This document shows positions 1 to 64,000 of a DNA stretch of 64,000 nt, piece after piece. The first letter of the stretch is position 1; every line of letters begins with the position of its first letter. A program made the position numbers and the translations under genes. The DNA is from Alkalihalobacillus sp. AL-G (GTDB taxonomy: Bacteria > Bacillota > Bacilli > Bacillales > Fictibacillaceae). The notes beneath the pieces are model-generated. The model saw nothing but the letters and a program-made list of their open reading frames with translations. It made no database searches and was not told where the DNA came from. Where the stretch lies: assembly GCF_030643805.1 (NCBI RefSeq), contig NZ_CP094656.1, positions 3,596,001-3,660,000 on the forward strand, read 5' to 3'.

Positions 1-1522
1 CGCCAGTCAAACGGGAGCCAACCTGTGTCGCTAACCGAATCCTCTGGGCTTCCCCGCCCGAAAGTGTCCCTGCCGAACGGCTGAGCGTCAGGTAATCAAG
101 CCCGACATTGACAAGAAACCCAAGTCTGTCGTTGATCTCACGTAAAATCAACCGACCGATTTGCAGTTCCTTTTCTGTAAGCTCCAGTGTATTAAATAAG
201 CTTTGTGCGTCCTTAACCGACAGCTCCGTTATGTTTCCGATATGGTTTCCGCGAATCCGTACCGCTCGTGCTTCCTCTTTTAGGCGGTAACCGTCACAAG
301 TCGGACAAGGCTTCCGAGCCATGTATCCTTCCATCTGCTCACGAATATAATCGGAGCTCGTTTCATGGTAACGGCGCTTAATATTCGGAACGACGCCTTC
401 AAACATGATTTTGTTTTCACGCACCTGACCAAAATCGTTTTCATAGCGGAAGTGGATCTTATCCCTTCCACTGCCGTACAATACTTTATCCAGCTGTGAT
501 TTCGGCAGATTTTTGACCGGAACATCCATATCGATACCGTAATGATCGCACACGCTTTTTAAAAGCTGCGGGTAATATTGTGAGCTTTGCGGTTCCCAAG
601 GGGCAAGCGCATGGTCCTTAAGCGAACGATCCCAGTCTGGAATGACGAGGTCAAGGTCGACCTCAAGCTTCGTACCAAGCCCATCACAGCTCGGACATGC
701 ACCGAACGGACTGTTGAACGAGAACAAGCGCGGTTCCAGCTCTCCGATCGAAAAACCGCAATACGGACAAGCATGATGCTGACTGAACAACAATTCTTCT
801 TCTCCAATTACATCAACGATCACTTTTCCGTCTGCAATATTCAGTGCCGTTTCAAGGGAATCGGCTAGACGTGTTTCAACCCCGTCCTTGACAACGATCC
901 GATCGATCACAATCTCGATCGAGTGCTTTTTATTCTTTTCAAGCTTAATGTCCTCACTTACGTCTTGGATCTCTCCGTCAACACGGACCCGGACATAGCC
1001 TTGCTTTTTAATATCCTCGAAAACCTTGACGTGTTCACCCTTCCGTCCGGAAACGACAGGTGCAAGGATCTGAAGCTTGGTGCGTTCCGTGTACTCCATA
1101 ATCCGGTCGACCATCTGTTGAACCGTTTGGGACGTGATCTCAACATCATGGTTCGGACAGACCGGGTTCCCGATCCGTGCGAACAACAGACGTAGATAGT
1201 CATAAATCTCAGTAACGGTTCCAACAGTCGATCGCGGGTTTTTGCTCGTCGTCTTCTGATCGATGGAGATTGCCGGAGAAAGCCCTTCGATTGAATCGAC
1301 GTCCGGCTTGTCCATCTGCCCGAGGAACTGACGCGCATAGGCGGACAGCGACTCGACATACCGGCGCTGCCCCTCCGCATAAATCGTATCAAAAGCGAGT
1401 GAAGATTTCCCTGAACCCGATAGCCCAGTCAGCACGACGAGCTTGTTCCGAGGAATCGACACATCGATGTTTTTCAAATTGTGTTCGCGTGCCCCTTTTA
1501 TCGTAATGTTTTCATTTGCCAT
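1..1522 (-). CDS. uvrA: UvrABC excinuclease subunit A (3' part beyond window)
   Basis: UvrA is the ATPase that scans DNA for bulky damage and loads UvrB in nucleotide excision repair. About 507 N-terminal residues are visible; the gene continues past the left edge. The reading frame starts with ATG at 1520-1522 ([16 protein letters not shown]). The first Walker A motif GLSGSGKSS lies at residues 33-41. A zinc-binding module with two CxxC pairs (C252, C255, C276, C279) follows, and residues around it have the usual family spacing. The start is only 5 nt after the uvrB stop, so the two genes form a uvrB-uvrA operon, presumably controlled by the LexA-type box upstream of uvrB. No frameshift is seen in the visible part. 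Confidence 0.97.
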
Positions 1523-1527
1523 TCGAG

Positions 1528-3507
1528 TCATCCTTCCGCTTTAAGCTCTAAAACCAAATCACGAAGCTCGGCAGCCCGCTCGAAGTTGAGATCCTTCGCC
1601 GCTTGCTTCATTTCCTTTTCCATTCGTTCAATGACCTGTTCGCGATCCTTTTTGTTCATCTTCTGAACTGGTACTTTTTTGCCATCCATATCGCTGTCTT
1701 CAGCCGCAGTGGTCACCCGGATCAGGTCTGGTATTGCTTTTTCGATCGTCTGTGGTGTGATTCCGTGTTTTTCATTATATTCAATCTGCGTGTTTCGCCG
1801 ACGCTCGGTTTCATCGATCGCAATCCGCATCGAGTTCGTTATTTTATCTGCATACATAATGACATGGCCGTTAGAATTTCGGGCTGCACGACCGGTCGTC
1901 TGAATAAGAGACCGCTCTGAGCGCAGGAACCCTTCCTTATCCGCATCAAGAATCGCAACGAGCGACACCTCAGGAATATCAAGCCCTTCCCGAAGCAGGT
2001 TGATCCCGACGAGGACGTCAAACACACCCCGTCTTAAATCGCGAATGATTTCAATCCGCTCAAGCGTTTTGATCTCCGAATGCAAGTAACGGACTTTGAC
2101 GCCGTTTTCCTGTAAATAATCGGTGAGATCCTCCGACATTTTTTTCGTTAACGTCGTGACAAGGACCCGCTCCTTCTTCTCCACACGAATTTGAATCTCA
2201 TCCATCAAGTCATCGATTTGACCTTCGATTGGACGGACGTCAATAGTCGGATCCAGCAGTCCGGTCGGTCGAATGATCTGCTCGGTCATTTCCGGTGAAT
2301 GCTCAAGCTCATACGGACCAGGCGTTGCCGACACATATACCGCCTGCTGGAACTTTTTCTCAAACTCATCAAACATGAGCGGCCGATTATCCTTAGCGGA
2401 TGGCAGCCGGAATCCATGTTCAACAAGTACCTGTTTCCGCGCTTGGTCCCCATTGTACATACCACGGACCTGAGGCAGGCTCACATGCGATTCATCAACC
2501 ATCAGTAAAAAGTCCTCTGGGAAGTAATCCATCAGCGTGTAAGGCGTCGAGCCAGCCGGTCGCAACGTCAAATGCCGCGAATAGTTCTCGATTCCTGAAC
2601 AGAACCCCATCTCCTGCATCATCTCGATGTCATAACGGGTCCGTTGTTCAATCCGCTGGGCTTCAAGCAATTTGTCCTCTGCCTTCAACTCCTTCAGACG
2701 TTCCTCGAGCTCTTCCTTTATCCGTTCGATCGCAACCTTCATCTTTTCCTCACGCGTAACGAAGTGGGAAGCCGGGAAAATCGCCACATGGCTTCTTTCA
2801 CCGAGAATTTCTCCAGTCAGTGCATCGACCTCGGTGATCCGATCGATTTCATCCCCGAAAAATTCCACACGCATACAATGCTCGTCGCGCGATGCCGGGA
2901 AAATTTCCACTACATCACCACGAACCCGGAACGTTCCGCGTGTGAAGTTAATGTCGTTCCGTGCATACTGGATATCAACCAAGTCGTGAAGCAGTTGGTC
3001 ACGATCTTTTTCCATGCCGGACCTGAGCGAAACGACGAGTTCGCGATATTCTTCCGGATTACCTAAACCGTAAATGCACGAGACACTGGCGATGATAATG
3101 ACGTCATTCCGTTCAAAAAGGGAAGAGGTCGCTGAGTGACGCAGTTTATCGATCTCATCGTTAATGCTCGCATCTTTTTCAATGAACGTATCCGATTGAG
3201 GGATATACGCTTCAGGCTGGTAATAATCATAGTAACTTACGAAATATTCGACCGCATTATTCGGGAAATACTCCTTGAATTCACTGTACAGCTGTCCCGC
3301 AAGCGTCTTATTATGAGCAATGACGAGCGTCGGTTTGTTCACCTGCTGGATGACGTTCGACATCGTAAACGTTTTACCCGTTCCTGTCGCCCCGAGCAAC
3401 GTCTGATGCCGCTTCCCGGATTTGATTCCCTTGACGAGCTCTTTGATTGCACTCGGTTGATCGCCCTGCGGCGTATATTTCGATACAAGCTCAAACTGAT
3501 TGTTCAC
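1528..3507 (-). CDS. uvrB: UvrABC excinuclease subunit B
   Basis: UvrB is the damage-verifying helicase-like subunit that receives the lesion from UvrA and recruits UvrC. The 659-residue product has the normal family length. Visible motifs: Walker [10 protein letters not shown] near residue 40, the aromatic beta-hairpin [12 protein letters not shown] near residues 92-103 that clamps DNA, helicase motif VDESH near 335, motif VI around QTTGRAARN near 540, and a C-terminal UVR domain (about 615-655) that binds UvrC. It starts with GTG after AGGAGGG at 7-nt spacing. It is first in the uvrB-uvrA operon and is preceded by a probable SOS operator at 3667-3680. Confidence 0.98.
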
Positions 3508-3621
3508 GACCGGTCCCTCCTATTCCGAAATAAGGATGTTCAAAACGTACAAATATGCAATCCTTTTGCCCCTTGAAGCCTGCACAATCCGCACATTTTT
3601 AAATACTTACTTATTAATCTC

Positions 3622-3680
3622 TATCCAACATTATAGCACAGGAGACGCAATAAATAACAAGAAAAACGAACTTACATTCG
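3622..3680 (-). promoter_or_regulatory. uvrBA promoter with LexA/DinR-type SOS box
   Basis: On the minus strand there is an extended -10 (TGCTATAAT; hexamer at 3630-3635) about 120 nt upstream of the uvrB start. Further upstream at 3667-3680 is CGAATGTAAGTTCG, which matches the Gram-positive SOS box CGAAC-N4-GTTCG at 9 of 10 dyad positions. uvrBA of B. subtilis is LexA-controlled, so the inference of SOS control is strong. The -35 hexamer is poor (TTGTTA with a 19-nt spacer). Confidence 0.7.
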
Positions 3681-3797
3681 CCTATCAAGATTTTCCATAC
3701 TATTTCACTTGAAACGATGACCGTGCCGTTTCCGTCTAAAGATTAGGAGAAACCTGACATTGATGAAGTCAGATCGAAATGAACGGAGGTTTATGTA

Positions 3798-4178
3798 ATG
3801 AAAAAATGGTTCTATTGGTCTATCATTCTTGCTTTTATTCTTATCATGCCCGGTTGCGGTGGTTCCGATACGTTACCACTTGTGAGAAATGACGTCTCCG
3901 GGGATAATCTATCGGAACAATCAATCAAAGGCTACATCAGCGCTATCAATGCTCCCCAAATTCTCGTTTTAGAAGACATTACGAAAGAGCAGCTGGAAGA
4001 CTTCGATCCTAACGACCTTTCAACCTATCATGGCGGTGCGTTCTGGATCAAGGTGAAAACGCCTGACTCTTTTAAAATCGGACAAAAGGTTGAGGTCTGG
4101 ACGGTGGGGCCGATCCTAGAATCCTATCCTGCCCAAGCGGAAGCCGGGAAAGTGGAGATTTTAGAGGATGTGGATTGA
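3798..4178 (+). CDS. DUF3221 (YobA-like) lipoprotein
   Basis: A 126-residue secreted lipoprotein. The N-terminus has a short positively charged start, a hydrophobic stretch and a lipobox ending at Cys20 (LIMPGC), so it should be anchored to the outer face of the membrane. The rest fits the DUF3221 family: a small beta-rich domain with GYISAINAPQILV, AFWIKVKTPDSFKIGQKVEVWT and the family-typical ESYPAQAEAGKV near the C-terminus. The start has GGAGG 8 nt upstream. The function of the family is not established. It is monocistronic, between uvrB and an insertion sequence. Confidence 0.85.
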   Translation: MKKWFYWSIILAFILIMPGCGGSDTLPLVRNDVSGDNLSEQSIKGYISAINAPQILVLEDITKEQLEDFDPNDLSTYHGGAFWIKVKTPDSFKIGQKVEVWTVGPILESYPAQAEAGKVEILEDVD

Positions 4179-4314
4179 AAACTCGGGAATGTAAGGACAC
4201 TCTATCCAAGATTGGGGTTAAAAAACGCGTTACCATTCGGTTGATCGTGCGGAAACGGCTGGGCCCCCTTATTTTGGACACATGCCCAGCCATTCTCCTT
4301 CTATCGTAGAATTT

Positions 4315-5280
4315 CTATAATTTCACTTTTGTGCTCGGGATCTGCCCTCTTCGAGATAAGTCATAATACTTCTGAGGCGTGTGTGGCTTCAAGCTTCCGT
4401 GATAACGAGAATGGTTATAGAAAGCGATATATTGATCCACATAATAAAAGGCTTCTTCGTAAAATCCAAATGCATATCGGTCAAAACACTCTCTCTGTAA
4501 CACACTGTGAAAGGACTCAATATAAGCATTCATGTCTGGTGTCTTCTTTGGAATTCGCTCATGATAGACCTTGTGATGGTCACAAAAGTTGCCAAAGTCT
4601 TCGCTCACAAACTGGGGTCCGTTATCGGTTCGAAGAATCAGCTTCTTCTCAAATTCCCCAGATTTAAAGTGCACTTTCCGACGTATAAGTGCTTTTGTCA
4701 ACATCGTTGTAATATGTTTCGCCTTACAAACCGATCCACAATAATAACCAACAATGGTTCGATCATAAACGTCAATCGCACTACACACGTAAAAGAAGGC
4801 GTTGGAATCCGTTATGTTTCCATATTTGATGTCGACTTGCCAGAGTTGATTCGAGCCTGTAATCGTACGATTTCTCGCAAGTTTTCTTGGGTGTTTTGCT
4901 TTTTTTGTGTTCGGTTTTTTTAGAATTCCTAGCCCTTTACACATCCGGTACACTTTATGCTTACTAATGATCAGGGAGTGGTGGTCTTTTAGATATAGGG
5001 TCCATTTTTTGTAGCCCATAGCTCCCAACCACTCGTCCCAATAAAGTTCCATCAGATATTCTGCGATTTGCGCATCCGGAATCTTTTCCCCTTGATTGGA
5101 TACCGAGTAGCCCGGAATCGGCCGCCCTCTTTTTTTCACGTCCTCTTTGCCCCCTTGGCCTCGTAATAATAATAGAGTGACCTGGTGAAGTTGAAAGCCT
5201 CTGTCGCTTTGATCACAGAAAACCCTTCTTGCACCCACATTTTGATTTCTTCAAGCTGCACTAGTATTGGGATTTGTTTT
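4315..5280 (-). pseudogene. IS3-family transposase OrfB (DDE domain), frameshifted
   Basis: OrfB supplies the catalytic DDE integrase core of the OrfAB transposase. The core is recognisable: WQVDIKYG (first Asp), LRTDNGPQFVS (second Asp) and PDMNAYIESFHSVLQ (Glu), ending LSRRGQIPSTKVKL. The expected product is made by -1 frameshifting from orfA. Following that frame from the slippery A-run gives LEEIKMWVQEGFSVIKATEA up to EAKGAKRT and then a stop. The DDE part sits in the next frame. One base appears lost from the C5 run at 5150-5154 (G-run on the coding strand). The shift could also be a sequencing error in a homopolymer. Confidence 0.75.
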
Positions 5281-5575
5281 TTTTAAGAAGTTCCCTCAAC
5301 ATCGCTACTTCTAATTCTTTTTCGCCTAGTAGCTTCATGGCATGATCATATTTCTTTTCTAATTCTTTTCTGGATGTTTGTGGGGTTAAGGCCTCTGTTC
5401 CTTCAACTTCCATTTCATCTCGAACCTCATCTTCATAGGTCCTCATCCACTTTCGGAGGGTCTCTGTGGAAATCCCCGCACCCTTTGCCGTGGAACTCAT
5501 CTTATTGGTCTCGAGGGCCATCCGGACATATTGTTTTTTTACTTCCTCTAATACCTCAATTTTTTTCTTCGGCAT
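5261..5575 (-). CDS. IS3-family transposase OrfA (HTH)
   Basis: This 104-residue protein is the DNA-binding half of an IS3-type transposase. It has an N-terminal helix-turn-helix (residues about 12-45, with AGISTETLRKWMRTYE) and a C-terminal leucine-rich coiled coil (LEKKYDHAMKLLGEKELEVA) for dimerisation. ATG at 5573-5575 follows GGAGGTG at 7-nt spacing. The 3' end carries a run of eight A residues on the coding strand (TTAAAAAAAAC), the usual slippery signal for -1 frameshifting into orfB. OrfA alone generally acts as a regulator of transposition. Confidence 0.85.
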   Translation of the reverse strand: MPKKKIEVLEEVKKQYVRMALETNKMSSTAKGAGISTETLRKWMRTYEDEVRDEMEVEGTEALTPQTSRKELEKKYDHAMKLLGEKELEVAMLRELLKKNKSQY

Positions 5576-5678
5576 AACCAATCACCTCCCCCAAGTAGCT
5601 AAAATAGCTTATTTTTAATATAAGGGAGAATGATTTTGGTGTCTAAATGATTTAGGGGGCCTAAAAGGAAAATCGATA

Positions 5679-5738
5679 TTAATTGCGAAATCCGTAAATT
5701 AACTGCGAAAAATCGATTTTAACTGCGAAAAGTGGAAA
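5679..5738 (+). repeat. Three 20-bp-spaced iteron-like repeats
   Basis: The word TTAAYTGCGAAA occurs at 5679, 5699 and 5719, exactly 20 bp apart. Two of the copies are preceded by AATCGAT. The array lies 16 bp outside the IS end and about 100 bp upstream of the AIM24-family gene. Two helical turns of spacing would place all three copies on one DNA face. I know of no assigned function. Confidence 0.6.
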
Positions 5739-5839
5739 TACGACAAAATTGGGATAAAGCGGTCCAGAGCTTAAAAAAGGAATTTCAATTTTGCTAGTCG
5801 AATTATAAAGTAAGTGAAAATAAAGCAGGTGAAAGTGAT

Positions 5840-6535
5840 ATGTCAAAGTATTCAATTGAAGAATTTGTTCGCAACACAGTCCAAGAGGATAAAGGGGAAG
5901 GGTTTTTCGAGCAGGAGACCCCGAGAATTCTTGAAGTGAACCTAGATGGAAGCGTCTGGGCGAAGATGGGTTCGATGGTTACATACCACGGCCAAATCAA
6001 GTTTGAGCGCGAAGGAATTCTCGAACACGGCATCGGAAAAATGTTCAAAAAAGCACTATCCGGCGAAGGAGCCTCCCTTATGAAAGCTAATGGTTCGGGA
6101 AAACTTTATCTCGCCGATCAGGGGAAAAAGATCACCATTCTCCATTTAAATGGTGATTCGATTTTTGTGAACGGAAATGATCTCTTAGCATTTGAACCGT
6201 CCATCGATTGGGACATCAAACTGATGCGACGGATCACCGGCATGATGTCAGGCGGTTTATTCAATGTACACTGTCAGGGTACCGGAATGATTGCGATCAC
6301 CTCCCATTATGATCCACTGACGATCGAAGTAAAGCCCGGCCGTCCAGTATTAACAGATCCAAACGCAACCGTCGCCTGGTCAGGAGGACTTTCGCCCGAT
6401 TTCCAAACCGACGTTTCTTTAAAAACGTTTTTCGGACGGGGAAGCGGAGAATCGATACAAATGCGCTTTGAAGGCAGCGGATTCGTCGTCGTCCAACCCT
6501 ACGAAGAAGTGTACTGGAGTAGCGACAACAAATAA
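5840..6535 (+). CDS. AIM24 / DUF124 family protein
   Basis: A 231-residue cytosolic protein with no signal peptide or membrane segment. The central and C-terminal parts fit the AIM24 (DUF124) beta-rich fold: glycine-rich turns such as GSGKLYLADQGKKITILHLN, SIFVNGNDLLAFEPSIDWDI, MMSGGLFNVHCQGTGMIAI and a C-terminal FEGSGFVVVQPYEE. Yeast Aim24 is mitochondrial, but the bacterial role is unknown. An AGGTGA ribosome-binding site precedes the ATG, and a strong terminator follows directly, so the gene is monocistronic. Confidence 0.85.
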   Translation: MSKYSIEEFVRNTVQEDKGEGFFEQETPRILEVNLDGSVWAKMGSMVTYHGQIKFEREGILEHGIGKMFKKALSGEGASLMKANGSGKLYLADQGKKITILHLNGDSIFVNGNDLLAFEPSIDWDIKLMRRITGMMSGGLFNVHCQGTGMIAITSHYDPLTIEVKPGRPVLTDPNATVAWSGGLSPDFQTDVSLKTFFGRGSGESIQMRFEGSGFVVVQPYEEVYWSSDNK

Positions 6536-6551
6536 TATCAGGTATGTTGAA

Positions 6552-6577
6552 AAGCGGCATTTTCAGCCGCTTTTTTT
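6552..6577 (+). terminator. Rho-independent terminator of the AIM24-family gene
   Basis: AAGCGGC and GCCGCTT pair around a 7-nt loop and are followed by seven T residues. Confidence 0.9.
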
Positions 6578-6672
6578 CATTTTATTATCGCGAATAGGAA
6601 CCTCCGAAAGTGGAACTCAGCCCGCCGATAAGGTAACATAGGTGAAGGAAGAAGAACTGTAATTAAAGTACG

Positions 6673-6786
6673 TGTTCAAAAAGGAGGATTAAAAGAGCCG
6701 AAGCTTCTGAAGTTCGACTAACTGCTTCACATCCTGTGAGAACGTCGAACTGACTTACATCGTGTGAGCCTCGGACTTTTTGAACA
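6673..6786 (+). repeat. MITE-like repeat, copy 1 (114 bp)
   Basis: The segment is bounded by a perfect 11-bp inverted repeat, TGTTCAAAAAG at 6673 and CTTTTTGAACA ending at 6786. The first 35 bp (GTTCAAAAAGGAGGAT, then AAAAGAGCCGA) match copies at 27872 and 47894. The interior differs and carries a hairpin GTTCGAC...GTCGAAC that recurs at 39131. The element ends 8 bp before the Shine-Dalgarno of the TauE-family gene, so it lies in that gene's leader. Confidence 0.75.
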
Positions 6787-6805
6787 ACCTATTAAAGGAG
6801 CAGCT

Positions 6806-7666
6806 ATGGAACTACTATACATCATCCTAGGCTTTGCAGTCGGCATTTTATCTGGCTATTTCGGAATCGGCGGAGGATTCATCCTGACTCCGATCCTTAT
6901 GCTGATCGGATATTCACCAATCGCAGCGATCACAATGAGTCTTATGTATGCAATCGGCTCCTCGGCATCAGGAGTTTTCGCCCATTTTAAAATGAAAAAC
7001 GTTGCTTGGAAAACAGCAATCATCCTTGGTATAAGCGGTGTGACAGCGACTCAGCTTGCGAAACCCATCGTACTCTGGCTTGATGAAAACAACTATGATG
7101 AAACCGTCATCCCTGTTATATATGCAATGATTATCGCCTATTTTGCCTATTCGTTATTAAAAAAGGACCCGAAAAAAAAGCAAGCCTCAAAAGGCGGCGA
7201 ACCGAATATCGTAAAAACAATCATTATCGGTTTCATCGGTGGTTTCTTGTCCTCAGCTTTAGGTGTCGGCGGTGGATTCGTAATGGTCCCACTCTTGATT
7301 TCCTTGATGGGATTTGAATCTAGAAAAGCCGTCGGAACAAGCTTAGTCAGTGTCTTTTTAATCGTGATTGCCGGCTTCCTATCCTATGCGGTCGTCATCG
7401 AATTCGATTTCATTGTCGCACTATTGCTGATCGCTGGCGCACTATTCGGAGGGCAGATCGGTGCAAAATTAACCGGACTTTACTCAGATTCACAGATCAA
7501 AACGTATTTCGGACTACTCTACGTCACTACACTAATAAGTATTTTGTTAGAACTCTTTAACCTAGATACAGCCGGAATCATTGTAATCGGAATTTACTTT
7601 GTAACATTACTCGGTAAGTTCATCAAGGATATTTTACAGAGGAAGCACAGCACGTCAGCATCATAA
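6806..7666 (+). CDS. TauE/SafE-family anion permease
   Basis: A 286-residue integral membrane protein of the TauE/SafE (former DUF81) family, associated with export or uptake of sulfite, sulfoacetate and related anions. The family hallmark is duplicated: GILSGYFGIGGGFILTP near residues 13-29 and GFLSSALGVGGGFVMVP near 150-170. About eight hydrophobic segments are visible, with a lysine-rich cytoplasmic loop in the middle (KKDPKKKQASK). ATG at 6806 was chosen over an in-frame ATG at 6764 because AAAGGAG sits 5 nt upstream. The substrate cannot be told from sequence. A MITE-like repeat occupies the leader. Confidence 0.88.
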   Translation: MELLYIILGFAVGILSGYFGIGGGFILTPILMLIGYSPIAAITMSLMYAIGSSASGVFAHFKMKNVAWKTAIILGISGVTATQLAKPIVLWLDENNYDETVIPVIYAMIIAYFAYSLLKKDPKKKQASKGGEPNIVKTIIIGFIGGFLSSALGVGGGFVMVPLLISLMGFESRKAVGTSLVSVFLIVIAGFLSYAVVIEFDFIVALLLIAGALFGGQIGAKLTGLYSDSQIKTYFGLLYVTTLISILLELFNLDTAGIIVIGIYFVTLLGKFIKDILQRKHSTSAS

Positions 7667-7673
7667 ACGAACG

Positions 7674-7729
7674 AAGAAAAAGAGCCAGACCGTCCCAGTA
7701 TTATATCTGGTAAGTCTGGCTCTATTTTC
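7674..7729. terminator. Bidirectional terminator between TauE-family gene and csbA
   Basis: AGAGCCAGAC at 7681 pairs with GTCTGGCTCT at 7714. T-rich tracts lie on both sides (ATTTTC on the plus strand, TTTTTCTTC on the minus strand), fitting two convergent genes. Confidence 0.85.
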
Positions 7730-7739
7730 ACACCCTGGT

Positions 7740-7964
7740 CTAACTCCACTTTTTATTTACTTTTTTACCAATTCGCATCGATAAATAGCTTCCGATGATC
7801 ACACCGACCACAGCCAGCACGACCGTCCAAGCTGAGCTGTAATTTTGAAACGTTACAATCATCACAACGATTGAAAGCGCAATCGATATCAAACGATTAT
7901 ATGTAACCCGAACCAAGAATGGAATTAAGAAGATGGGTAAAAGAAGTGCTCCGATCATTTCCAT
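7740..7964 (-). CDS. csbA: CsbA family small membrane protein
   Basis: A 74-residue hydrophobic protein with two to three membrane segments and a basic C-terminus (MRIGKKVNKKWS). Sequence and position near uvrBA match CsbA (DUF2198), a sigma-B-controlled protein in B. subtilis of unknown function. GAGGGG lies about 11 nt upstream of the ATG. I saw no clear sigma-B promoter here; a sigma-A-like promoter with a long spacer is upstream at 8031-8061. Confidence 0.85.
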   Translation of the reverse strand: MEMIGALLLPIFLIPFLVRVTYNRLISIALSIVVMIVTFQNYSSAWTVVLAVVGVIIGSYLSMRIGKKVNKKWS

Positions 7965-8030
7965 ATAAAAACAAACCCCTCATCAAACTCCCTCGCAAAA
8001 AAGGAAGTGTATCCGTTATGTATCATCTCC

Positions 8031-8061
8031 ATTATAGGTTTTAATAGCAAGAAGTTCAATT
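8031..8061 (-). promoter_or_regulatory. Possible sigma-A promoter for csbA
   Basis: On the minus strand TTGAAC (8056-8061) and a perfect TATAAT (8031-8036) are separated by 19 nt, which is longer than ideal. Confidence 0.35.
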
Positions 8062-8071
8062 TATCCAAACA

Positions 8072-8159
8072 AAAACAGGGTGACTCACCAAGGTTCAGCG
8101 GCCTCCGCTACTTCATACAACGTAGAGGTTTCCGAAACTAGATCTGAGTCAGCCCTGTT
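8072..8159 (-). terminator. Terminator of the rap-phr operon
   Basis: On the minus strand ACAGGGCTGACTCA pairs with TGAGTCACCCTGT across a long internal arm and is followed by TTTTTGTTT. Confidence 0.75.
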
Positions 8160-8188
8160 CTGAAAATACAACTGGCAGCTGTCATTCA

Positions 8189-8344
8189 TTAAAGAGTAGT
8201 TGAAGCTTTGGCATCTCCTGGTGTGATGGAATCCTTGATGATGCCATCATGCGCATGGGCAGAGCCAGCTGGGCTAAATAGGATTGCAGTAGCCAACGCT
8301 AAAGCAATTGTACCAAAAGTTACGACCTTCCCTCTTTTTTTCAT
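8189..8344 (-). CDS. Phr-type signalling pre-peptide
   Basis: This 51-codon gene starts 1 nt after the rap stop codon. The product begins MKKRGKVVTFGTIALALATA, has a hydrophobic signal core and an Ala-x-Ala-like cleavage zone (SAHAH), and ends DGIIKDSITPGDAKASTTL. Size, export signal and position right after a Rap gene are those of Phr pre-peptides, whose C-terminal pentapeptide is released outside, re-imported by Opp and inhibits the partner Rap. The last five residues would be ASTTL. They lack the Arg/Lys seen at position 2 of many B. subtilis Phr peptides, so the mature form is uncertain. Confidence 0.8.
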   Translation of the reverse strand: MKKRGKVVTFGTIALALATAILFSPAGSAHAHDGIIKDSITPGDAKASTTL

Positions 8345-8345
8345 G

Positions 8346-9446
8346 TTAATCCTCCTTTAAGTTTATTTTGTTTTTCGCTGCGATCACCAGTTTGTTGTAT
8401 GCTAGAGCTTTTACTAGATTGTCTTCTTTTTCATAGTAATTCGCTAATTCTCCTGCAAATCCTTCAATAATTCCCCAAAAACGACAACTTTTTAATATTG
8501 ACAATTCAGCTTCCAGTTCACTAATATATTGGGCTTGTCCAAGGGTATATTTCGCTCTCAACACATTCAATTTACTTAAATATTCCTGGTCGCCAGTCAA
8601 GCCACATAACTTTTCAGCCTTTTCGAGCCATTCAAGTGCGTTGACCGTTTCGTTCACCTTAAAACATTCCTTTGCGATCAAATACATCGTTTTCGTCTGA
8701 TAAGAAAGCTCTTTGTTCTCAACCATCCAAGGCAGACTTTTCTCTAGACAACGAATCGCTTCATTCGACATGTTCTGCTCTGAGTACATCCAGCCTAAGT
8801 TTTGCAACGAAACGGTTTCCGTCTGGGCACAATCGACAGCCTGAGATTCTTGTAACGCTTCGTTCAGATAGACTTCCGCTCTCTCATAATCTTTTAAAAG
8901 GATATTATTCGTTCCGAGCAAGTTCTTGCAATCTGCGACCCGGACCCGGTAGTGCTCATCTTTTTGATAGATTTCCAACGCTTTTAAAGCATGATGAATT
9001 GAGTTGATAATATTGAGGTGCTTGGAATAGACTGAAGCGAGTTTGTAATGAAATTCTGCGGTTTCAATGGGATCTGGAATGAAGGTCACTTTTCGTTCTG
9101 CGATCAGATAGCTTTTGATCGCTTCTTCATATCGTTTCTTTTGGTAACAATAAATCCCCTTAAAATAGTGATAATAATAATCGAGCACATGATCCGTTTC
9201 AGCACGTTCGAGTTCGATTTGGGACAGCGCCGTCTCTGCATTTTCCTGCTTCATAAATAAACTGTAGCGAAACTCCAATAATGAATAGTAGAGAAGAACG
9301 TTCTGGTTTTCCTCCATCTTTTCCATTTTTTCATCAATTTCTGCCTTCATTCGATGTGCTTTTTCCAGGTTCCGATCTCTCATTTGCAAGTACCACGAAT
9401 TTAACATGTTTGAAATTTCTTCCGCACTTATTAGCTCAATACTCAC
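8346..9446 (-). CDS. Rap-family TPR response-regulator phosphatase/inhibitor
   Basis: A 366-residue protein of the RNPP/Rap family. The N-terminal three-helix bundle (about residues 5-70) carries the typical LNSWYLQMRDRNLEKAHRMK and ENQNVLLYYSLLEFRYSLF segments. It is followed by TPR helices (about 85-360: HYYFKGIYCYQKKRYEEAI, LLGTNNILLKDYERAEVYLN, LQNLGWMYSEQNMSNEAIRC). Rap proteins dephosphorylate Spo0F or block ComA or DegU; the target cannot be told here. GTG at 9444-9446 was chosen because AAGGAGG lies 6 nt before it; the in-frame ATG upstream would contain that site. It is translationally close-coupled to the downstream Phr gene. Confidence 0.92.
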   Translation of the reverse strand: MSIELISAEEISNMLNSWYLQMRDRNLEKAHRMKAEIDEKMEKMEENQNVLLYYSLLEFRYSLFMKQENAETALSQIELERAETDHVLDYYYHYFKGIYCYQKKRYEEAIKSYLIAERKVTFIPDPIETAEFHYKLASVYSKHLNIINSIHHALKALEIYQKDEHYRVRVADCKNLLGTNNILLKDYERAEVYLNEALQESQAVDCAQTETVSLQNLGWMYSEQNMSNEAIRCLEKSLPWMVENKELSYQTKTMYLIAKECFKVNETVNALEWLEKAEKLCGLTGDQEYLSKLNVLRAKYTLGQAQYISELEAELSILKSCRFWGIIEGFAGELANYYEKEDNLVKALAYNKLVIAAKNKINLKED

Positions 9447-9589
9447 GTGAATCCTCCTTTTGCTTCTCACTATATTTAGTGCAAGGATTCGACTTTTGTT
9501 TTAGTTCCCCTCCTTTTTCCAACTAAATGGTTAATGGAACCTAGATAAGAATCCGACTAATGAATTAAAAAACGACTTATGTACTATTA

Positions 9590-9725
9590 TGGTGAGCGAT
9601 TCGGTGAAAGATATGAAAGCTGTAGTCGATTTAGGGTGGGAAATGTCTAGAAGTTTTGAAAACCGTTACTGAGGATTGAAAAAATCGTAGAAGAAATGAA
9701 GTCCGTTGTCGGTGATGTTTATTAG
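9590..9725 (+). pseudogene. Possible decayed coding remnant
   Basis: Reading from ATG at 9590 gives VSDSVKDMKAVVDLGWEMSR followed by SFEN and a stop. Adding one base in the AAAA near 9660 would continue as KPLLRIEKIVEEMKSVVGDV ending at TAG 9723-9725. The amphipathic, codon-like composition suggests a gene tail with one lost base. I do not recognise a family and no ribosome-binding site is visible. The rest of the 360-bp rap-ger interval shows nothing clear. Confidence 0.3.
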
Positions 9726-9806
9726 CTAATTGTTTTCCCCCTGTATATATAGCTTCTACAAGGAAACAATTATAACAATGAATTTTTTGGGAAGGAACAT
9801 CGAATC

Positions 9807-11141
9807 ATGGATCAATTCTTAACAGAGTTGAAAGATAAGTTCAGAAACAGCGATGATTTGTTTTTTCAAGAAGAAGAAATCCTTGATGTTTCCGTTCTCC
9901 TTATAGGATTCAAAACATTGATAGATTTTCCCAAAACCAAAACAACCCTTCAAAAGTATATAGATACTGCAATTTTATCTAAAAAAACGATAAGTGAGCT
10001 ATTAAATGAATTAGGTCAGGTAAAAGAGAAAGACATGGAAGAAGCAGTATCATCCATAATGACAGGTAAATTGCTGATCGTCGTCAAGAATCATCGTAAA
10101 TTTGTAGTCATAGAACCTGTTGCCAAAATGTTGAACCGGTCAATTGAACAGCCTTCAAACGAAAATGTTTTAAGAGGTCCTTTATCTTCATTCAATGAAG
10201 ATATCGAGACCAACATTGGCCTGATCAGAAAGCAAATCAACTCAAGCAACATACAGGCGGAATCTTTTTCGATCGGTCCTGAACAAAAAACGAAGCTTTC
10301 CATGCTTTACTTTGATGGTCAGGCAGATAAAAAGTTGGTAGAGAAAATTAAGTCAATGATCGAAAAGAATCAAGACCAAGAAATAAATAACTTGCAAAAT
10401 TTAACGAAAGTACTAGGCTTTTCTGGTTGGTCTGTCATCTCAAAAATCCATACAACCGAACTTCCTTCAGAAGCCGTTCCTTACTTAAGAAAAGGAAGGG
10501 TAGCATTATTTTTGGATAGGTTCCCTTTCGTTATTATTCTTCCATGTTTTTTTTGGGATATGTTTGCACTTGAAAACGATCGGAACTTTCCCATTCCCTT
10601 GATGGCCTCAATACGAATGATTCGGGTCATAGGGATTCTGGTTACATTGCTTATACCAGCTTTATATGTTGCCCTTGTAGCTGTAAATCCTGAAGTTTTG
10701 AGAATAGAGCTTGCATTGACCATTGCTCAAAGCAGAGAAGCAATCCCCTACCCTGCTTTAGTCGAGATCCTGATGATGCTTATCATATTGGAGTTGATCA
10801 TGGAAGCGTCAGTAAGGCTGCCAAGTACAATCGGTCCGACAATTACAATGGTGGGCGGAATCATTCTTGGGCAAGCTGTTGTGGAAGCAAAACTGGTAAG
10901 CACTCTACTGATTATAATACTTGCAGCTACTACAATTGCAAATTCAACATTGGTAGGGATACAAAATTCCCTTGCAATTCGTTTGTTTAAATACCTGATG
11001 GTCATTTTGGCGTCCATTTATGGTGTTTTGGGAATTTTGGGAGGCATCGTATTGTTCAGTGCATATTTAGCAAGTATTGAAACGTTTGGAATTTCATATC
11101 TTCACTTGAATTATGAAAAGGAAGGAACCAAATATGGATAG
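9807..11141 (+). CDS. Germinant receptor A subunit (GerA family)
   Basis: A subunit of a spore inner-membrane nutrient receptor. The 444-residue product has a soluble N-terminal half (about 1-235) and a C-terminal half with about five membrane segments. Family motifs include LPSEAVPYLRKGRVALFLDR and RLPSTIGPTITMVGGIILGQ. It is 30-60 residues shorter than typical GerAA or GerKA proteins, mostly at the N-terminus and in the middle of the soluble part. It is first in a compact three-gene operon and overlaps the B-subunit start by 8 nt. Such operons are normally sigma-G dependent; I could not identify a confident sigma-G promoter. Confidence 0.92.
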   Translation: MDQFLTELKDKFRNSDDLFFQEEEILDVSVLLIGFKTLIDFPKTKTTLQKYIDTAILSKKTISELLNELGQVKEKDMEEAVSSIMTGKLLIVVKNHRKFVVIEPVAKMLNRSIEQPSNENVLRGPLSSFNEDIETNIGLIRKQINSSNIQAESFSIGPEQKTKLSMLYFDGQADKKLVEKIKSMIEKNQDQEINNLQNLTKVLGFSGWSVISKIHTTELPSEAVPYLRKGRVALFLDRFPFVIILPCFFWDMFALENDRNFPIPLMASIRMIRVIGILVTLLIPALYVALVAVNPEVLRIELALTIAQSREAIPYPALVEILMMLIILELIMEASVRLPSTIGPTITMVGGIILGQAVVEAKLVSTLLIIILAATTIANSTLVGIQNSLAIRLFKYLMVILASIYGVLGILGGIVLFSAYLASIETFGISYLHLNYEKEGTKYG

Positions 11142-12201
11142 AGGTTTACATGTGGTTCTGATGTACCTGCTCATACATTTAGGACTCATATTCTTTTTAT
11201 ATCCTAACGATATCATCAGCAGTTCAGATGAAGGACAGTGGATGCCGATCTTGATAGGGCTCATTCTCCACTTTGTTTTGGTTTGGATTTATATGAAAGG
11301 ATTGAGCTTTTTCCCAAAAAAGAATATTATCGATGTTTATTCAGAAAGCGGCAAAGGTTTTGCGTTTTTTATTCTATTTCCGGTTTTCATTTATTTGCTG
11401 TTGGTGAATATCATTGGGGTTCGAGCTTATTCAGAAATCATAACCATCATCTTTCTTTCAAATACCCCCTCCTGGGCCATTATCGTATTTTTCCTGTTCA
11501 TTTCAGCGTATTTAGCTACTAAAGGAGTGGAAACGATCTTCCGGACAGGGGTCATATTAACATTTGTGTTTTTTCCAATCATCTTTTTTGTATTGATCAC
11601 TTCCTTTCAAAACGCTGATTGGCGATATCTGTTTCCGCTTATCGACGATGATTTCCATTTTATTACGGACCCTTCTTATTTGAAAAGTTTTTCTGCTTTT
11701 ACAGGAGGTTTTCTGTTTCTTGGTTTTGTCGCGCCATTTCTTACATATGATCGAAAAAAAGTGCTGGCTGCAGCAGCTGTCCTGATCCCATTTTTTGTTT
11801 TGGCAGTTTACATTCCTGTCCTTACTTTTGGACATGGTACTGCTTCAACATTTGTATTTCCATATATCATGACAGTTGACTCGATATATATCAATTGGCT
11901 GATGTTCGATAGGGTGTCGATGTTCTTCATCTTATGTCTGATCACATTTATCATGGTTCAAGTTTCTCTATTACTGTGGATGGCATACCAGATAATGAAT
12001 CACTGGATCCCCCATAAACCTGTTTATAGTGTTGTTACATTAGTTATTGTCATTTTCATCGCTTCTCTGATGATTATTGATTGGAAGACTGTAGAACACC
12101 TGTTATGGCTGAATTCATTTTTACAGTTTTATGTAATATTCACAGTTCCATTATCTATCTATTGTATTGGACGCCGGTCATTGAGGAAGGGACTTTCATG
12201 A
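11134..12201 (+). CDS. Germinant receptor B subunit (GerAB/APC-type)
   Basis: A 355-residue integral membrane protein with about ten hydrophobic segments, of the GerAB spore permease family within the APC transporter superfamily. The B subunit binds the germinant in GerA-type receptors. ATG at 11134 follows AGGAAGG at 8-nt spacing and overlaps the A-subunit stop; an upstream in-frame ATG at 11113 lacks a good site. The stop overlaps the C-subunit start as ATGA, a sign of translational coupling. Germinant specificity cannot be predicted here. Confidence 0.92.
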   Translation: MDRGLHVVLMYLLIHLGLIFFLYPNDIISSSDEGQWMPILIGLILHFVLVWIYMKGLSFFPKKNIIDVYSESGKGFAFFILFPVFIYLLLVNIIGVRAYSEIITIIFLSNTPSWAIIVFFLFISAYLATKGVETIFRTGVILTFVFFPIIFFVLITSFQNADWRYLFPLIDDDFHFITDPSYLKSFSAFTGGFLFLGFVAPFLTYDRKKVLAAAAVLIPFFVLAVYIPVLTFGHGTASTFVFPYIMTVDSIYINWLMFDRVSMFFILCLITFIMVQVSLLLWMAYQIMNHWIPHKPVYSVVTLVIVIFIASLMIIDWKTVEHLLWLNSFLQFYVIFTVPLSIYCIGRRSLRKGLS

Positions 12202-13268
12202 GAAAAAATACCGTTAAAATATTGATTACTCTAATTACTGTGTCTATATTAAGCGGTTGTTGGGACACCAAAGATATCAATCATCGCTCTTTGCCGATTG
12301 TAATGGGAGTTTCCATGGTAGAAGACCAATTTAAAATACATCTTCAAATACCGGAACCTTTTCCAAATACGATACAGGTCAAGGTCGTTTCAGAAACCGG
12401 AGAGACAGTGAGTAAAGCAGTAGATAAACTTAGTACTAATATGGAAAGCAGGATCGATTTACTACATGTGAAAGTGATTGTAATCGACAAGGAGTTGGCG
12501 AAGAAAGGAGTTAAACCCCTCATTTCTGGATTTATGAGGGCTCGTGATGTTTCTCCAAAAGCATTGGTGGTGATCAGCGATGAAGAAATTGAACCATTCT
12601 TTTCCAACCTGAAAAACTCCACTGATCCGCAAGGCACCACTCTCTTTGATTTCTTTGATAAAAGTGCAGGATGGAATCCGCAAATTGCCCTTACAAGAGT
12701 GTGGGAGGTCTATCGGAGTATTCATTCCTATACAAGAGATGTTGCTGTGCCCATTGTGAAGTCTGGGGAAAGTACACTAGTGGAACACCTTGGATCCGCT
12801 ATCCTTAAGAATGGCAAGATGGTTGAACATATTGAGACAGATGAAACTCTGCTTGTAAATGCATTCTATGAGGAAGGCACATATGGGAAAGTGGAAGTCA
12901 TGGATGAAGCGACAGTCATGATCGTTGGCAATAAGATGGATCATAAAAGTCAGTTCATTGATCAAGTACCTTACTTGAATAGCCAGCTTTATTTGAAAGT
13001 TGTCCTTTTGGAGACTAAAGGGAACCCTACTTCAAAAGAAATAAAGGCTTCTCTTGAAACACTGCTTACAGAACGCTTCAACGAGATGTTCAAAAAAATA
13101 CAAGAGAGTGAAGCTGACATATTAGGGACTGGTCAATATTTCAGAACCGAAATCCCTAGCGAAAAGCTGAAACATTGGAGATCTGATTATTATCCTGATC
13201 TAAAGGTGAATCTTCAAGTTCATACGGTCATCCAAAATGAAGGACAATTAAAGTTAGTGGCTGATTAA
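12198..13268 (+). CDS. Germinant receptor C subunit (GerAC lipoprotein)
   Basis: A 356-residue lipoprotein. The signal peptide ends in the lipobox ILSGC (Cys20) followed by WDTKDINHRSLPIVMGVSM, the hallmark N-terminus of GerAC proteins. The rest follows the three-domain GerAC pattern, including RMDLLHVKVIVIDKE-type and SEADILGTGQYFR segments. ATG at 12198 overlaps the B-subunit stop and is preceded by GAGGAAGG. The C subunit sits on the outer face of the inner spore membrane and is needed for receptor function. No D subunit follows on the same strand. Confidence 0.92.
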   Translation: MRKNTVKILITLITVSILSGCWDTKDINHRSLPIVMGVSMVEDQFKIHLQIPEPFPNTIQVKVVSETGETVSKAVDKLSTNMESRIDLLHVKVIVIDKELAKKGVKPLISGFMRARDVSPKALVVISDEEIEPFFSNLKNSTDPQGTTLFDFFDKSAGWNPQIALTRVWEVYRSIHSYTRDVAVPIVKSGESTLVEHLGSAILKNGKMVEHIETDETLLVNAFYEEGTYGKVEVMDEATVMIVGNKMDHKSQFIDQVPYLNSQLYLKVVLLETKGNPTSKEIKASLETLLTERFNEMFKKIQESEADILGTGQYFRTEIPSEKLKHWRSDYYPDLKVNLQVHTVIQNEGQLKLVAD

Positions 13269-13334
13269 ATCACTATAAGGGTACAAACCTTGGACTAGAG
13301 ACCTGTTTTGGTACATACAATCAATGATTTCAAT

Positions 13335-13463
13335 TTAATTAATACCTGATTCAGGTCGTAATTCGATAAGTTTTGAAAATTCACCAATAAAAACCAGCAC
13401 TGCGCCTATGACAAGAATTCCAGCACCTATTGCAATAAGACTTTGGGTTGTAACACTTTCCAC
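13335..13463 (-). CDS. Small predicted membrane protein (42 aa)
   Basis: An open frame from GTG at 13461-13463, with TGGAGG about 9 nt upstream, encodes 42 residues. They contain one strongly hydrophobic glycine-rich helix (SLIAIGAGILVIGAVLVFIG) and a charged tail ELRPESGIN. It is convergent with the germination operon. I recognise no family. The similar tail of the 18093-18329 protein (SISIGAGATLFVGSIVLIFIG) may only reflect membrane composition. Confidence 0.45.
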   Translation of the reverse strand: MESVTTQSLIAIGAGILVIGAVLVFIGEFSKLIELRPESGIN

Positions 13464-13740
13464 ACACAGATACCTCCAAATTTTAATATATATATCTATG
13501 CCAGTGAATTTTATATGGTGTTCCCAAATAGTCACAGAGCTTAGTTTTTTAGTCTACTGTCGTTATTTGCCTTTAAATATACATTTGGTAATATGAAGCT
13601 TGTTGGCCAGCTTTAAGACAATCAACTAAGGGCTTTTTTCATAAATCGGATATTACTTCATAACAGAATATGCCAAATCTTGAATAAGTGAAAACGACGT
13701 TAATTAAGCAGCAAAGGTTTGTTTTGCTATAGAATCTCCT

Positions 13741-14691
13741 TTACTTAATTTTGATTAATAATGGATAGACATAGGGTTCGGAAGGTTCTTCTATCACTTT
13801 CCATTTATTCACTTTTATCATTGACATTTCAACCTCATTGTAAGTTGTAACACCCAATACCCCGTCAATTTCAATCCATGTGTCTTGTTTCAATTTACTC
13901 GCTTGATCAAATTCAGATAAAAATCCTATGATACTCGCATCAGCTACACAATGTGTAATCAAAAACCTAGATATTACTAGTTGATTTGCATTAAATCCTT
14001 CTTCTTTATACACGAAGCCACTTAACTTAATTTTTTTCCCAACAAATGCATTTGGATCCATACTAATTCCTTCATAATAAGATGAAAAAACATCCCCTTC
14101 CATTTTTATTACATCTAATTCATCTAACTTCCCTATTTTTTTATCAAATTCCTCTTGAGTTAGATAATTATTATTTGGTAAAGCTTTATTATCATCTTGT
14201 TGATCAATGTTGTTACGGTCGGATTGATCATTTGTAATATCCACGGAAGATGTGCCATCTTTTTCCTGAGGCGTCTCTTTTACTTCAGATGCGGACTCTA
14301 TACTGTTACTTGTCTTTTGTGGTAAAAAGGACCCTTTTTTAGCTGCAATGGAAGAATCCAATACAGCTGGTGATAGTGCATACCCAGTGAATAACGGAAA
14401 GATAATGATCGAATAACTTACTATTTTTTTGGGGAATGAAGCTGAATGTCCATGGTCATGGCCACAATCAGCGGAGCAATGTTCATCATGTTGATGATGA
14501 CCCTTTTCCCATATCCTGAAAAGCTGAATCAAAAAGAGAAAAACGAATACTCCTGCAGCAAATTGGCTCATCATCTCATACTTTGGATTTATATATTTTG
14601 TTATGTCGCCTGTATAATGCAATTTTATAAAAAAAATTGCAAAAGCTGCTAAAATTACTGCTCTTAACAATTGTTGCAAGTGAAAGCGCAT
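13741..14691 (-). CDS. TIGR03943-family protein (YcgQ-like)
   Basis: A 316-residue protein resembling B. subtilis YcgQ (TIGR03943), the partner of the YcgR-type permease. Two N-terminal membrane segments (about 8-28 and 40-60) are followed by a histidine-rich cytoplasmic stretch (GHHQHDEHCSADCGHDHGHS) likely to bind metal. A third membrane segment, an acidic-polar linker and a C-terminal domain of about 130 residues come next (VYKEEGFNANQLVISRFLIT, HCVADAS). AGGGGTGA precedes the ATG. It lies 13 nt after the permease gene in one operon. The His/Cys cluster and nearby Zur-like boxes argue for zinc homeostasis, but the biochemical role is unknown. Confidence 0.8.
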   Translation of the reverse strand: MRFHLQQLLRAVILAAFAIFFIKLHYTGDITKYINPKYEMMSQFAAGVFVFLFLIQLFRIWEKGHHQHDEHCSADCGHDHGHSASFPKKIVSYSIIIFPLFTGYALSPAVLDSSIAAKKGSFLPQKTSNSIESASEVKETPQEKDGTSSVDITNDQSDRNNIDQQDDNKALPNNNYLTQEEFDKKIGKLDELDVIKMEGDVFSSYYEGISMDPNAFVGKKIKLSGFVYKEEGFNANQLVISRFLITHCVADASIIGFLSEFDQASKLKQDTWIEIDGVLGVTTYNEVEMSMIKVNKWKVIEEPSEPYVYPLLIKIK

Positions 14692-14704
14692 TTTCGTTCA
14701 CCCC

Positions 14705-15712
14705 TTACAATAAACTAGATAAATTAACACATATAAATACAATCAACGTAATTAAAAATACTAAGATTAATACAAACTTTACCTTAAACACACTCAATAA
14801 CATTATTGTGTTCTTCAGATCAATCATTGGCCCATACACTAAAAATGCTAATATCGAAGTAGAAGGGAATAGATTTCTAAATGATGCACCAATAAAAGCA
14901 TCAGCCTCTGAGCATAATGATAAGATGAAGGCAAGCCCCATCATTACAAGTGAAGACCCTAATAGCCCTTCACCAAATAAGAAAAGTGATTTTGCAGATA
15001 CATAGGTTTGTACAGAAGCTGCTATAAAAGCACCGATGATTAAATATTTCCCCATATCAAAAAACTCATCAATTGAATGTTTGATCATATCGATTAATCT
15101 ATCAATAAAAGATCTTTTGCTATTCGTTAAAGCTGTTGTCAGGTTCATATCATATATGGAATGCTTCAATTGGTTCGTTTTATATAGTTGACTAATGATA
15201 AGTGCAATGAACAGGGCAGCTACAAAGCCCACTCCCATACGTAAGCTTGCCATTCTAATGTCATTCCCAAACGCCATATATGTAGATAAAATAACAATCG
15301 GGTTGATTAACGGACCTGTCAACAGAAAACCTATGCCAGCATGTAAGGGTACACCTTTTTTTATTAACCTTCTTACAATTGGGACAATTCCACATTCACA
15401 AGCAGGAAAGAACGCGCCGACAATACAGCTCATCACAACAGCAAAAAACTTATTTTCAGGTATCCAACGCCGGATATGTTCTTCTGTAATGAAAATTTGA
15501 ATAAAACCTGCAATCAGTACCCCTATTAACACAAATGGGATCGCTTCTATTAAAATACTAAGAAAAATAGTATTTAATTGTTGGAAAGAATTAGGTACAT
15601 CAAGTGATAATTCCTGTCCAAAAAATTGACTAAAGGAAATAAAATAAAAAGCAATGCCAATAACGATTATAGCTGTAAAATCAATTTTATATGAATAAAG
15701 CCAACGAAACAT
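14705..15712 (-). CDS. Permease of the YcgR / UPF0718 family
   Basis: A 335-residue integral membrane protein with about eight hydrophobic segments, of the DUF318/UPF0718 permease family (YcgR-like). Family features are PFVLIGVLIAGFIQIF, FFPACECGIVPIVRRLIKKG with its CEC motif and LLTGPLINPIVILSTYMAFG. A second half repeats the pattern (CSEADAFIGASFRN). The transported substrate is not known; relatives have been linked to metal ions. It is first in an operon with the TIGR03943 gene. A degenerate Zur-like box lies about 100 bp upstream. Confidence 0.82.
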   Translation of the reverse strand: MFRWLYSYKIDFTAIIVIGIAFYFISFSQFFGQELSLDVPNSFQQLNTIFLSILIEAIPFVLIGVLIAGFIQIFITEEHIRRWIPENKFFAVVMSCIVGAFFPACECGIVPIVRRLIKKGVPLHAGIGFLLTGPLINPIVILSTYMAFGNDIRMASLRMGVGFVAALFIALIISQLYKTNQLKHSIYDMNLTTALTNSKRSFIDRLIDMIKHSIDEFFDMGKYLIIGAFIAASVQTYVSAKSLFLFGEGLLGSSLVMMGLAFILSLCSEADAFIGASFRNLFPSTSILAFLVYGPMIDLKNTIMLLSVFKVKFVLILVFLITLIVFICVNLSSLL

Positions 15713-15810
15713 CCTCGTTCATTCCCCCAATAAGTCCCTATTCTTTTTTCACATTAGTGAATACATAAAACAAAATAACTTTTATTAAGAATTATATTCA
15801 CAATTATAAA

Positions 15811-15825
15811 TCGTAATGCTTTCGA
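15811..15825. promoter_or_regulatory. Degenerate Zur-like box upstream of the YcgR-type operon
   Basis: TCGTAATGCTTTCGA, flanked by AAA and TTT, matches the Bacillus Zur consensus TCGTAATNATTACGA at about 11 of 14 fixed positions. It lies 99-113 bp upstream of the permease start. Confidence 0.5.
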
Positions 15826-16011
15826 TTTGCAAATTATTATTTCATTACATAAAAAATAATACTATCAGTTCCTTTGCTAATTTTATCAATGAATGAAATG
15901 AGGTATCGAAGCATATAGAATATCTGGAGAAGGATGTTATATCGCCCTTTATGATACAATTTTGAACCAACTTTATTGTGAATGTTATCAAAAATCCCTA
16001 AAATAACGGAA

Positions 16012-16048
16012 AGCACATATTAAAAGTAATAATATGTGCTCTTTTTTT
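16012..16048 (+). terminator. Plus-strand hairpin-T tract without an evident gene
   Basis: AGCACATATTA and TAATATGTGCT form an 11-bp stem followed by CTTTTTTTA. No plus-strand gene reads into it; the 15.83-16.01 kb interval has no supported ORF. It may end an unidentified small RNA or be a relic. Confidence 0.6.
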
Positions 16049-16106
16049 ATTCAATTAAAGCGCCGCTAAAAATGTAAATTGGCAAGCGTTTCTTGCTACT
16101 CCTAAT

Positions 16107-17696
16107 TTAATGCTCCATCATTTCATAAGCAATGTCATGGCCATCCATTTCTGATGGGTAGTAAGTAGGCCAGTTGGTTACTTCATCCAATAAAGCTTTA
16201 CGGTCGTCACCCCAATACAGGTGATAGTGATTAGCTTCAGTCGGATAGATACTATGATCACTAAACTGAATATATCGAGGAAGTCCTTCAGCTTCTTCTT
16301 CTAGTTTAAACACGTATCTTACCCCTCTATTTCCCGCATCATATGTTAGAATTTCGTACCCATCGTAGATATACTCCCCAGAATATTCTTCTCCATTTTT
16401 GAAGAACGTTACAGTGTCGTCTTGTATTGCAATACGACCAACATCTGTTTGGTACCCTTCATTATAATATTCCTTATATTCTTCCGCTGTCATGTCACCT
16501 TCATGTTCTGCTTTATAAGCAAATACTTCGTTAAGCGTACCATCTTGAAGATATGGGTATACAGACTGCCAGTCTCCTTCCCAATCGGAAAGTGATCGAT
16601 TCTTCACTTGACTGTCTTCAAAATATCCTTCATAAATTTTTTCTGTTTCTTCATCATGTGCATGACCGTGCTCGTGTTCACCATCCTCTTTTGACTTAGA
16701 AGATTCCCCGGACGAAGGTTCAGATAAAGCTTTTTTTAGTTCCTCTAAGTTGTGGTTCATGAGTGTAAAGTAGTCCTCATTATTCCTTATATCTTCTTCT
16801 GTCAAAACGGATAAATTGTGTATCCGTAAAGCCTCTGCATCGATTTCCTTTCTAACTAAGTCCGCCACTTTAGGAGTTACATTCTGTTCAAAAAACACAT
16901 GATTCAAACCGTACTCTTTAGCAGTCTCAATGATCTTTTGTACCTGTTTTTGTGAAGGCTCGTTAGAAGGGCTCAAGCCGGACACTGCGATTTGCTCGAT
17001 CCCATAGGATTTCTCCCAATAGCCATAAGCTGCATGAGATACAATAATTTTATTCTCTGGTAAACTTTCAAGCTGTGCATGGAACTCTTGGTCTAAGTTT
17101 TCAAGCTTTCCTTTTAACTCTTCAAAGTTTTTGTGAAACGCTTCTTCTTGCTCAGGTTTTAATTCAACTAATAAATCTTTTATATGCTCCGCCAACTGAA
17201 TAGAAAGAATAGGATCCAGCCAAATGTGCGGATCTTGATCCCCATGATTATGTCCAGCATGTTCGTCCTCGTGACTGCCTTCCTCTCCTTCATGGTTATG
17301 AACATGCTCTTCCAAGTTAATTCCTTTTGACGCTTCTAGTATCTTGACGTCTTCAGATTGAATAGATTCGGAGATTTGGTTTGCATATGACTCTAAACCT
17401 GCTCCATTATAAATGAAAGCATCGGATTCAGCGATTTCCAGCATTTCTTTGGTGGTTGGTTCATAAGTATGCGTATCTGATCCCGGCGGCAGAATAGATT
17501 CCACAGAAGCTTGATTCCCTGCGATTTGTTCAGCAAAAAACTGAAGAGGATAAACCGTTGTAAAAATCTTTAACTCTTCGTTAGACCCTTGTGGTTCTTT
17601 TTCGCTTTCACTACTGTTTGTTGCTTCTCCTCCACACGCAGCCAACGTAAAAATTACAGTAAATAAACTAAGTACGCCTACAAATTTTTTAAACAA
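16107..17696 (-). CDS. adcA: Zinc ABC transporter substrate-binding lipoprotein, ZnuA-ZinT fusion (AdcA)
   Basis: AdcA captures extracellular Zn2+ for an AdcBC/ZnuBC importer. The 529-residue product has a signal peptide with lipobox TLAAC (Cys21). The ZnuA-type cluster A-1 domain follows (about 42-335), with LPPGSDTHTYEPTTKEMLEI and a histidine-rich loop HEGEEGSHEDEHAGHNHGDQ at about 135-155. A linker HEHGHAHDEETEKIYEGYF leads into a C-terminal ZinT domain (about 350-529; SDWEGDWQSVYPYLQDG, NHYHLYWGDDR). TTG start with AGGGGG upstream. Two Zur-type boxes lie 40-80 bp upstream, so zinc repression is likely. The permease and ATPase genes are not in this window. Confidence 0.93.
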   Translation of the reverse strand: MFKKFVGVLSLFTVIFTLAACGGEATNSSESEKEPQGSNEELKIFTTVYPLQFFAEQIAGNQASVESILPPGSDTHTYEPTTKEMLEIAESDAFIYNGAGLESYANQISESIQSEDVKILEASKGINLEEHVHNHEGEEGSHEDEHAGHNHGDQDPHIWLDPILSIQLAEHIKDLLVELKPEQEEAFHKNFEELKGKLENLDQEFHAQLESLPENKIIVSHAAYGYWEKSYGIEQIAVSGLSPSNEPSQKQVQKIIETAKEYGLNHVFFEQNVTPKVADLVRKEIDAEALRIHNLSVLTEEDIRNNEDYFTLMNHNLEELKKALSEPSSGESSKSKEDGEHEHGHAHDEETEKIYEGYFEDSQVKNRSLSDWEGDWQSVYPYLQDGTLNEVFAYKAEHEGDMTAEEYKEYYNEGYQTDVGRIAIQDDTVTFFKNGEEYSGEYIYDGYEILTYDAGNRGVRYVFKLEEEAEGLPRYIQFSDHSIYPTEANHYHLYWGDDRKALLDEVTNWPTYYPSEMDGHDIAYEMMEH

Positions 17697-17735
17697 TTTC
17701 AGTCCCCCTTTTATTCGGTTTCGGTAACCATCTTA

Positions 17736-17776
17736 TCGTAATGATTACGATTTGTAAATAGGAATGATTACGATTT
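17736..17776. promoter_or_regulatory. Tandem Zur boxes upstream of adcA
   Basis: TCGTAATGATTACGA at 17736-17750 is a perfect palindromic match to the Bacillus Zur operator. A second site, GGAATGATTACGATTT at 17761-17776, keeps one full half. Both lie between adcA and its likely promoter region. Confidence 0.85.
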
Positions 17777-17927
17777 ATAAAATATAATGATTCCTCTTAA
17801 ACCCTAAAAATCCAGCCGGTTCAATAAAATCGCTTAGTGACATTGAGGAAACGTCCCACAAATTTTAAGTTTCGAAACAAAAGATAATTGGGAAGATCCC
17901 GTTTTCTGAGTGAGTTTACACAGAAAA

Positions 17928-17995
17928 TCCCGAATAGTGGACTTTTTTATAAGTGTCCATTATTCGGGATACAGTTTAATCAAAGTACTGAGGCT
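17928..17995. repeat. Hairpin resembling a solo IS end
   Basis: ATCCCGAATAGTGGAC and GTCCATTATTCGGGAT form a long stem. On the minus strand the order GATTAAACTGTATCCC, TGGACA, then TTATAAAAAAG parallels the left end of the complete IS3-family element at 33049 (ATTTAATCTGTACCCC, AGGACA, TTTTAAAAAAGG). It may be an IS relic or a shared insertion target. Confidence 0.4.
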
Positions 17996-18092
17996 GTTTA
18001 ATGTCTATCATAATTTAGTTGAATAATGATTAAGAATGGATAATGCAAAGGAAAAGTTTTATTCGATGTCCTTAACATTTGTAAATTTACTA

Positions 18093-18329
18093 CTATGGTA
18101 CAATAATTAAGTAACACCCTATAAAAATAAGGACAATCGATCCAACAAATAGTGTGGCACCCGCTCCAATTGATATTGAGAAAAGATTGTTTATAACACC
18201 TTTCCACAAAATCTTTAATAAGAACTTTTCGTCTGAATCATTAGTGTATAAGTTTTGTAGATATATTGTTAAAACACTAATTGTCAATAAACAAATCCCT
18301 AAAAGTAATACGACCCAACCATTTTGCAT
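18093..18329 (-). CDS. Small two-segment membrane protein, unknown
   Basis: A 78-residue protein with two membrane segments, GWVVLLLGICLLTISVLTI and LFSISIGAGATLFVGSIVLI. A charged loop (NDSDEKFLLKILWKG) lies between them. ATG at 18327-18329 has GGAG 8 nt upstream; a GTG three codons earlier overlaps that site. It stands alone between adcA and minJ. No family recognised. Confidence 0.55.
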   Translation of the reverse strand: MQNGWVVLLLGICLLTISVLTIYLQNLYTNDSDEKFLLKILWKGVINNLFSISIGAGATLFVGSIVLIFIGCYLIIVP

Positions 18330-18480
18330 TTTGCTCACTCCAGTTTAATCGCTCCAAAGATATCCTCCAGCTCGGTACTTTATATACCCTTTTACTGTAC
18401 CATCAATCAAACCAGCATTTTTTTGAATTTATTAATATCCTTTATTTCGAAACAATTCCAGTTAATTATGAAAAACCACA

Positions 18481-19677
18481 CTACCCGATCGCCCTTTTGC
18501 GTTTGGCTTTTTCCGGCTGGGCGAAGAGCAGTCCGAGCTCATGATGCTCATTTTCATACAACGATCGTTGAACAAATCGAACTTCCCCGTTAAAATCAAG
18601 AACCTGGAGCTTACAATACGCAGCATTGCTCTGTAACGCCATGTAAAAATCCTCAACCCGCTCCATCGTGATTCCATTCACACGAGTGATACGCTCCCCG
18701 ATCGACACATTCATTTTCGAGGCAGGTGATCCCGGAATGATCCCAAGAACGCGGATCCCCTCATTTAATGCGCTGAAATAAGGTGCCCGTTCCACCTCAA
18801 GCTTTCGATAATATAAAATCAAGACAGTTCGGACGACCACCGCAAATCCAACAACAGCGATTCCGAACACAGGCAGATCGAAATATATGAGTGCAATCGA
18901 CCCCGCCAATAGAATCAATCCAAGCCAGAAAATACGTACACCAAACGCTTTTACTATCGGCCCAGGCAATGACTGAGAAACCGCATGGTGAAATCCGATT
19001 GCAAACGGCACAAGAGCCAAACCGACACCTGTTTCCCCAATTTGCAAAAACGGGAACCAGCTCGTCGTCGCAATCGTCGTTCCCGGCACGAGCACGAACA
19101 TCGGTACAAGCCAAATCCGACTGACGACATGTGCACCAATGCCTTTACCTCTTTTACCACGCAACAAAATCGGTGACGTATGCTCAGCACCAACAGATAT
19201 GAGCAGCACGCCTTCCATGACAAGAAACATCGCAACGAGCAACGCGATCATCCCTAGAGGTGCCCCTTGCAAACCCGCTATCCATGTATCAATCAGCTGG
19301 ACTCCCGTTTCAATCGGTGGAAGGTATGCTGCACTTACATAGGTTAACGCCCCTGCAAACACTGGATTCAAGAAATTTTTCCGTAAAGTAAGACCTAGAA
19401 GTATGTAAAACAAAGACATGACAGCAATGACGCCAAAAGGTAAAAACAGTCCAGCGAACACGCTTAAAACGGAAAAAATCAATCCGACTACGAGCCCTGG
19501 AAAAATCCCGCGCGCATAATCATCCAGCACATCATAAACCCGAACAAAAAAATCACTCCGCTCCCTTTTTACACGTGTCACCGCATGAATTCCGGTAAAG
19601 ATAAGAATGGCATAGAACAGAGGATTTAGGAAAAACCAGCCTGTCCCTTTTAAAATCTCAATTACTTGATCTATCAT
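18481..19677 (-). CDS. minJ: MinJ topological determinant (PDZ membrane protein)
   Basis: MinJ (YvjD) bridges DivIVA and MinD and restricts septation to mid-cell in Bacillus. The 398-residue product has six to eight membrane segments in the first 280 residues and a C-terminal PDZ domain (about 290-375: GIRVLGIIPGSPASKMNVSIG, then ERITRVNGITMERVEDFYMAL). It ends in a basic tail, EKAKRKRAIG. Its position next to ctpB matches B. subtilis. Start ATG at 19675-19677. Confidence 0.88.
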   Translation of the reverse strand: MIDQVIEILKGTGWFFLNPLFYAILIFTGIHAVTRVKRERSDFFVRVYDVLDDYARGIFPGLVVGLIFSVLSVFAGLFLPFGVIAVMSLFYILLGLTLRKNFLNPVFAGALTYVSAAYLPPIETGVQLIDTWIAGLQGAPLGMIALLVAMFLVMEGVLLISVGAEHTSPILLRGKRGKGIGAHVVSRIWLVPMFVLVPGTTIATTSWFPFLQIGETGVGLALVPFAIGFHHAVSQSLPGPIVKAFGVRIFWLGLILLAGSIALIYFDLPVFGIAVVGFAVVVRTVLILYYRKLEVERAPYFSALNEGIRVLGIIPGSPASKMNVSIGERITRVNGITMERVEDFYMALQSNAAYCKLQVLDFNGEVRFVQRSLYENEHHELGLLFAQPEKAKRKRAIG

Positions 19678-19782
19678 ATTTGATAGCCTCCACTAGCTAA
19701 TCTACTTGTTTCTTTGTTCGTTTTAACTCCGTCTAAATAAAGTACGTCCCCTTATAGGATTCGTTACATCATAAAAAAGAAA

Positions 19783-19986
19783 GGGGATGACTTCACACAC
19801 TGGTGCCAATCTCCAAAAACAACATTTCCGCCTTTCCAAACGGCTGTTGTAAACGGAGTAAGACACTGGTGAATCATCCCTTACTATTTCGATATAGAAG
19901 TCCATCCATCCTGCTTTATAAACGAATTTAACGAAGGGTGCCTGTCACTTATTGAATTCGACAAAATTCAAGGAGTAACAGGACCC
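19783..19986. repeat. Two intergenic hairpin repeats between minJ and ctpB
   Basis: AAGGGGATGACTTCAC at 19782 is inverted, imperfectly, as GTGAATCATCCCTT near 19870, giving a 100-bp foldback. A second hairpin at about 19935-19986 pairs AGGGTGCCTGTCA with the reverse of TAACAGGACCCT around TTGAATTCGACAAAATTCAA. The second may help end ctpB transcripts, though it lacks a T tract. No gene is supported in the 313-bp interval. Confidence 0.5.
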
Positions 19987-19990
19987 TCCT

Positions 19991-21463
19991 TTATTTAAAC
20001 AGAACTTCGATTGCGGTTTGAAGCTGAAGGTCATATTTTCTTTGGTCGACTCTGTCCAGCAGCTTCTCTTCCATTTTACTCGCAGTTTCTTTATTCACTT
20101 TACCCGATACCGTTAGACCGTTAGCATTTTGGAAGGCACGGACGGCAGTTTCTGTTTCTTCATCAAAATAACCATCTGTCCTACCTGGATTGAACCCAAG
20201 CCCTTTCAAAATCGTCTGGACATTTTTCACCTGATCACCATTCATATCGAAGGCTAACGGTTTTTCAACCGTTATCGGACTTGCGTAAAAGTATTCAGGC
20301 TGCTTCACTTCGATCGTCGGCTTAACCCCTTTTTCATTGATCCAGTTGCCATCCGGTGTCAGCCATTTGAACATCGTAAGCTTGATGCTGCTTCCATCAT
20401 CCATATCGACCGCTTGTTGAACGGTTCCTTTACCGAATGACGTTTCACCAACAAGCTCGTATCCGCCCGCTTCTTTTAGCGCAGCAGCTAAAATTTCGGA
20501 GGCAGAGGCACTTCCGCGATCAATAAGACCGACAATCGGATACCCTCTCTCTTTCGATCTGGATGAGAAGAACCGCTGTTTTTCACCGTTCCGTGCTTCG
20601 ATCTGTACGATCGGTTCATCCTTGGTCACGAACAGCTTGGCAATGTTCTCGACGCTTTGGAGGTAACCGCCGGGATTACCACGAACGTCAACAATCAATC
20701 CATCAATTTCTTTATCTTCGAGGGATTTCAGCTGTTTTTCAAAATCATCAGCTGTGTCCTTTGAAAAGGACGTAATTCTGATGTGACCAATTTTCTTTCC
20801 ATCATTTTCAATTACATCGGAGTAAACCGTTTCAATCGGAATTTCATCACGCTTTACTTTAATCGAAAGCGTATCATTTACTCCAGGACGCTTAACTCCA
20901 AGTGTGACCGTCGTCCCTTTTTTACCACGAATTTTTAAAACGGCATCGTATAGATTAAGACCTTTCGTGCTCTCGCCATTAATCGAAACAATCTGGTCTT
21001 TCGGACGTAATCCTGCATTTTCAGCTGGAGAATCCTCAAACGGTGCTACGATCGTCACATAACCATCCATCATCGTAACCTCTGCACCTATTCCTTCAAA
21101 AGACGACTCAAGCGTATCACTGAATTGTTCAGCCGTTTCCGCATCCATATAAACGGAATAAGGATCGCCAAGGGTTTCTACCATGCCCTGAATCGCGCCT
21201 TCCAACAGCTTTTCCTTTTCAATCTTTTGATAATACTGCTTCGAAATCAATTCGTACGTTTTTTCAATCTTTTCAAATTCTTCGTCTGTTCCGGAACCTT
21301 CGCCTAAATCAATTCCGAGACTTTTTTCCGCGGCTTCTTCTAGTGGTGAGGAGCTTTCCTCATCTGAAAATAACGTCATTCCAGCATATGTTCCACCAGC
21401 ACCAACTGCAAGTGAGCCAGCGACGATTAATGTGATCACTTTCCCTTTCAAATTTACGTTCAT
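19991..21463 (-). CDS. ctpB: S41 carboxy-terminal processing protease CtpB
   Basis: CtpB is a secreted PDZ protease that triggers SpoIVFA processing and sigma-K activation during sporulation. The 490-residue protein has a signal anchor (7-28) and an N-terminal helical domain. A PDZ domain follows (about 118-200: GIGAEVTMMDGYVTIVAPF), then the S41 core with probable catalytic Ser320 (GSASASE), Lys345 (SFGKGTVQ) and Gln349. A C-terminal peptidoglycan-binding domain occupies about 405-470 (NVQTILKGLGFNPGRTDGYF). ATG at 21461-21463 with AGAGGTGAT upstream was preferred to a longer frame. Position beside minJ fits B. subtilis. Confidence 0.93.
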   Translation of the reverse strand: MNVNLKGKVITLIVAGSLAVGAGGTYAGMTLFSDEESSSPLEEAAEKSLGIDLGEGSGTDEEFEKIEKTYELISKQYYQKIEKEKLLEGAIQGMVETLGDPYSVYMDAETAEQFSDTLESSFEGIGAEVTMMDGYVTIVAPFEDSPAENAGLRPKDQIVSINGESTKGLNLYDAVLKIRGKKGTTVTLGVKRPGVNDTLSIKVKRDEIPIETVYSDVIENDGKKIGHIRITSFSKDTADDFEKQLKSLEDKEIDGLIVDVRGNPGGYLQSVENIAKLFVTKDEPIVQIEARNGEKQRFFSSRSKERGYPIVGLIDRGSASASEILAAALKEAGGYELVGETSFGKGTVQQAVDMDDGSSIKLTMFKWLTPDGNWINEKGVKPTIEVKQPEYFYASPITVEKPLAFDMNGDQVKNVQTILKGLGFNPGRTDGYFDEETETAVRAFQNANGLTVSGKVNKETASKMEEKLLDRVDQRKYDLQLQTAIEVLFK

Positions 21464-21794
21464 CCTATCACCTCTCGAGTTTGCAGGAAAAGGCACCACA
21501 CCTCCACGATGCGATGCCCCTATCACATGAGTAAGGTCCCCCGAATTCCGAACTGTTCTCCTACTCATTCTACTATATGAACAGCTTGTATCCTTTATGA
21601 ATCAAAATAAAGTTACCGTTCATTGTCATACACGGCATCTATTTATTAATGAAGTTAACAAATCAAGCAAGCTAAATTCATACTACTATACGAAAGGAAA
21701 AGGAACAAGGATTTAACCCGAATAAAATTCAGACTTTTTATGGAATTTTTTAGAAAGGATCAATCCAACTATGATGGAAGTATACTTGGTTAAG
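21464..21794. other. Intergenic upstream of ctpB
   Basis: No gene seen. AT-rich DNA leads into the 52-bp tandem array; no confident promoter for ctpB was found. Confidence 0.5.
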
Positions 21795-22350
21795 GATTTA
21801 CGGGACTGAACCTCCTTGATTTTAGGAGAATACGTCCTGGAAAAGCAATTTGCGGGACTCGATCTCCTATATTTTAGGAGAACGTGTCCTGGAAAAACGA
21901 TTTGCGGGACCCAACCTCCTATATTTTAGGAAAACGTGTCCTGGAAAAACGATTTGCGGGACCCAACCTCCTATATTTTAGGAGAACGTGTCCTGGGAAA
22001 ATGATTTATGGGACTCAACCTCCTAGTTTTTAGGAGAATATGTCCTGGAAAAGCGATTTACGGGACTCAACCTCCTATATTTTAGGAGGATGTGTCCTGG
22101 GAAAATGATTTACCGGATTCAACCTCCTAGTTTTTAGGATAATGAGTCCTGGAAAAATGATTTGCGGGACTCGACCTCCTAGTTTTTAGGAAAATGTGTC
22201 CTGGAAAAATGATTTACGGGACTCAACCCCCTAGTTTTTAGGAGAACGTGTCCTGGAAAAATGATTTGCGGGACTCAACCTCCTAGTTTTTAGGAGAACG
22301 TGTTCTGGGAAAATGATTTGCGAGACTCAACCTCCTAGTTTTTAGAAAAA
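21795..22350 (+). repeat. 52-bp tandem repeat array, 10.7 units
   Basis: Ten head-to-tail units of exactly 52 bp run from 21795 to 22314, followed by a decayed partial unit. Each unit has the order GATTTGCGGGACTC, AACCTCCTAG, TTTTTAGGAGAA, CGTGTCCTGGAAAAAT. GGAC/GTCC and CTCCTA/TAGGAG form a nested stem in each unit. Units differ by a few substitutions and there are no unique spacers, so it is not a CRISPR array. No reading frame spans it. Confidence 0.9.
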
Positions 22351-22389
22351 TGTATTTATATGAAATTCTTCAATTTTTGTTTTTTCACT

Positions 22390-22470
22390 AAAAAACAAGC
22401 CTCGGATCGTATCCGGAGCTTGTTCGTAAAAACGCAGCTTGTCCAATTGTCGACAAGCTGCGTTTTTTTC
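22390..22470 (-). terminator. Tandem terminators of the M23 peptidase gene
   Basis: Two hairpins lie after the stop on the minus strand. The nearer is AACGCAGCTTGTC with GACAAGCTGCGTT followed by TTTT. The farther is AACAAGCTCCGGAT with ATCCGAGGCTTGTT followed by TTTT. Confidence 0.8.
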
Positions 22471-22478
22471 GTTTCATA

Positions 22479-23696
22479 TTAGAAGAAGTTCAGTGGGTCG
22501 ATTGCATTTGTCTTATTTACATTCCATGAACCTTGGTGGATTTCAAAGTGCAAATGCTGACCGGTTGAATATCCAGTGCTTCCCATCAGTCCGATGGTTT
22601 GACCTTTTTTAACAGTTGAACCTGTACCAATATAACGCTTACGCATGTGTGCATAAACCGTCGTGTACGTTTGACCGTTGATGTAGTGGGCAATAAAGAT
22701 TACGTTTCCATAGCTTGTTGAATAGTACGACTTGATGACTGTACCCGCTGCTGATGCAACGATCGGAACCGAACCGTTTCGAGCAATGTCCACTCCCGGA
22801 TGCATCTCGCCCCAGCGTTGTCCGAATCCTGACGTATATATACCTGCTGCCGGTTTCATGAACATTCCGCCCGTTACTGTCGGTGTTGCTGCTGTTGATC
22901 CGCTATTTGCTGCCGCACGACGAGCTGCCTCTTGACGACGCTTTTCTGCTACAAACGCTGCTTGCTGCTTAGCAAGAAGATCTGCTTCGTCCTCCAGCTT
23001 GTGCAAATGTGCGTGCATTTGCTCTTCCTCAGCCTTTAAATCACTAAGCAAAGCATTTTTCTCTTGAACCTTTGCATTAAGCTCATCTTTTAGGGCTTCC
23101 AATTCATCCATTTGCTTTTTCAGGCCTTCAAGCTTTGATTCAACTTCCTTTTTCGCCTTTTCCACCGCTTTTTTATCCGCTCTATGCGCTTCTAGGATCT
23201 GTTTATCCTGCTCAGCGATTTGGTTCAAGGCAAAGACACGATCAAGGAAATCGCCAAAGCTCTGGGAACCGAGCAACACTTCTATGTATTGAACCGAACC
23301 GCCGTTTTCATACATCGCCGTTACACGACTCTTCAGCATTTCATCACGTTCAGCGATCCGCTTTTTCAACACTTCAATTTCGCCTTTAAGCTTTTCGATT
23401 TCCTCTTTTGTTTGTTGAATTTCATCCTCTTTTGTTTCAATCTTGCCTTGGGTGTCGGCAACCTGCATATCTAACTTCTTAATTTGGCCGTCCAACTGTT
23501 TCTGATGCTCTTTAAGCTCTTCTATTTTGTCTTTAGTTTCATCCTGTTTCGATTTGATTTCCGATCGTTTTTCCTTCACATCAGAGATTTTATCATCAAG
23601 TGAATTGGCAAGCGCTTCGTTCTCGGCAGTGATACCAGGAACGCTTCCAAGTAATAAACTTAGTGAAGCTACCGCTATAATCAGTTTCTTTTTCAC
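22479..23696 (-). CDS. Coiled-coil M23 metallopeptidase (EnvC-like)
   Basis: A 405-residue secreted murein hydrolase or activator. It has a signal peptide (1-25, ending near SVPGITA), then about 230 residues of heptad-rich coiled coil. An Ala/Arg-rich linker follows, then a C-terminal LytM/M23 domain (about 285-405) with zinc ligands in MHPGVDIA and GQHLHFEIH. EnvC-like proteins are controlled by FtsEX, and this gene directly follows ftsX, so it may be the FtsEX-dependent partner here (CwlO fills that role in B. subtilis). GTG at 23694-23696 with GGAGG 8 nt upstream was chosen over an ATG 5 codons earlier. Confidence 0.88.
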   Translation of the reverse strand: MKKKLIIAVASLSLLLGSVPGITAENEALANSLDDKISDVKEKRSEIKSKQDETKDKIEELKEHQKQLDGQIKKLDMQVADTQGKIETKEDEIQQTKEEIEKLKGEIEVLKKRIAERDEMLKSRVTAMYENGGSVQYIEVLLGSQSFGDFLDRVFALNQIAEQDKQILEAHRADKKAVEKAKKEVESKLEGLKKQMDELEALKDELNAKVQEKNALLSDLKAEEEQMHAHLHKLEDEADLLAKQQAAFVAEKRRQEAARRAAANSGSTAATPTVTGGMFMKPAAGIYTSGFGQRWGEMHPGVDIARNGSVPIVASAAGTVIKSYYSTSYGNVIFIAHYINGQTYTTVYAHMRKRYIGTGSTVKKGQTIGLMGSTGYSTGQHLHFEIHQGSWNVNKTNAIDPLNFF

Positions 23697-23800
23697 ACTT
23701 CCATCCTCCATTCATTTCATTTCCGTGTGTGTTCAAAAAGCTGGCAAACAGGGGTTTACTGACTGGCTTCCTTATTTGCCGGTTACTTCCTGAACATCCC

Positions 23801-24694
23801 CTACACTTTTAAAAATTTACGGACAGACGTCATGCTGCCCCATACTCCGATGAATGCTCCGATAACAACTAGAAGTCCTGCTAGTTGAAGCATGAGCGGA
23901 TAAACTGGTAGAAGCTGGAATAGAATTGTTTTCATGTTCATGCTGACCGCTTCATAAACGAATTGATAGGCAAAGGTCAGTATGCCGATCGGTATCAACG
24001 CACCTAGTACACCGAGTAGGAATCCTTCGACAAAAAATGGCCATCTGATGAATCCGTTCGTTGCGCCTACTAGTTTCATAATCTCTATTTCTCTACCACG
24101 TGTGACAATCGTGATTTTAATCGTATTGGCTATTAAAAACATTGCGGTAAATAACAGACCGACGATAAGCACCAAGCCGACATTACGGGCTGTATCCGTT
24201 ATCTTAAAAAGTTTTTCGACGGTTCCTTTTCCGTAGCGGACTTCGCTGACATATTGCATGGTTTCAATCTCTTCCGCAATATCAGGCGTGTCTTGAGCCC
24301 GTTCTGTTTTAACCGCAAAAGCATCCGGTAAAGGATTTTCATCTTCAAGAGACTCAAAGACTTTTCCTTCATCTCCTAAACTTTTAATCAGTTCCTTCAA
24401 ACCTTCTTCTTTTGGAACATACTTAACACTGGATACTTCCTCAATTTCCTCTAGTTTCTGCCCCAATTCCTGATGCTGCGCTTCCTCTGTTGTTTTATCT
24501 AGATAAACGCGAATTTCGACATCATCCTCGATCTGTGAAGCGATCGAGTTAATGTTTAATAGTAAAACGAGAAAAACACCAACTAACAGCAATGTAACTG
24601 TCACGGCACTGATTGAAGCGAAGGACATCCAGCCATTACGGCCTAGGCTCTTGAATCCTTCTTTTACGTGACGACCAAGGGTTCTAAATTTCAT
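23801..24694 (-). CDS. ftsX: Cell-division ABC transporter permease FtsX
   Basis: A 297-residue membrane subunit of FtsEX, which couples ATP hydrolysis to peptidoglycan hydrolase activation at division and elongation sites. There are four membrane segments: one near residues 22-45, then three in the C-terminal half. A large extracellular loop lies at about 50-165, with VEIRVYLDKTTEEAQHQELG. The conserved N-terminus is LGRHVKEGFKSLGRNGWMSF. ATG at 24692-24694 overlaps the ftsE end by 11 nt, and length equals that of B. subtilis FtsX. Confidence 0.95.
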   Translation of the reverse strand: MKFRTLGRHVKEGFKSLGRNGWMSFASISAVTVTLLLVGVFLVLLLNINSIASQIEDDVEIRVYLDKTTEEAQHQELGQKLEEIEEVSSVKYVPKEEGLKELIKSLGDEGKVFESLEDENPLPDAFAVKTERAQDTPDIAEEIETMQYVSEVRYGKGTVEKLFKITDTARNVGLVLIVGLLFTAMFLIANTIKITIVTRGREIEIMKLVGATNGFIRWPFFVEGFLLGVLGALIPIGILTFAYQFVYEAVSMNMKTILFQLLPVYPLMLQLAGLLVVIGAFIGVWGSMTSVRKFLKV

Positions 24695-25370
24695 AGCCGT
24701 AATCACCCCTTTGCTCGTCACGAGCGATGCGTCCGCCTTCAATCGCGATAACCCTTTTCTTAATCGTGTTTACAATTTCCTTATTATGGGTAGCCATAAC
24801 AATAGTGGTACCTCGATTACCGATTTCATCAAACACATCCATAATCCCCCATGCTGTGTCTGGATCGAGGTTACCCGTAGGCTCGTCCGCGATGAGAACC
24901 GGTGGCTTGTTGACGATTGATCGCGCAATCGATACACGCTGCTGTTCTCCTCCGGATAGCTCATCTGGCAAAAACCGCGCTTTGTTCTTGAGACCTACGA
25001 GATCCAATACTTCCATAACCCGTTTTCGGATAACCTTCGGGGTTTCCTCGATGACCTCGAGAGCAAACGCGACATTTTCATAGACAGATAGTTTCGGCAA
25101 AAGCTTGAAATCCTGGAAAACGACACCAATTTGTCTACGAACAAATGGAATATTCCGCTCCTTGACCTTTGTAAGGCTTTTACCGTTAATAATAATGCTC
25201 CCCTTCGTCGGCTTTTCCTGGCGGTACATACATTTAATGAATGTCGATTTACCCGCACCACTTGGACCGACTACATAGACAAATTCCCCTTTGTCGATAT
25301 GGACGTCTATCCCGTTCAGCGCCATAACGCCATTCGGATAGGTTTTCCATACGTCATGCATTTCTATCAA
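24684..25370 (-). CDS. ftsE: Cell-division ATP-binding protein FtsE
   Basis: A 228-residue ABC ATPase. Walker A GPSGAGKST is near residues 35-43, Q-loop VFQDFKLLP near 85, signature LSGGEQQR near 138 and Walker B PVLIADEPTGNLD near 155. It is the first gene of ftsE-ftsX, with the M23 peptidase downstream on the same strand. FtsE pairs with the overlapping FtsX. Confidence 0.97.
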   Translation of the reverse strand: MIEMHDVWKTYPNGVMALNGIDVHIDKGEFVYVVGPSGAGKSTFIKCMYRQEKPTKGSIIINGKSLTKVKERNIPFVRRQIGVVFQDFKLLPKLSVYENVAFALEVIEETPKVIRKRVMEVLDLVGLKNKARFLPDELSGGEQQRVSIARSIVNKPPVLIADEPTGNLDPDTAWGIMDVFDEIGNRGTTIVMATHNKEIVNTIKKRVIAIEGGRIARDEQRGDYGYEI

Positions 25371-25644
25371 ATTGATCCCACCCTATGTATTGTCTAGCTG
25401 TCAAATCTCTGCTGTTGTCGGAAACTCTATTTTATTTATTTCTATCTATTTTATCGGTTATATTGCTAGAATTGTTTGACAATATTTGTTGCACAGTCTA
25501 TTATAACATCTTATTTCGTCATTTTAAGGCAAATTCGTATTACATTTGTGTTTCAAATGTGCCCATATTTTGACAAAATGCGCATTGTGTATCGTACAGA
25601 TTAGTCGTTAAACTTCGACAGCATTTTACCTTTTCTACACTAAC
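25371..25644. other. Intergenic upstream of ftsE
   Basis: AT-rich interval that must hold the ftsEX promoter; no confident hexamer pair was identified and no gene is supported. Confidence 0.5.
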
Positions 25645-25679
25645 TTAAAAACTCCTTCTAGAAAATAGTCTAGAAGGAG
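25645..25679 (-). terminator. Terminator of the amidase-family gene
   Basis: CTCCTTCTAGA and TCTAGAAGGAG form an 11-bp stem, followed on the minus strand by TTTTTAAG. Confidence 0.85.
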
Positions 25680-25723
25680 CAAAAAATTTCTTATTTTGGT
25701 AAACACATGGTACTAGACTTGGT

Positions 25724-26620
25724 TTAAAAGAGTTGAGGGACCAGCGTTTTTGGTATTGAAACCTTAACAGTAATAAGTGGATTGACTATCTGACTAATTT
25801 TCAGATCACACGTTGCACTTAGCAGTCGATACGCATCTTCAAAGTCTAAGGCCATCGTTCGTTGAATATGTTGAACCGTCATGAGTAGAGCTCGTTCAAT
25901 GGTAGATTCGTAGCCCTCTCCCGAACAAAGGATCAGGTAAGAGTTGCTCGTCTCCACGACCGGACTTTCGATTTTCCAGTTTTCCGCCTTCGTTACGGTA
26001 AGCTGCACAGCACCGGCAACCTCAACACCCGTTCCATCGAGTTCACCGTCCCCCATCGCCGCATGCATATCGCCAAGTCCTAGCAAAGCGCCGTCATGGC
26101 GAACAGGAAGATACACCTTGCTCCCGGTCGTAATCTCCTTCGTGTCGAGATTACCGCCATGATCCCCAGGTGTTTCATTTTGAATGCTGCCTTTCGTTGG
26201 AGCAACCCCAATGACACCGACCATCGGCTGAACAGGAATCCTAATTGTTTCGGAAAAATGAATAATATTTTCGTTGATTCGTAGAATTTTTGTGGTCGTG
26301 TTGCCGATTTGGCTGCCAAGTGGTCCAAGCCCTGGCATCATTACCATCACGCCATAATCATTCAGTGTTATCTCGCCGACCTCGATACAAAGAACATCAC
26401 CTTTTCGCACGCCATTTATGTAAATTGGACCGGTTGCCTGATTGATTTTACCCGTTAAGTCTAGGTTGGTTCGGAGCGTGCGTTCATCCGTTATCCGTCC
26501 ACCGTAGCAGTCGTGCGTTTCGACCATGACCTTCTCACCAAGATCGATCGTATAGGTAGGATCATTTTCCGACGAAAAATGAGTGAACGTTCTGTCTCGG
26601 AATAAAGTTTTTATACTCAT
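25724..26620 (-). CDS. Acetamidase/formamidase family protein
   Basis: A 298-residue cytosolic hydrolase of the FmdA/AmdA family, which release ammonia from formamide or acetamide. Typical segments are MVETHDCYGGRITDERT (metal-site region), GPIYINGVRKGDVLCIEVGE and GDHGGNLDTKEITTGSKVYL. The acidic LLGLGDMHAAMGDGELDGTG motif is also present. The length is normal for the short bacterial subfamily. It is monocistronic with its own terminator. The actual amide substrate is not known. Confidence 0.88.
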   Translation of the reverse strand: MSIKTLFRDRTFTHFSSENDPTYTIDLGEKVMVETHDCYGGRITDERTLRTNLDLTGKINQATGPIYINGVRKGDVLCIEVGEITLNDYGVMVMMPGLGPLGSQIGNTTTKILRINENIIHFSETIRIPVQPMVGVIGVAPTKGSIQNETPGDHGGNLDTKEITTGSKVYLPVRHDGALLGLGDMHAAMGDGELDGTGVEVAGAVQLTVTKAENWKIESPVVETSNSYLILCSGEGYESTIERALLMTVQHIQRTMALDFEDAYRLLSATCDLKISQIVNPLITVKVSIPKTLVPQLF

Positions 26621-26930
26621 GAAAAAGCCTCCGCTTCAGATCATCGTTTTGCAGGTAATTATACCATGAGGAAATACATGTAATGGGTCCAATTGGGTTG
26701 ATTTACGGATGCCTCTTGACAATGATTTCAGGCGCTAATAGCCTGCGAAAATTGTAAGCGGACTATAGTCTGCATGCACCCGAATAAAGTAAAAATTCGC
26801 TTGTAAAATCATGTTCTTTTCACACAAACATTCACAGTTTCTAGTAAATGGTGCAGGTAGAGGCATGGAATTCCGATAATATTTTAACAGATAATGGGAG
26901 ATATTTACTGACTTAAATCCCCATATAAGT
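26621..26930. other. Intergenic between the amidase-family and YitT-family genes
   Basis: No gene or repeat is supported in this interval. It should contain the amidase promoter. Confidence 0.5.
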
Positions 26931-26964
26931 AAAAAACCAGATCGCGTACCGACCTAGTCTGGAT
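26931..26964 (-). terminator. Terminator of the YitT-family gene
   Basis: On the minus strand AATCCAGAC pairs with GATCTGGTT around a 12-nt loop, followed by a T tract. Confidence 0.75.
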
Positions 26965-26977
26965 TATACCTTATGCT

Positions 26978-27844
26978 CTACCCTTGATTGAATCCTTCCC
27001 CAAGGACCTCATTCGCATTGACGATTATAATGAACGCGCCAGGGTCGATCCTTTTCACATGCTGCTTAAGACGGGTGACCTCGTACTGGGCAACAACACA
27101 CATGAGCATCGGACGTTCTCGGTCGGTAAAACCGCCAGACGCTTGAATACGCGTCACGCCTCTATCAACCTCACGGAAAATCTCATCCCGCACCTCATCC
27201 TGCTGGTCGGTAATGATGTATGCCATTTTCGAATAGCCAAGTCCCATCTGTACGACATCAATCGTTTTAGCCGTTAAAAACATACCGATTAACGCGTAAA
27301 GTGCCTGTTCAATTGAAAAAACGAATGCCGATGTAACAACAATCGTCCCATCAATCATCAGTACGCAGAGTCCTAAAGATAAACCGGTATACTTATGCAC
27401 GATCTGGGCGAGAAGATCGATTCCTCCAGTCGATGCTTTTCCACGAAACACAATACCTAATCCAAGTCCGACTCCGAGCCCGCCAAACAACGCACCGAGC
27501 AGTGGATCAGCCGTAATCGGCTCTGCATCCTCCGATAAAAAGACAACAAGCGGCAAGAAAACCGTCCCGATGAATGTTTTGAGCCCGAAATGCTTCCCAA
27601 GCACTATAACCCCTGTAACAAACAACGGAATATTGAATGCCCACTGAACAATTGAAGGCTTCCATCCAAATACATCTTTTAAAATCGTGCTTATTCCAGC
27701 AACACCGCCTGATGCAATATTGTTCGGCAGCAAAAACAAGGTAAACGCAAGTGCGACTAAGGTCGAACCGATCAATACATATATATAATCAAGAGCCACG
27801 AGCAGCTTTGGGTTGACTCGATTCCTGCGAACTGACATCATCAT
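26978..27844 (-). CDS. YitT family membrane protein (YvjA-like)
   Basis: A 288-residue protein with about six membrane segments in the first 200 residues (LLPNNIASGGVAGISTILKD, GLGLGIVFRGKASTGGIDLL). A C-terminal cytosolic DUF2179 domain follows (about 215-288: RGVTRIQASGGFTDRERPML). The location beside prfB and secA matches B. subtilis YvjA. Function is unknown. A MITE-like repeat lies 28 bp upstream of the start and so occupies the promoter-leader zone. Confidence 0.88.
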   Translation of the reverse strand: MMMSVRRNRVNPKLLVALDYIYVLIGSTLVALAFTLFLLPNNIASGGVAGISTILKDVFGWKPSIVQWAFNIPLFVTGVIVLGKHFGLKTFIGTVFLPLVVFLSEDAEPITADPLLGALFGGLGVGLGLGIVFRGKASTGGIDLLAQIVHKYTGLSLGLCVLMIDGTIVVTSAFVFSIEQALYALIGMFLTAKTIDVVQMGLGYSKMAYIITDQQDEVRDEIFREVDRGVTRIQASGGFTDRERPMLMCVVAQYEVTRLKQHVKRIDPGAFIIIVNANEVLGEGFNQG

Positions 27845-27871
27845 GAAACTTCACTCACTTCATTAAATAAA

Positions 27872-28015
27872 TGTTCAAAAAGGAGGATCAAAAGGGCCGA
27901 GAAGTTCGAGGCACGACAGTCTCGAGGACCGGATCGTATAAGTTTAATACGTGAGGACCGGAGAGACCGAGTAACGAAGAAATTCGACAGCAATTTTTAC
28001 CGGACTTTTTGAAAT
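27872..28015 (+). repeat. MITE-like repeat, copy 2 (about 144 bp)
   Basis: It starts TGTTCAAAAAGGAGGAT and ends CCGGACTTTTTGAA. The interior has the word GAGGACCGGA twice (near 27935 and 27954), flanking a TCGTATAAG...AATACG dyad. It is nearly identical to the copy at 47894 and shares both ends with the copy at 6673. No ORF is inside. Confidence 0.8.
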
Positions 28016-28301
28016 ACCACTAGTACATATAACCTACAGAAGTATATCACTCCCCCAGAATGAAGTAAATTTTTCGGATAATTGCAACAAATCTTTATTA
28101 AGGTAAGGCCAGAAGCTAATAAAATTATGTCTAAAGTAGGGTTCGTGGCCGAATTATTGGATTGTGTGCTTGAATTCCCAAGTTCAATACTTAAAAAACA
28201 AGCAAATAGCGCTCAAATCTGATGAAAATGTACTTTTCCGATTAAATTTAGGTTAAAACGCGATAAATAATCCCTTCAAAGTTAAAAAAAGAGCTTCCAA
28301 C
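28016..28301. other. Intergenic between the MITE and the prfB terminator
   Basis: No gene or clear signal seen. Confidence 0.5.
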
Positions 28302-28335
28302 TGAAAAACCCCTCGGTCGACCAGACCAGAGGGGA
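28302..28335 (-). terminator. prfB terminator
   Basis: CCCCTC and GAGGGG on the minus strand with a 14-nt loop, followed by TTTTTCAG. Confidence 0.8.
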
Positions 28336-28346
28336 ATCAATTGAGA

Positions 28347-29448
28347 TTATTTCATTTGTGATCGTAGGTAGGCGTCGATGAATGGACTGATATTGCCGTC
28401 CATAACGCCTTGGACGTTTCCAATCTCGACATTCGTCCGGTGATCCTTCACCATGCTGTATGGGTGGAAAACGTAAGAGCGAATCTGACTTCCCCAGCCG
28501 ATTTCCTTTTGCTCACCACGGATTTCATTGAGTTCCGCTTGTTGTTCTTCAATACGCCTTTGATAGAGCTTTGCTTTTAACATTTTCATCGCTCGATCAC
28601 GGTTTTTGATCTGTGAACGTTCAGTTTGGCAGGACACAACCGTATTCGTTGGAATGTGTGTCATCCGAACTGCCGAATCGGTCGTATTGACGTGCTGACC
28701 GCCAGCGCCACTTGCACGGTACGTATCAACCTTAATTTCATCCGGTTTGAGTTCGATTTCAATGTCATCACTTAATTCCGGCATAACCTCACAGGAAACG
28801 AACGAAGTATGACGCCGACCTGATGAATCGAACGGCGAGATCCGAACGAGACGATGCACGCCTTTTTCAGTCTTTAAATACCCGTAAGCGTTGTGCCCCT
28901 TGATGCTCAAGGTTACACTCTTCACACCCGCTTCATCTCCCGGCAAGTAATCGACGGTTTCGACCTTATACCCCCGATCCTCTGCCCAACGCGTATACAT
29001 ACGCAACAGCATTGACGCCCAATCCTGGGATTCTGTTCCACCAGCACCCGGATGAAGCTCCAACAATGCGTTGTTTTTATCATGTGGTTCACTTAAAAGC
29101 ATCGTCAGTTCAAAGTTGGAAAGCTGTGTTGAAAGCTCCTTCAAGTCACTTTCCAGCTCACTTTGCAGCTCCTGATCCTCTTCCTCTTTTACTAGCTCAT
29201 GCGTGACTTCCAGGTTTTCATAGGTTTCCTCGAGCTCATGAAACTCGTTCACGATCCCTTTCAGACCGTTCACCTCGTTGATCACCGTCTGAGCGGCATT
29301 TTGATCGTCCCAGAAATTCGCAGCCGTCATCTGTTCATCAAGCTCCGCAATTCGGGCTTCCTTGTTATCTAAGTCAAAGAGACCCCCTAAAGTCTTGGAT
29401 TCTCTTTTGCATCGCATTCAATTCTTGCTTCATTTCAACTAAGTCCAT
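28347..29448 (-). CDS. prfB: Peptide chain release factor 2, programmed +1 frameshift
   Basis: RF2 ends translation at UGA and UAA. The gene starts at ATG 29446-29448 with GGAGAA upstream. It reads 24 codons to an in-frame UGA at 29374-29376 and continues after a +1 shift for 342 codons, giving 366 residues, the same as B. subtilis RF2. The downstream part has the stop-codon-reading tripeptide SPF ([12 protein letters not shown]) and the catalytic GGQ ([12 protein letters not shown]). It follows secA on the same strand as in other bacilli. Annotating only the downstream frame would lose the N-terminus. Confidence 0.96.
29373..29388 (-). promoter_or_regulatory. prfB autoregulatory +1 frameshift site
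   Basis: The coding strand reads AGGGGGTCTCTTTGAC: an internal Shine-Dalgarno, then CUU at the P site and UGA-C, the canonical RF2 recoding element. Low RF2 promotes slippage from CUU to UUU. Confidence 0.95.
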
Positions 29449-29501
29449 GCTGCATTCTCCTTCATATCAGTTAAAAATCACTTCAATAAAAATTTAATTA
29501 A

Positions 29502-29532
29502 GGCGAAAAGAAAACTTGGCGATTGCCAAGTT
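29502..29532 (-). terminator. Hairpin terminator/attenuator between secA and prfB
   Basis: AACTTGGC and GCCAAGTT with a 4-nt loop, followed on the minus strand by TTCTTTTC. It likely reduces read-through from secA into prfB. Confidence 0.7.
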
Positions 29533-29546
29533 CCCTATTATTATAG

Positions 29547-32054
29547 TTATGCACCGTGGCACTGTTTATACTTCTTCCCGCTTCCACATGGACAAGGTTC
29601 GTTTCGTCCGATGTTCGAGCTCTTGCGAACAGGCTTTTTCTTTTTCTGTTCCTGTGCTTTCGGATCAACTGCTTTTCCTTCCGCAACCTTCTCACGCTGA
29701 AGGTTTTTCTCGACCTGCGCCTTCATGATATAGGTTGAAACTTCCTCTTCGATCGATTCTACCATCGTCTCGAACATTTGGAAGCCTTCGAACTGATACT
29801 CACGAAGCGGATCGTTTTGACCGTAAGCGCGCAAGTGAATTCCTTGACGGAGCTGATCCATCGCATCGATGTGATCCATCCACTTCCGGTCGACCGAACG
29901 CAACACGATTACTTTTTCAAATTCACGCATACGCTCTGGTTCGATTTCTGCTTCCTTCTTATCGTACTCTGCTTTCACAATATCCAGCAGGTGTTCAATA
30001 ATCTCTTCCCGCTCTTTACCGCGAAGATCTTTTTCCGTAACCGAGCCTTCGCTTAAGAATGTTGCATTTCCGTAATCGATGATCGCCTTCATGTCCCAAT
30101 CCTCATGAACCTCTTCCTCTGGAGTATGGGCTTCAACGATTCGTTCAACAGTCGATTTGATCATTGCGTCTACGATTTCACGCAGGTTTTCCGAATCTAA
30201 AACTTCCGCACGCTGGGCATAGATGATTTCACGCTGTTGACGCATCACATCATCATACTGAAGCAATTGCTTACGAGCATCAAAGTTATGACCCTCAACA
30301 CGTTTTTGCGCAGATTCAACCGCTTTGGTGACGATTTTGCTTTCAAGTGGCTGATCCTCTTCCATCCCGAGGCGCTCCATCATATTCATCATGTTGTCCG
30401 AGCCGAAACGACGCATCAATTCGTCTTCCATTGAGATGAAAAATTGAGACGAACCTGGATCCCCTTGACGACCCGCACGACCACGGAGCTGATTATCGAT
30501 ACGGCGTGATTCGTGACGCTCTGTACCGAGAATGTGAAGTCCGCCAGCTTCGATGACACCATTGCCAAGCTTGATGTCCGTACCACGACCGGCCATGTTT
30601 GTCGCAATCGTAACCGCGCCCTTTTGACCAGCATCCTCAATGATCTGAGCTTCACGACCATGGTTTTTCGCGTTCAATACGTTATGCGGGACGCCTTTTT
30701 TCTTTAGATGCTTTGCAATAAGCTCAGACGTTTCAACCGCAACCGTACCGACCAACACAGGCTGACCTTTTTGGTGGCGATCCGCGATTTCATTCACAAC
30801 GGCACGGAATTTACCCTCCGTTGTTTTATAAATCAAATCAGCACGATCTTCACGCGCAATCGGCTTATTCGTCGGAATCACGATAACGTTCATATTATAA
30901 ATGTTGCGGAATTCTTCTTCTTCCGTTTTCGCTGTACCTGTCATACCTGACAGCTTGTTGTACATACGGAAGTAGTTCTGGAACGTGATGGTCGCAAGTG
31001 TCATCGACTCTCGCTGAATGTCGAGACCCTCTTTCGCTTCAATCGCCTGGTGCAACCCATCGCTATAACGACGACCTGCCATCAAACGCCCGGTAAACGG
31101 GTCAACAATGACGACTTCGCCTTCCTGAACGACGTAATCTGTATCCCGATGCATAGCAACGTGTGCTTTTAACGCCTGATTAATGTGATGGTTAATTGAC
31201 ACATTCGAAATATCAAACAGGTTTTCTACGTTAAAAAACTTTTCAGCCTTAGACATACCTTCTTCAGTCAGCTGAACGTTTTTCGTTTTTATATCAAAGG
31301 TGTAATCTTCTTCTTTTTTCACTTGATGAATGAATTGATTCGCGATTCGGTACAGTTCCGTCGATTTTGCCGAGCTTCCGGAGATGATGAGCGGTGTACG
31401 GGCTTCGTCAATTAAAATCGAGTCAACCTCATCGACGATCGCATAATTAAGCGGCCGCTGAACCATTTCTTCCTTATATAAAACCATGTTGTCACGGAGA
31501 TAGTCGAAACCAAGCTCGTTATTCGTCGCGTACGTGATATCGGCAGCGTAGGCTTCCTTCTTCTCCTCTTTCGACATGCCGGTTACGTTCAAGCCAACCG
31601 TCAGTCCAAGATACTTATAAATTTCGCCCATCTGCTCAGCGTCACGAGCTGCAAGGTATTCGTTGACCGTTACGAGATGAACACCCTTACCTTCGAGCGC
31701 ATTCAAATAGACCGGCATTGTCGCAACGAGCGTTTTACCTTCACCGGTTTTCATTTCAGAAATATTTCCTTCATGCAAGGAAACCGCACCCATGATCTGA
31801 ACAGGATATGGTCGTTCTCCACGTACTCGGGTTGCTGCCTCACGAACAACAGCAAATGCTTCAATTAGAATATCATCTAGTGTCTCCCCGTTCTTAAGAC
31901 GGGATCTGAATTCATCTGTTTTCGCACGAAGCTGTTCATGTGAAAGCTTTTCCAATTCTGGCCCGAGCGCTTCCACCTCGTCCGCATACTTTTGAAGACG
32001 ACCAATTTGACGATCGTTACCAGTTGGGAAAATCTTTTTAATCATACCAATCAT
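29547..32054 (-). CDS. secA: Preprotein translocase motor ATPase SecA
   Basis: SecA drives unfolded preproteins through SecYEG. The 835-residue protein has Walker [10 protein letters not shown] near residue 103 and the DEAD-type [19 protein letters not shown] near 207. The NBD2 motif [12 protein letters not shown] is near 487 and [20 protein letters not shown] near 515. A C-terminal zinc-binding tail ([14 protein letters not shown]) binds SecB or the ribosome. Length matches the family. GAGGTG precedes the ATG by 10 nt. Confidence 0.98.
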
Positions 32055-32375
32055 TTAGTTATGCACCTCTATTTATAAACAGATAGTTTTGAAAATTCTT
32101 CTTAAATTGGGTTAGACGCAGAACCTGCATCAAGCTGAATGGTTACAACCTACCCTATTGTATAAAATTAGTCCATGTTTTATTTTAACAGTTTGAACGG
32201 GTAAGGACAAGAATTCGTGCGGTTTATGTGAAGTGCAATCCTCTCTTCATAAGGGGATCATTATACAATGGAGCAAAAATACAGTTTAAGGTCAGCTCAC
32301 AATTATAGGATATGTACAGCTTTATGGTGAAAAATTTATGGTATTATGAATGCAAATAAAAATAGGAGGTTAATC
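32055..32375. other. Intergenic between divergent secA and small membrane-protein genes
   Basis: Divergent promoters are expected. AT-rich; no hexamer pair is convincing enough to list and no gene is supported. Confidence 0.5.
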
Positions 32376-32623
32376 GTGATCTTCGGTTTCTTTTATATCT
32401 TCACGGCTGTTTTAAGCATTATGATGACCATTTTACTTTTATACTTAGGGGAAAAATTCAAATCCACCTCACCATTCTTTGTTGCTAGCTTAATTTATAT
32501 GCCAATAACGTTTTTTGCTTGGAAGATGGAAGTATACTTTTTTTCATAGCCAGTATTCTTGTACAGATTTACCTGCTCATCCATACATACGCTAAGTATA
32601 AAATGTTCAAAGCTTCCGAATGA
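32376..32623 (+). pseudogene. Small membrane protein paralog, frameshifted
   Basis: GTG at 32376 follows AGGAGG at 6-nt spacing. The frame encodes IFGFFYIFTAVLSIMMTILL, then LYLGEKFKSTSPFFVASLI, and stops after KMEVYFFS. Adding one T to the T7 run at 32538-32544 continues it as FIASILVQIYLLIHTYAKYK to TGA at 32621-32623. The restored protein aligns along its length with the intact neighbour at 32754 (YLGKKFESSLPFFVACLL, YQMYKMLK). One base was lost, or the run was misread. Confidence 0.7.
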
Positions 32624-32753
32624 TTTTTTTACTATAGAGTCGATGTCCTTCGTAGCGGTGCGTAAAAATATGTACTGAAGTTGAACTGTTAATTGCTATT
32701 TATAACGTTTGCTGAAAAAATTATAATATATTTCCGGAATTTGGAGGTTACCG

Positions 32754-33002
32754 ATGCTATTTATTATTTACTATTATATTTTTATTTTTGTTTCACTCCT
32801 CATTTTGACGATTATACTTTTTTATTTAGGCAAAAAGTTCGAATCTTCTTTACCATTCTTTGTGGCCTGCCTGTTGTGGACTCCGATCACATTTTTCGCA
32901 TTTAAGTTCGACAGATTTATAATCATACTGCTCTGTACCCTATGGCAAGGTTATCTATTAACATACGCATATCAAATGTACAAAATGCTTAAAGAGACTT
33001 AA
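32754..33002 (+). CDS. Small membrane protein of unknown function (82 aa)
   Basis: It has two to three hydrophobic segments (IIYYYIFIFVSLLILTIILF, FFVACLLWTPITFFAFKF, IIILLCTLWQGYLLTYAY) and a short charged tail, KMLKET. GGAGG lies 7 nt before the ATG. It is an intact tandem paralog of the frameshifted gene upstream. No family recognised. An IS3-family element is inserted 46 bp after its stop. Confidence 0.65.
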   Translation: MLFIIYYYIFIFVSLLILTIILFYLGKKFESSLPFFVACLLWTPITFFAFKFDRFIIILLCTLWQGYLLTYAYQMYKMLKET

Positions 33003-33081
33003 CAAAATTCCTGGTGAAATTGTAAAAGGGACTGGCTCCGATTTAATCTGTACCCCTTGTAAAGGACAATTTTAAAAAAGG

Positions 33082-33933
33082 CTAGGCTGCGTTAAGAAGA
33101 TGATCTCTGTATTGAACGGGGGTCATCTTTTTCATATTCCATTGGTATCTATAGGAGTTGTAGTATTTAATGGCAGTTTTTACTTCCCGTTTAAGATCTT
33201 TCAGTGTTTTACAGGATTTTATTTCAGCTAAATCTTTGAAATGACCAAAAAAGGATTCCTGTGGGGCGTTGTCCCAACAATTCCCCCTTCTGGACATGGA
33301 CTGGCCCAGTCGATGTTTCTTCACCAACTTTTGATATACAGGGCTGGTATAATGACTCCCTTGATCAGAATGGATGTAGGCTCCTTTAGCCAGTTTAACC
33401 TTCCTATTCTTCTTTAACTTCTTAAGCGTGTCCATAGCGATGTCGAGCGTAATTCGATCCGAAACATTATGGGCCAATACTTCATTGGTAGAGGCATCTA
33501 TAATGGTTGATAAATAAGCCCTTTCCCCTTTCCCGAAGTAGAGATATGTGATGTCTGTAAGCAGCACCTTATAAGGTACTTCCTGTTTGAACTCTCTGTT
33601 AAGCTGGTTCGAAACGACTTTGTGCTCCTGGGTGGCTTTCATAATACGCTTGTAAGGATTCGCTCTCCGGATAGGACATACAATGCCATACTTGTTCATG
33701 ACTCTCCCGATTCTTTTAAGGTTATAGACAATATTAAATTGACCTGCCAGTATCATTTTAATTTGGCGGGCTCCTTTTTTACGGTTCTTAAAGTGAAAGG
33801 CTTTGAGAATAACATCCCGGACAACTTCATCCTTTTTCTCTTTTTCCCTTCTTCGCTTTACTTGTTTCGCTGAAAAATAGTTATAGTAGCCTTGACGAGA
33901 TACGCCTGCAGATTTACAAAGGTAAGTGATCAT
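33082..33933 (-). CDS. IS3-family transposase OrfB (DDE)
   Basis: This is the 283-residue catalytic part of the OrfAB transposase. DDE residues are visible in VLLTDITYLYFG, YIHSDQGSHYTSPVYQ and NCWDNAPQESFFGHFKD. The same frame extends upstream to the orfA overlap (KEKELILSADQKFVLIRYVI), so the natural product is an OrfA-OrfB fusion made by -1 frameshifting at AAAGAAAAAG near 34005. No internal stop is seen, so this copy may be active. Confidence 0.9.
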   Translation of the reverse strand: MITYLCKSAGVSRQGYYNYFSAKQVKRRREKEKKDEVVRDVILKAFHFKNRKKGARQIKMILAGQFNIVYNLKRIGRVMNKYGIVCPIRRANPYKRIMKATQEHKVVSNQLNREFKQEVPYKVLLTDITYLYFGKGERAYLSTIIDASTNEVLAHNVSDRITLDIAMDTLKKLKKNRKVKLAKGAYIHSDQGSHYTSPVYQKLVKKHRLGQSMSRRGNCWDNAPQESFFGHFKDLAEIKSCKTLKDLKREVKTAIKYYNSYRYQWNMKKMTPVQYRDHLLNAA

Positions 33934-33998
33934 GTTTTTTAACTTATATTTCTCAATGACGTATCGAATGAGGACGAACTTCTGATCAGCTGATAAGA

Positions 33999-34418
33999 TC
34001 AGTTCTTTTTCTTTAGCCCCCTTTCGGCGAACTTTATCTTTTTTAGCAATTCGTTCTCTGCTTTCAATAAATTATTTTCCGCCTCTAACCTTGCATATTT
34101 TTCTTCATTGGAAAGTTCTCTTTTCCTTGGTCTTCCTGATTGTCCTCTTCTTGCATCCTGAAGTCCCAGTGCTCCATTTTTACGATAGGCTTTCCCCCAC
34201 CTTTCAGCAGAACATTTAATACGTCTAGTTCCAATAATCTCTGTATCAAACCCGTACTCTTCAAAAATCTCTCTAGAGAATTTCCCACGTTCCTTTTGAA
34301 CAATAAACAGCTGCTTGAATTCATCAGTATAGATGATGGCCTTTGAAGTAACGGACTTAACATAAGGATTTTTTGATAATAGTTCGATCTCTTTTTTTGT
34401 GAAGCATTTTTTACTCAT
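33999..34418 (-). CDS. IS3-family transposase OrfA (HTH)
   Basis: A 139-residue DNA-binding protein with a helix-turn-helix region and a basic linker (ARRGQSGRPRKRELSNEEKY). A C-terminal leucine zipper, LEAENNLLKAENELLKKI, mediates OrfA/OrfAB oligomerisation. It ends just after the slippery A-rich sequence that gives access to orfB. Confidence 0.88.
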   Translation of the reverse strand: MSKKCFTKKEIELLSKNPYVKSVTSKAIIYTDEFKQLFIVQKERGKFSREIFEEYGFDTEIIGTRRIKCSAERWGKAYRKNGALGLQDARRGQSGRPRKRELSNEEKYARLEAENNLLKAENELLKKIKFAERGLKKKN

Positions 34419-34548
34419 GTGTGTTCTCCCATCCCATTTTTCACTCTAATTGTACACAAAAAGACCCTGCAGAGTAGACCTTTTTTAATGTGTCTACTCT
34501 ACAGGGTACAGATTAATTAAGAGCCAATCCCTTATTTTTATACTTTTT

Positions 34549-35127
34549 CTATTCGATATCAGGAGCGATCAGTCCGTATTTACCATCTTTTCGTTTGTAC
34601 ACGACGTTCGTTGCACCTGAATCAGCATGTGAAAAGACGAAGAAATTATGACCGAGCATATCCATCTGGAGAATCGCTTCCTGGGTGTCCATTGGTTTTA
34701 GATCAAAACGCTTTTGACGGACAACCTGGAAATCATCCTCATCTTCTTCCTCTTCCTCTAAAACAGTCGTCGTTGTAGGTGCAGCACTTCCATTCCCATT
34801 TGCAAACGCGAATTTTATTGCACCACCCTGCCGGAACTTGCGGTTTACTTTCGTTTTATACTTACGGATTTGTCGCTCTAATTTTTCAACGACCAAATCA
34901 ATGGCAGCATACATGTCGTCATGCGTTTCTTCCGCTCGAAGCAATAAGCCCGGCATCGGAATCGTAACCTCGACTAGCTGCTCATTATTGTACACCTTTA
35001 GGTTGATATAAACATCTGAATTCGGAGTTCCATCAAAATAACGCTCTAGCTTTTTCACTTTCTTTTCTGCGTAACTTCTTAAAGCAGAAGTCACCTCAAT
35101 GTTCTCTCCACGAATATTAAAATTCAT
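34549..35127 (-). CDS. hpf: Long-form ribosome hibernation promoting factor
   Basis: Long HPF (YvyD) dimerises 70S ribosomes into inactive 100S particles during stress and stationary phase. In the 192-residue protein the N-terminal S30AE domain (about 1-100: RSYAEKKVKKLERYFD, DDMYAAIDLVVEKLERQIRK) binds the 30S subunit. An acidic linker (LEEEEEDEDDF) leads to the C-terminal dimerisation domain (about 133-190: RFDLKPMDTQEAILQMDMLG). AGGAGG precedes the ATG. A sigma-B promoter is upstream. The IS element lies 38 bp past the stop and may have displaced its terminator. Confidence 0.96.
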   Translation of the reverse strand: MNFNIRGENIEVTSALRSYAEKKVKKLERYFDGTPNSDVYINLKVYNNEQLVEVTIPMPGLLLRAEETHDDMYAAIDLVVEKLERQIRKYKTKVNRKFRQGGAIKFAFANGNGSAAPTTTTVLEEEEEDEDDFQVVRQKRFDLKPMDTQEAILQMDMLGHNFFVFSHADSGATNVVYKRKDGKYGLIAPDIE

Positions 35128-35165
35128 GCAAAACTCCTCCTTTCGGTGTTTATATATATTTCTCT

Positions 35166-35192
35166 ATACCCCTTAACAATTCCTTCATAAAC
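35166..35192 (-). promoter_or_regulatory. Sigma-B (and possibly overlapping sigma-H) promoter of hpf
   Basis: On the minus strand GTTTAT (35187-35192) and GGGTAT (35166-35171) are 15 nt apart, fitting GTTT-N12-15-GGGTAT of sigma-B. An AGGAATT followed by AGAAAT overlaps and resembles sigma-H. yvyD of B. subtilis is known to use both. Confidence 0.75.
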
Positions 35193-35420
35193 GTAAAATT
35201 CTCGTAAAAATTGCGACAATATTTTTAAGATTCAGTTTTTTAGGTCGAGAGCACGCTAAGTATGGAATTATAAGGGGAGAAAGAACGATTCCATGTCCCT
35301 GATTAGACATGTTACTTAAAGGATTCGACAATGCTTGAAGTGTGTTGGGGAGGACGTTATTACCAGATTGATTTCTACCTTCGATCAAGGAATTCCAGGT
35401 ACCGAAAAACATTTAGCCTT

Positions 35421-35466
35421 GTAAAAAAACAAATCCCGCTCCTCGGTATAAGAAGCGGGGGGATTG
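35421..35466 (-). terminator. Terminator of the cold-shock gene
   Basis: On the minus strand CCCCGCTTC and GAGGAGCGGG pair and are followed by ATTTGTTTTTTT. Confidence 0.8.
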
Positions 35467-35499
35467 CTTTTAATTCAAACCCTCAAAAAGGAATGTGAA

Positions 35500-35697
35500 T
35501 TAAAGCTTTGTTACGTTCGCAGCTTGAGGTCCGCGATTTCCTTCAACTACTTCAAACTCCACGTCTTGGCCTTCTTCAAGAGTCTTGAAGCCTTCAGAGC
35601 TGATTGCAGAGTAGTGTACGAATACGTCGTCTTGTCCGTCAACTTCGATGAAACCGAAGCCCTTCTCTGCGTTAAACCATTTTACTTTTCCTTGCAT
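35500..35697 (-). CDS. Cold-shock protein (CspA family)
   Basis: A 65-residue single OB-fold nucleic-acid chaperone. RNP1 is KGFGFIEV and RNP2 is VFVHYSAI; the usual N-terminus is [13 protein letters not shown]. The ATG at 35695-35697 gives the standard family start; an in-frame GTG three codons earlier has no usable site. It acts as an RNA chaperone and transcription antiterminator at low temperature. A sigma-A promoter and a roughly 50-nt leader with a small TGTGGA/TCCACA hairpin precede it. Confidence 0.95.
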
Positions 35698-35751
35698 GTA
35701 ATTCACATTCCTTTCGTATTAAAAAAATCATGTGGAAAAATCCACAATAAA

Positions 35752-35781
35752 AGTATACAACGGTACAACCTTGAGAGTCAA
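35752..35781 (-). promoter_or_regulatory. Sigma-A promoter of the cold-shock gene
   Basis: TTGACT (35776-35781) and TATACT (35752-35757) on the minus strand with an 18-nt spacer. Confidence 0.8.
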
Positions 35782-36174
35782 CAATATGAATATGAATAGT
35801 CATAAAGCCGTAATTACTGACATTTTTCGATAAAATCAGTGCTCTTTCCTTACTACTTTATCCACCCTTTTTACCGTATTTTCAACCCATTTATTTGGTC
35901 GATTTGGTCCAGTCAAGTGGTCAATCAACAATAGCCTTTGATCTTAACGAACAGCCAAAAATCTAATTCAGCTTGCATAACGTTTGGTCCATTTCAATTG
36001 GAAAAACCAAGGTGTGCACACGTGTTACATTTTTCATTTTTGCACATCATCGATTTTTTATACGTATTTTCGTCCATTTTTTTAAAATTCAATTATCTAG
36101 TCATTAAAATAATGAAATACGATAATAATGAAACAAAGGCTTGTTAAACCTTAATAAGAAAAATTTGCAACCAC
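35782..36174. other. AT-rich intergenic region
   Basis: No gene is supported. The words TTTGGTC and GGTCC recur between 35895 and 35995, but I see no defined repeat. Confidence 0.5.
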
Positions 36175-36212
36175 ACAAAAAAGACCAACTCAGCAATATA
36201 AACGAGTCAGTC
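36175..36212 (-). terminator. Terminator of the flaG-fliDST operon
   Basis: GACTGACTC and GAGTTGGTC pair on the minus strand and are followed by TTTTTTGTG. Confidence 0.8.
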
Positions 36213-36247
36213 TGTTGATATAATATATAAAGATGAAATATTATCTT

Positions 36248-36598
36248 CTATTTCCTTTTATCCAAGAACATACCGTCCGCCCTTGCAGATTGATATGGAT
36301 TAGAGTATTTGGTATTGTTTGTTTTTTTCATCTTAATTTGTTGGACCTGTGTCTTGATCCGGGTCATTTGTTGATCCAAATATGGTTGGATCGACTCATT
36401 GATTTGCACGAGTTGCTGACCTATTTCCATTTCGTCTTTAGAGTAGTCACCTGTGAGCTGTTCGATAAGCTTTTGACGTGTTTCTAAGTGCCGACCCAGC
36501 TCTTCTAGATACTCATCAGGCGACTCATCCGGCAAACCATTTTTCACATGGTCATAAAGTTCCTCCGTTTGCTTTAACAATGCTTGCACGGAACTCAT
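36248..36598 (-). CDS. fliT: Flagellar chaperone FliT
   Basis: A 116-residue helical protein in the FliT position, the export chaperone for the filament cap FliD. It is rich in amphipathic helix (VQALLKQTEELYDHVKNGL, LGRHLETRQKLIEQL, LVQINESIQPYLDQQM) and ends in a lysine-rich tail. ATG at 36596-36598 overlaps the fliS stop (TAATG). FliT sequences diverge widely, so the call rests mainly on size, helix pattern and position. Confidence 0.8.
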   Translation of the reverse strand: MSSVQALLKQTEELYDHVKNGLPDESPDEYLEELGRHLETRQKLIEQLTGDYSKDEMEIGQQLVQINESIQPYLDQQMTRIKTQVQQIKMKKTNNTKYSNPYQSARADGMFLDKRK

Positions 36599-36999
36599 TA
36601 GGCCTGGCCACCTGCTCCATAGTTTGCTTTTCGGTTCATTTGGATTACCTGTTTCCATGTATCGCGAAACTCAATGGTTAACCCCTCGACCTCTTCAATA
36701 ATCGAAATATCACTTTTTATATTTGCTTCTACTAGGCGACGGTTCATGTAATCATACATTTGCAGCATCTGTTCTCCAACGGCTACTTCGGTATTCAATG
36801 TGACCATCAATTCTTGGATGATTTTTTGCGCCTTGATCAGGTTAGTGTTCTTATCTTCGGTCTTGTTATCCTGAATTGCCGTTTTCGCTTGTTTTAAAAA
36901 TTTCAAACAACCGTTATAGAGCATTAGAGTTAGTTCACCAGGCGAGGCTGTTCCTACACTATTTTGTTGATACGCTTTGTATGGATTGTTTAGAGACAT
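36598..36999 (-). CDS. fliS: Flagellin export chaperone FliS
   Basis: FliS binds the flagellin C-terminus and prevents early polymerisation in the cytoplasm. The 133-residue product has the family N-terminus NPYKAYQQNSVGTASPGELT, then LMLYNGCLKFLKQAKTAI and IIQELMVTLNTEVAVGEQML. It lies 43 nt after fliD and is translationally coupled to fliT. The FliW-CsrA control of flagellin depends on FliS-assisted Hag secretion in B. subtilis. Confidence 0.96.
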   Translation of the reverse strand: MSLNNPYKAYQQNSVGTASPGELTLMLYNGCLKFLKQAKTAIQDNKTEDKNTNLIKAQKIIQELMVTLNTEVAVGEQMLQMYDYMNRRLVEANIKSDISIIEEVEGLTIEFRDTWKQVIQMNRKANYGAGGQA

Positions 37000-37041
37000 C
37001 TTCGTTTAAACAACTCCCTGTAAAGTAGTTGCGGCATTCCT

Positions 37042-38640
37042 TTAACCGCCGAATTGTTTCATTAAATACATTGATTGCTGGTTCATACGGTTAATCGCTT
37101 TTTCCATTGCGGTGAATTGTCGCCAATAGCGATCTTCAATGTCAGTTAGACGCCGCTCAAAAGTGTAAATTTCGTCCTCAATTTCCTCAATGTTTCGACC
37201 CATCGTAAATTGTTCGTTTGTTTCTAAAGAGTTGCCTGCTTTCGCTTCAATTTTACCCATCGTTTCAGAAATGGAATCCCGCAGCCGACGCGCAATTCCT
37301 TTTTCCGCGTCTGTTGTTCCATCACTCATGAACAATTCATATACTGCATCAGGATCTGCCTCAATTGCTTCCCTTAGCTTACTTTCATTGATTATAAGCT
37401 TCCCGCGGTCTTTATAATTACTTGAAGTTTCAATGCCGATTTCCGCTAACTGGTTGAAATCAGGAGAAACGGTCGTACTATTGACTGGTGAATAAAGATC
37501 CATACGCATTGAATTCAAGCCACCGGAAAGAATCGGATCACTTCTCAGCATTCCGCTCATTGCTTTTTCTTCCCACAGTTCGATTTCATTATCACTCAGA
37601 TCTTCACGCTGTTTATCTGTTAAAGGAGGGAAGTCACGATAGCGCTCTTCACTTAGCTCACCATTAACCTTATCAATTGTTTCATTATATTTATCCACAA
37701 ATTGCACGATTGAATCCAAAATCGTGTCTGAATCCTGAGTAACAGAAATGTTTGCCGAACCTATCCCATTTAACGTATACGAAACATCATTGATCTCAAA
37801 CGTGTTCGTCTTACGGCTCGTGGCGAATCCGTTGTATTCAAACTGAGCATCGAGACCGGCTGTTTTGATTGCTCCATCCGTTCCATCTATAGTGCCGCTC
37901 AGGTTTGTATCTCCTAACTCATAACCTGCCGACGCGTTTGAAAAACCAAGTGCACTGAAAAAATCAGCTGTAGTGGTCGCATCTGCAGTCCCATCATTTG
38001 TAATCGAAAGCTTTGCACCGCTTCCGGTATCCTTCATGGTCAATACGACTTTGTTCGTTTCAGAATCGTAGAACGCTGATACCCCGAGATCCGTGTGGGA
38101 ATTGATTTTCGACATCACGTCTTTAATGGAATCTGTTGTAGGATCAACCGCGATTGTGATATCACTCGCTTGTGACTCCCCTGGTTTTATGACGCTTAAT
38201 TTCAGGTTAAAACCAGTCGTAAACGCTTGACCGCCACTAAACGTGACCTGGTCTAGATTCGTATCTCCATCAACTGCATTACCATTATTATCGGTTACTG
38301 CTGTTTCTGAATTGTACATTGCAGCCTTTGCAAGCTGTGTTACATTGATTGTTGTTGTCGTATTCGTTGCGGTACTGCCAGCGGTCGCGGTTACAGCAGC
38401 TTCATTGGAGCTGGTTACCGATTTCGTTAAATACGTGCTTTGACGGAAGATTCCATCAAAGATTGAATTATCAAGATCCCGGAGCAGCATATTCATTTCA
38501 CGATAATCATCACGTTTCCAAACTAAACGTTGCATTTCTTGTTCCATTTTATCAAGCGGAATACGTTCTGCTTTCATCAGGTCACTGACAAGTTTATCAA
38601 TATCCATCCCGCTCGCAAGTCCACCAATTCGCATTTCCAT
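37042..38640 (-). CDS. fliD: Flagellar filament capping protein FliD (HAP2)
   Basis: FliD forms the cap under which flagellin subunits fold. The 532-residue protein has the N-terminal IGGLASGMDIDKLVSDLMKA and variable middle domains. The C-terminal coiled coil (AKAGNSLETNEQFTMGRNIE, then RLTDIEDRYWRQFTAMEKAI) is typical of FliD_C. ATG at 38638-38640 was chosen because AGAGGTG lies 6 nt upstream. It follows flaG by 11 nt and is expressed from the flaG promoter. Confidence 0.96.
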   Translation of the reverse strand: MEMRIGGLASGMDIDKLVSDLMKAERIPLDKMEQEMQRLVWKRDDYREMNMLLRDLDNSIFDGIFRQSTYLTKSVTSSNEAAVTATAGSTATNTTTTINVTQLAKAAMYNSETAVTDNNGNAVDGDTNLDQVTFSGGQAFTTGFNLKLSVIKPGESQASDITIAVDPTTDSIKDVMSKINSHTDLGVSAFYDSETNKVVLTMKDTGSGAKLSITNDGTADATTTADFFSALGFSNASAGYELGDTNLSGTIDGTDGAIKTAGLDAQFEYNGFATSRKTNTFEINDVSYTLNGIGSANISVTQDSDTILDSIVQFVDKYNETIDKVNGELSEERYRDFPPLTDKQREDLSDNEIELWEEKAMSGMLRSDPILSGGLNSMRMDLYSPVNSTTVSPDFNQLAEIGIETSSNYKDRGKLIINESKLREAIEADPDAVYELFMSDGTTDAEKGIARRLRDSISETMGKIEAKAGNSLETNEQFTMGRNIEEIEDEIYTFERRLTDIEDRYWRQFTAMEKAINRMNQQSMYLMKQFGG

Positions 38641-38651
38641 TCCAATCACCT

Positions 38652-39002
38652 CTATATCTTTTCGTCTACAACAATCCCGATCAATTCTGCCATCGCCGCA
38701 TACATATCTAAAAACTTTTTATTTGGAATTTCTCGAATGACTTCCTTCGTCTGGTCATCAACAATTTGTACATAATACCGATTTAACTTCTCATGGAGCT
38801 TATAATTCAAGGATGTATTCATAGGTATCAGGAATTCATTTAATGTCTTCACCTTGTTGAGCAGTTCTTCCTTCGTAACTGGTTTTTCTGCATTCTGTTC
38901 AAGATTCTTATTACCTTGGAGAACTTCGACTTTTGAAGATTCAACCTTTCTACTCTCAACAACAGATACTGATGATGAAGATCCAACCTTTCCTACATTC
39001 AT
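38652..39002 (-). CDS. flaG: FlaG family flagellar protein (YvyC)
   Basis: A 116-residue protein with a low-complexity N-terminus rich in Ser and Val. The conserved FlaG domain follows (about 60-116: FLIPMNTSLNYKLHEKLNRY, YVQIVDDQTKEVIREIPNKK). FlaG proteins influence filament length, by an unclear mechanism. It is the first gene of flaG-fliD-fliS-fliT. GGAGGAG lies 6 nt upstream of the ATG. Confidence 0.92.
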   Translation of the reverse strand: MNVGKVGSSSSVSVVESRKVESSKVEVLQGNKNLEQNAEKPVTKEELLNKVKTLNEFLIPMNTSLNYKLHEKLNRYYVQIVDDQTKEVIREIPNKKFLDMYAAMAELIGIVVDEKI

Positions 39003-39038
39003 ACCTGCTCCTCCTACACTTTAAATTGTCTATACCTT

Positions 39039-39064
39039 TTATCGGTTGAACCGAAAATGTTTTA
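39039..39064 (-). promoter_or_regulatory. Probable sigma-D promoter of flaG-fliDST
   Basis: On the minus strand TAAA (39061-39064) and ACCGATAA (39039-39046) are 14 nt apart, close to the sigma-D consensus TAAA-N15-GCCGATAT. Confidence 0.55.
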
Positions 39065-39073
39065 AATGAAAAG

Positions 39074-39106
39074 ACAAAAAAAGACGGACTTTTCCAAAAG
39101 CCGCCT
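39074..39106 (-). terminator. Minus-strand terminator upstream of flaG
   Basis: GGCGGCTTTT and AAAAGTCCGTC pair on the minus strand and are followed by TTTTTTTGTC. No minus-strand gene precedes it until csrA at 42.7 kb. It may be the old hag-side terminator from before the hag block lay on the plus strand. Confidence 0.65.
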
Positions 39107-39130
39107 TAATAATTTATTTTCTACATATAT

Positions 39131-39183
39131 AGGAAGTTCGACTGAATTCACCATATCCTGTGATAACGTCGAACTGACTAACG
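39131..39183 (+). repeat. Hairpin repeat shared with the 6.7-kb MITE
   Basis: GAAGTTCGACT, then ATCCTGTGA, then AACGTCGAACTGACT match the interior of the element at 6708-6760. GTTCGAC/GTCGAAC form a stem. The GTTCAAAAAG ends are absent. Confidence 0.6.
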
Positions 39184-39261
39184 TCCTAATAGCTTAATGC
39201 TTTTTTGGTGTCTTCATAAACAAAACAGTGTTTTATTTTTTTATTTTTTAAATCAAAGGTA

Positions 39262-39288
39262 TAAAACATTTGTTATTTTAGCCGATAT
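39262..39288 (+). promoter_or_regulatory. Consensus sigma-D promoter for the second csrA and hag
   Basis: TAAA at 39262-39265, a 15-nt spacer and GCCGATAT at 39281-39288 give a perfect match to the B. subtilis sigma-D (FliA-type) consensus. It lies 31 nt before the start of the small csrA-like gene. Confidence 0.92.
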
Positions 39289-39318
39289 AAAATTTGAATC
39301 ATCAAGGAGGATGGTTTA

Positions 39319-39480
39319 ATGGCTCTAGTGATAGGCAGAAAACCCGGGGAATCTATCATCATCGACGGAAACATAAAGATCACTGTCATTAAGACAGAGG
39401 ATAGTATGTTACGTCTAAAGATCGATGCACCAAAGAATGTTCCAATCGTCAGAGAGGAACTCACTAAGAAAGAACATTAG
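39319..39480 (+). CDS. Second, short CsrA-family protein (53 aa)
   Basis: The product begins MALVIGRKPGESIIIDGNIK and continues ITVIKTEDSMLRLKIDAPKN, then VPIVREELTKKEH. It matches CsrA along its whole core: the N-terminal strand with RKPGESI, the IDAPK turn, and VREE, whose Arg45 corresponds to the RNA-contacting Arg44. It lacks the 20-residue C-terminal tail of the canonical CsrA encoded at 42704-42937, a region tied to FliW binding. AAGGAGG lies 8 nt upstream of ATG 39319. It is transcribed with hag (49 nt downstream) from the sigma-D promoter. Likely role: an RNA-binding regulator of hag or another flagellar mRNA, inferred only. Confidence 0.88.
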   Translation: MALVIGRKPGESIIIDGNIKITVIKTEDSMLRLKIDAPKNVPIVREELTKKEH

Positions 39481-39519
39481 AAACATACGGACGTGTTTCT
39501 AAAAAACATAACATGGAGG
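39481..39519 (+). promoter_or_regulatory. hag leader: hairpin-displayed GGA and GGAGG, probable CsrA target
   Basis: AAACAT (39481-39486) and GTGTTT (39493-39498) pair and present ACGGAC in the loop. The hag Shine-Dalgarno GGAGG is at 39515-39519, 10 nt before the ATG. A loop GGA plus an SD-embedded GGA is the dual-site layout by which CsrA represses hag in B. subtilis. Confidence 0.65.
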
Positions 39520-39529
39520 TAATTTAAAA

Positions 39530-40342
39530 ATGAGAATTAATCACAACATTGCAGCACTTAATACGTATCGTCAATTAACAACGAACAATGCCGCGTCTTC
39601 CGAATCATTAGAAAAGCTGTCTTCTGGACTAAGAATTAACCGTGCTGGAGATGACGCAGCCGGATTAGCAATCTCCGAAAAAATGCGAGGACAAATTCGT
39701 GGACTTGAGCAAGCAACTCGTAATGCTCAGGACGGAATCTCACTTATCCAGACATCTGAAGGTGCCCTTAACGAAACACACAGCATCCTTCAACGTATGC
39801 GTGAACTTGCAGTACAATCTGCCAACGATACAAATACGGCAGATGATCGTGCAGAACTTCAAAAGGAAGTTGCATCTCTTACAGCAGAAATTACTCGAAT
39901 CGGTTCAGATACTGAGTTCAACACACAAAAATTACTTGATGGTTCATTTTCTAGTAAAGTAATTCAAATCGGTGCAAATACTGGTCAAACGTTGAACATT
40001 TCTATCAATACAATGACAGCTGGAGGATTAGGAGTTTCAGGACTTTCTATCTCCTCTCAATCAGGTGCAAACGCTGCGATTGCAACAATTGATTCAGCAA
40101 TTGCGTCAGTATCCTCTGAACGTTCTAGCCTAGGTGCTATCCAGAACCGTTTAGAGCATACAATCAATAACCTTGGAACTTCAGCTGAAAACTTGACTGC
40201 TGCGGAATCTCGTATCCGTGACGTTGATATGGCGAAGGAAATGATGTCATTCACGAAGAACAACATCCTTACACAAGCTGCCCAAGCTATGCTTGCGCAA
40301 GCTAACCAACAGCCTCAAGGCGTTCTTCAACTACTTCGTTAA
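39530..40342 (+). CDS. hag: Flagellin
   Basis: The filament subunit, 270 residues. The N-terminal D0/D1 region is [20 protein letters not shown] and [21 protein letters not shown] short variable centre (about 165-200) is rich in Ser and Gly. The C-terminal D1/D0 region has [20 protein letters not shown] and ends [10 protein letters not shown]. It lacks a large D2/D3 domain. Unlike its neighbours fliD and csrA, it is on the plus strand. The downstream Maf-type gene suggests the surface Ser/Thr residues are glycosylated. A terminator hairpin follows. Confidence 0.98.
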
Positions 40343-40376
40343 GACTAATTAAGCTTAATCGAATATATTGTATAAT

Positions 40377-40411
40377 AAAGATAGCCAATTTTTATTGGCT
40401 ATCTTTGCTTT
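40377..40411 (+). terminator. hag terminator (probably partial)
   Basis: AAAGATAGCCAAT pairs with ATTGGCTATCTTT, followed by GCTTTCT. The weak T tract could allow some read-through into the unknown gene and maf. Confidence 0.7.
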
Positions 40412-40438
40412 CTATCTCTATGATTGGAGGAAAAACTT

Positions 40439-40963
40439 GTGATACATTTAGGTACATATTCATTTAAAAAACTTCCGTCTCTAGAAAAGAACCTTCAAAC
40501 TGTCCAGCAGCATCTAACCGATAATAAATTGATTATAGTTGATGCTGAGGGAATACCACTTCCGGATTCAACGATTACCTCAAGGATTAATGATGAAGAG
40601 ACGAGCACTTTCAAAGTTAAGAGTACATTAATCATTGAACAAGAAACACTCTTAGAGGCTATTGAATACATCGATAATATAGAGCCTCAGATCGAAGTAT
40701 TACATAACTCTGATCAAGATATGATTATCAATGGTTTTGTTAACGCCATGGAATCATTGGTTTATTTAGATAAATTGGTTTCACATTTTAATATTGACAT
40801 TTCGATTGATTATAACCTGGAGAACGCCTCACAGAAAGCTTTAAAACAAGTTGAAGATGGTAACGTAGATTATCTTCTAGATCTGTTAGAATTTTCATTT
40901 ACTCCATTATTAGGGGAAATGAAAACAAAATTTCAAGAGAGGATCGTTCCTAATGGACTATGA
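40439..40963 (+). CDS. Unknown protein between hag and maf (174 aa)
   Basis: A cytosolic protein without signal peptide or membrane segment. It begins MIHLGTYSFKKLPSLEKNLQ, is mixed alpha/beta at the N-terminus (about 1-70) and mainly acidic helix after that (LLEAIEYIDNIEPQIEVLHN, DMIINGFVNAMESLVYLDKL). GTG at 40439 has GGAGG 8 nt upstream; the earlier in-frame TTG at 40424 overlaps that site. It overlaps the Maf gene by 11 nt, so translation is likely coupled and a role in flagellin glycosylation is a fair inference. I do not recognise a family. Confidence 0.75.
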   Translation: MIHLGTYSFKKLPSLEKNLQTVQQHLTDNKLIIVDAEGIPLPDSTITSRINDEETSTFKVKSTLIIEQETLLEAIEYIDNIEPQIEVLHNSDQDMIINGFVNAMESLVYLDKLVSHFNIDISIDYNLENASQKALKQVEDGNVDYLLDLLEFSFTPLLGEMKTKFQERIVPNGL

Positions 40964-42674
40964 AATCGTTACACAAACAGCGGACACAGGGGAAATCGTG
41001 TACTCCTATAAAGATTCAACCAAAAAGGTTCCGTTGAATTCCTTGTATTCACCCTCATTAGAAGCGAACCGATTCATCAAAAAATTAGATAAGAATAACC
41101 GAAAAGTGTACATATTTATCGGAATAGGCAATTCTACCCTGATTAAAAACATAATTAAGAACACGAGATCCTATATTCACTTATATATCATTGAACCATT
41201 TGAACAAGTTCTTGCAGATTCTGAATTTATTGATTTAGTTAAAACCAGCCGAAATGTCACATTCGAGTATTATAAAAATTGGTTTATGCTCGATTTTATG
41301 ACTTTCATAGAAAAGTTCAATAGCACTGATACTGAAATCATTATTCATCCTCATTATGAAAAAACAAAAACGGGTCATCTAAAAGAGATTATTAACAAAC
41401 TCAATCAAGGAATTAAATTAGTAACAATCAATAATAATACCGAGAGAAGATTTCGAAAAGATTGGATCCTAGAGCCATTATTGAATCTACAATATACGAT
41501 GGGAGCACACTCTATCAAAGAGCTTAAAGATAAATATAGAGGAAAAAGTGCTATACTGGCTGCTTCTGGCCCATCACTAAAAGAGAATATGACCTTCCTT
41601 AAGGAAGCCCAGAATTCAGCATATATATTCGCAGCTGGATCTGCTGTAAACGGATTAACGAACAATGGCATTATTCCTGATTTTGTTACAAGCTTTGACT
41701 CAGGAGATATCAATTATGACACTCACTTTAAGGAAAGTAACTATAAAGGCCCTTTGATTGCGGGTAGTGTGATTAACTCAAATATATTGAAGCATCATGA
41801 AGGACCTATTATTTATGCCCAACTTACACTTGATGACATTACAAGAAGAGTCATTAAAGATAAATATTCTTTTCCACCAGTACCCTCAGTAGCCGTTTTC
41901 ACCCTTCAAATAATGCAATTTCTGGGATTCAGCAAAATTTATTTAGTAGGCCAAGACCTTGCCTATATAAACGGAAAATATTATGCCCAGGGCGTTAATG
42001 AAACAGATGCAAGTAAAAAAGTGAATGCTGATATTACTGTAAAAAGCAATAATGGGGGCATGGTGGATACAAGCTATTCCCTTTACTCATTTTTAGAGAG
42101 TTTTGAATTTCTGATCAACCATATTGATCAAAACGAAATGACGATTTATAACACATCTAGGAATGGGGCATACATTAAAGGCACTACCTTCGTAGAACCT
42201 AATTCTATTAACATTAGTGATGAACTAGGTATAAAAGATATTGCCCTCGATCTAAAGGCAGCTCAAGCATCTGAGGCAGGGATTAACGAGGGATTGAAAA
42301 TCATTGATGAATTGGAAGAGTTTTCGGAAACATTGCACGATGCAAATAAAAGCCTTTCACGATTGAACCCTAAGGCTGTTTCAATTACAGATATTAAAAA
42401 AGTCTCGAAAATCTTTTCCACATTAAGGAATCACACAATTTTCGAGGATATCATTACACAACGAATGTCTTCAATTGTGCAACGTATTCGTAATTTATTT
42501 TTGTATAAATTAGACGACAATCAAACTACAAATGACGATCGAATCATGATGGTAGAAGAAATCCAAAGACTCGTAACCTCTTCAGAAAAATTCATTGAAT
42601 CTCTTCTTAATGATAATAGGGTTATAAAATATAAGGCTCAATATAAAGATAAACAAAACGCTAACCCAGTTTGA
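40953..42674 (+). CDS. Motility-associated factor (Maf) glycosyltransferase
   Basis: Maf proteins transfer nonulosonic acids (pseudaminic or legionaminic acid) or similar sugars to flagellin. The 573-residue product has an N-terminal domain (about 1-190) and a central MAF_flag10/DUF115 domain. Conserved motifs there are GKSAILAASGPSLKENM near 200, GIIPDFVTSFDSGD near 238 and FLGFSKIYLVGQDLAYINGK near 330. A helical C-terminal domain runs from about 420 to 560. It sits directly after hag and the unknown gene. No nonulosonic-acid synthesis genes are in this window, so the donor is unknown. Confidence 0.92.
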   Translation: MDYEIVTQTADTGEIVYSYKDSTKKVPLNSLYSPSLEANRFIKKLDKNNRKVYIFIGIGNSTLIKNIIKNTRSYIHLYIIEPFEQVLADSEFIDLVKTSRNVTFEYYKNWFMLDFMTFIEKFNSTDTEIIIHPHYEKTKTGHLKEIINKLNQGIKLVTINNNTERRFRKDWILEPLLNLQYTMGAHSIKELKDKYRGKSAILAASGPSLKENMTFLKEAQNSAYIFAAGSAVNGLTNNGIIPDFVTSFDSGDINYDTHFKESNYKGPLIAGSVINSNILKHHEGPIIYAQLTLDDITRRVIKDKYSFPPVPSVAVFTLQIMQFLGFSKIYLVGQDLAYINGKYYAQGVNETDASKKVNADITVKSNNGGMVDTSYSLYSFLESFEFLINHIDQNEMTIYNTSRNGAYIKGTTFVEPNSINISDELGIKDIALDLKAAQASEAGINEGLKIIDELEEFSETLHDANKSLSRLNPKAVSITDIKKVSKIFSTLRNHTIFEDIITQRMSSIVQRIRNLFLYKLDDNQTTNDDRIMMVEEIQRLVTSSEKFIESLLNDNRVIKYKAQYKDKQNANPV

Positions 42675-42699
42675 ATTACCAAGCTGGGTTAAATTTTTT
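42663..42699 (+). terminator. maf terminator
   Basis: AACCCAG and CTGGGTT pair across the maf stop codon, followed by AAATTTTTTG. It separates the plus-strand block from the convergent csrA. Confidence 0.75.
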
Positions 42700-42703
42700 G
42701 CAT

Positions 42704-42937
42704 TTATTTGTTATCTCTCATATCCTTCAATAACTTCTGAAGAAGGTCTGAACTTGTCGAGGCGGCATTATTATTTTCGTCTTGGATTGACAGGTATACT
42801 TCTTTTCTATGTATATCGATTTCTTTCGGGGCATTGATTCCAAGCTTGATTTGGTCACCATCAATCCCTAGTACCATAATCTCTATATCTTCCCCGATTT
42901 GGATGGATTGGTTCGGCTTCCGCGTTAAGACAAGCAT
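42704..42937 (-). CDS. csrA: Carbon storage regulator CsrA (canonical)
   Basis: This RNA-binding dimer represses hag translation by covering its Shine-Dalgarno. The 77-residue product starts [20 protein letters not shown] and includes [20 protein letters not shown] (Arg44 present) and a 20-residue helical tail ([18 protein letters not shown]). It begins immediately after the fliW stop (TAAATG), so its synthesis is coupled to its antagonist FliW. It is the last gene of the yvyF-flgM-flgN-flgKL-yviE-fliW-csrA operon. Confidence 0.96.
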
Positions 42938-43393
42938 TTATTTTTCCCCCTTTGTAGAGGTTAAAGGCTGTTGTTGAATCAGCAAGTGCTTTGTCTCATA
43001 TGCGTCATCATTTAAAACGAGCTGTTTTCCTAGATTAGCCTCGGCATTAATGATTAAAGGCGCTTTTAAGTTTGCTGTTGTTTTCTCAAATGGATCCTGA
43101 ACCGTCAAGATGACATACGTCAACACGTTTTGTTCTTTTTCAATTTTTAACTGCCTACGAATCGGATTAGGGATGTTAAATTCATAGTCTTTGAAAAATA
43201 AAAACGGAGTCGTGATTACAAACGCGAGGTCTGATGTTTCAACAGATTGTAAGATATTAAACAGGGAGTCCTCTCCGAACGGCAATATTGCGAATTTCCT
43301 TTCACCTGCAAAGCCTGGGAGCCCCTGGTCAATCGTAATTATATCGTTGTCTCTTAAATCAATGGTTCCATGGTATTTCGTTTCAATTTTCAT
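42938..43393 (-). CDS. fliW: Flagellar assembly factor FliW
   Basis: FliW binds either Hag or CsrA; when flagellin is secreted, freed FliW sequesters CsrA and hag translation resumes. The 151-residue protein has the family pattern: TIDQGLPGFAGERKFAILPF, SVETSDLAFVITTPFLFFKD, NIPNPIRRQLKIE and NLKAPLIINAEANLGKQLVL. It lies between yviE and csrA as in B. subtilis. Confidence 0.97.
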   Translation of the reverse strand: MKIETKYHGTIDLRDNDIITIDQGLPGFAGERKFAILPFGEDSLFNILQSVETSDLAFVITTPFLFFKDYEFNIPNPIRRQLKIEKEQNVLTYVILTVQDPFEKTTANLKAPLIINAEANLGKQLVLNDDAYETKHLLIQQQPLTSTKGEK

Positions 43394-43416
43394 ATGTGAT
43401 CACCACTTTTGTTTAG

Positions 43417-43971
43417 TTAGGTTACAAAATCGATCGTGAGCGAGTTTCGTTGTCGTAGAAAGGTTTCAAGGCTGCCGCGTTCATATTCCGAATGTGCTTT
43501 TTTCGGAGTTGCCTCTATAATAGGTTTATTAATCTGCCACTGGATGTTGATGTCTCCCGGCTGATAGTTTATTTTAACGCTGCCAACGGAAGGAATCCAA
43601 CCGATGTTCCATTCAAGCATTCCCCCACCCATATTTTCAACTGCCTGGCTGATGATCGGATTGCCGCTATTTTCGATTTTCATCATTTGATCACCTTGGT
43701 GGGCACGGCGTGCAATTCCAGCGAGCAATTCCTCTCGTCCTCGCCTTGCAAATTCTTCAATGCTCTCTCTCGCATTTTTGAGGTTCATGTCATTCCAAGC
43801 CTGTGTTTGGTCGATATTCAATTTTCCAGCTGTCGAATTGGTCGTCATCTTCGCTTCTGGTTGTCTGATCGTCTGCTCAGCCCGTGGCTGTTCGATCGTT
43901 TGTTTGCCTTCAGTTGTCTTCATCCCGATCAAGGCTGGCTTTGATTGCATTCGAATTTGTGGAAATTGCAC
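43417..43971 (-). CDS. yviE: YviE / DUF6470 family protein
   Basis: A 184-residue protein of unknown function conserved between flgL and fliW. It starts MQFPQIRMQSKPALIGMKT, has EQPRAE/RQPEAK repeats, the core LNIDQTQAWNDMNLKN and IARRAHQGDQMMKIENSGNP, and a beta-rich C-terminus. GTG at 43969-43971 follows GAGGTG at 6-nt spacing, and the resulting N-terminus aligns with B. subtilis YviE, so it was preferred over a TTG seven codons earlier. Confidence 0.9.
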   Translation of the reverse strand: MQFPQIRMQSKPALIGMKTTEGKQTIEQPRAEQTIRQPEAKMTTNSTAGKLNIDQTQAWNDMNLKNARESIEEFARRGREELLAGIARRAHQGDQMMKIENSGNPIISQAVENMGGGMLEWNIGWIPSVGSVKINYQPGDINIQWQINKPIIEATPKKAHSEYERGSLETFLRQRNSLTIDFVT

Positions 43972-44017
43972 GTCACTCACCTCACAACACAATAAAGTTT
44001 TTACGAGTTTGAAAAGG

Positions 44018-44099
44018 AAAAGGCTGACTCCTCATCAGGAATCATTCACCTGAATCACGTCAATTCGGTGTAAACCTGACCCTAAAGAGTCAACCTTTA
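44018..44099 (-). terminator. Long inverted repeat between flgL and yviE
   Basis: AAAGGTTGACTC and GAGTCAGCCTTTT pair on the minus strand with about 55 nt between them, followed by CCTTTTC. It could be a partial terminator that lowers yviE-fliW-csrA relative to flgKL. Confidence 0.5.
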
Positions 44100-44128
44100 T
44101 CAAATTTAGTATATTCCTGCATCAGCTT

Positions 44129-45004
44129 TTAACGTAAAAAGTCCATAAGCGTTGGTTGCATGATACGGGCACCCGAAGATAGCGCAGCACGGTGAATGCT
44201 TTCCTGAGTCTTCAAGTTCATTATCGCTTTTTCCATATCAACGTCTTCGTTGTCCGATAATACACGGGTCGCAATAACCTTCTGTTGAGATACACGTTCG
44301 GCAATCATCTCAACACGATTGTAACGTGCACCAAGCTCAGCTCGCTCATTTAAAAGGTTATCCACATGTCCATCAATTTTGCTCAAGTAATTGTTAATGG
44401 CTCCTGGTGCAGCTCCACCTTTAAGGTCTGTTACAAGGTCGTTTAGATCATCAAAAACCGCTTGCGGAAAAACGTTCTGTTGATTGATGTTAACACGCAT
44501 TTCGATTCCTTTAGAAACCTCAATATTCACCGCATTTGTATTCGTTCCAACTACGGTTCCATTTGCATCGACTGGTGGATTCACTGTATCTGTTCCGTTA
44601 AAGATGTACTTCCCTGCTACCTGAGTATTTGCAACTGAAATTAGATGATCACGGAGCTGTTCAACTTCTTCGCCGATCGCCTCACGTTGATTCCCTTCAT
44701 ACGTTCCATTACTCGCCTGTACAACCAATTCCCGTAAACGATGCATAACTTGAGTTGCCTGGTCGAGTGACTCATCTGAACTATCCATCCATTTGTACAC
44801 TTCGGATAGGTTACGGTCAAATTGATCAATTTCAGTTAAATTCGTTCGATATTCCATACCCTTCATTGCGACAACTGGATCGTCTGAAGGCCTAGTTATT
44901 CGCTTACCAGTCGCGAGCTGTTCCTGATACTTCGCCATCCGATCATAGCTCTGGCTCAAGTTCCGCAGCATATTACTCGTCAACATACCTTGAGTTACAC
45001 GCAT
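44129..45004 (-). CDS. flgL: Flagellar hook-filament junction protein FlgL (HAP3)
   Basis: FlgL joins the hook and FlgK to the filament. The 291-residue product resembles flagellin at both ends: MRVTQGMLTSNMLRNLSQSY and ATGKRITRPSDDPVVAMKGM at the N-terminus, VLSDNEDVDMEKAIMNLKTQ near the C-terminus. It is directly downstream of flgK (9-nt gap). Confidence 0.97.
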   Translation of the reverse strand: MRVTQGMLTSNMLRNLSQSYDRMAKYQEQLATGKRITRPSDDPVVAMKGMEYRTNLTEIDQFDRNLSEVYKWMDSSDESLDQATQVMHRLRELVVQASNGTYEGNQREAIGEEVEQLRDHLISVANTQVAGKYIFNGTDTVNPPVDANGTVVGTNTNAVNIEVSKGIEMRVNINQQNVFPQAVFDDLNDLVTDLKGGAAPGAINNYLSKIDGHVDNLLNERAELGARYNRVEMIAERVSQQKVIATRVLSDNEDVDMEKAIMNLKTQESIHRAALSSGARIMQPTLMDFLR

Positions 45005-45013
45005 CGCTTATCC

Positions 45014-46534
45014 CTACCTTCCTACCCGACCCATGCCGTTAATGATACGGTCGAGCATTTCATCAATCGTTGTAATGTTCCTTGCCGCTGCATTATAAGC
45101 ATGCTGGAACTGAACCATTTTCGCCATCTCTTCATCAAGTGATACACCGCTGACCGATTGTCTTCTCGCTTCAACCGATTGCTTGAGTGTTGATGCGTTA
45201 TCCATGAGACGATTAGATTGCTGGGCATCAACCGCCATTTCACCAATTACACCCTCATAAAACAACTGAACCGATGTGTCACCTGATGTAAAGGTCAACG
45301 ACTGATCCTTTACGTCCGCTAGTGCTAGCGCGTTACTCCCGTCGCCAGCAAACCCATCTCCGGAAGCTGCGATTTTATCAAGTCCATTTGGTCCCGTAAT
45401 TGCACTATCAAGCTTCATCATGCTCGCAGCCCCTGCAAAATCAGTCCCGCTGACAGGTGATGTGAAACTGAAAAAGTTACCGCCAGCATTCCCATTCAAA
45501 TCTGTACCTTGTTGATGTTGATCATTGAATGCCTTCGCAAACCGGTAGGCCATTTCATCCAAACTCGCGAGCATTTCTATGTAATCGCCTGTTTTTTTAC
45601 CGCTCGTATCTTCATATCCGTACGATTCGATCAAGCCCTTCAGTTTACCTGATGCAAAGTTTCCGATGTTTCCGGCACTTGCTCCGATCGCATATTGATC
45701 AAATGCTCCGTCAGCATCCGTATCCTTAATCGAAATTGTATCAGCCGTTAAGTTTGCTCCGTCTACTAACGTTCCGATCGAGTTTCCTGCATCATCAACG
45801 ATATCTATCGTATATTTCCCTTCTGCAACCTGTAGAGAATGCCCACCGTTCGCTACTGGTGTCACCTTTACATTCACATATTCGGAAAGCTTGTCGACCA
45901 ATAAGTCGCGTTGATCGTACAAATCATTTGGCAAATAGCCATGTGGTTCTATTTCACTGATTTGTTTGTTGATATCGTTTATTTGACTCGCAATCGAATT
46001 GATCGTTTTCACGGTAATCATCGTTTGGTTTTCTAGATCGTTCTTAACCGAACTGAGTGAGGTCGATAGGTAGCCGAAGGTATCAGCTAATGCGATTCCC
46101 CGCTGGCGGACGACCGATCGGGCGGAACCTTCCGGGTTAGCCGCTAAGTCCTGAAGTGATTGCCAGAAGCGGTCCATCGTCTTCGCAAGCCCAAAGTCTG
46201 ACGGTTCATTCATGATTTCTTCCATTTTGTGCAGCGCTTCACTGCGAGCGGTCCAGTAGCCCGATTTCGTAGTTTCGCCTCTGAACTGGATATCTAAGAA
46301 CCCTTCACGAATTCGCTGAATCGTTCCTGCTTCAACCCCTGTCCCGATCTGCCCTGGTATTTCAGGCCGGTTTCGACCTGGCGCAGGGAAAGCTCCTGTC
46401 TGTGAAAAATTGACACGCTGCCGCGAATAGCCAGGTGTGTTCGCGTTCGCAATATTATGCCCGGTCGTTCGGAGGGCGCTTTGATGGGTTCTCAAACCTC
46501 TTACTGCTGTTTCCAGTCCATGAAACGTAGACAT
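45014..46534 (-). CDS. flgK: Flagellar hook-associated protein FlgK (HAP1)
   Basis: FlgK forms the first hook-filament junction layer. The 506-residue product has the N-terminal FHGLETAVRGLRTHQSALRT and GHNIANANTPGYSRQRVNFS. A variable central domain is predicted extracellular. The C-terminus has SGVSLDEEMAKMVQFQHAYN and ITTIDEMLDRIINGMGRVGR. Length is normal. Confidence 0.97.
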   Translation of the reverse strand: MSTFHGLETAVRGLRTHQSALRTTGHNIANANTPGYSRQRVNFSQTGAFPAPGRNRPEIPGQIGTGVEAGTIQRIREGFLDIQFRGETTKSGYWTARSEALHKMEEIMNEPSDFGLAKTMDRFWQSLQDLAANPEGSARSVVRQRGIALADTFGYLSTSLSSVKNDLENQTMITVKTINSIASQINDINKQISEIEPHGYLPNDLYDQRDLLVDKLSEYVNVKVTPVANGGHSLQVAEGKYTIDIVDDAGNSIGTLVDGANLTADTISIKDTDADGAFDQYAIGASAGNIGNFASGKLKGLIESYGYEDTSGKKTGDYIEMLASLDEMAYRFAKAFNDQHQQGTDLNGNAGGNFFSFTSPVSGTDFAGAASMMKLDSAITGPNGLDKIAASGDGFAGDGSNALALADVKDQSLTFTSGDTSVQLFYEGVIGEMAVDAQQSNRLMDNASTLKQSVEARRQSVSGVSLDEEMAKMVQFQHAYNAAARNITTIDEMLDRIINGMGRVGR

Positions 46535-46608
46535 CGCTTTGTTCCGCCTTTCTATCTTTAAAATAAATCCTCAATTATCATCGCTTACCAATACCTTATT
46601 TTGCCGCT

Positions 46609-47112
46609 CTATGCCTTCGAATCAAACATCGATTGTCGTTGTTCGTAGCTATTCGTCTGTTTTGCTTGGCCTGTCCGTTCGTATGTCGCGGTTGATTGGG
46701 TCGGTTCCATTAACGAGAGCGAAGCGTTCACAAATTGCAGCGATTGCCGCGTTAAATCGTTATTCAGCTCATTCTGCTCCTGAAGCCGTTCAATCGTTTC
46801 CCGCAACTTCTCCTGTAATTCCTCCAGCTGCCCCTGCTCTTTTATATTGTAAAAACGGATCAGCTGCCCTAACGATGGATTATCATCTGCAACGATCCCC
46901 TTCTCATTCAAAAGCCGTTCAACCGCGCTTATCCGGTCGTTTTCGATTCTCTCGATCAATTGAATCGTCTTCTCTTCTTCCTTTAAAAGCGTATCCAATT
47001 TATTTACATCGTTTTCCTTTAATGTTTCGGTCTTTTCTACAGATATTTCAAACAAAAGTTCATGTGCATTATGTAAATCGGACAAAAGCCCGACCATTCG
47101 CTCCCCGCTCAT
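46609..47112 (-). CDS. flgN: FlgN-type flagellar chaperone (YvyG)
   Basis: This is the export chaperone for FlgK and FlgL. The 167-residue, almost wholly helical protein contains LHNAHELLFEISVEKTETLK, LLKEEEKTIQLIERIENDR and LREQNELN-type heptads (about 1-125). A disordered Gln/Thr/Ser-rich tail follows. The position between flgM and flgK fits. Long plus-strand ORFs over the same DNA are shadows. Confidence 0.9.
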   Translation of the reverse strand: MSGERMVGLLSDLHNAHELLFEISVEKTETLKENDVNKLDTLLKEEEKTIQLIERIENDRISAVERLLNEKGIVADDNPSLGQLIRFYNIKEQGQLEELQEKLRETIERLQEQNELNNDLTRQSLQFVNASLSLMEPTQSTATYERTGQAKQTNSYEQRQSMFDSKA

Positions 47113-47124
47113 CGCTTCACGCCC

Positions 47125-47391
47125 TTAGCTCTTAGTCCAAAAATCGAAAAAGTTTTTCGCTACCTTTTCAGGCTGAACCTTGTACTCTCCGGAATCAATT
47201 TCACTTTTCAACCGCTCGACCTTTTCAAGGCGCTCGCTAGACTGTGCATTCGATTTCTGCATCTCCAGTGCCTCTTTGGAAATCTGTATTTTATCCTGTT
47301 TCATTTGTTGACTTAACTGTTCGTTCTGGCGATTCATTTGATTTTTGTATGGGTTGTTGTTTGGTATATTTCCGAACCGATTGACCTTCAA
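47125..47391 (-). CDS. flgM: Anti-sigma-D factor FlgM
   Basis: FlgM holds sigma-D inactive until the hook-basal body is complete and FlgM is exported. The 88-residue product has a basic, Asn-rich N-terminus (KVNRFGNIPNNNPYKNQMNR) and the sigma-binding C-terminal half (DKIQISKEALEMQKSN, LKSEIDSGEYKVQPEKVAKN). It begins 1 nt after the yvyF stop. Confidence 0.95.
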   Translation of the reverse strand: MKVNRFGNIPNNNPYKNQMNRQNEQLSQQMKQDKIQISKEALEMQKSNAQSSERLEKVERLKSEIDSGEYKVQPEKVAKNFFDFWTKS

Positions 47392-47392
47392 A

Positions 47393-47815
47393 TTAGTTCC
47401 CTCCCTTTTCAGTGGATGGATTTTTTTCCGTATAGTAGGTTATTTGGCTGTCTTTAGTTTGTTTTTGTGCAATTTCATCGAAGGATCGTAAATCGCTGTT
47501 CATGTTTGATCGGCAATTGTCGCAAATGATGCCGTTTTGAATACCTGCGTCACATCGCTCACACGGATACGTGATGTTCGGCAGCTGGTGAGCACGAATC
47601 CTACCCTCTTTTACAAATCGGATAATCACCTTTTCAGGTACCCCTGTAGCATCATGAACTTCCCATAATGAAGCCTCACGATTGGCTCGAACGCGAATAA
47701 ACTTATACACCTTTTCAAACATTTTCTCTTCTTCTTTGTAACATGAATCACAGACAACGCGGAGGCTTTGAATGAAAATCCGGTTGCACTGCGGGCAATT
47801 GGCCAGTTGCGCCAT
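47393..47815 (-). CDS. yvyF: YvyF / TIGR03826 flagellar operon protein
   Basis: A 140-residue protein with two zinc-ribbon-like Cys sets, NCPQCNRIF plus VVCDSCYKEE at the N-terminus and CERCDAGIQNGIICDNCRSN near residue 95-115. A MerR-like helix-turn-helix segment lies between them (LWEVHDATGVPEKVIIRFVK). It is the first gene of the flgM operon; B. subtilis YvyF has been linked to FlgM control. The sigma-D promoter is 33 nt upstream. Confidence 0.92.
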   Translation of the reverse strand: MAQLANCPQCNRIFIQSLRVVCDSCYKEEEKMFEKVYKFIRVRANREASLWEVHDATGVPEKVIIRFVKEGRIRAHQLPNITYPCERCDAGIQNGIICDNCRSNMNSDLRSFDEIAQKQTKDSQITYYTEKNPSTEKGGN

Positions 47816-47847
47816 GAGATTACCCCTTTCTATTCATTCTACCTCCT

Positions 47848-47874
47848 ATATCGGATTAATTCATCAAAAGTTTA
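47848..47874 (-). promoter_or_regulatory. Sigma-D promoter of the yvyF-flgM-flgN-flgKL operon
   Basis: On the minus strand TAAA (47871-47874), 15 nt, then TCCGATAT (47848-47855): 7 of 8 match to the -10 consensus with ideal spacing. Confidence 0.88.
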
Positions 47875-47893
47875 GTGATGTTGTCCGATTAGA

Positions 47894-48036
47894 GTTCAAA
47901 AAGGAGGATAAAAAGAGCCGAGAAGTTCGAGGCACGACAGTCTCGAGGACCGGATCGTATGTGATTAATACGTGAGGACCGGAGAGACCGAGTAACGAAG
48001 AAATTCGACAGCTATTTTTACCGGACTTTTTGAAAT
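47894..48036 (+). repeat. MITE-like repeat, copy 3 (about 143 bp)
   Basis: It starts GTTCAAAAAGGAGGAT and ends CCGGACTTTTTGAA, with paired GAGGACCGGA words. It is nearly identical to the copy at 27872. It lies between comFC and yvyF, 19 bp upstream of the sigma-D -35, so it separates the competence genes from the flagellar operon. Confidence 0.82.
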
Positions 48037-48050
48037 ACCTCTAGAAAAAT

Positions 48051-48755
48051 TTATCCTCGTGCAATTGTGAGCGATGAAACTGTACGTGCTCCATGGTCTA
48101 ATAATATTTTTCCTGCGGCTTGGACGGTCGCCCCTGTCGTATACAAATCATCGACAATCGTCACGTCTGAATTGGCGATTGCACTGCGGAATTCCTCATT
48201 CATTGTAAAAACAGTTGCATGTTCGAGCCGTTCGCGTTTCGACTTCTTACTCTGTTTCTCTTCATGGACAGGTCTCTTCAACGCATGATAATACGGGCAT
48301 CCAATCATTCCAGCAACCAACTCTGCCTGGTTGAATCCCCGCTCGTAGTGGCGTTCTTTACTTAACGGGATCGGCACAACGATCGTTCCTTTGAATGCAC
48401 GTTTAACAAGAGCTTGCAGTTCCTTCTGGAAAAGCTTCACCAATTCAGCATCACCTCTGTACTTGAACCGGGCCATTACTTCCTTTAAAAATGGATTGTA
48501 CTGGTAAAGCGAACGGTTTTTCGTGATCGAACTGCCGTGTTGCTCCCATTCCAGGCAATCGAAACAACAATCATCCTGGCGATATTGCTCGGGAAATATC
48601 GAAAAAGAGCGACCGCACATTCGACAAATCTCCCCTTCAATTCTTTCGAGCTGATCGGAACAAGCTGAACAAATGCTAGATGGGTCATTAAGATAGAATA
48701 AATCATTCCATCCGAACTTGATTTGAATCGGTTCATGACACGATAAACAGTTCAT
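48051..48755 (-). CDS. comFC: Competence protein ComFC (phosphoribosyltransferase fold)
   Basis: A 234-residue protein needed with ComFA for DNA uptake. Two N-terminal CxxC zinc pairs (CLSCHEP, ICSACSD, CRMCGRS and CCFDCLEW, within residues 3-65) precede the PRTase domain. That domain has VVPIPLSKERHYERGFNQAE and the PRPP loop VTIVDDLYTTGATVQAAG. ATG overlaps the comFA stop by 4 nt. Normal length. Confidence 0.95.
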   Translation of the reverse strand: MNCLSCHEPIQIKFGWNDLFYLNDPSSICSACSDQLERIEGEICRMCGRSFSIFPEQYRQDDCCFDCLEWEQHGSSITKNRSLYQYNPFLKEVMARFKYRGDAELVKLFQKELQALVKRAFKGTIVVPIPLSKERHYERGFNQAELVAGMIGCPYYHALKRPVHEEKQSKKSKRERLEHATVFTMNEEFRSAIANSDVTIVDDLYTTGATVQAAGKILLDHGARTVSSLTIARG

Positions 48756-50254
48756 CTGCGTGTAACTAGTCCCGCTCTTCGATTATGATTCTGGATTTCA
48801 CGTTTTGCAGAAACCATCGCACTCGTTTTCCCAAAGTGAAAATAGACGACCTCTCCGTAGGGGTCCTCGACACTTCGCCCGGCACGACCTGCAATCTGAA
48901 CGAGTGCATTCGACGAAAACACGTCATGGTCTGAACCCAGCACGCCAACGTCAATTTTCGGAACGGTTACGCCTCGTTCAAGAATCGTCGTTGTTAACAA
49001 CATTTTGATCTCTCCTTTTCGAAATCGTTTTATTTTTTCAATCCGATCGGGGTCACTCGAATGCACCGAATCAATTTCAGGGTTTTCTTTTAAAATCGAA
49101 TAGACCGTGTCAAGCTGTTCAATCGTCGGTACGAATAAAAACGCTTGCCGCCCACTTGCCAGTTTCTCCTTAATCCATTGACGAATGACAGAAGGAATCC
49201 GCTGCTTTTTTAAAAGCTTCGACCAGTTTCCGCACCACTTATAATGTGGGACGGGTAACGGATAGCCGTGAAAACGCTTCGATATGTGGATGACTTCGAG
49301 GTTTTGAGAGCGTACTCGTTGTTTCATCTTGTTCGAGGGGGTTGCAGAAAGGTAAATACGCGTTGACTGATCGACAGCCGCTTTATCAACCGCAAATTTT
49401 AATGTCCGATCATACGAAAATGGAAACGCATCAACTTCATCCACGACAATCACATCAAAGGCATTTTTGAATCGAAAAAGCTGATGTGTCGTGGATAAAA
49501 CAAGCGACGAGGGTGAAGTAAGCTCTGAATGCCCGCCATATAGCGCAGCGACGCCAGCCTTGGGAAACGCTTTTTCAAAACGAGGATACAATTCCGTAAT
49601 GACATCCGTTCGAGGTGAGGCTAGACAGACACGCAGCCCCAACCGCAAAGCCCGCTCAATTCCCTCGAATAAAATCTCCGTTTTCCCTGCGCCACATACC
49701 GCCCAGACCAACATCTCTTTCGGTTCCCCGACTGCTTCACAAATCCTTTGCGAAGCTTCCTTTTGCAATTCAGATAACGTTCCGTCCCAAGCTAAGCCTG
49801 CACTCAATTCCTTATCACGAGCCGGTCCAACCCAACGAATCAGCGGTGTACACTCACTGACCCGCCCCATGATGATGCATTTCCGACAATATGTGCACTG
49901 CTCCTCCTTACAGCGGAAACAGGAAAACGACGCAAATAAGGTTTGATCGTCATTTCCACACCGCTGACAGCAATACCGATTTTTATTTAGTAAAATTCCT
50001 TTTTCATATAAAATTGAACCATTTAAATAATGAGAATGCAGTTGATCAATTGGAAAGGGGAGTTCATCAATTAGTAAGTGTCGACCAGAAAGATAGGTTT
50101 GAAGGTTTGAATCTAGTGAAAAGCTTGGATTGATTGAAGGTGTAGTTAGCATTGTACTATGTTTGATTGAAAAAAGTGATGGATTCGAAATTTCGACAAG
50201 CGGTTCTGGACACAAGAACGAACCTTTTTCGGTTTGAATGGAGGCAAAACGCAT
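48752..50254 (-). CDS. comFA: Competence DNA-uptake helicase ComFA
   Basis: ComFA is a DEAD-box-like ATPase that powers ssDNA entry through ComEC. In the 500-residue protein a four-Cys zinc finger (CCQRCGNDDQTLFASFSCFRC) lies near residues 94-113. Walker A is AVCGAGKTE near 190, motif II VVDEVDAFP near 275 and motif III YLSATPS near 300. The C-terminal helicase domain has TTTILERGVTVPKIDVGVLG and QIAGRAGRS. It is slightly longer than B. subtilis ComFA. It is coupled to comFC. Confidence 0.94.
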   Translation of the reverse strand: MRFASIQTEKGSFLCPEPLVEISNPSLFSIKHSTMLTTPSINPSFSLDSNLQTYLSGRHLLIDELPFPIDQLHSHYLNGSILYEKGILLNKNRYCCQRCGNDDQTLFASFSCFRCKEEQCTYCRKCIIMGRVSECTPLIRWVGPARDKELSAGLAWDGTLSELQKEASQRICEAVGEPKEMLVWAVCGAGKTEILFEGIERALRLGLRVCLASPRTDVITELYPRFEKAFPKAGVAALYGGHSELTSPSSLVLSTTHQLFRFKNAFDVIVVDEVDAFPFSYDRTLKFAVDKAAVDQSTRIYLSATPSNKMKQRVRSQNLEVIHISKRFHGYPLPVPHYKWCGNWSKLLKKQRIPSVIRQWIKEKLASGRQAFLFVPTIEQLDTVYSILKENPEIDSVHSSDPDRIEKIKRFRKGEIKMLLTTTILERGVTVPKIDVGVLGSDHDVFSSNALVQIAGRAGRSVEDPYGEVVYFHFGKTSAMVSAKREIQNHNRRAGLVTRR

Positions 50255-50285
50255 TAGCCTTGCCCCCGTAATACTTGGAACGTCA

Positions 50286-51140
50286 TTATTCTTTCATCCA
50301 CGTTAGTCCGATGCTGCCTTCCCCAAGATGGGTTCCGAGCACCGCTCCAAAATAGCTGACGTTAACCTCTGCATTCGGATACTCCAATTGAAGCTGGTTC
50401 GCATATTCTTTCGCCTCGTCCTCCCGGTTCGCATGGATGACGGAGATTTTCGCTCGTTCATCAGGGCCTACATCGCTATGAATTAACTCGAACAAGCGAT
50501 TGATTCCTTTTTTACGAGTACGGATTTTTTCAAACGGAACGATTTTCTTATCAACAAACTGAAGTACCGGTTTGACTTGAAGAAGGTTTCCGACAAAAAA
50601 TTGTGCACTGTTCAACCGGCCGCCCCGGTGTAGATGACTCAAATCATCGACCATAAAGAAGGCGGGGGTTCCTTTTGCCCGCATAACCGTCAAACGGGAC
50701 ATGATCACCTTAGCATTTTGGTCTTCCCTTGCCATTTTCGCAGCCTCTAACACGTAATAGCTTTGTGGTGCACTGCTGATTTCGCAATCAAACACGTGTA
50801 CATTGATCGAATCGACCATTTCGACTGCGGAAGTCGCACTTTGATACGTACCGCTGATTTCACGCGATAGCGTGATGACAACAACATCGGTGTAGCCATC
50901 CTTCGCTAATTTTTCATATGTATCGGCAAACAGCCCAACAGCTGGCTGTGATGTTTTCGGCAGCTCACCTGTCGTTTCTCGAACCTGTGCATAGAAATCC
51001 TCCGCCACAAGCTCAGTCTCTTCCTGATAGGATTCCGAGCCGAAAATCACATTGAGTGGAACCATGTGAATGTCGTGCTCTTTTCGGATCTCCTCCGGCA
51101 AATAGGAGGTGCTGTCTGTGATTACTGCAACTTTGCTCAT
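50286..51140 (-). CDS. DegV family fatty-acid-binding protein
   Basis: DegV proteins bind fatty acids and present them to FakA kinase. The 284-residue product begins MSKVAVITDSTSYLPEEIRK. It has the family motifs TSQPAVGLFADTYEKLAKDG, VVVITLSREISGTYQSA and FMVDDLSHLHRGGRLNSAQF, plus LQVKPVLQF. ATG at 51138-51140 with GGAGAGGG upstream was chosen over one six codons earlier. The location between comFA and degSU matches B. subtilis yviA. Confidence 0.92.
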   Translation of the reverse strand: MSKVAVITDSTSYLPEEIRKEHDIHMVPLNVIFGSESYQEETELVAEDFYAQVRETTGELPKTSQPAVGLFADTYEKLAKDGYTDVVVITLSREISGTYQSATSAVEMVDSINVHVFDCEISSAPQSYYVLEAAKMAREDQNAKVIMSRLTVMRAKGTPAFFMVDDLSHLHRGGRLNSAQFFVGNLLQVKPVLQFVDKKIVPFEKIRTRKKGINRLFELIHSDVGPDERAKISVIHANREDEAKEYANQLQLEYPNAEVNVSYFGAVLGTHLGEGSIGLTWMKE

Positions 51141-51378
51141 ACTTATAACCCTCTCCATCGTATTTCCTCTTCTTATGTATTTGACTTTAAAAATAAATTA
51201 CCTTCTTATTTTAAAAGAAAGATAGTTAAAAGATATATAGGGTTTTACTCTTTAAGGATAACTTAAATAAATTCAAATCGGAATTTTTTCTGCATGAGCA
51301 GAAAATAAACACCTAATTGAAATAACAAGGTATACACAAGGTTACGGTAACTAACGGTTTACCGCCGAGTTCTTTCCT
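51141..51378. other. Intergenic upstream of the degV-family gene
   Basis: No gene seen; it leads into the 52-bp array. Confidence 0.5.
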
Positions 51379-51806
51379 CTTGAACCTTCCATGAGGACAC
51401 TTCTCCCGTTTTTCCGTTCCTGAACTGTCCTCTTAAACCCTCTATGAGGACACTTCTCCCGTTTTTCCTCCCTGAACTGTCTTCTTGAACCCTCTATGAG
51501 GACACTTCTTCCGTTTTTCCTCCCTGAACTGTCTTCTTGAACCCTCTATGAGGACACTTCTTCCGTTTTTCCTCCCTGAACTGTCTTCTTGAACCCTCTA
51601 TGAGGACACTTCTTCCGTTTTTCCTCCCTGAACTGTCTTCTTGAACCCTCTATGAGGACACTTCTTCCGTTTTTCCTCCCTGAACTGTCCTCTTAAACCC
51701 TCTATGAGGACACTTCTTCCGTTTTTCCTCCCTGAACTGTCTTCTTGAACCCTCTATGGGGACACCTTTTCAGTTTTTCCTCCCTGAACTGTCCTCATAA
51801 ACGCTC
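51379..51806 (+). repeat. 52-bp tandem repeat array, 8 units
   Basis: Eight units start at 51379 (53 bp), 51432, 51484, 51536, 51588, 51640, 51692 and 51744, with a partial one at 51796. The unit order is CTTGAACCCTCTATGAGGAC, ACTTCTTCCG, TTTTTCCTCC, CTGAACTGTCTT. In some units TGTCCTC and GAGGACA form a stem. The five central units are almost identical, which suggests recent slippage or conversion. No unique spacers, so not CRISPR. Confidence 0.9.
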
Positions 51807-51873
51807 AAAATGATAATTCCCCTATTTAACCCTTCACCAAGGCTTACCCTGAATGACTATCAATCTGTCCGCA

Positions 51874-51912
51874 CAAAAAAACGCCACTCTGGCTCACTAC
51901 CAGAATGACGCT
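51874..51912 (-). terminator. degSU terminator
   Basis: On the minus strand CGTCATTCTGG and CCAGAGTGGCG pair around a 7-nt loop, followed by TTTTTTTG. Confidence 0.88.
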
Positions 51913-51944
51913 TCCACACTCAATCTAACCTCGATCAGTTCAGC

Positions 51945-52652
51945 TCAGTTTACCTTCACCCAGCCGTTTTTGATCGCTTCGACTACGGCTTGTGTACGAT
52001 CATTAACATTCATCTTCTGCAAAATGTTACTCACATGGTTTTTAACTGTTTTTTCACTAATGTAGAGCGCTTCCCCGATTAAACGGTTGCTCTTTCCGTC
52101 AGCAAGCATCTGCAGCACTTCACACTCACGTCGGGTTAAAATATGTAACGGCTTGCGATATTCAACCTCTTTAAATCCAACCTCGCCACCACCATCACGG
52201 CCATGCGTCTTCAAGCGGCGGAACTCGCTCAACAGATTGATTGTCACTCTCGGATGCAAGTAAGCGCCTCCGTCTGCAACAACCTTCACCGCTTCAATCA
52301 ACGCATCTGCATCCATTTCCTTCAACAAATAGCCGGATGCACCTGTTTGGACAGCATGCGTAACATAGGCTTCGTCATCATGGATCGATAAAATGATGAC
52401 CTTGATATCCGGGTACTTTTCGACTAAACGGCGTGTCGCTTCCACCCCGTTGATGTTCGGCATATTGATGTCCATCAGCACGACATCCGGGTTGAAATTC
52501 TCAATGATTGAAACAGCATCCTGCCCATCATCGCCTTCTGCAACAACCTCGAAGTTATCCTCCATGTCTAAAATTCGCTTAACCCCTTCACGGAAAAGCT
52601 TGTGATCATCAATCAACGCAATTCTTGTTTTCACGGCGTTCATTTGTGTCAT
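51945..52652 (-). CDS. degU: Response regulator DegU
   Basis: DegU controls secreted enzymes, competence, motility and biofilm genes. The 235-residue NarL-type regulator has an N-terminal receiver ([20 protein letters not shown]; phospho-acceptor Asp61 in [19 protein letters not shown]). The C-terminal LuxR helix-turn-helix is at about 170-232 ([39 protein letters not shown]). Its ATG overlaps the degS stop (ATGA). The start used has AGGAGG 7 nt upstream. Confidence 0.97.
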
Positions 52653-53800
52653 CGTCCTGCCTCCTGCTTATTTAATGGTATTTGTATTAAGATTAACGTC
52701 CCTCTGCCTTCTTTGGACTCGATATTCATATTCCCATCTAAAATGTCGACTCGTTCCTTCATGCCAATAATTCCGAAGGACTGTTCACGAGCCTTGTTTG
52801 GATCAAAGCCGACACCATTATCCCGAATAAGAATCGTCAGCGTATCCTGAAATTCGACTTTCACTTGAATTTCAGACGCCTTCGCATGTTTACAGGCATT
52901 CTGTACAGATTCCTGTATCATCCGATAAACGGCAACCTCCATTTTTGACGGCAGTCTCCGTTCGTTTCCGATCGACTTAAATCCAATCTGAATCCCTGTA
53001 GATTCCGTCAATGTTTTTACATACTTTTCAAGAGTCGGTGTAAGCCCCAAGTCATCGAGTGCCATTGGGCGTAGGTCATAAATGATGCGACGAACTTCCG
53101 TCAGTGCATATTTGACCATCTTCCTCAAGTCTTTTAATTCTCTATGGGCTTCGTCTACACCTTTTTGCACATATATTTTTTCAATCAATTCAGAACGCAA
53201 CAGCACATTCGCAAGCATCTGGGCTGGTCCGTCATGAATTTCCCTTGATACTCTCGCCCGTTCATCTTCCTGTGCTTCAATAATTTGCAGGCCGAATTCT
53301 TGTTTTTCTTTTGCATCCTTAATGTACTCACCGACCTGGCGCAAATCCCCATCCAGATAATTCAGAACGACACTGATTTGATTGACCAATCGATCCGCTC
53401 GCTCGACCGTCTTACTCAAATTCACTAAGCGGCGTTCAATGTCATCGCGACGTTCCCGTAAGGTAGCCTCCTTCTGACGAACTGAAATCAATTCGACTTG
53501 AAATTGGCTCGCTGATTCATAGGCCTGCTTAATTTCTTTTTCGCCATATTTATTAAAATGTTTACTCACTTCTGCAAGGCGAGAACGTGCAAGTCTGGAT
53601 TTCGTGTCAAGCGCATCCTCTTGTTGGATGATCTCAAGCACTCGTTCTTTTATGTCTTTTAATTCTCGTGTTAGCTTTTCGAATTCTTCTCGTGATTGTT
53701 CTCCGATTTCAAAGATTTGTTCTTTGCTTTCAGATACCGTTTGAATCGTTTTATCTAGAATTGTGTCGATACTTTTTGGGTCAATTGATTTTGTCGTCAT
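52649..53800 (-). CDS. degS: Sensor histidine kinase DegS
   Basis: A cytosolic kinase that phosphorylates DegU. The 383-residue protein has an N-terminal coiled-coil sensor (about 25-165) and a HisKA_3 domain with His189 ([17 protein letters not shown]). The HATPase domain contains [17 protein letters not shown] and [15 protein letters not shown]. No membrane segment. ATG at 53798-53800 follows GGAGG and matches the B. subtilis N-terminus better than the upstream frame. Co-transcribed with degU. Confidence 0.97.
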
Positions 53801-54033
53801 TAAAAAAGTACCTCCCCATACTACTGTATCGAACAATCCGGGATAAAATCTAGGTCCTTCTTACCCAATTATCCAAAAGTCCTAAATCCAAATTTTTCCC
53901 TAGTTAACACAATGTTCGTTTTTCAAAATAAATTTATGACTTTATTACTTCATTTTTTTCATAAAAATTGAAAAAATTTTGTCACCAGATGGAATTGAAT
54001 CATAAACATAACCGAAAAGTCACCGTTTATCAA

Positions 54034-54063
54034 TTGGTGTCCTTTCGGTTCATCCCCTATAAT
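54034..54063 (+). promoter_or_regulatory. Sigma-A promoter of the YigZ-family gene
   Basis: TTGGTG (54034-54039) and TATAAT (54058-54063) with an 18-nt spacer, 33 nt before the start codon. Confidence 0.7.
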
Positions 54064-54096
54064 AGGTATAGGAGACGAATTAACCGGAGGAAAAAA

Positions 54097-54735
54097 ATGC
54101 TTTCATCCTATTATACCGTAAAAGGCTACGGACAACACGAACATTCGATACAAAGATCTCGATTTATTGCGTATATCAACCGGGCTGAATCCGAACAAGA
54201 GGCCCAGGAGTTCATCCAGCAGATCAAGAAAAAACACCATGACGCATCCCACAACTGCTCTGCCTACTTGATTGGTGAGAACGATGAGATCCAAAAAGCA
54301 AATGATGATGGGGAGCCGAGTGGTACAGCTGGCGTTCCAATTTTAGAAGTGTTAAAAAAGCGAAAATTGAAAAATTCAGTAGTAGTAATTACCCGATACT
54401 TTGGGGGAATAAAGCTCGGTGCAGGCGGCCTGATCCGTGCATACGGGACTTCTACCTCAGAAGGACTCAATGCGACAGGAATCGTGGAACGAGTATTAAT
54501 GCACAAAGCTAAATGTACGATTGATTATCACCTACTAGGAAAAGTGGAAAATGAACTCAGAAACCATGAAACATACCTTTTAGATGAAATTGAATATTTG
54601 GCAGACGTTACACTCACTATTTTTGTTCATTTAAATGAAGAAACTGAATTTTTTTCATGGATACAAAATCTAACAAGTAACAATGTAGACATAAAACTAG
54701 TAGATAAACAGTATTTAGATCGACCTGCTAAATAA
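54097..54735 (+). CDS. yvyE: YigZ / IMPACT (UPF0029) family protein
   Basis: A 212-residue protein with the N-terminal UPF0029 domain (about 15-125): HSIQRSRFIAYINRAESEQE, HHDASHNCSAYLIG, DDGEPSGTAGVPILEVLKKR and RYFGGIKLGAGGLIRAYG. A C-terminal DUF1949 ferredoxin-like domain occupies about 135-200. Homologs bind translation factors in eukaryotes (IMPACT); the bacterial role is unclear. ATG at 54097 with CCGGAGG 6 nt upstream was chosen; longer frames upstream lie in the promoter. Confidence 0.93.
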   Translation: MLSSYYTVKGYGQHEHSIQRSRFIAYINRAESEQEAQEFIQQIKKKHHDASHNCSAYLIGENDEIQKANDDGEPSGTAGVPILEVLKKRKLKNSVVVITRYFGGIKLGAGGLIRAYGTSTSEGLNATGIVERVLMHKAKCTIDYHLLGKVENELRNHETYLLDEIEYLADVTLTIFVHLNEETEFFSWIQNLTSNNVDIKLVDKQYLDRPAK

Positions 54736-54815
54736 TGCTATGGTAACAAACTCACTTTACATCACCTTAACATTTGTAATATCATTGTAAGGATAACCAT
54801 TACGAGGTGAAAATA

Positions 54816-56666
54816 GTGATTTTAAAAAATATAATTTCAAACAAGGTATCTATATATTTCTTACCTTTTGTACTGTTACTTTTCTTAAAAGTAGTATTGT
54901 TCCGTTTTCTACTATTAGATGATTTAAATCTGTTGACGACTTTATGGTTCGAGCTTCCGATCATTCTAATATTCTTATGTCTTTTTGAATGGCTGAATTC
55001 TAAAGCTAAACCATTTGCCTACTTCTTATTTAATATACTTTTATCATTAATGTTTTTTGCTAGTTTGGTATATTCGGCATATTTTGGAACTTTACCTACT
55101 TATTTTGATCTGCAACAACTCGGTCAAGTTTCGAGTGTTTCCGAGAGTATACTTCTGCTCATTAAACCTACTTACTTTTTGATATTTATAGACTTGCTCA
55201 TTCTAGTTTTGCTTTTCAATTTAACCAGGGCTCCACAATGGAAGTTAAGCCAAAGAGCAGTATCAATTATCATTATTTTTGCTGTAATCATTTCAATGGC
55301 TAATTTTCTTCTGGTGAAAACACAATTCATCAAAGACCCTGTTACACTTGCACATAATAAAGGGGTATTCAATTTTGAATTGGCACAGATATATGCCGAC
55401 TTTAGCGAGACTGCAGCCGCACAATTAGACTTTAACAATAAAGGCATTCAAGAAATAAAGGGCAATACATTAATCACCAATGTCCAGGATAGGGAAAAAT
55501 ACGGACTTGCCAAAAATCGAAACTTAATCCTAATTCAATTAGAATCTTTTCAGGATTTTGTCATTAATCTAAAAATTGATGGCACAGAAATCACTCCTAA
55601 TTTAAATCGACTTGTAAACGAAGGGATTTATTTCTCAAATGTGTACCAACAAATAGGTGCGGGGAATACATCTGATGCTGAATTTATTGTAAATACATCT
55701 TTGTATCCTATAGGAAATAAACCGACATCCAAAATTTATCCCAATAAACGGTACCCAAGTATGCCTCGATTACTTTCAAAGCAAGGATATGTTTCAGCAA
55801 CGTTCCACGCAGATGAAGTTGAATACTGGAATCGAGATCGACTTTATCCTGCGCTGGGCTTTCAGGAGTACTATGATATTAAATATTACGGAGATAAAGA
55901 TACAGTTGGATTCGGACCTTCGGATGAGTATTTTTATAAAAAAACAGTGCCTATTCTTGAAGACTATCAAGATAAAAAGCAAAGATTTTATGCACACGTT
56001 TTATCATTAACTAGCCATACACCATTTGAGCTTCCAAAAGAAAAACAACTTATCACACTGCCGAAAAAGTTTGATGATACTCTTACAGGGAACTATATTA
56101 TATCTGCCCATTACGCAGATCATGCACTTGGATTGTTTATTGAAGATCTCAAAGATAAAGGAATATGGGAAGATTCTATAATTGGTATTTACGGAGATCA
56201 TTCAGGAGTTCATGGCCAACTACTTAAAAATGAAGATGTAAAGCTTATGAAACAGGTTTTAGGTCATGGGTATTCCATTGTTGATCGGTTCAACATCCCT
56301 TTCATTGTAAATATTCCTGGAGAAAACACCGGATTTGAAGTTGATAAATTGGGCGGTCAGTTAGACATAATGCCTACTTTATTGAACCTTATGGGAGTAG
56401 ACATGGGGGAACAAATTCATTTTGGGCAAGATTTACTGAACTATGATAAAAATCTTTTAGGTATGAGATATTATCTTCCAGCTGGATCTTTTTTCAGAGA
56501 TAATATCCTACTTGTCCCTCAGACGAGTACGCGCCCTAAACGAATTTATGACTTAGAAACAAAACAGTTATTTGAAACCAATAAATATAACGAATACTAC
56601 GATAAAATGCTAAAGCTACTGCACTGGTCAGATTCTTACATTCAGAACTTACCAACAGGATTATAA
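54816..56666 (+). CDS. LTA synthase-family sulfatase-domain membrane protein
   Basis: The 616-residue product has five N-terminal membrane segments (about 8-180). An extracellular alkaline-phosphatase/sulfatase domain follows (about 220-600) with NLILIQLESFQDF and the catalytic GAGNTSDAEF. That motif corresponds to the LtaS nucleophile Thr region. Further metal ligands lie in FHADEVEYWNRDRLYPALGF and IIGIYGDHSGVH. LtaS-type enzymes polymerise or prime glycerol-phosphate chains of lipoteichoic acid. GTG at 54816 with GAGGTG 6 nt upstream was chosen. It may be an LtaS paralog (YvgJ or YqgS type) rather than the main synthase. Confidence 0.88.
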   Translation: MILKNIISNKVSIYFLPFVLLLFLKVVLFRFLLLDDLNLLTTLWFELPIILIFLCLFEWLNSKAKPFAYFLFNILLSLMFFASLVYSAYFGTLPTYFDLQQLGQVSSVSESILLLIKPTYFLIFIDLLILVLLFNLTRAPQWKLSQRAVSIIIIFAVIISMANFLLVKTQFIKDPVTLAHNKGVFNFELAQIYADFSETAAAQLDFNNKGIQEIKGNTLITNVQDREKYGLAKNRNLILIQLESFQDFVINLKIDGTEITPNLNRLVNEGIYFSNVYQQIGAGNTSDAEFIVNTSLYPIGNKPTSKIYPNKRYPSMPRLLSKQGYVSATFHADEVEYWNRDRLYPALGFQEYYDIKYYGDKDTVGFGPSDEYFYKKTVPILEDYQDKKQRFYAHVLSLTSHTPFELPKEKQLITLPKKFDDTLTGNYIISAHYADHALGLFIEDLKDKGIWEDSIIGIYGDHSGVHGQLLKNEDVKLMKQVLGHGYSIVDRFNIPFIVNIPGENTGFEVDKLGGQLDIMPTLLNLMGVDMGEQIHFGQDLLNYDKNLLGMRYYLPAGSFFRDNILLVPQTSTRPKRIYDLETKQLFETNKYNEYYDKMLKLLHWSDSYIQNLPTGL

Positions 56667-56704
56667 AAAAATGGGCTTACTCCTTAGGAGTAGCCCATTT
56701 TTTA
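56665..56704. terminator. Bidirectional terminator
   Basis: AAATGGGCTTACTCC and GGAGTAGCCCATTT pair with T tracts on both strands, ending the convergent LtaS-like and LytB-like genes. Confidence 0.9.
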
Positions 56705-58936
56705 CTATTGCAATGTTGTACCTTCATAATAGAAGCTCAGTATTTGTTTATAACTATGACCAGCTTCCGCTCTTTCGTAAGCTCCATATTGGCTCATTCC
56801 TACACCATGACCATAACCGAGACCCGATATAGTTACACGCGACTCGCTATTCGCAACATTTGTGATATGGTAGCTTTTAAATAACGTTCCGCCTAAAATA
56901 TTTCTTAAAGTACCAATTCCCACATCTTCTTTAGTCAATGTATATAAGTTGATACTTGCCGTTAACGTTTGTTTGATTTCATCTCTCGTATTCTCAGAAA
57001 TGGCAACAGGTCCTCCAAGATAGTGGATAAATGGTTGGTTGCTTAATCCGTCTAACCATCCCCTCACAACATTAGGAAATCTATCCTGCCTTGTTAAAAT
57101 AACCGGTGCATTTAACTTTGCTGCAAGCGCAGCTCCTGGCAATGCGTCTACAAACAGATATCCACTGGCAAAAATCACATTACTCATATCGTATTTAAAT
57201 TCTTTTGCTATTGCTACGCTTGTAGCGAAGCGATCCTCACCTTGGACTCTGTTAATGTTTGAAATTCCTAGGCCTCGAACGTGGTCCTCTACTGCCTTTG
57301 AAACAGCAACTGTTCCACCAATGATGTGTACCTTAGAGATATTATGTTTCTTTAGGTAATTGGAAACAACAGCAGGAACTCGATCTGATCTAGTCAGCAG
57401 AATAGGAATTTGATTTTTTGCAGCATATGAGGCAATCGAAAGTGCATCTGGTGAATTTTCGTTTCCGCTTGTGATAATCACCTCACTGCTGTTTTGAATC
57501 TGTTCAGCAACTTTAACTGCTGTATGGTATCTAGTCTCTCCCATAATTCGTACTGGCGTATATCCACTATTTCGAATGCTATTTTCTACACTTTCCGATA
57601 TAGCCTGTTCTCCACCAAGCAAAAATACACGTTTCGAAGTAGGGTTAATCTTTTTAATTTCAGTTAATACCTCTGGTGGAATACGATCAGACCTTGTTAA
57701 TAATAATGGTGAGTTGTACTTTTTTGCTAACACTGTACCAGTCAATGCATCAAGAGTAATATCCCCTCGTCCAAGTACGACGGAATCGGCGCCAGCCGCC
57801 CATCCGTATTCAGCAACCTCAACGCTAGTCCCATATCGATCTTCCCCTGCTAACTCATTGGAATAATCATCAGGTAATTCACTTGTATCTTCCATACGGT
57901 ATGATCCATCTGCGTTTTTCACAAAAAAGTCAACTGTAAGACTACCGTTTGTACTTTTTCCACTTGAATTTTTACCCGATATAGTTAGCTTCGGGACTCC
58001 GACAATTTTAATTTCTGTATTCGGATAAAAATCCTTATTAATATAAGCCTTTATATTATTTAATTCAGCTAAATCAGAGTTTTTCTCACTTACACTGTTC
58101 CACCACTCTGATGGATTCTTCAAATCTAGACCTGAAGTATCTATTTGTTGTTTATCAATAGTTAAGCTCCATGGCCTTTGCGGGTCAAAAGGGTCAGGCT
58201 TCCCAACTAAGTATGGATGAGAATTCCCCCAATAATTTGCTGCAGATTCTGTATGCCCTCCGTTACTTGAAGAATATACTGCAGAAATTAGGTTCCCATT
58301 ATACTTCAATACATCGCCCACTGTTTCGTTGACTGCGGCTGTTGATGTATCATAAGAGCTGGAATCCCAGATATAACCTCCATAAACTTGGTACCTGATG
58401 GTATCATCTATTACCGAACCAACGTAATTCATTGCATACGTTCTTGCCGCAACTGCCTGGGCCTTTAACGCTTCCTTATGCCAGGTTGCAGGCATTTCAT
58501 AAGGGACAACCCCCTTTAAATAATCTTCCAATGGTAACGTATTGATTGGACGTATATATGACTCTTCAATAGTAAATTCAATTTCTCCTAAATAATCCCT
58601 TCCGTTTATACTAATATAATTACTGGCACCATATGATTTAGGAATTACTGTAAAAGATCCACTAAATTCTTTTATCCTCGAATTCCCTGTATATAAAACG
58701 AGCTCTCCATTCTCGAGTTTAACAGAGTAGTCCTTCGAGGAAACCAGCGTTAAATCATTCTGCCCCTCGACAAGATATTCACCTACTACGTCAACCCCAA
58801 CTGTCTTTTTATTTCCCAAATAGTTTCTAAGCTTTACAGATACATCATTACCCTGTGCATTAGCTTCTAAACTATTAAATGGAAACAATGTAAATGCCAA
58901 AAGAAGACACAAAAAAACCTTTATTCCATTCTTCAA
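56705..58936 (-). CDS. LytB-like protein: SpoIID domain split by three CWB2 repeats
   Basis: A secreted wall protein of 743 residues with a signal peptide (1-28, ANA). The first part of a SpoIID/LytB domain spans about 130-345 (catalytic-type Glu147 in [37 protein letters not shown]). Three CWB2 cell-wall-binding repeats (about 362-458, 465-557, 565-657) each carry an ILL-type motif ([36 protein letters not shown]). The end of the SpoIID domain returns at 662-743 ([20 protein letters not shown]). LytB enhances the amidase LytC in B. subtilis, where the binding repeats are separate from the SpoIID part. Here they are inserted inside it. Confidence 0.9.
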
Positions 58937-59214
58937 TTTTCAACCCCCTATTAAAATACTAGACACCTGGACGGAGCTAGGATAAAATGTTCCTTATTGT
59001 ATTTTAACGAAAATAAGGAAATATTTATAGACGAAATTTGTCCTATTTTACTTTTTATGTTTATTTTATGTAGATTTTTGATGAAATTTTGAACATTTTG
59101 CTGGTAACGACACACTTTTAAGATATTATTCGAAAAAAGTATTTTATGCCACATATCATATTTACATCTTTAATTTCGTTCGTTAAGATAGATTAAGAGC
59201 AAAGGAGAATTTAT

Positions 59215-60216
59215 ATGGATCGTATTGAGAATCGACGTCAGCTAAAGAAGCGCAGGCGCCGAAGAGTGCTCCTAATACTTCTACCAATTCTAGCTATATT
59301 ACTAACAGCAGGATGCTACGGCACCTATTTAACTTATAAACTTGCTAATGCAACATCGAATTCTCACCAAGCGTTAGACAGAGGTGTAAAATCCGTAAAA
59401 AGGATCGAACCTGTTGATCCTAAAAAAGATAATATTTCAATACTATTCGTAGGCGTTGATGACCGGAATCCTGACGAACGCGGGCGATCCGACGTTTTGA
59501 TACTTGCCACTTTTAATAAAGAAGACAAGTCGATTAAAATGGTCAGTTTACCAAGAGATTCAAGAGTGGAAATACCAGATCATGGCAGGGATAAAATAAA
59601 TCATGCTCATGCATTCGGTGGCATGGATCTAACAGTAAAAACTGTTGAAAACTTATTCGATATCCCAGTCGACTATTATGCGAAATTCAATTTTAATGCA
59701 TTCATAGAAGTTATCAACGCACTGGACGGTGTTAGAGTCAATGTACCTTTTACGTTTAGTGTTCAGAACAGTCAAGATGAGCATAACGCCATCACGTTAG
59801 AAAAGGGCTATCAAACACTTAGCGGTGAAGAAGCGCTAGGGTTCGTTCGGATGCGAAAACAGGACCCTCGAGGAGATATTGGTCGAGGTGAACGACAGCA
59901 ACAAGTAATTAAAGCGATTATTAAAAAAGGAGCTTCTCTTTCATCGATTACAAAGTATGATGATGTGATTGAAAGCATTGGGGATAACCTTACGACAAAC
60001 CTGACTTTTGGTAACCTCGTTGCTTTACAAAAGTATTCAGGTTCATTGAGATCGGTCGAAACTGTTAAGCTTGAAGGATATGACGATTGGACAGACTACG
60101 GATATTATTACGGATTAAATGAAGAATCTATCAATGCGGTTTCTTTGGAATTAAAGGAGCATTTAGAACTTTTAAATGATGTTAAGAATGAGGACGGCTA
60201 TAAAAGCGAATTTTGA
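59215..60216 (+). CDS. LytR-CpsA-Psr (LCP) family wall polymer ligase
   Basis: LCP enzymes attach teichoic acids or other undecaprenyl-linked glycopolymers to peptidoglycan. The 333-residue protein has a very basic cytosolic N-terminus (KKRRRRRVL), one membrane anchor (about 18-42) and an extracellular LCP domain (about 70-235). Conserved motifs: ILFVGVDDRNPDERGRSDVL, MVSLPRDSRVEIPDHGRDKI with catalytic Arg, NHAHAFGG and VRMRKQDPRGDIGRGERQQQ. It resembles TagU (LytR). AAAGGAG precedes the ATG. Confidence 0.93.
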   Translation: MDRIENRRQLKKRRRRRVLLILLPILAILLTAGCYGTYLTYKLANATSNSHQALDRGVKSVKRIEPVDPKKDNISILFVGVDDRNPDERGRSDVLILATFNKEDKSIKMVSLPRDSRVEIPDHGRDKINHAHAFGGMDLTVKTVENLFDIPVDYYAKFNFNAFIEVINALDGVRVNVPFTFSVQNSQDEHNAITLEKGYQTLSGEEALGFVRMRKQDPRGDIGRGERQQQVIKAIIKKGASLSSITKYDDVIESIGDNLTTNLTFGNLVALQKYSGSLRSVETVKLEGYDDWTDYGYYYGLNEESINAVSLELKEHLELLNDVKNEDGYKSEF

Positions 60217-60226
60217 TTCATAGACG

Positions 60227-60253
60227 GGACTGACAAATTCAGCGTCAGTCCCT
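60227..60253 (+). terminator. LCP gene terminator
   Basis: GGGACTGAC and GTCAGTCCC pair with a 8-nt loop; the T tract is weak (TTCAATTC). Confidence 0.6.
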
Positions 60254-60325
60254 TCAATTCGTATCTATTTGTAAATAAGTTCAATATCAGGGGTAAATTA
60301 GTATCTATATTAGGGGGATGAAGTT

Positions 60326-62479
60326 TTGCGTAAGTTATTTTTTGTACCACTTGTTTCAGTTCTTGTTTTGTGTCAGTGCTTCTTTTACAATTTTGATTCT
60401 GTAGCCCACGCCAATGACGCTGATAGGTATCAAAGAATTTATGGTGATAATCGAATTGGTACAGCAATTGAAATATCGAAGTTCGGTTGGCCTAAGGGGC
60501 TCTCCCATCCAGAAGGGTCTGTAATTCTCGCAAGAGCTGATAATCCTGCTGACGCATTATCAGCTGCTAGTTTGGCAGGTGTAAAAGAAGCGCCAATTCT
60601 CCTCACGTACCCGACTAAAATTTCACCTGAAGTTCTTGAGGAACTAAAAAGATTAGAAACCCAGAAGGTCTATATTTTAGGAGGATACAATGCAGTAAGT
60701 AGGGAAATTGAGACAAAACTTGACCAGACAGGATACATAACAGAACGTATCGCTGGAGATGACCGCTATGAGACTGCTGCAAATATCAATAAGGTTTCCG
60801 AAGCTTATCAAAGTGAAAAAATATTACTTGTGAATGGAAGAACGATTGCTGATGCTTTATCAGCTTCCAGCTATTCTGCAATAAACAATCTACCGATCTA
60901 TTTAACTAGATCTGATCGAATACCAAAGCAATTGCCTAGTACGACTAAAGAGGTTATCTTATATGGCGGTACAAAGGTAATAAATGAACAAATCGAAAAA
61001 GATTTAAAGAATAAAGGCTACACCGTCACAAGAATCAGTGGTAAGACTAGGTATGAGACAAATATTGAGTCCATAAAATATGCTGAAGTTGAGTTTGATA
61101 AATTAATTGTAGTACGAGGAAACTCAGTTAGTACTAAATATGAGGACTATCCCGATGCTGTCGCAGCCAGTGGATTGAGTAAAAAGTTGAGTGCTCCAAT
61201 CGTGTTATCACACTCAGAAAGAATCATCGACTCTACTGAATCATATTTAAATTCATTTGATGAAAACATGGAATACTTCGTTCTGGGAGGTCCAGTTGCA
61301 GTGAGTGATTCTGTGCTGATGGATTTTATACCTCAACCAATAAAAGATCAATATGCAGTTTATCAATCAAACAGCCGATTATATTCGGCCGAAACGCTAA
61401 ATGAAGCAATTGAATTTACGACTACTAAAGAAAACTCATATATATTGCCATTAAATGATCAAGAACAACCTGTTGAGCATCGATATACGACCAGACAAGA
61501 AGCTAACATCAGAGCAGGGGTAATCATCTATAATGGATATGAAAATGAATTAAAAGCATCACGATTTTACCACACTGAGGGTGTAAGTGGAGTTTATTCG
61601 GAAGGGTTTTTCGATCCATATGTTGCCTATCATAATAATGGTCAATTCGTCGGGCAGATGTTCGATACGTTTATAGTTATTGGACGGCATTACTCTACGA
61701 ATGGACAGTTCGAACAGACGACAGCGAACGATTCAAATTATAAGGACTGGTTATGGTATATTGATCGCACATTTAAAGAAAATGGTGCACTCGATCGAAT
61801 CAACGAAAGTGTTCAACGTACTGGTATCAACGAAAAAGCGAAAGTCTATCTCATGATCCCTTATCCTAAGAACGAGGGAGAAATACTTTATTTAAATGGC
61901 GAACCTCGAAATGCAAACTTATATTTCCGAGACCTCTTAGTTAAATGGTATGTAGATAGAGTAATAGAACAGTTTAATCAATCATCATTTGAAAATATTC
62001 AATTTGAAGGATTTTATTGGTTAAATGAAACAGTCATTAGTCCAGAAGATGAAGACCTAGTTACGTCTGCTGCAAGCTACGTAAAAGGAAAAGGCAAGCA
62101 AATCATATGGTCACCGCATGCTCTCGCTACGAACATCCCTAACTGGGATAAGTACGGATTTACAGCAGCCTACTTGCAGAGCAACGCGATGAATGAAGAC
62201 GACGTAAATGAAACGACAAGAAAGATACACAAAGGATACGCTAGAGGAATCGAGTATAACATGGGGATCAATATCGAGATGGAAGACACGGGTTACACCC
62301 TTATTGATCGTACTGCACGAAACTTCAGAAAATACCTCTCTATGGGTGAAACATATGGTGTAAAGGGAAACAGTATTATTATGTATCAGGGAACTGTCCA
62401 GGTCAACAGAATTGGGACATATGAAGATCCAAGGTATAGCACCCTATATGACGATTTGTATCAATTTATAAAAGAATAA
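60326..62479 (+). CDS. Secreted CWB2 protein with DUF4855 domain
   Basis: A 717-residue wall protein. It has a signal peptide (1-30, ending AHA) and three CWB2 repeats (about 36-335), with [24 protein letters not shown] and APIVLSHSERII. A C-terminal DUF4855 domain (about 365-715) includes GVSGVYSEGFFDPYVAYHNN, FEGFYWLNETVISPEDEDLV and GKQIIWSPHALATNIPNWDK. It resembles glycoside-hydrolase-like barrels, so a role in wall polysaccharide processing is plausible but unproven. TTG start with AGGGGG 8 nt upstream. The repeats likely anchor it to the same polymer as the LytB-like neighbour. Confidence 0.88.
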   Translation: MRKLFFVPLVSVLVLCQCFFYNFDSVAHANDADRYQRIYGDNRIGTAIEISKFGWPKGLSHPEGSVILARADNPADALSAASLAGVKEAPILLTYPTKISPEVLEELKRLETQKVYILGGYNAVSREIETKLDQTGYITERIAGDDRYETAANINKVSEAYQSEKILLVNGRTIADALSASSYSAINNLPIYLTRSDRIPKQLPSTTKEVILYGGTKVINEQIEKDLKNKGYTVTRISGKTRYETNIESIKYAEVEFDKLIVVRGNSVSTKYEDYPDAVAASGLSKKLSAPIVLSHSERIIDSTESYLNSFDENMEYFVLGGPVAVSDSVLMDFIPQPIKDQYAVYQSNSRLYSAETLNEAIEFTTTKENSYILPLNDQEQPVEHRYTTRQEANIRAGVIIYNGYENELKASRFYHTEGVSGVYSEGFFDPYVAYHNNGQFVGQMFDTFIVIGRHYSTNGQFEQTTANDSNYKDWLWYIDRTFKENGALDRINESVQRTGINEKAKVYLMIPYPKNEGEILYLNGEPRNANLYFRDLLVKWYVDRVIEQFNQSSFENIQFEGFYWLNETVISPEDEDLVTSAASYVKGKGKQIIWSPHALATNIPNWDKYGFTAAYLQSNAMNEDDVNETTRKIHKGYARGIEYNMGINIEMEDTGYTLIDRTARNFRKYLSMGETYGVKGNSIIMYQGTVQVNRIGTYEDPRYSTLYDDLYQFIKE

Positions 62480-62485
62480 CTTTGA

Positions 62486-62513
62486 AAAGGGCTGACGCTT
62501 AGCGTCAGCCCTT
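62486..62513. terminator. Bidirectional terminator
   Basis: AAAGGGCTGACGC and GCGTCAGCCCTTT form a near-perfect stem between convergent genes. Confidence 0.85.
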
Positions 62514-62516
62514 TAG

Positions 62517-63626
62517 TTAATTTATTAGCTTTTCATATGTGTTATATGTTGCTTCAAATAGCTGATTGAGGGAATAATTCTCACGTGCAGTATGATATAA
62601 GTTTTCTCCGATTCCCTTCAGTCGATTTTGTTCTTTTAACTCGATCGCTTCGGTCAGTGCAACATTTAAAGCATTTTCATCGTTAACCGGGATGATCCAG
62701 CCTAGCTCCTTACTGGAGATCAAATCTTGAACTCCCCCGACATCTGTAGATATGACAGGTACTCGAGCCCTCGCTGCTTCAAGTATTACTAATGGGAAGC
62801 TCTCGCTAAAGGATGCTAATAGTTTAACATCGGACAGCTCTAGGATAGCATGTACATCCTTTCTAAAGCCTAATACGTGAACATATTCACCTAAATCCAG
62901 ATTATAGAGCTGTGCTTCGATATCAGCTCGCTGTGGACCTTCTCCGACTAGCAATAAATGTACATTACGATGTCCTTCATCTAATAAGCCCTTCATACTA
63001 TTTAGTACTACTTCATGGCCTTTTATCGGATGTAGCCTTGCAATCATTGAGATTACGAAATCTTCATCTTTTAATTGAAGCTCTTTTCGATCGACTTTAT
63101 TCGTAGTGGGTTCCTCAAAGCTTATCCCATTATATATGGTTGTTATTTTTTCCTTATCGATCCCAAGCTCTGTAAGCATAACCTTGAACCGATCTGAAAC
63201 TGCAAAATAATGATCGATATTATCCAGTACTTTCAGATTGATTGCAGTGAAAACCTTACCCTTTATACCACCTTTTATAAAATCCTGCTTCGGATCACTG
63301 TGAACGGTCGTAACCCATTGAATATCAGGACAAAGCTTTTTAAGGATTAAACCAAAAGTATTGGCTCTAGGACCATGAGTGTGCAATATTGAAAAGTTAT
63401 TTTTCTTAATATAGTTCTTCATTCTAAAAATGATACTTACATCATATCTGTTCTTTTGCTCGAAAAGTTGAGTCGGAAGACCCAATGCCTTTGCTTCTCT
63501 GTAAAATTCACCTTTTTGGAAAATGCCTAATACAACTTCCTCATTGTTAAATTGCTGTAAAAGAGAAAGAAGGTGGTTCTTTGAACCACCTGTTTCCCCC
63601 CCACTAATTAAGTGTAAGACCTTCAT
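62517..63626 (-). CDS. GT4-family glycosyltransferase
   Basis: A 369-residue GT-B enzyme. The N-terminal fold begins MKVLHLISGGETGGSKNHLL, with ILHTHGPRANTFGLILKK. The C-terminal donor-binding domain (about 190-340) has MIARLHPIKGHEVVLNSMKG, LLVGEGPQRADIEAQL and the EX7E-type SFSESFPLVILEAARARVPV. ATG at 63624-63626 has GAGGAG upstream and was chosen over one nine codons earlier. It overlaps the 3' end of the upstream O-antigen-ligase-like gene, so both belong to a surface polysaccharide operon extending past the window. Confidence 0.92.
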   Translation of the reverse strand: MKVLHLISGGETGGSKNHLLSLLQQFNNEEVVLGIFQKGEFYREAKALGLPTQLFEQKNRYDVSIIFRMKNYIKKNNFSILHTHGPRANTFGLILKKLCPDIQWVTTVHSDPKQDFIKGGIKGKVFTAINLKVLDNIDHYFAVSDRFKVMLTELGIDKEKITTIYNGISFEEPTTNKVDRKELQLKDEDFVISMIARLHPIKGHEVVLNSMKGLLDEGHRNVHLLLVGEGPQRADIEAQLYNLDLGEYVHVLGFRKDVHAILELSDVKLLASFSESFPLVILEAARARVPVISTDVGGVQDLISSKELGWIIPVNDENALNVALTEAIELKEQNRLKGIGENLYHTARENYSLNQLFEATYNTYEKLIN

Positions 63627-64000
63627 CTTTATTCTCCTCGTTTTGTATTTCAATTAAATTCGAGAAAACCCCAAGGAAGATAAAATAATACAATGTAAAC
63701 ACTTTATTTTCCCAAATATTATAGTAGACACCACATACATATACACTGATCAAGATCGTAACCATTAATGGGCCTAATACTGACTTTTTTCGGTTTTTCC
63801 ACAAGTACCCGAGCATCCCTAACAAATACATTGCGAATAAAACCACACCGATAGTACCGGTTTGTGCAATGACTTGGATGTATTGATTATCTGAATAGAA
63901 ATTCCAATCGATATTGTAATCGTCGTAGATTGGAGATGAATAGGATTTTGTTGCTGCGTCACCGAAGGTCGCAAAGCCGGTTCCAATAATAGGATGATCA
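63604..64000 (-). CDS. O-antigen ligase/polymerase-like membrane protein (5' part beyond window)
   Basis: About 131 C-terminal residues are visible. The segment begins DHPIIGTGFATFGDAATKS, followed by YDDYNIDWNFYSDNQYIQVI and AQTG, the signature of the large periplasmic loop and following helix of WaaL/Wzy proteins. Two further membrane segments follow (LGPLMVTILISVYVCGVYY, FTLYYFIFLGVFSNLI) and an acidic tail. It overlaps the downstream glycosyltransferase by 23 nt. Confidence 0.85.
   Translation of the reverse strand, partial: DHPIIGTGFATFGDAATKSYSSPIYDDYNIDWNFYSDNQYIQVIAQTGTIGVVLFAMYLLGMLGYLWKNRKKSVLGPLMVTILISVYVCGVYYNIWENKVFTLYYFIFLGVFSNLIEIQNEENKDEGLTLN

Follow-up and report, generated by a model that had tools for sequence, protein, structure and literature searches.

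A short CsrA gene directly upstream of flagellin in Alkalihalobacillus sp. AL-G, and its relatives on chromosomes and in phage contigs

In Alkalihalobacillus sp. AL-G, the flagellin gene hag is preceded by a gene for a short CsrA, which we call csrA2, and the two genes are apparently carried on one flagella-specific message. We analyzed a stretch of 64,000 nucleotides from this genome (the window). The sequence itself provides the csrA2 gene, a promoter match, the gene order, signs of selection, hairpins, the absence of the residue pair that contacts FliW, and a family of similar genes. The explanation that we favor, to which we give about an even chance, is that csrA2 and hag form a sigma-D operon in which the short CsrA would repress its own ribosome site and that of hag, independently of FliW. 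Judging by its relatives, csrA2 is not peculiar to this genome: it is a member of a recurrent family of short CsrAs that are linked to flagellin.

The AL-G genome (G000) is a single contig of 4.16 Mb with two CsrA matches, csrA2 and the canonical csrA, and two Flagellin_N matches, hag and FlgL, which leaves hag as the sole flagellin gene. In the window, csrA2 (39319–39480, + strand) has an ATG start, 53 codons plus a stop, and AAGGAGG upstream. After 49 nt comes hag (39530–40342, +), which encodes a flagellin of 270 amino acids with a Flagellin_N match. Beyond hag are a gene for a 174-amino-acid protein with no function assigned (40439–40963, +) and a gene for an MptE-like protein (40953–42674, +; 127.2 bits to the Pfam model, with a cut-off of 34.6). 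The latter is weakly similar to PseD, a flagellin modification protein (90.5 bits, below the NCBIfam cut-off of 670). The canonical csrA (42704–42937, −), whose product has 77 amino acids with I51 and N55 (residues counted on the sequence), and fliW (42938–43393, −) are on the other strand. The preliminary description of this DNA put this pair 3.4 kb away, which is correct from the start of csrA2 (3.2 kb edge to edge). (The window also has a Bacillaceae-1 RNA, RF01690, at 39126–39192 (+), between flaG and the csrA2 promoter, with 42.5 bits against a gathering score of 35. A stretch over a cold-shock gene, 35423–35812 (−), resembles the Rfam cspA thermoregulator at 60.8, below the gathering score of 78, and two adjacent open reading frames at 33082–34418 (−) are presumably an IS3-family transposase pair, judged by eye.)

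The small gene beside hag, which the preliminary description had proposed from the sequence alone, is a real csrA. Its product matches the Pfam CsrA profile (PF02599) with 65.1 bits (cut-off 27, E 5e-18). It scores below the cut-offs of the NCBIfam csrA equivalogs (50.6 vs. 73 and 48.7 vs. 70.1), as expected of a divergent paralog, and it is 41% identical to the canonical CsrA of the window over 46 residues. The pN/pS of csrA2 is 0.18 in comparison with its nearest relative (L085) and 0.29 in comparison with L086, with pS around 0.7; by these ratios, csrA2 is under purifying selection. The Pfam match and pN/pS exclude a chance open reading frame at 39319–39480. CsrA2 is predicted to fold like CsrA: the model has a pLDDT of 90.3 and a pTM of 0.66, and its best matches in the PDB are CsrA, RsmA, and RsmE (query TM-score up to 0.84, E 7.6e-4). 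Arg7 and Arg45 of CsrA2 are invariant in all 25 aligned short CsrAs, and we take them to correspond to the RNA-binding residues Arg6 and Arg44 of E. coli CsrA.

Upstream of csrA2, at 39262–39288 (+), is the promoter match TAAA-N15-GCCGATAT. Scored against what we take to be the sigma-D consensus, it agrees at 12 of 12 positions, and it is the sole such match on either strand of the window, which bears out the earlier reading of a perfect sigma-D promoter before csrA2. Sigma-D-like sites that agree at 11 of 12 positions are found upstream of csrA in L085, L086, L087, L098, L099, and L101, as well as in L106, L107, and L129; none was found in the stretch scanned for L072 and L100. Among 33 loci with short csrA genes, 23 have a site with a score of at least 10 upstream of csrA, and none has such a site inside the gap between csrA and flagellin.

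The missing C-terminal tail of CsrA2 concerns FliW. According to excerpts of PMC7829508, the interface of CsrA with FliW involves V51 and N55 in C. jejuni and I52 and N56 in G. thermodenitrificans. These residues belong to the first C-terminal helix. Among 36 canonical CsrAs, 35 have I51 and N55 and the remaining one has T51 and N55. Among 34 short CsrAs, none has isoleucine or valine at position 51, four have asparagine at 55, and none has the pair. CsrA2 itself ends at the place of residue 52, before the FliW-contact helix. The earlier statement that it lacks this tail thus holds, and from its sequence we expect CsrA2 to be insensitive to FliW.

We also examined the leader of hag. A hairpin at 39477–39502 (+), which overlaps the stop codon of csrA2, presents ACGGAC in its loop and is one candidate CsrA site; the Shine-Dalgarno sequence of hag, ACATGGAGG (39511–39519, +), includes GGAGG and is another. 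The letters of ACATGGAGG are identical in four of the six leaders of the window's clade (counting the window). A GGA hairpin with GGAGG is the same two-site plan as in B. subtilis, whose hag leader has two CsrA sites (PMC7652899, in part). The preliminary description had raised a brake acting on the hag leader, and a leader with this plan, in the form of candidate sites, does lie directly between csrA2 and hag. The stem was reached by none of 1,000 dinucleotide shuffles, as was also true for L086 and L101; the same test was weak or negative for L085 (76 shuffles of 1,000), L098 (215), L099 (181), L100 (98), and L072 (33). The fold of the hairpin has a z score of −2.54, with four of 200 shuffles as good. 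An Rfam search of positions 34000–46000 of the window gave no match on this hairpin or on the one described next.

The ribosome site of csrA2 is also in a hairpin (39294–39319, +), with AAGGAG in a loop of 6 nt, which makes it a candidate site for autoregulation by CsrA. This hairpin sits about where the transcript should start. The form of this hairpin was defined after seeing the window; with at least four pairs, it is present in all seven csrA genes of the window's clade (the window is counted, and two of the seven, L106 and L107, nearly duplicate each other), in 8 of the 26 csrA2 genes on chromosomes, and in none of 37 other csrA genes (36 canonical ones and L072). The divergent mobile csrA genes of L098, L099, L147, and L148 have 3, 3, 3, and 0 pairs, so none of these four qualifies. 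In the window and six sister loci, 57 genes have a GGA ribosome site, and just three of them have at least six pairs: csrA2 and the hag genes of two sisters, which we expect to be CsrA targets themselves. In its context, the window's hairpin has a fold z score of −1.83 (8 of 200 shuffles as good), with −0.08, −0.07, and −0.82 for L085, L086, and L087, so the form is conserved without being unusually stable. The placement of the csrA2 ribosome site in a GGA hairpin implies autoregulation. CsrA2 had been proposed to be produced in proportion to hag mRNA. This is too simple because CsrA2 probably limits its own synthesis, as the hairpin indicates.

Short CsrAs next to flagellin are found in other genomes. 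We looked at 397 genomes of the order; apart from the window's own, 42 of them have at least two CsrA matches (in some, both are within one open reading frame). We searched these 42 genomes with a profile of the short type, which means that genomes with only one csrA, a short one, would escape the search. A short CsrA with at least 90 bits is present in 23 of them (the copy in G303 is broken by a stop), and 21 of these have a flagellin gene downstream, no more than 420 nt away and in the same orientation. Of the other two, G051 has a convergent flagellin gene, and for G363, a pattern search of the 11.5 kb that were fetched found none. Eleven of 12 named genome loci have the same order of csrA and flagellin (several of these loci also belong to the 23-genome set); the twelfth is on a contig of 3.1 kb. 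(The named loci are from two Halobacillus, two Pontibacillus, Halalkalibacterium, Halalkalibacter, Paenibacillus, Clostridium, and bins of Marinisporobacter, Clostridiales (twice), and Bacillota.) A survey of csrA-hag adjacency had been suggested in the preliminary description, and these overlapping sets show that the arrangement recurs. Across the phylum, the type is uncommon: at E 1e-19, it turned up in 5 of 398 genomes, including the window's own. In a tree of CsrAs, the short ones and the divergent L099 are on one side (98/86) and the canonical ones and L072 are on the other; this tree has only 56 columns, many unresolved forks, and flagged long branches. Two other observations concern these loci. 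Two short CsrA genes lie close to each other in L042, L047, L051, L057, L061, L062, L074, and L081, mostly near a flagellin gene (in L057, they are on opposite strands). Group I introns (RF00028) lie at the ends of flagellin genes or beside them in L082, L077, L113, L035, and L110.

The flagellin leaders differ according to which csrA precedes them. We classified 72 leaders that were found by sequence patterns (L072 and L099 were set aside as "other," L116, a canonical csrA that the pattern had put in the wrong class, was reassigned by hand, and L098, L100, and L101 are outside the 72). Behind canonical csrA genes, all 36 distinct leaders have C at −3 and G at +2 relative to GGA. Behind chromosomal csrA2 genes (n = 28), A occupies position −3 in 22, C in 4, and T in 2, so that most of these loops have an A-G mismatch. 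The difference in C at −3 (4 of 28 vs. 36 of 36) has a Fisher p of 8e-14, uncorrected for kinship. All 12 loci that have both types of leader show a difference in the same direction (some of these loci are from one genus). In the window's own clade, the six leaders (including the window) have T three times, C twice, and A once at −3, with ACGGA in five. Specifically, the window has CAU-ACGGAC-GUG, which resembles the prophage-type leaders of L106 and L107 (CAU-ACGGAU-GUG); all six hag leaders of sister loci have CAC-AWGGAY-GUG. The conservation of loops on changing stems speaks for selection. The paired-fraction test behind this comparison overstates pairing, since stems were the basis on which the hairpins had been selected; for the stems we rely on the dinucleotide shuffles, and otherwise on the loop position.

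Because the flagellin coding sequences follow the leader classes weakly, the operator tracks the neighboring csrA more than the flagellin. On the flagellin tree, the four leader groups require 24 changes (shuffled mean, 30.4), and the starred branches force at least 10 changes for either class of leader. A caveat is that the physical linkage of leader and csrA may contribute to the association of operator and csrA.

The gaps between csrA2 and flagellin on chromosomes have a further conserved element, CUC-A[AUC]GGA[CU]-GAG ... CUCGUCC-UUUUU. It resembles a terminator hairpin, and its 5' arm shares sequence with a small GGA hairpin that has the canonical type of loop (for instance, L076:5174–5246 (+), L082:5176–5249 (+), and L113:3875–3962 (−)). 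By a strict pattern, it is present in 18 of 26 gaps of up to 240 nt, and 17 of the 18 were aligned. It has no Rfam match in the 14 loci searched and is absent from the window. From its sequence, it could be a CsrA-dependent antitermination switch.

The closest relatives of CsrA2 in viral contigs are L085 (79% identical; contig of 124.7 kb) and L086 (73%; 99.9 kb), and both have a flagellin gene directly 3' of csrA. When more of each contig is taken in, terminase and portal genes appear around L085 and a phage-type helicase around L086. In the CsrA tree, CsrA2 groups with these two (99/93). A flagellin gene follows csrA in four of 11 different viral contigs with CsrA (L085, L086, L147, and L148), the contig of L087 ends 3' of csrA, and no flagellin gene was seen in the six viral contigs with more distant CsrAs (L088, L091–L093, L149, and L150). 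In the prophage-like loci L106 and L107, the csrA-flagellin pair is 3–5 kb from endolysin genes. The clade of chromosomal CsrA2 was not confirmed in any viral contig from 264 pattern matches. As for the flagellins, the tree groups the window's Hag with three flagellins of loci with canonical csrA (99/87); the phage flagellin of L085 joins only one set further out (97/89), and the L086 flagellin is elsewhere. These groupings differ from those of the CsrA tree, so hag and csrA2 have different nearest kin.

Plasmids also carry such pairs. Divergent csrA-flagellin pairs are found on 200 kb plasmids of Bacillus licheniformis (where virion and baseplate genes are annotated) and Bacillus halotolerans, on Bacillus phage EZ-2018a, and on a plasmid of Paenibacillus urinalis; a related csrA is on five plasmids. 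A 628 kb plasmid of Rossellomorea (L072; CP128836.1, 100803–112949) has a pair with a more canonical-looking CsrA. (This plasmid also has ftsZ, ftsL, PhoH, and DnaI genes, and its flagellin is annotated as two pieces.) PHROGs includes families that resemble CsrA (best E 5.5e-14), and the flagellin matches a family there that has no name (4.1e-65). The flagellin matches 11 phage records and 113 plasmid records. In five of six such records that we inspected, csrA is directly 5' of flagellin; one of these five, L103, has an ordinary fliW-csrA-flagellin order. The sixth, a 603 kb plasmid of Jeotgalibacillus (L102; CP009417.1, 593457–603070), has four flagellin-like genes in a row with no csrA seen beside them. 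CsrA is found in 14 phage records and in 128 plasmid records, which are mostly from Pseudomonas and among which we looked at flagellin linkage in the Rossellomorea record only. Together, the sequences suggest that flagellin genes can travel with built-in translation control.

In sister species, the native hag stands where csrA2-hag stands in AL-G. In six of the seven other genomes of the genus (loci L036–L041), fliW, csrA, and hag are consecutive on one strand, with fliD next; the seventh genome has no CsrA match. In the window, the interval between csrA and flaG instead holds csrA2, hag, the 174-amino-acid gene, and the MptE-like gene, all on the opposite strand. This suggests that an inverted cassette took the place of the native hag at this locus. 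As no remnant of the native hag was found in the window, the replacement is something we infer. We also considered whether a terminator of the lost native hag before flaG would prove the replacement, but the scanner called no minus-strand terminator there, so we gave up this line of proof. None of the seven genomes has two csrA matches (six have one and one has none), so we rejected the idea that csrA2 is a vertical paralog of the genus. As to a foreign origin, base composition gives a mixed picture: GC is low in the 174-amino-acid gene (0.33) and the MptE-like gene (0.34) compared with the window (0.41), but not in csrA2 (0.41) or hag (0.43). Around the cassette, the only flanking repeats found were direct 9–11-mers, with no inverted ones. 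Among 299 genomes searched, the 174-amino-acid protein has distant relatives in three besides its own, where they are encoded 3' of a flagellin gene; it has none in viral contigs.

Sigma-D RNA is made once the hook is complete. If csrA2 and hag share one such transcript, as we infer, then the message would appear at that stage and CsrA2 would be translated first. A CsrA2 dimer, which we predict to bind both hairpins, would bridge the hag leader hairpin and the hag Shine-Dalgarno sequence and thereby reduce translation of Hag. At a higher level, CsrA2 would also close the ribosome site of csrA2, and release by FliW would not occur. As CsrA2 would shut off its own synthesis too, flagellin output would be capped, independently of the host's FliW, which would fit a flagellin module that passes from host to host.

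Several observations weigh against this explanation: hag and csrA2 differ in their nearest kin, the shuffle test of the leader hairpin is weak or negative at five loci, and the ribosome-site hairpins of L085, L086, and L087 have ordinary fold z scores. Canonical CsrA could also serve the window's hag leader. If the leader were an ordinary hag operator on which canonical CsrA and FliW act, CsrA2 would be a passenger with targets elsewhere. The window's loop is closed by a U-G pair, which is close to the canonical C-G form, and two CsrA sites are what the B. subtilis hag leader has (PMC7652899, in part). We nevertheless think this very unlikely, given how often a short csrA is next to flagellin and that the leader operators are class-specific. 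Another reading is that CsrA2 and canonical CsrA form mixed dimers, so that one FliW-free half tunes the FliW-CsrA-Hag switch. The window's two CsrAs are similar enough in sequence (41%) to bring this to mind, and RNA binding persists in a B. subtilis CsrA heterodimer that has just one FliW site (PMC6529632, in part). But the short CsrAs are on their own side of a tree (albeit of 56 columns), and the chromosomal ones have their own class of operator, which argues for a separate function; mixed dimers seem quite improbable to us.

CsrA2 might also act in trans: a CsrA that arrives with a flagellin module or phage and is not restrained by FliW would block the resident flagellin at translation so that the filament is exchanged, and the window's resident gene would since have been lost. 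Salmonella FljA and phage TldR have such an effect by other means. We judge this unlikely, though less so than the two readings above. The csrA-flagellin pairs on phage or plasmid DNA (L085, L086, L147, L148, and L098–L101) and near endolysin genes (L106 and L107) fit with it, and both flagellin replacement by prophages and the binding of a CsrA to the 5' UTR of a flagellin gene that is also a target of the linked TldR have been published (PMC13418256, in part). However, the cognate flagellins of several modules retain a GGA hairpin in the leader, which one would expect to be lost if CsrA were purely a weapon in trans. Also, G000 has no second flagellin, and leaders for canonical CsrA have another class of loop than those of chromosomal CsrA2.

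Returning to an operon that represses itself, a broader proposal can be made, which we hold tentatively and rate at somewhat under an even chance. Phages and chromosomes of Bacillota would carry self-contained flagellin modules, each with a sigma-D promoter, an autoregulated tail-less CsrA, a matched GGA-hairpin operator, and a flagellin, beside the FliW-CsrA-Hag system or in place of it. If CsrA paralogs recognize different hairpin loops, then two flagellins in one cell could be controlled separately, and a phage could remodel the filament at the level of translation.

In the fljBA operon of Salmonella, flagellin is co-transcribed with FljA, which represses translation of the other flagellin's mRNA. 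As proposed for csrA2-hag, a flagellin and a translational repressor of flagellin share a transcript; unlike CsrA2, FljA is unrelated to CsrA and targets the mRNA of the other flagellin. In comparison with the Hag-FliW-CsrA switch of B. subtilis (as described in parts of PMC6529632 and PMC7652899), the CsrA family and a flagellin gene under sigma-D are common to both. The differences are that csrA2 is directly before hag behind the same promoter, that CsrA2 ends before the FliW-contact helix, that the ribosome site of its gene sits in a GGA hairpin, and that the nearest relatives of CsrA2 are in phage contigs. CsrR of Legionella (cited in PMC7652899, in part) is an extra CsrA copy elsewhere; like CsrA2, it and the plasmid CsrAs are CsrA paralogs, some of them on mobile DNA.

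Among the matches listed from the open-access literature (excluding preprints), no title or abstract opening mentions a flagellin-linked second CsrA of Bacillaceae or csrA-flagellin pairs of Bacillota phages. The nearest published case is Walker et al. 2026 (PMC13418256, in part), who described flagellin-remodeling prophages with TldR and fliCP as well as csrA-associated tldR loci of gut Clostridia; in Oscillibacter, the linked CsrA binds the 5' UTR of fliC, with its motif in a predicted stem-loop. The csrA2-hag module shares themes with these systems, namely a mobile flagellin gene and a linked regulator of flagellin. It differs in architecture: TldR is RNA-guided, whereas regulation by CsrA2 is proposed to be translational and within one operon.

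So far, flagellin homeostasis in Bacillota has been described as one CsrA held by one FliW. If our proposal is true, then a second CsrA that is blind to FliW and has its own class of operator would be a ready-made orthogonal switch for translation. Such a CsrA would account for the separate handling of two flagellins in one cell, and it would stand as the translational counterpart of the flagellin replacement that prophages achieve with guide RNAs. With paired regulators and hairpins already available as a natural set, the specificity of CsrA can be tested directly.
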